Shown here: piece by piece, positions 1-13,035 of the stretch | Layout: each line of letters starts with the position of its first letter | Numbering within the stretch: position 1 is the stretch's first letter | Assembly: GCA_019412865.1 (NCBI GenBank) | Contig: DXOJ01000216.1 | Location: 1 to 13,035, forward strand | Direction of reading: 5' to 3' | DNA from: Bacteroides sp. | GTDB lineage: Bacteria > Bacteroidota > Bacteroidia > Bacteroidales > Bacteroidaceae | Length of the DNA stretch: 13,035 bases | Notes under the pieces: generated by a model | What the model was told of the DNA's origin: nothing | The model's input: the letters and a program-made list of their open reading frames with translations, nothing else | The model's database searches: none | Translations under genes and position numbers: made by a program

Positions 1-305
1 CTGTACGATGTGTGCTCCAGTCATTAGCTTTCAGATATCGGCTGGCTGTGGAACAGCTCAACCGTTGCCTCCCCGCTCCAATCCGTCAGTTAAATATCAT
101 CGGAGGAGGATCACAAAATAAGTTGCTCAACCAACTGACAGCTGACGAACTCGGTATTCCTGTTTATGCAGGTCCGGTGGAAGCCACTGCAATGGGAAAC
201 ATTCTAACGCAGGCAATGGCTAAAGGAGAAATTGCCAATCTTCGTGAATTGCGGGAAATTGTCACTCGCAGCGTTACACCACAAGTATATTATCCTAAAA
301 AATAA
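1..305 (+). CDS. fucK: FGGY-family sugar kinase, C-terminal part (probable L-fuculokinase); 5' end outside window
   Basis: This is the end of a carbohydrate kinase that would phosphorylate L-fuculose (or L-rhamnulose) with ATP in the cytoplasm. The reading frame is open from base 3 (codons V-R-C before the first possible start at 12), so the gene continues upstream and only about 101 residues of an expected 450-500 are present. The visible part matches the second FGGY domain: an SLAFRYR helix, then the adenosine-binding GGGSQNKLLNQLTA motif, then GPVEATAMGN. These motifs are typical of the rhamnulokinase/fuculokinase branch. The fucose assignment rests on the downstream mutarotase and FucP-type permease. 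A rhamnulokinase is the alternative. The N-terminal phosphate-binding region cannot be seen. Confidence 0.85.
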   Translation, partial: VRCVLQSLAFRYRLAVEQLNRCLPAPIRQLNIIGGGSQNKLLNQLTADELGIPVYAGPVEATAMGNILTQAMAKGEIANLRELREIVTRSVTPQVYYPKK

Positions 306-311
306 AAGTAT

Positions 312-704
312 ATGGAAACATCTAAAACCGGTTATCAGGTTCAATCTTATGACGTTCCCGTCAAACGATATTGCCAAACCCTTGATTTACGCGATTCTCC
401 GGAACTAATCGCCGAATATCGGAAAAGACATAGCCAGGCGGAAGCATGGCCGGAAATTCTTGCCGGTATCCGGGAAATTGGCATCCTGGAAATGGAAATT
501 TATATCCTGGGAACCCGACTGTTTATGATTGTCGAAACTCCCCTTGATTTTGACTGGGACACGGCAATGGAACGCCTGAACACCCTTCCCCGCCAACAGG
601 AGTGGGAAGAATATATGGCTATCTTCCAACAAGCCGCACCCGGAATGAGTTCCGCAGAGAAATGGAAACCGATGGAAAGAATGTTCCATTTGTATAATAC
701 TTAA
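312..704 (+). CDS. RhaM-family (L-rhamnose/L-fucose) sugar mutarotase
   Basis: This 130-residue protein belongs to the L-rhamnose mutarotase fold (formerly DUF718). Such enzymes interconvert the alpha and beta anomers of a 6-deoxy sugar so that the isomerase gets its preferred form. The segment EYRKRH at residues 35-40 followed by AWPEI matches the E. coli RhaM region that carries catalytic Tyr18 and His22, giving Tyr36 and His40 here. The C-terminal EKWKPMERMFHL resembles the family's ending. It has about 18 extra residues at the N-terminus compared with the 104-residue E. coli enzyme. It starts 6 bases after the kinase and ends 19 bases before the permease, so it is probably cotranscribed with them and acts on L-fucose. 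It is unrelated in sequence to FucU. Family is fairly sure; substrate is inferred from context. Confidence 0.85.
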   Translation: METSKTGYQVQSYDVPVKRYCQTLDLRDSPELIAEYRKRHSQAEAWPEILAGIREIGILEMEIYILGTRLFMIVETPLDFDWDTAMERLNTLPRQQEWEEYMAIFQQAAPGMSSAEKWKPMERMFHLYNT

Positions 705-723
705 AAAAATACCAGAAACAACC

Positions 724-2034
724 ATGAAACACACCAAGCAGTCCATCATTTCGAAAGATGGCATCAGTTATCTTATACCTTTTATTCTCATTACCTCCTG
801 TTTTGCGTTATGGGGATTTGCCAATGATATTACCAATCCGATGGTAAAGGCATTCTCTAAAATCTTCCGGATGAGTGCCACCGACGGGGCATTGGTACAG
901 GTTGCCTTCTATGGAGGCTACTTTGCAATGGCTTTCCCGGCTGCCATCTTCATCCGCAAATATTCCTACAAAGCAGGTGTTTTGTTAGGACTGGGTATGT
1001 ATGCTTTCGGAGCCTTCTTATTCTTCCCCGCCAAAATGACGGGTGAGTACTATCCGTTTCTGATTGCTTATTTTATTCTGACCTGCGGATTATCTTTCCT
1101 CGAAACAAGCTGTAATCCGTATATTCTTTCCATGGGAACGGAAGAAACAGCTACCCGGCGATTGAACCTTGCACAGTCTTTCAACCCGATGGGGTCACTT
1201 CTCGGAATGTATGTAGCCATGCAGTTCATTCAAGCGAAATTGCATCCGATGTGTACCGAAGACCGCGCATTGCTTAACGACAGCGAATTTCAAGCAATCA
1301 AAGAAAGCGACCTTAGCGTCCTGATTGCTCCTTATCTTATCATCGGACTGGTTATCGTAGCGATGTTGCTTCTGATACGGTTCGTCAAGATGCCCAAAAA
1401 TGGAGATCAGAACCATAAAATAGACTTTTTCCCTACACTGAAACGTATTTTCACCCAAACACGTTATCGTGAAGGTGTGATTGCCCAATTCTTCTATGTA
1501 GGTGCACAAATTATGTGCTGGACATTTATCATTCAGTATGGAACCCGTTTGTTCATGTCGCAAGGTATGGACGAGAAAAGTGCGGAAGTGTTATCACAGC
1601 AATATAATATTGTGGCAATGGTGATATTCTGTATCAGCCGTTTCATCTGTACATTCATTCTGCGCTATCTTAATGCAGGCAAATTATTGATGATTCTCGC
1701 TATCTTCGGAGGTATTTTCACATTAGGAACTATCTTCCTTCAGGACATCTACGGCATGTATTGTCTGGTAGCCATATCGGCCTGTATGTCACTAATGTTC
1801 CCTACCATCTACGGTATCGCCTTGAAAGGTATGGGAGATGATGCGAAGTTCGGAGCTGCCGGCCTTATTATGGCTATCCTGGGAGGTTCTGTTCTTCCAC
1901 CGCTACAGGCAAGCATCATTGATTTGGAACAAATAGCGTGGTTACCGGCTGTCAATGTTTCATTTATTCTTCCGTTCATCTGTTTTCTTGTAATTATCGG
2001 CTACGGTTACCGCACAGTGAAAAGAAACTGGTAA
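724..2034 (+). CDS. fucP: FucP-type L-fucose:H+ symporter (MFS)
   Basis: This 436-residue inner-membrane protein has about 12 hydrophobic segments, and its length is close to the 438 residues of E. coli FucP. It should import L-fucose with protons. Matches to FucP include SYLIPF near residue 15, AFYGGYF (61-67), RKYSYKAG (78-85), SFLETSCNPY (124-133), RRLNLAQSFNPMG (145-157), AQFFYVGAQIMCW and LMFPTIYGIALKGMG. Glu127 corresponds to the proton-coupling Glu135 of E. coli. The position of the second key acid, Asp46, is Asn38 here, with an acid three residues earlier (Asp35). It is the last gene of the fucose unit: two hairpins follow the stop. Related Bacteroides permeases for other sugars share this fold, so fucose specificity leans on the neighbouring kinase and mutarotase. 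Confidence 0.88.
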   Translation: MKHTKQSIISKDGISYLIPFILITSCFALWGFANDITNPMVKAFSKIFRMSATDGALVQVAFYGGYFAMAFPAAIFIRKYSYKAGVLLGLGMYAFGAFLFFPAKMTGEYYPFLIAYFILTCGLSFLETSCNPYILSMGTEETATRRLNLAQSFNPMGSLLGMYVAMQFIQAKLHPMCTEDRALLNDSEFQAIKESDLSVLIAPYLIIGLVIVAMLLLIRFVKMPKNGDQNHKIDFFPTLKRIFTQTRYREGVIAQFFYVGAQIMCWTFIIQYGTRLFMSQGMDEKSAEVLSQQYNIVAMVIFCISRFICTFILRYLNAGKLLMILAIFGGIFTLGTIFLQDIYGMYCLVAISACMSLMFPTIYGIALKGMGDDAKFGAAGLIMAILGGSVLPPLQASIIDLEQIAWLPAVNVSFILPFICFLVIIGYGYRTVKRNW

Positions 2035-2052
2035 AATACATATCTAAAAATA

Positions 2053-2081
2053 GTGACGGTATCACATTGGTATACCGTCAC
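2053..2081 (+). other. Hairpin just after fucP (10-bp stem, 9-nt loop)
   Basis: GTGACGGTAT at 2053-2062 pairs perfectly with ATACCGTCAC at 2072-2081 around a 9-base loop. No U-tract follows, so it is not a complete terminator by itself. It may protect the 3' end of the fucose mRNA or pause polymerase. Its left arm begins with the same AATAGTGACG ten-mer (2049-2058) that starts the next hairpin (2093-2102). Confidence 0.7.
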
Positions 2082-2092
2082 CATCTCACTCG

Positions 2093-2136
2093 AATAGTGA
2101 CGCCATCCCTACTGGATAGCGTCACTATTTTTTTCC
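2093..2136 (+). terminator. Strong rho-independent terminator of the fucose operon
   Basis: AATAGTGACGC (2093-2103) pairs with GCGTCACTATT (2119-2129) for 11 perfect base pairs. After one C/A mismatch the stem continues with ATCC/GGAT and closes on a 5-base loop. A run of T follows immediately (2128-2134, then CC and TTTT). This separates the fucose genes from the sigma-factor unit. Confidence 0.88.
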
Positions 2137-2241
2137 TTTTCACAGTTAAGAGTTCATAAAAACACAGAACTTGAAGTCGTTTTTTTAGTTTCCTTTTTCG
2201 CATACTAATCTTGGCTTCTTAGTATTGTTGAATTATTTACA

Positions 2242-2249
2242 TACATTTG
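2242..2249 (+). promoter_or_regulatory. Candidate -7 box (TAnnTTTG) of the sigma-factor gene
   Basis: TACATTTG at 2242-2249 is an exact match to the Bacteroides housekeeping -7 consensus. It lies 27 bases before the ATG at 2277, which places the transcript start at about 2256. No good TTTG element is seen about 20 bases further upstream; the nearest candidates are TTAG at 2219-2222 and TTG at 2228-2230. If the box is real, the in-frame TTG at 2247 cannot be the start codon because it would not be transcribed. Confidence 0.5.
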
Positions 2250-2276
2250 TCTCATACCAACAGACCTGATAAACCT

Positions 2277-2828
2277 ATGAGCCAAAACCAAGACCCTATT
2301 CATCTAGCCCGCCAATTCGAAATTATATTTACCACGCACTATTCCGCTGTTAAATATTTCTCTATAAACTTGCTCAAATCTGAAGAGGACGCAGAAGATA
2401 TCATTCAGGATGTGTTCGCTAAATTATGGACACAACCGGAGGTCTGGCTGAAAAACAAAGACATAGGCCAGTATATCTACGCCATGACTAAAAACACAAC
2501 TTTCAATTTCATCAAACGCAAAAGAGTGGAACAATCCTATCAGGAACAATTATCGCAGAAATATCTAATCGAAGACTTACTAAAATCCGAAGATACTCTC
2601 GACCCTATCTATTATAAAGAAGCACTATTAATCATCCGCCTAATTCTCGACCGCCTTCCCGAACGCCGCAGAAAAGTTTTTGAAATGAGCCGCATCAACA
2701 ATATGAGTAATATGGAGATAGCACAAACACTCAATATTTCCGTACGAACTGTGGAACACCAAATCTATCTGACCCTGCTCGAAATAAAAAAAACTATTTT
2801 TATTGCATTTTTCTTGTGTTTCTTTTAA
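2277..2828 (+). CDS. ECF-type RNA polymerase sigma factor (PUL regulator)
   Basis: This 183-residue sigma-70 family protein has only regions 2 and 4, as ECF factors do. Region 2 spans about residues 17-82, with the core-binding DAEDIIQDVFAKLW at 38-51 and AMTKNTTFNFIKRKR at 69-83. Region 4 spans about 123-171, with LDRLPERRRKVFEMSR and the helix-turn-helix MSNMEIAQTLNISVRTVEHQ (143-162). It is followed by a FecR-like anti-sigma gene and a SusC with an STN domain, the usual set for trans-envelope control of glycan-use genes in Bacteroides. It should bind RNA polymerase and activate the susC operon when glycan is sensed. ATG 2277 is preferred over the in-frame TTG at 2247 because a -7 promoter box overlaps the latter. 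The last 12 residues (TIFIAFFLCFF end) are strikingly hydrophobic. Confidence 0.93.
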   Translation: MSQNQDPIHLARQFEIIFTTHYSAVKYFSINLLKSEEDAEDIIQDVFAKLWTQPEVWLKNKDIGQYIYAMTKNTTFNFIKRKRVEQSYQEQLSQKYLIEDLLKSEDTLDPIYYKEALLIIRLILDRLPERRRKVFEMSRINNMSNMEIAQTLNISVRTVEHQIYLTLLEIKKTIFIAFFLCFF

Positions 2829-2884
2829 GTAATCCCCCATTTTCGATTGTGCTAATAGTGTAACCACTAAAAAGAACAGCGCAA

Positions 2885-3871
2885 ATGAGGAACTTTTTTC
2901 AGAAAATACTGATATTATTTACCGGCAATAACTATCCGGAAGCTACCCAAAATGAATTCTATCAATGGCTTGTAGATGAGGATCATGCATCCCAGAAAGA
3001 AGATGCTTTGAGAGAGCTATGGAACAAAGCGCAACGGCAAAAAAACGTGAAAGGAATGCAGAAGTCTTACGAGCGCCTGAAAAAACAGGAAGGTATTCCA
3101 ACCGTACCCAAAGAGAGAAGAATTCGCCCAATACATATATGGCAATCCGCAGCTGCTATCTTATTCCTCCTGCTTGCCTCTTCGGTCTATCTATCGACTG
3201 TAGGCACAAAAGCGGAAACCGACTTGTTACAGCAATATATTCCGATAGCAGAAATGAGAAGTTTGACGCTGCCCGACGGAACAAAAGTGCAACTCAACTC
3301 GAAAAGTACACTTTTATATCCGCAGGAGTTTACCGGAGATAGTCGTAGTGTATTCCTGTTAGGCGAAGCCAACTTCAAGGTTAAGCCGGACAAGAAACGT
3401 CCGTTTATCGTGAAATCCAATGATTTACAGATTACTGCTTTAGGTACGGAATTTAATGTATCTGCCTACCCTGAAAGCCAGGAAATAGCAACGACCCTCA
3501 TTTCAGGCAGTATCCGTGTAGATTATAACAATCTGACAACAAGTGTCATTCTCCATCCCAACGAACAGTTTGCCTATAACAGAAACAATAAGAAATATGA
3601 TCTCTCCAATCCGGATATGGACGATGTGACAGCCTGGCAACGCGGAGAACTGGTTCTGCAAAAGATGACGCTGACGGACATCATCAACGTATTGGAGCGA
3701 AAATATCCTTATGCCTTTGTATATAGTATCAAGAACCTCAAAAACGACAGGTTCAGTTTTCGTTTCAAGGACAACGCACCACTCGAAGAAGTGATGGAAA
3801 TCATCGTGAACGTGGTCGGACAAATGGACTATAGAATAGTAGAAGACAAGTGCTATCTAACAAGAATATAA
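2885..3871 (+). CDS. FecR-like anti-sigma factor, inner membrane
   Basis: This 328-residue protein is built in the usual three parts. A cytoplasmic N-terminal segment (about 1-85) would hold the sigma factor. One membrane segment lies at about 87-104 (WQSAAAILFLLLASSVYL). A periplasmic part carries the FecR domain, including LPDGTKVQLNSKSTLLYP (129-146), GEANFKVKPDKKRPFIVKS (160-178) and the TALGTEFNV motif (184-192), followed by a DUF4974-like C-terminal domain (about 258-325). The periplasmic part is expected to receive the signal from the STN domain of the downstream SusC and release the sigma factor. It starts 56 bases after the sigma gene, in the same direction. Both its length and domain order are normal for the family. 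Confidence 0.93.
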   Translation: MRNFFQKILILFTGNNYPEATQNEFYQWLVDEDHASQKEDALRELWNKAQRQKNVKGMQKSYERLKKQEGIPTVPKERRIRPIHIWQSAAAILFLLLASSVYLSTVGTKAETDLLQQYIPIAEMRSLTLPDGTKVQLNSKSTLLYPQEFTGDSRSVFLLGEANFKVKPDKKRPFIVKSNDLQITALGTEFNVSAYPESQEIATTLISGSIRVDYNNLTTSVILHPNEQFAYNRNNKKYDLSNPDMDDVTAWQRGELVLQKMTLTDIINVLERKYPYAFVYSIKNLKNDRFSFRFKDNAPLEEVMEIIVNVVGQMDYRIVEDKCYLTRI

Positions 3872-3894
3872 CTTTTTAACCTTATATGCCATGC

Positions 3895-3936
3895 AAAAAA
3901 ATACCCGGAACAGAGGCCTCACTCCGTCCCGGATAT
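3895..3936 (-). terminator. Minus-strand intrinsic terminator in the anti-sigma/susC gap
   Basis: Read on the minus strand, ATATCCGGGACGGAG (3936-3922) pairs along all 15 positions with CTCTGTTCCGGGTAT (3915-3901) across a 6-base loop, including three G-U pairs. Seven T follow in the minus-strand reading (from 3901 to 3895). On the plus strand the same three positions become C/A mismatches and there is no T-run after the stem. The structure therefore makes sense only as a terminator of minus-strand transcription. Confidence 0.7.
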
Positions 3937-3956
3937 GAAATCTGAATTCCCAATAT

Positions 3957-3970
3957 TAGAGTTTACTCTA
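3957..3970. promoter_or_regulatory. Palindrome TAGAGT-TT-ACTCTA upstream of susC
   Basis: Two perfect 6-base arms (3957-3962 and 3965-3970) flank a 2-base centre, 46 bases before the susC ATG. It could be a protein-binding dyad near the sigma-dependent promoter of susC, or a small hairpin in the leader and in the predicted antisense RNA. No function can be assigned from the sequence alone. Confidence 0.35.
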
Positions 3971-4015
3971 CAAATTACCTCGAAATAATTTAGTCAATAA
4001 CCTAATACTAAGAAA

Positions 4016-7000
4016 ATGCTACAAATTTATAAATTTATAGTAGACAAGAAGACAAAGGGAAGAAGTTTTATGCTTTTTTTCTGTTTGATGCTCGCCACAA
4101 CAGTTTCCCTTGCACAAAATGGCGCTAAAATCACTATTAAAAAGAATAGTATATCTGTGATTGAAGCACTGAAAGAAGTTGAAAAACAATCCGGTATGTC
4201 CGTAGGCTACAACGATTCCCAACTGAAAAACAAACCGGCCATCACCCTCAATATAGAGGCGGCTTCGTTGGAAAATGCGCTCGCTCAAATTCTCAAAGGT
4301 ACAGGTTTCACCTATCAACTGAAAGAGAAATATATCATGATTATTCCGGAACAAAAGAAAGAAAGCAACCCGACCAAAAAGATCACCGGTAAGGTAGTTG
4401 ATGAAAACAACGATCCCTTGATCGGAGTGAACATCAAAGTGGAAGGCACTGCCGCCGGATCTATCACAGACATCGACGGGAACTTCCTGATCGAAGCTTC
4501 CACCGGAAATACACTGACATTTACTTATATCGGTTATACTTCAGGAAGCATTAAAGTCACCAACCAGAATAATTACCGCATTCAACTGACAGCCGATACG
4601 CAACAGCTATCGGAAGTTGTAGTAACTGCTCTCGGCATCAAACGCGAGCAAAAAGCATTGAGCTACAACGTCCAGCAAATCAGAGCAGACAAGATGCCGG
4701 AAATAAAAGACGCCAACTTTATCAACAGTTTGAGCGGAAAGGCTGCCGGCGTTGTCATTAATGCTTCTTCTTCCGGTGTGGGAGGTGCCAGTAAAGTGGT
4801 GATGCGTGGTACAAAGTCTATCGAGCAGAGCAGTAATGCGCTATACGTCATTGACGGTATTCCGATGTATAACTTCGGCGGTGGAGGCGGTACTGAATTT
4901 GACTCCAAAGGTGCTACGGAAGCCATTGCGGATATTAATCCCGACGATATTGAAAGCATCTCTTTCCTGACAGGTGCGGCAGCAGCCGCAATGTATGGCA
5001 GCAACGCTGCCAACGGCGCTATTGTAGTGACTACCAAGCGGGGACAGATAGGAAAACTGTCGGCTACTTTCTCAAGCAGCATGGAATTTATGAACCCATT
5101 TGTATTGCCCAAGTTTCAGAATCGGTATGGAACCGGTACACGGGGCGATGCGGAAGGTTCTCCCATATTAAGTTGGGGGCCTAAACTGAATCCGGCCAAC
5201 CAAACAGGATATGAACCCACCGACTTCTTTGATACGGGAGCGGCTTACAGCAACTCCATCACCCTCTCGACAGGTACGGACAAGAACCAAACGTTCTTTT
5301 CTGCCGCAGCAGTCAATTCAGAAGGAATGATTCCGAACAATAGGTACAACCGATATAATTTCACATTTCGCAATACGACTCATTTCCTGAATGACAAGAT
5401 GAAATTGGATGTAGGAGCCAGTTATATCATACAAAATGACCGCAACATGACCAATCAAGGAGTTTATTCCAATCCATTGGTTTCGGCTTACCTGTTTCCA
5501 CGGGGCGATGACTTTTCTCTAGTAAAAGCCTTCGAACGTTATGACGAAGCACGTAAAATCAATGTGGCTTACTGGCCGCAAGGTGAAGGGGATTTGCGTA
5601 TGCAGAATCCTTACTGGATTGCTTACCGGAACGTCCGCACGAATGAGAAAAAGCGTTATATGCTGAATGCCGGACTGACATACGACATTTTGGACTGGCT
5701 GAATGTATCGGCACGTATCCGCGTGGATAACACCGACAATACTTATCAGCAAAAGCTATACGCAAGTACGATCTCTACACTGACCGAAGGTAGTACCCAG
5801 GGACATTACACCATCCAAAAGGTGAACGAAACACAGACGTATGCCGACTTCATGGTGAATATCAATAAACGCATTGACGACTTCACGGTAGTAGTCAATG
5901 CCGGTACTTCATTGAGCGACAACTCCAGTGATTTACTGGGTTACGGTGGTCCGATTCGCGACACGGGAGTACCCAACGTATTCAATGTATTTGATTTGGA
6001 TAATGCCAAGAAACGGGCAACACAGGAGGGTTGGGAAGAAATGACGCAGTCTATTTTTGCCAGTGCGGAAATAGGATGGAAAAGCATGCTGTACCTGACG
6101 TTGACCGGACGTAACGACTGGGCTTCCCAGTTGAAAGGCTCGAATCCTACTTCTTTCTTCTATCCATCGGTAGGTCTTTCGGCAGTAATCAGCGAAATGG
6201 TGACATTACCCAAAGCGATTGATTACCTGAAAGTACGCGGATCATTCAGTTCTGTGGGTACCCCCTACCCGCGTTTTCTGGTACAACCGACTTACAGCTA
6301 TGACCCTACCAAACAGGACTGGAACGCCAAAACCCATTATCCTATCGGCAAACTGAAACCGGAACGTACCGACTCCTGGGAAATAGGTGTGGACGGAACT
6401 TTCTTCAAGGATTTCAAAGTCAGTGGTTCATTCTACTATGCCAATACCTATAACCAGACATTCGACCCGAAAATCACCGTATCTTCCGGCTATTCGACTC
6501 TTTATGTGCAAACCGGTTATGTACGCAATCTCGGTGTCGAGGGGCTACTCTCTTACGGACATACATGGCGCGACTTCGGATGGAACAGTAACTTCACTTT
6601 CTCCTGGAATAAAAACAAAATTGTGGAGTTGGTTAAGGACTATGTGCATCCCGAAACCGGAGAAATCGTCAACAAAGACCGCCTTGAACTAAAAGGACTG
6701 GGATATACCAAATTTATCCTGAAAGAAGGAGGCACACTGGGAGACCTGTACACGAATGCCGACTTCATACGTGACGATAAAGGCTATATCCAGATAGACA
6801 AAAATGGGGATGTCGCCAAAACGGATAATCTACCTGACATCAAATTAGGCAGCGTATTTCCTAAAGCAAACCTGGCATGGAACAACAGCTTTTCTTACAA
6901 AGGTATTTATGCGGGATTCCAATTAAGCGCCCGCCTGGGAGGTATTGTTTATTCAGCCACACAGGCTGCTCTCGACCAATATGGCGTATCCGAAGCATCT

Positions 7001-7354
7001 GCTGCCGCCCGTGACCGTGGCGGAGTACTCGTCAACGGACGTAGCTGGGTGAACGCACAGCAGTATTACGAGATTGTAGCTACCTCAAGCGGGCTGCCGC
7101 AATATTATACATATAGTGCCACAAATCTGCGTTTGCAGGAAGCGCACATCGGATACACCATCCCCCGCAAATGGTTGGGTAATATCTGCGACATCAACGT
7201 CTCTGTAGTGGGACGTAACCTGTGGATGATTTATTGCAAAGCACCTTTCGACCCGGAAGCGATTGCCACAACAAGCAATTTCTATCAGGGAATCGACTAC
7301 TTCATGATGCCCAGTACACGCAATTTTGGTTTTAATGTAAAGATTAACTTCTAA
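4016..7354 (+). CDS. SusC-like TonB-dependent glycan transporter with STN signalling domain
   Basis: This 1112-residue outer-membrane protein should import glycan fragments together with the SusD-like lipoprotein encoded 4 bases later. In order it has a signal peptide ending near SLAQ (residues 31-34), an STN domain (about 38-111), a carboxypeptidase-D-like repeat (about 123-192, ITGKVVDENNDPLIGVNIKV), a TonB-box-like LSEVVVTALGIKRE (199-211), a plug domain (about 212-345, with LYVIDGIPM and NAANGAIVVTTKRGQ), and a 22-strand-type barrel. The barrel includes the family hallmark LTGRNDWASQL and a terminal phenylalanine. The STN domain is the part that contacts FecR anti-sigma factors, so this protein probably also signals glycan arrival. 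ATG 4016 is used; a later in-frame ATG at 4070 would leave a shorter but workable signal peptide. Its leader carries a predicted antisense RNA. The substrate cannot be read from the sequence. Confidence 0.95.
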   Translation: MLQIYKFIVDKKTKGRSFMLFFCLMLATTVSLAQNGAKITIKKNSISVIEALKEVEKQSGMSVGYNDSQLKNKPAITLNIEAASLENALAQILKGTGFTYQLKEKYIMIIPEQKKESNPTKKITGKVVDENNDPLIGVNIKVEGTAAGSITDIDGNFLIEASTGNTLTFTYIGYTSGSIKVTNQNNYRIQLTADTQQLSEVVVTALGIKREQKALSYNVQQIRADKMPEIKDANFINSLSGKAAGVVINASSSGVGGASKVVMRGTKSIEQSSNALYVIDGIPMYNFGGGGGTEFDSKGATEAIADINPDDIESISFLTGAAAAAMYGSNAANGAIVVTTKRGQIGKLSATFSSSMEFMNPFVLPKFQNRYGTGTRGDAEGSPILSWGPKLNPANQTGYEPTDFFDTGAAYSNSITLSTGTDKNQTFFSAAAVNSEGMIPNNRYNRYNFTFRNTTHFLNDKMKLDVGASYIIQNDRNMTNQGVYSNPLVSAYLFPRGDDFSLVKAFERYDEARKINVAYWPQGEGDLRMQNPYWIAYRNVRTNEKKRYMLNAGLTYDILDWLNVSARIRVDNTDNTYQQKLYASTISTLTEGSTQGHYTIQKVNETQTYADFMVNINKRIDDFTVVVNAGTSLSDNSSDLLGYGGPIRDTGVPNVFNVFDLDNAKKRATQEGWEEMTQSIFASAEIGWKSMLYLTLTGRNDWASQLKGSNPTSFFYPSVGLSAVISEMVTLPKAIDYLKVRGSFSSVGTPYPRFLVQPTYSYDPTKQDWNAKTHYPIGKLKPERTDSWEIGVDGTFFKDFKVSGSFYYANTYNQTFDPKITVSSGYSTLYVQTGYVRNLGVEGLLSYGHTWRDFGWNSNFTFSWNKNKIVELVKDYVHPETGEIVNKDRLELKGLGYTKFILKEGGTLGDLYTNADFIRDDKGYIQIDKNGDVAKTDNLPDIKLGSVFPKANLAWNNSFSYKGIYAGFQLSARLGGIVYSATQAALDQYGVSEASAAARDRGGVLVNGRSWVNAQQYYEIVATSSGLPQYYTYSATNLRLQEAHIGYTIPRKWLGNICDINVSVVGRNLWMIYCKAPFDPEAIATTSNFYQGIDYFMMPSTRNFGFNVKINF
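4022..4029 (-). promoter_or_regulatory. Minus-strand -7 box for the predicted antisense RNA
   Basis: On the minus strand this reads TAAATTTG, an exact TAnnTTTG match. A TTTG lies further upstream on that strand (plus-strand CAAA at 4053-4056), but the spacing of 23 bases is longer than usual. The box overlaps the first codons of susC. The surrounding AT-rich sequence raises the risk of a chance match; the well-placed terminator downstream is what gives it weight. Confidence 0.45.
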
Positions 7355-7358
7355 AACT

Positions 7359-8954
7359 ATGAATACTCAAATGAAAGAATACAGAAAAGCAACCCTCCGA
7401 CTGGCATACCTGTTAACGCTGATGCTATGGACGGGAAGTTGTATCGATATGGATATCAATCGTAATCCTTACGAGACAACGCAGGATGAACTGATGCGCG
7501 AAAACCATATCATCGGTTCGTCTCTAAAGAGCATGGAAGCATTGGTGGTCCCCACGCAAGAACATCTTTATCAATTTGTGGAAGCGATGTGCGGAGGAGC
7601 CTACGGGCGTTATTTTGGAGAGACTCGTGTGGGTTGGACTGAAAAATACTCGACTTATAATCCCAAGTCGGACTGGCTGAAGGCTTCGTTCTCCGATCCT
7701 ATCTCGGAAATGTATCCTTCCTACCGGGATATTATCAACCGTACCAATGACCCCGTTGCACTGGCATTCGCCAAGATTCTGCGAGTCGCTATCATGCACC
7801 GGTCTACGGATATGTTCGGGCCGATTCCCTATACCAAAGTATTGGGAGATAAAACGGAAGGTGACGGCCTTAGTGCTCCTTATGACTCTCAAGAGGAGGT
7901 TTATGTGGCTATGTTCAAGGAATTGGAAGAAGCAGATGAAGCTCTGAAGGAGAATCTAGGTCTAAGTGCGGAAGGATTTAAGAAACTGGATAATCTTTAT
8001 TATGGAGATGTGCGGAAATGGTATAAATACCTTCACTCGTTACAGCTTCGCATGGCCATGCGTATCGTTTATGTGAAACCGGAACTGGCCAGGGAAATAG
8101 CCGAGAAAGCCGTAGCCGCAGGTGTGATAGAGAACAATGAGGACAACGCGCAACTGCATGTGGAGGAGAATCGTTCGGCTCTCTGTTTCAATGATTGGAA
8201 GGATTACCGGATAGCTGCGGAAATCGTTTCCTATATGCAGGGATATAACGATCCGCGTTTGGAAAAATACTTCACCCAGGGAAAGTATCAGGATGATACC
8301 GATTACTATGGGCTACGCATTGGTATTCTTCCTTCCAAAGTGACGGACGACGAGTTGATACAAACCTATTCCAACCGTTTGATGACTGCCAATGATACGT
8401 ATATGTGGATGACTGCCGCCGAGGTCACGTTCCTTCGCGCCGAAGGTGCCCTGCGGGGATGGGCAATGAGCGGAGATGCCCAACAGCTATATGAGAAGGC
8501 GATCACCCTTTCCTTTGAGCAATGGGGCGCAAGCGGAGCAAGCGGATACTCCCAGAATAAAGCATTGGTGCCGGGGGCTTACAAAGACCCGAGAGGTACA
8601 TACAGCGCCCAATCTCCGAGCAGCATCACCATTGCCTGGAACGAGGACAAGGAGAATACCCGTTTCGAAGAAAACCTGGAACGTATCATTACTCAAAAAT
8701 GGATTGCCATGTTTCCTCTGGGCATTGAAGCCTGGTGCGAACATCGCCGCACAGGGTATCCTAAATTCCTTCCGATAATGGACAACAAGGGAGTGGGAAT
8801 CACTAACCTGACACTGGGAATACGACGTCTCTCCTATCCTGCCGAAGAATATCAGCTGAATGCGGAAAATATGCTCGGTGCCCTGCGAAAGCTCAATGGA
8901 GAAGATAACGGCGCTACCCGCTTATGGTGGGACTGCAATCCGAATGTAAAATAA
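7359..8954 (+). CDS. SusD-like surface glycan-binding lipoprotein (SusD/RagB superfamily)
   Basis: This 531-residue lipoprotein would sit as a lid on the SusC-like barrel and bind glycan at the cell surface. It starts 4 bases after susC and is surely cotranscribed. The signal peptide ends in LMLWTGSC, making Cys28 the lipidated residue, with acidic residues close behind (CIDMD). Family features include ILRVAIMHRSTDMFGPIPYT (140-159), WYKYLHSLQLRMAMRI (221-236), the helical repeat MTAAEVTFLRAEGALRGW (351-368) with YEKAITLSFEQWG (378-390), and IITQKWIAMFPLGIEAWCEHRRTGYP (443-468). The last two point to the SusD-like group 2 branch. A second in-frame ATG at 7371 is an equally plausible start and gives a cleaner signal peptide. 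Ligand is not predictable beyond the context of host-type glycans. Confidence 0.94.
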   Translation: MNTQMKEYRKATLRLAYLLTLMLWTGSCIDMDINRNPYETTQDELMRENHIIGSSLKSMEALVVPTQEHLYQFVEAMCGGAYGRYFGETRVGWTEKYSTYNPKSDWLKASFSDPISEMYPSYRDIINRTNDPVALAFAKILRVAIMHRSTDMFGPIPYTKVLGDKTEGDGLSAPYDSQEEVYVAMFKELEEADEALKENLGLSAEGFKKLDNLYYGDVRKWYKYLHSLQLRMAMRIVYVKPELAREIAEKAVAAGVIENNEDNAQLHVEENRSALCFNDWKDYRIAAEIVSYMQGYNDPRLEKYFTQGKYQDDTDYYGLRIGILPSKVTDDELIQTYSNRLMTANDTYMWMTAAEVTFLRAEGALRGWAMSGDAQQLYEKAITLSFEQWGASGASGYSQNKALVPGAYKDPRGTYSAQSPSSITIAWNEDKENTRFEENLERIITQKWIAMFPLGIEAWCEHRRTGYPKFLPIMDNKGVGITNLTLGIRRLSYPAEEYQLNAENMLGALRKLNGEDNGATRLWWDCNPNVK

Positions 8955-8978
8955 TGTGGAACTTAAACCCAAGATACA

Positions 8979-10013
8979 ATGAAACAGAATTCATTCATAA
9001 GTGTCATATTGACCGTAGCCTGCTCACTGATGTTCGTTGCCTGTAGCGACTGGACGGAACCGACACCGGTTGATTACAACCCTATATTTCCCGACGAACA
9101 AGACCCCAGCTTGCATGAAAAATACGAGCAAAGTCTGAAAGAATACAAAAACCGGAAGCATACGTTAATGTTAATACGTTTTGCCAACAATCCGGGTACG
9201 ACATTGGGCGAACAGGATTTCTTGCGTTCCTTGCCCGATAGCGTAGATTTTGTGGTGCTGACCAACGCTGATAATCTGTCCGTTTATGATAAGGAAGACA
9301 TATCCAAACTCAAACGGACCGGCACCAAATTTCTCTATTACAAGAATTTATCCGAATTCTACGACCAATGCGAAGAGACAGAAAACCTGGAAGAATTCAA
9401 AACGAAAATGAATGCGGCATTGAAAAACGGGGAGAGTGATGAATTTGACGGTTATTATGTGCAGTTTGGTCGTGCCGGAAGTATGATGCATGTCGATTTC
9501 TTCAATGAGGTAACGACGGCTATCCGGGAAAAACTTGCCGCTATCGGCGGTCCGAAAGCTAATAATGGAAAGTTGGTTTTCTTTGATGGCATCGTCACAT
9601 TTACAGTGGATTATAGCGGAAGATACGAAGAGCCGTTCATCGATTTGGTAGACTATTTCGTGGATGGGCAAATTGTGTTGCTTGAAAGCTCACTCGAAAT
9701 AAAACTGAATATGAGCCAACCTGTAGGTTTCTATGGGAAAATGCCCAAAGAGAAAGTGATAACGACAGCCACTCCTCCGACCGATGACGGTAAAACCGGT
9801 ATCATCAGCCGGGAAGATTTGGATGTTATACAAACCTCGGAAGGGATGGCCTACATCATCAATCATTTCATCACAGGACTGGGTAACAATGGTCCGCTGG
9901 CAGGAGTTTCTATCTACAATGCCAATGAAGATTATCTCGCCACCGATGGGGTGACTAACTACCGCCGTATACGTGATGCTATCCAAAAACTGAACCCATC
10001 ACCGATTAATTAA
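8979..10013 (+). CDS. GH18-like lipoprotein with a degenerate active site (probable glycan-binding protein)
   Basis: This 344-residue lipoprotein has a signal peptide ending in SLMFVAC, with Cys22 lipidated and followed by SDWTE, an acidic stretch that fits surface export. The mature part resembles the small GH18-like proteins found in Bacteroides N-glycan loci, with barrel-type strands such as HTLMLIRF (61-68), VDFVVLTNAD (89-98), TKFLYYKN (116-123), KLVFFDGI (198-205) and LAGVSIYNAN (307-316). The strand that should carry the catalytic DxxDxDxE motif reads DGYYVQFG at 157-164: only the first Asp remains, and the catalytic Glu position is Gly. It is therefore likely to bind glycan rather than cut it. 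It lies 24 bases after the SusD gene and overlaps the ORF-level start of the next gene by one base. Fold assignment is from motif pattern only and is moderately sure. Confidence 0.75.
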   Translation: MKQNSFISVILTVACSLMFVACSDWTEPTPVDYNPIFPDEQDPSLHEKYEQSLKEYKNRKHTLMLIRFANNPGTTLGEQDFLRSLPDSVDFVVLTNADNLSVYDKEDISKLKRTGTKFLYYKNLSEFYDQCEETENLEEFKTKMNAALKNGESDEFDGYYVQFGRAGSMMHVDFFNEVTTAIREKLAAIGGPKANNGKLVFFDGIVTFTVDYSGRYEEPFIDLVDYFVDGQIVLLESSLEIKLNMSQPVGFYGKMPKEKVITTATPPTDDGKTGIISREDLDVIQTSEGMAYIINHFITGLGNNGPLAGVSIYNANEDYLATDGVTNYRRIRDAIQKLNPSPIN

Positions 10014-10015
10014 TG

Positions 10016-10024
10016 AAAGGAGGA
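10016..10024 (+). promoter_or_regulatory. Strong Shine-Dalgarno sequence deciding the start at 10028
   Basis: AAAGGAGGA matches 8 of 9 bases of the ideal AAAGGAGGT and sits 3 bases before the ATG at 10028. It lies right after the stop codon of the previous gene (10011-10013). The alternative ATG at 10013 overlaps that stop codon and has no such site. Strong sites of this kind are uncommon in Bacteroides. Confidence 0.6.
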
Positions 10025-10027
10025 ACT

Positions 10028-11263
10028 ATGAAACGATATAAAATAATCATCTCTCTGGCTGCAATCATCTGCGGACTGATGATTGCCTGTGACAATACGG
10101 ATTACAGCAATAAAGCACCATTCGACAACATGGTCTATATCAAGGAAGCCAGTAACAGCAATTCAGAAAGAGTGACTTTCCGAAATACGCTGAATGAACA
10201 GAAACGTGCCTTCAGCGCCAAGTTGACTTACCCGGCAGGAAAAGACATCGTAGTGAAGCTGAAAGCGGATCCCGGACTGATAAACGAATTCAATGCCCGG
10301 CACGGGACTGATTATGGAATGCTGGATAGTAAATATTATAGCCTGTCGAACAGCGAACTGATTATCAAAGCCGAAAAGAGTGAATCATTGATTGATACGA
10401 TCTATTTTAATAACCTGTTAGATCTGGAGATTGATAAAACTTATCTGGTTCCGCTCACCATCTCTGAAACGTCGGGTGGCGTTCATCTATTGAACGGTTC
10501 GAAAACATTGTTCTATCTGGTGCGCCGTTCAAGCGCTATCACGGTAGCCGCCAACCTGAAAGACAATTATCTGGAAGTGCCTACTTTCCTCAACGAAGAG
10601 AAAAATGCCTGTCTGAAAGAATTAGGTCAGATTACCATGGAAGCACTGGTATATGTAGAGGACTTTACATACAGCGGACCAAGCAATACGGCTGGTGCAT
10701 CGGATATCAGTACGATCATGGGAGTAGAACAGCATTTCTTAATGCGTATAGGTGATACAAGTTTCCCACGCCAACAGTTGCAGATGCAGGGACCGGACGG
10801 AGTCAAATTCCCCGCCGCCGACAGGGCTAAGTCACTGAATGCAATGACATGGTATCATATAGCGCTGGTGTACAACGCCAAGGAACATTTTATTGCCTAT
10901 TATGTGAACGGACAACTGCAAAGTCAGGATATCTCTTATGGAAAAGGAGCTACTGTGGATATCTGTGGAACGCCGGATTGCGAATTCCAGATAGGACGCT
11001 CTTATGAAGATGAGCTACGGCAACTCAACGGTAACATCGCAGAGATACGTATCTGGAACACTTGCCGTACGAAAGAGGAAATCTGGACGAATATGTATAA
11101 AGTGGAAGATCCTGAAAACGAAGAAAGCCTGCTTGCTTACTGGAAATTTAATGAAGGTGAGGGAAACATTGTCAAGGACCATTCGAAACACGGATTCGAT
11201 GCAGTATCTGCCGAACCTCTTGTGTGGCCGACGGGAATCGAAATTCCACAAATCAACAAGTAA
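10028..11263 (+). CDS. DUF1735 + LamG/concanavalin-like lipoprotein (probable surface glycan-binding protein)
   Basis: From ATG 10028 the protein has 411 residues. The signal peptide ends in GLMIAC (Cys21 lipidated), followed by DNTD. A DUF1735 domain (named for the N-terminal domain of BT_3987-like GH18 enzymes) covers about 33-165, with VVKLKADPGLINEFNARHG (75-93) and LVPLTISE (140-147). A LamG/laminin-G-like sandwich domain covers about 175-400, with WYHIALVYNAKEHFIAYYVNG (275-295), LNGNIAEIRIWN (333-344) and LLAYWKFNEGEGN (368-380). LamG domains of this type bind sugars and carry no catalytic residues, so a role in glycan capture at the surface is likely. A start at 10013 would add five residues, but the strong ribosome site at 10016-10024 favours 10028. 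The next gene follows after 21 bases. Confidence 0.86.
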   Translation: MKRYKIIISLAAIICGLMIACDNTDYSNKAPFDNMVYIKEASNSNSERVTFRNTLNEQKRAFSAKLTYPAGKDIVVKLKADPGLINEFNARHGTDYGMLDSKYYSLSNSELIIKAEKSESLIDTIYFNNLLDLEIDKTYLVPLTISETSGGVHLLNGSKTLFYLVRRSSAITVAANLKDNYLEVPTFLNEEKNACLKELGQITMEALVYVEDFTYSGPSNTAGASDISTIMGVEQHFLMRIGDTSFPRQQLQMQGPDGVKFPAADRAKSLNAMTWYHIALVYNAKEHFIAYYVNGQLQSQDISYGKGATVDICGTPDCEFQIGRSYEDELRQLNGNIAEIRIWNTCRTKEEIWTNMYKVEDPENEESLLAYWKFNEGEGNIVKDHSKHGFDAVSAEPLVWPTGIEIPQINK

Positions 11264-11284
11264 TCATTCACTTTAAAGATAACC

Positions 11285-12844
11285 ATGGACATGAAAAGAA
11301 ATATAAACTTCAAAAATGTTCTCTGCATGGCTGCCATTACATTAGTAACCGGCATGCTAGGAGGCTGCGAAGATAATTCCATTGCCACTCCCGTAGGTAA
11401 ATTACCTAACGAGACGGCTTTAGACAATAACTTTGGCATGCTAAAATGTGATATGACAACCAGTGACCTGGAAATCACCATGACCAATACCAAGACTCCC
11501 GATTTTGCATTCTTCTACCAAACGGTGAAGCCGGTGGCACAGGACACCCGAATCACAATGAAAATCGACCTCGACTTAGTAGACAAATACAATGAAGAAC
11601 ACGGTACGGAATACCGGAAAATGTCTACTATCAGCATTGAGGGCATCAGTAACAATGGTGCAATGACTATTAAGGCAGGAGATACAATGTCGGATACTAT
11701 CATGGTACGCCTGAATCCGCTAGGCACATTGCATGATTATTCTTTGCTCCCTATTACCGTAGAACTACCGGAAGAAAGCGGAATTCGTCCGTCACGGGAT
11801 AGTAATGAAATCTATTACAAGATTTATTATAAACGCTCTACTTATCCGTGGTTGAGCCCGATGAAGGCTGATATGAAAAAGTACAAGATGGTAGGGTTTA
11901 TTGATGGCGAAAAAGTCAACGCCTCCATTGCCAAAGAATTTATCATGGTATTATATGATAATGAAACATTCGGTCCCGGACATTATGAGTTATGGGAAAC
12001 GTCGTGGTATGCCTATTTATATGACATCATTAATGTGAATGCCGCAACACTGGGATATGCGAATGGAAAAGTGACTCTGAACCAATCAGCCAATTTCAAA
12101 AAGCAATTAAGCAATATGTCGTCACTCTCCAGCTATGGTATAAAGCGTTGCGTCACCCTTAAAGCAGAAGGGACCGGCTTGGGATTCTGCAACCTGACAG
12201 ATGAGCAGATTACAGCCTTTGTAGCGGAAGTCAAGAAGCTCGCCAACTACCGTGTAGATGGCATTAATCTCATGGACGAAGGTGCCGAATATGGTATAAA
12301 CGGACATCCGGCTGCCAATGCGACCTCGTATCCGAAGCTCATCAAAGCACTACGGGAATCTTTAGGCAAGACCAAACTGATTACAGTTACCATAACGGGT
12401 GATCCGGCCGGTTCACTAGCCTCCGAGGCTGCGGGTATCAGAGCAGGTGAATATATTGATTATGCCTGGACATGGGTAAATACCAAAATTATGAATCCAT
12501 GGGAGGATAGCTCGATTGAAAAACCAATAGCAGGACTGGACAAATCTCAATATGGCGGTTTCAGCACCGACGAATATACGTTCGATTATGAAAATGACGA
12601 ATCGTATCCGGAAACGTTACGAGAAAAGTTATATGACAAAGGTCTTGGCAAACTTTACATAATGCGTAATATCCCTTTCTGGTCGGACGCACTGGAAGCA
12701 ACACCATATCATGCTAACATAAATGCAGGGGCAGCAGCCTTTTATAGAGTGGAAGGAGGCCATAAATATGAACCGGACATCAACTATTTGCATAATGGTA
12801 AATACAAGGATATGAAAGGGGATAAAAACTATTACGAGATGTAG
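11285..12844 (+). CDS. DUF1735 + GH18-like lipoprotein with an altered catalytic motif
   Basis: This 519-residue lipoprotein has Cys28 in a GMLGGC lipobox followed by EDN. A DUF1735 domain covers about 48-184 and shares the LVDKYNEEHGTEY pattern with its neighbour's domain. A GH18-type barrel covers about 198-500, as in BT_3987-like endo-beta-N-acetylglucosaminidases, which cut the chitobiose core of N-glycans. Supporting strands are YKMVGFIDG (200-208), KRCVTLKAEGTGLG (287-300), LITVTITG (365-372), YIDYAWTWVN (390-399) and KLYIMRNIPFWS (456-467). The catalytic segment reads DGINLMDE at 325-332. The general-acid Glu332 is kept, but the Asp two residues before it, needed to support the substrate's N-acetyl group, is Met330, and another motif Asp is Asn328. 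It may be a binding protein or have unusual activity. ATG 11285 or 11291 could be the start. It is the last gene of the operon. Confidence 0.85.
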   Translation: MDMKRNINFKNVLCMAAITLVTGMLGGCEDNSIATPVGKLPNETALDNNFGMLKCDMTTSDLEITMTNTKTPDFAFFYQTVKPVAQDTRITMKIDLDLVDKYNEEHGTEYRKMSTISIEGISNNGAMTIKAGDTMSDTIMVRLNPLGTLHDYSLLPITVELPEESGIRPSRDSNEIYYKIYYKRSTYPWLSPMKADMKKYKMVGFIDGEKVNASIAKEFIMVLYDNETFGPGHYELWETSWYAYLYDIINVNAATLGYANGKVTLNQSANFKKQLSNMSSLSSYGIKRCVTLKAEGTGLGFCNLTDEQITAFVAEVKKLANYRVDGINLMDEGAEYGINGHPAANATSYPKLIKALRESLGKTKLITVTITGDPAGSLASEAAGIRAGEYIDYAWTWVNTKIMNPWEDSSIEKPIAGLDKSQYGGFSTDEYTFDYENDESYPETLREKLYDKGLGKLYIMRNIPFWSDALEATPYHANINAGAAAFYRVEGGHKYEPDINYLHNGKYKDMKGDKNYYEM

Positions 12845-12927
12845 AATTATCAATTAAACAGGGGAGGAAAAACAAATCCTTTCCTTACTAACAGGAGCTT
12901 ATGCGCCTATTATCAGTAAAATAATAT

Positions 12928-12967
12928 AACCGGAATTTTAACCATCTATTTGGTTAAAGTTCCGGTT
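12928..12967. terminator. Intrinsic terminator of the PUL operon
   Basis: AACCGGAATTTTAACC (12928-12943) pairs with GGTTAAAGTTCCGGTT (12952-12967) over 16 positions, one of them a G-U pair, with an 8-base loop. On the plus strand only a broken T-run follows (TTTCACTATTT), but stem length and position, 83 bases after the last stop, make the call good. On the minus strand an AT-rich tail follows too, so it could serve both directions. Confidence 0.75.
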
Positions 12968-13035
12968 TCACTATTTCCACCAAATATCATCAATTAAAAT
13001 AATACAAAAACACAACACTTATCACCCTGTCTCTT
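12968..13035. other. AT-rich tail with no gene; last 9 bases equal the start of the Nextera mosaic end
   Basis: No coding frame or RNA gene is seen after the terminator. Bases 13027-13035 read CTGTCTCTT, identical to the first nine bases of the Tn5 mosaic-end adapter read-through CTGTCTCTTATACACATCT. This suggests a contig edge with leftover adapter rather than genome sequence, although a chance match is possible. Confidence 0.5.

Follow-up and report, generated by a model that had tools for sequence, protein, structure and literature searches.

The gap between an anti-sigma gene and a susC gene in the analyzed Bacteroides sp. DNA (GenBank assembly GCA_019412865.1, contig DXOJ01000216.1; the whole stretch of 13,035 nucleotides is referred to as the window) most likely holds, on its minus strand, a conserved antisense-RNA gene that is a member of the known DonS kind. 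The comparisons presented here strongly support a minus-strand RNA gene in a DonS-like position, and we consider it probable that this is a DonS-type cis-antisense RNA gene repressing susC. Anatomy, strand, fold and conservation are established by comparing sequences; transcription, pairing and direction of effect we infer, with repression of susC proposed by analogy with DonS.

The window opens with the last part of a fucose/rhamnose-type operon (FGGY kinase, rhaM, MFS permease). Behind the MFS gene, at 2046–2132, two inverted repeats were seen by eye, the second followed by a T-run, and they look like the end of that operon. The PUL and the predicted RNA gene are organized as follows:

2247–2828, plus strand: ECF sigma factor gene (Pfam Sigma70_r2 and r4_2; a TTG start is listed, with an ATG further in)
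2885–3871, plus strand: FecR-type anti-sigma gene, fecR (Pfam FecR, FecR_C)
3891–3938, plus strand: possible mini-ORF of 15 codons, its ATG adjoining an A-run (sequence; ATG at the same place in relatives)
3895–4016, minus strand: predicted cis-antisense RNA of about 122 nt with two conserved stems (box and terminator; covariance model; covariation)
3895–3901, minus strand: T-run of the predicted antisense terminator (sequence)
3901–3936, minus strand: predicted terminator hairpin of 15 pairs, three of them G-U (folding; terminator scan; covariation)
3947–3959, minus strand: 3′ arm of the predicted long 5′ stem, pairing with 4002–4014 (inverted repeat, 77% complementary; minus-strand fold; covarying helices)
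4002–4014, minus strand: 5′ arm of the same stem, complement of the stretch directly before the susC ATG (minus-strand fold; inverted repeat; covariation)
4022–4029, minus strand: TAnnTTTG (−7) box of the putative antisense promoter, within susC codons 3–5 (sequence; kept in relatives)
4016–7354, plus strand: susC, a TonB-dependent importer gene with an STN domain and the putative target (Pfam STN, CarbopepD_reg_2, Plug)
7359–12844, plus strand: rest of the PUL, with susD, GH18_BT1044-like, BT_3987-like_N/laminin-G and BT_3987-like_N protein genes (Pfam)

The fecR-to-susC gap measures 144 nt, and the PUL is presumably of the N-glycan type. The PUL of the nearest genome examined (G001, locus L209) shares 99.6% identity with that of the window over 9176 bases; susC of that locus (from 327) has an in-frame stop at codon 534, and the window susC is open.

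The hairpin in the gap is fully paired on the minus strand (3936 to 3901; 15/15 pairs by hand count, seven G-C and three G-U, with a loop of 6 nt), and a T-run (3901–3895) follows it on that strand only. A G-U pair retained on one strand reads as an A-C mismatch on the complement, and the folding energies differ in the same sense: the minus-strand hairpin reaches −23.0 kcal/mol (z −4.43, equaled by 0/200 shuffles), the plus strand, with its three A-C mismatches, −12.9 kcal/mol (z −2.74, 1/200 shuffles). For the entire gap, z is −4.48 on the minus strand (0/200 shuffles) and −1.35 on the plus strand (22/200). A terminator scan of 2000–4400 on both strands returned five sites versus 2.0 expected, the longest stem being this hairpin. 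A sense-strand function of the hairpin, which could form the 3′ end of the sigma-fecR mRNA, stabilize that mRNA or structure the susC leader, would fit its location 30 nt behind fecR and the existence of the weaker plus-strand fold; the missing T-run and the conversion of the wobbles into mismatches speak against it, and we regard it as very improbable. A sense ECF promoter within the hairpin (GGAA / TGAAAT elements) was also considered and dropped, because [TG]GAAAT was not enriched (8/23 versus 11/40).

An exact TAnnTTTG box, TAAATTTG, is located at 4029–4022 of the minus strand, 86 nt upstream of the stem. Ten such boxes occur in the window, 10.5 being expected, and the box alone is therefore without meaning; it gains weight because it is kept at the same place in relatives. 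From box and terminator, the antisense RNA is predicted to run from about 4016 to 3895, with a length of 122 nt (computed on an identical leader, L039). These results agree with the first-pass annotation, which had described a 15/15 hairpin with three G-U pairs and a T-run on the minus strand only (confirmed by count and folding), an exact box at the first susC codons (present, at codons 3–5) and a minus-strand RNA of about 120 nt ending near 3895.

Copies of the element were sought in relatives. Of 61 related genomes searched at the DNA level, five had matches, four of them clear copies; the fifth match (G019, 39 bases) was not recovered by a covariance model built from an alignment of eight sequences. 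Searching 119 genomes of the genus with this model yielded 49 copies, including the loci used to build it, in 24 genomes (at most six per genome; 21 of the 70 good-quality genomes), and since these genomes were drawn from a larger group and the filters were strict, weak copies will have been missed. All 49 copies stand before susC and 48 after fecR. With the window included, the 50 members have SusC downstream in 50/50 and FecR upstream in 49/50, and a stem of at least 10 pairs with a T-run in 50/50. Of the conservation expected in orthologous loci by the first-pass annotation, stem and T-run were thus found throughout, whereas the exact −7 box is present in only 35/50 members.

An exact pattern scan of named genomes, from which records near the window's own genome were possibly excluded, found 20 stretches, among them ones in B. 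fragilis Q1F2, B. faecis, B. congonensis, B. xylanisolvens XB1A, B. finegoldii, B. neonati, B. pyogenes, B. heparinolyticus, one Tannerellaceae MAG and one Dysgonamonadaceae MAG. The covariance model confirmed 7/7 of the stretches given to it, both MAGs among them. By MAG name, these two copies (L137, Tannerellaceae; L140, Dysgonamonadaceae) lie outside the Bacteroidaceae, which may reflect either PUL transfer or mis-binned contigs. A search of the window against Rfam 15 at E up to 5 gave six matches, all under the family gathering score and none in the gap; five relatives gave none at E up to 1, and a further locus (L157) none at the gathering score.

The members retain a common fold. A model-fitted alignment of 45 distinct rows has both partners changed in 17 of its 24 pairs, and 93.6% of its cells are paired; 0/500 shuffles, which ignore relatedness, reach the observed values, and slid structures attain at most 7 pairs and 48.8% of cells. 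An alignment of 37 members made with MAFFT and folded afresh, independently of the model, gave the same two stems with 26 pairs, of which 16 show double-sided changes, and folds to −29.8 kcal/mol on the minus strand versus −11.4 on the plus strand; these members are distinct from, yet related to, the model sequences. Where individual RNAs were tested, the fold was more stable for the predicted RNA than for its complement in 23/23 cases, which is a further point against a sense-strand role of the hairpin.

The wobble pairs follow the same strand. On the minus strand, the model pairs comprise 158 G-U and 29 A-C cells, a ratio of 5.4, versus ratios of 0.5 to 3.1 (about 1.4 in sum) for control pairs slid by 1–3 columns. 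The bias persists among the 22 members that are less than 85% alike (65 versus 13 cells) and in the set of 37 (120 versus 14). With 16 A-C cells, the outermost terminator pair (columns 149/183) probably lies outside the stem. For the 37 members, the structure that is optimal on the plus strand (12 pairs, −11.4 kcal/mol) also favors G-U over A-C (51 versus 17), and the structure under study was chosen on the minus strand; on these grounds the wobble bias is taken below full weight. The proposal that wobbles betray selection on the minus-strand RNA accordingly holds in statistical terms, with part of the bias arising from the choice of structure. At the level of sequence, covariation and strand bias show that the RNA fold itself is under selection, and together with conservation they lend strong support to the DonS-like minus-strand RNA gene at the susC leader that the first-pass annotation had predicted.

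The box is maintained against the reading frame. The 25 distinct susC starts of the MLQ type have CAA as codon 3 in 24/25 and TAT or TAC as codon 5 in 25/25, and codon 4 encodes I, N, K, T, M or S, its first base always being A. Because codon 4 varies in amino acid while only the A that TAnnTTTG requires is constant, it is the DNA box that is kept and not the protein. The exact box occurs in 33/33 members of the MLQ/MQQ type and in 2/16 of a second (MNxY) subfamily, and is absent in an outlier (L113). In the second subfamily (MNLY, MNFY, MNYY), susC begins 13 nt further in and most boxes are inexact, for example TATCTTAG. The place of the other subfamily's ATG reads GCG or ACG in two MNxY-type leaders (L110 and L004, respectively).

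We further surveyed leaders between fecR and susC, with susC recognized by HMM and starts set at the first ATG of the open frame, which can be wrong (L016). In G001, susC comes next in 29 of 39 fecR loci, the 10 loci without a susC match being excluded, among them one with a minus-strand hairpin (L031). At a threshold of −12 kcal/mol, a minus-strand terminator was detected in 18/29 leaders and a plus-strand terminator in 0/29, compared with two of each among 40 control susC genes of the same genome not near fecR (Fisher p 2e-7; four of each in the controls at −10). These controls are the top 40 by score of 137 TIGR04057 matches with fecR neighbors skipped, not a random draw, and their search region extends up to 250 nt, whereas fecR-linked leaders are cut at the fecR stop. 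Three further genomes have susC at 44 of 50 fecR loci, a count that leaves out one partial fecR match in G105, with 26 minus and 2 plus terminators. Pooled over the four genomes (G001, G105, G097, G064), the minus terminator occurs in 44/73 leaders and the plus terminator in 2/73, which again argues against the sense-strand role.

A box that starts across from the first base of the susC ATG, or 13 nt into the gene (offsets 0/13), is present in 34/73 leaders, and in G001 in 13/29 versus 1/40 controls. It is associated with the hairpin: of the 59 leaders measuring 80 nt or longer, 32/44 with a hairpin have the box, compared with 2/15 without one (p 1e-4). Combining box and hairpin predicts 32 RNAs of 77–137 nt, 29 of them within 78–128 nt. 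Counted against the proposal are the scarcity of exact boxes in the second (MNxY) subfamily, the 12/44 hairpin loci lacking a box at these offsets, the 29/73 leaders lacking a hairpin, and the −33 element, of which no clear instance was seen among the 34 boxes (the most frequent TTG spacing, 20 nt, was seen in 4/34).

These data also bear on the view that the hairpin arose by chance and that antisense transcription of this AT-rich DNA would be spurious. Noise may account for many antisense RNAs, as one source warns (PMC7366714), and the −7 box alone occurs at chance frequency; nevertheless, conservation and covariation over 45 distinct copies and the excess of terminators linked to FecR make this reading extremely improbable, and for the anatomy of the gene the comparisons effectively refute it.

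The leaders contain a second recurrent element, a possible mini-ORF between fecR and the terminator. A start-like AACCTTAAA...ATG with an early stop occurs in 29/59 leaders of at least 80 nt, versus 5/80 control tiles and 1/118 reverse-complement tiles; the shortest ORFs have at most 9 codons in 25 of these 29 leaders, but also in 5/5 positive control tiles. The narrower context C[CT]TATG is found in 17/59 leaders versus 3/40 controls, and all 17 of these leaders have ORFs of at most 9 codons (48.5% expected, p 5e-6). With a slightly wider definition, the element is present in 32/44 leaders with the hairpin versus 3/15 without it (p 6e-4), and in the 32 leaders with both, the distance from the ATG to the stem is 9–12 nt in 6, 20–37 nt in 23 and larger in 3. 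A looser count, of any ATG-stop ORF ending before the hairpin, gives 36/44 leaders versus 52/120 control tiles. The sequence AACCTTAAA was considered as a promoter and dropped, its distance to the ATG being too variable by eye.

In the family of the window, an ATG stands beside an A-run in 45/46 distinct upstream stretches (the exception is L008), and a bare ATG-stop, with TAA, TAG or TGA, in 22/46; the latter count is weaker than it appears, since with the A-run following, a T alone gives TAA. The ORF of the window itself has 15 codons and passes through the hairpin, which disfavors a strict mini-ORF rule. Among the titles listed by a literature search, none reported such a leader mini-ORF. 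We put forward only tentatively, and as rather unlikely, that the leaders of ECF-sigma PULs are composite switches in which the antisense RNA is joined by a translated mini-ORF, often of 1–9 codons or a bare ATG-stop, that has its own start-like context and an ATG at a set distance before the antisense terminator, coupling translation and antisense control. If so, a ribosome parked at the mini-ORF of the sense mRNA would meet the hairpin and decide whether the antisense RNA zips up, or the mini-ORF would end translation coming from fecR.

For the antisense RNA gene we propose the following mechanism. The housekeeping RNA polymerase would start at the −7 box inside the first susC codons, and antisense transcription would pass over the susC start codon and then the entire leader before ending at the intrinsic terminator directly behind fecR. 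The product would be a structured RNA about 122 nt long. This RNA would pair over its full length with the susC leader and start codon, so that translation is blocked and the mRNA exposed to decay. The block would operate while the PUL is little transcribed. Once the cognate ECF sigma factor is released, sense mRNA arriving from upstream would outnumber the antisense RNA, and opposing polymerases may also damp antisense transcription upon induction.

The leader length of the BT_3983 mRNA (PMC11697453) was considered as a guide to the sense start and dropped. The reason is that this susC gene is not known to lie directly behind fecR. A parallel is PUL24 of B. thetaiotaomicron, which has the same sigma/anti-sigma/susC order and a 5′ end, seen only in an anti-sigma mutant, 291 nt upstream of the susC-like BT1875 and inside the anti-sigma gene (PMC11501099). 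If that position holds here too, the sense mRNA crosses the whole antisense unit. Such an arrangement, together with the antisense promoter facing the incoming sense polymerase, would also suit a transcriptional collision, in which antisense transcription itself hinders sense transcription into the leader and the RNA is a by-product. A by-product, however, would be under no constraint to retain two stems with compensatory changes and minus-strand wobbles, and we consider the collision unlikely. Some PUL antisense RNAs are stated to correlate positively and others negatively with their PUL (PMC10994844), which we count against the repression proposed for the antisense RNA.

Calculated duplex energies are −100 to −152 kcal/mol for the RNA with its cognate leader and −19 to −76 kcal/mol for whole RNAs with sister leaders, the best unrelated-leader duplex reaching −60.5 kcal/mol (three RNAs tested). 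Because cognate duplexes are very strong and 83/86 sister duplexes fall within the unrelated range, the RNA more likely acts chiefly in cis. An additional or predominant action in trans on sister PUL leaders, like that of FopS, would draw on the 5′ part of the RNA, which is similar to the conserved start region found in sister susC genes; when only the 5′ 45 nt are used, 13/86 sister pairings (six genomes) beat the best of 198 unrelated ones (−19.0 kcal/mol), and some cross-talk may occur. Shared ancestry of the leaders also accounts for this match, and whole-RNA sister duplexes exceed the unrelated range in three cases only, so that we hold trans action to be quite unlikely.

DonS and the DonS-like PUL antisense RNAs reportedly go back to an original study by Cao et al. 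2016. Later papers describe a family of 78–128 nt RNAs opposite susC homologs (PMC7366714), 32 PUL antisense RNAs in B. thetaiotaomicron (PMC10994844), and DonS itself as divergent to an N-glycan PUL of B. fragilis, with a mechanism called unknown (PMC11697453). The predicted RNA of the window resembles this family in length (122 nt from box and terminator versus 78–128 nt; PMC7366714). It is likewise placed opposite the 5′ end of a susC homolog, with its box in codons 3–5 and its terminator before the leader, in a PUL with an ECF sigma/anti-sigma pair that appears, from its GH18 and BT_3987-like genes, to be of the host-glycan type. One covariance-model copy, in G105, lies in an N-glycan type PUL (sigma by eye; FecR, SusC, SusD, EndoS-like GH18, BT_3987-like_N). 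We take G105 to be the genome of B. fragilis NCTC 9343; B. fragilis Q1F2 likewise has a copy. Since DonS is described beside such a PUL (PMC11697453), this copy is probably DonS itself, matched by description and PUL context and not by DonS sequence.

Three points are firm additions to the known kind: the covariance model, the wobble bias toward one strand, and the retention of the box against the reading frame. PUL antisense RNAs have so far been found by RNA-seq, and the model and the rules (a fecR-susC leader, a minus-strand terminator, a box touching or just inside susC) find many without RNA data. The N-glycan type PUL of the window is a good test case for the silencing of sugar importers in gut Bacteroides.

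FopS and GibS, according to one report, repress susC by pairing at the translation start and have a canonical promoter and an intrinsic terminator (PMC11697453); a promoter box, an intrinsic terminator and complementarity to the susC start are equally predicted for the RNA of the window. FopS is described as a trans-acting RNA of about 65–70 nt with an open 5′ seed and one terminator hairpin, whereas the RNA of the window is about 122 nt long, lies opposite its target, and has its 5′ part in a covarying stem rather than an open seed. In plasmid copy-number and type I toxin systems, a structured antisense RNA is fully complementary to the leader. The predicted RNA of the window is likewise structured and complementary to the leader but differs from these systems in its putative target, a nutrient importer operon with its own ECF sigma factor.
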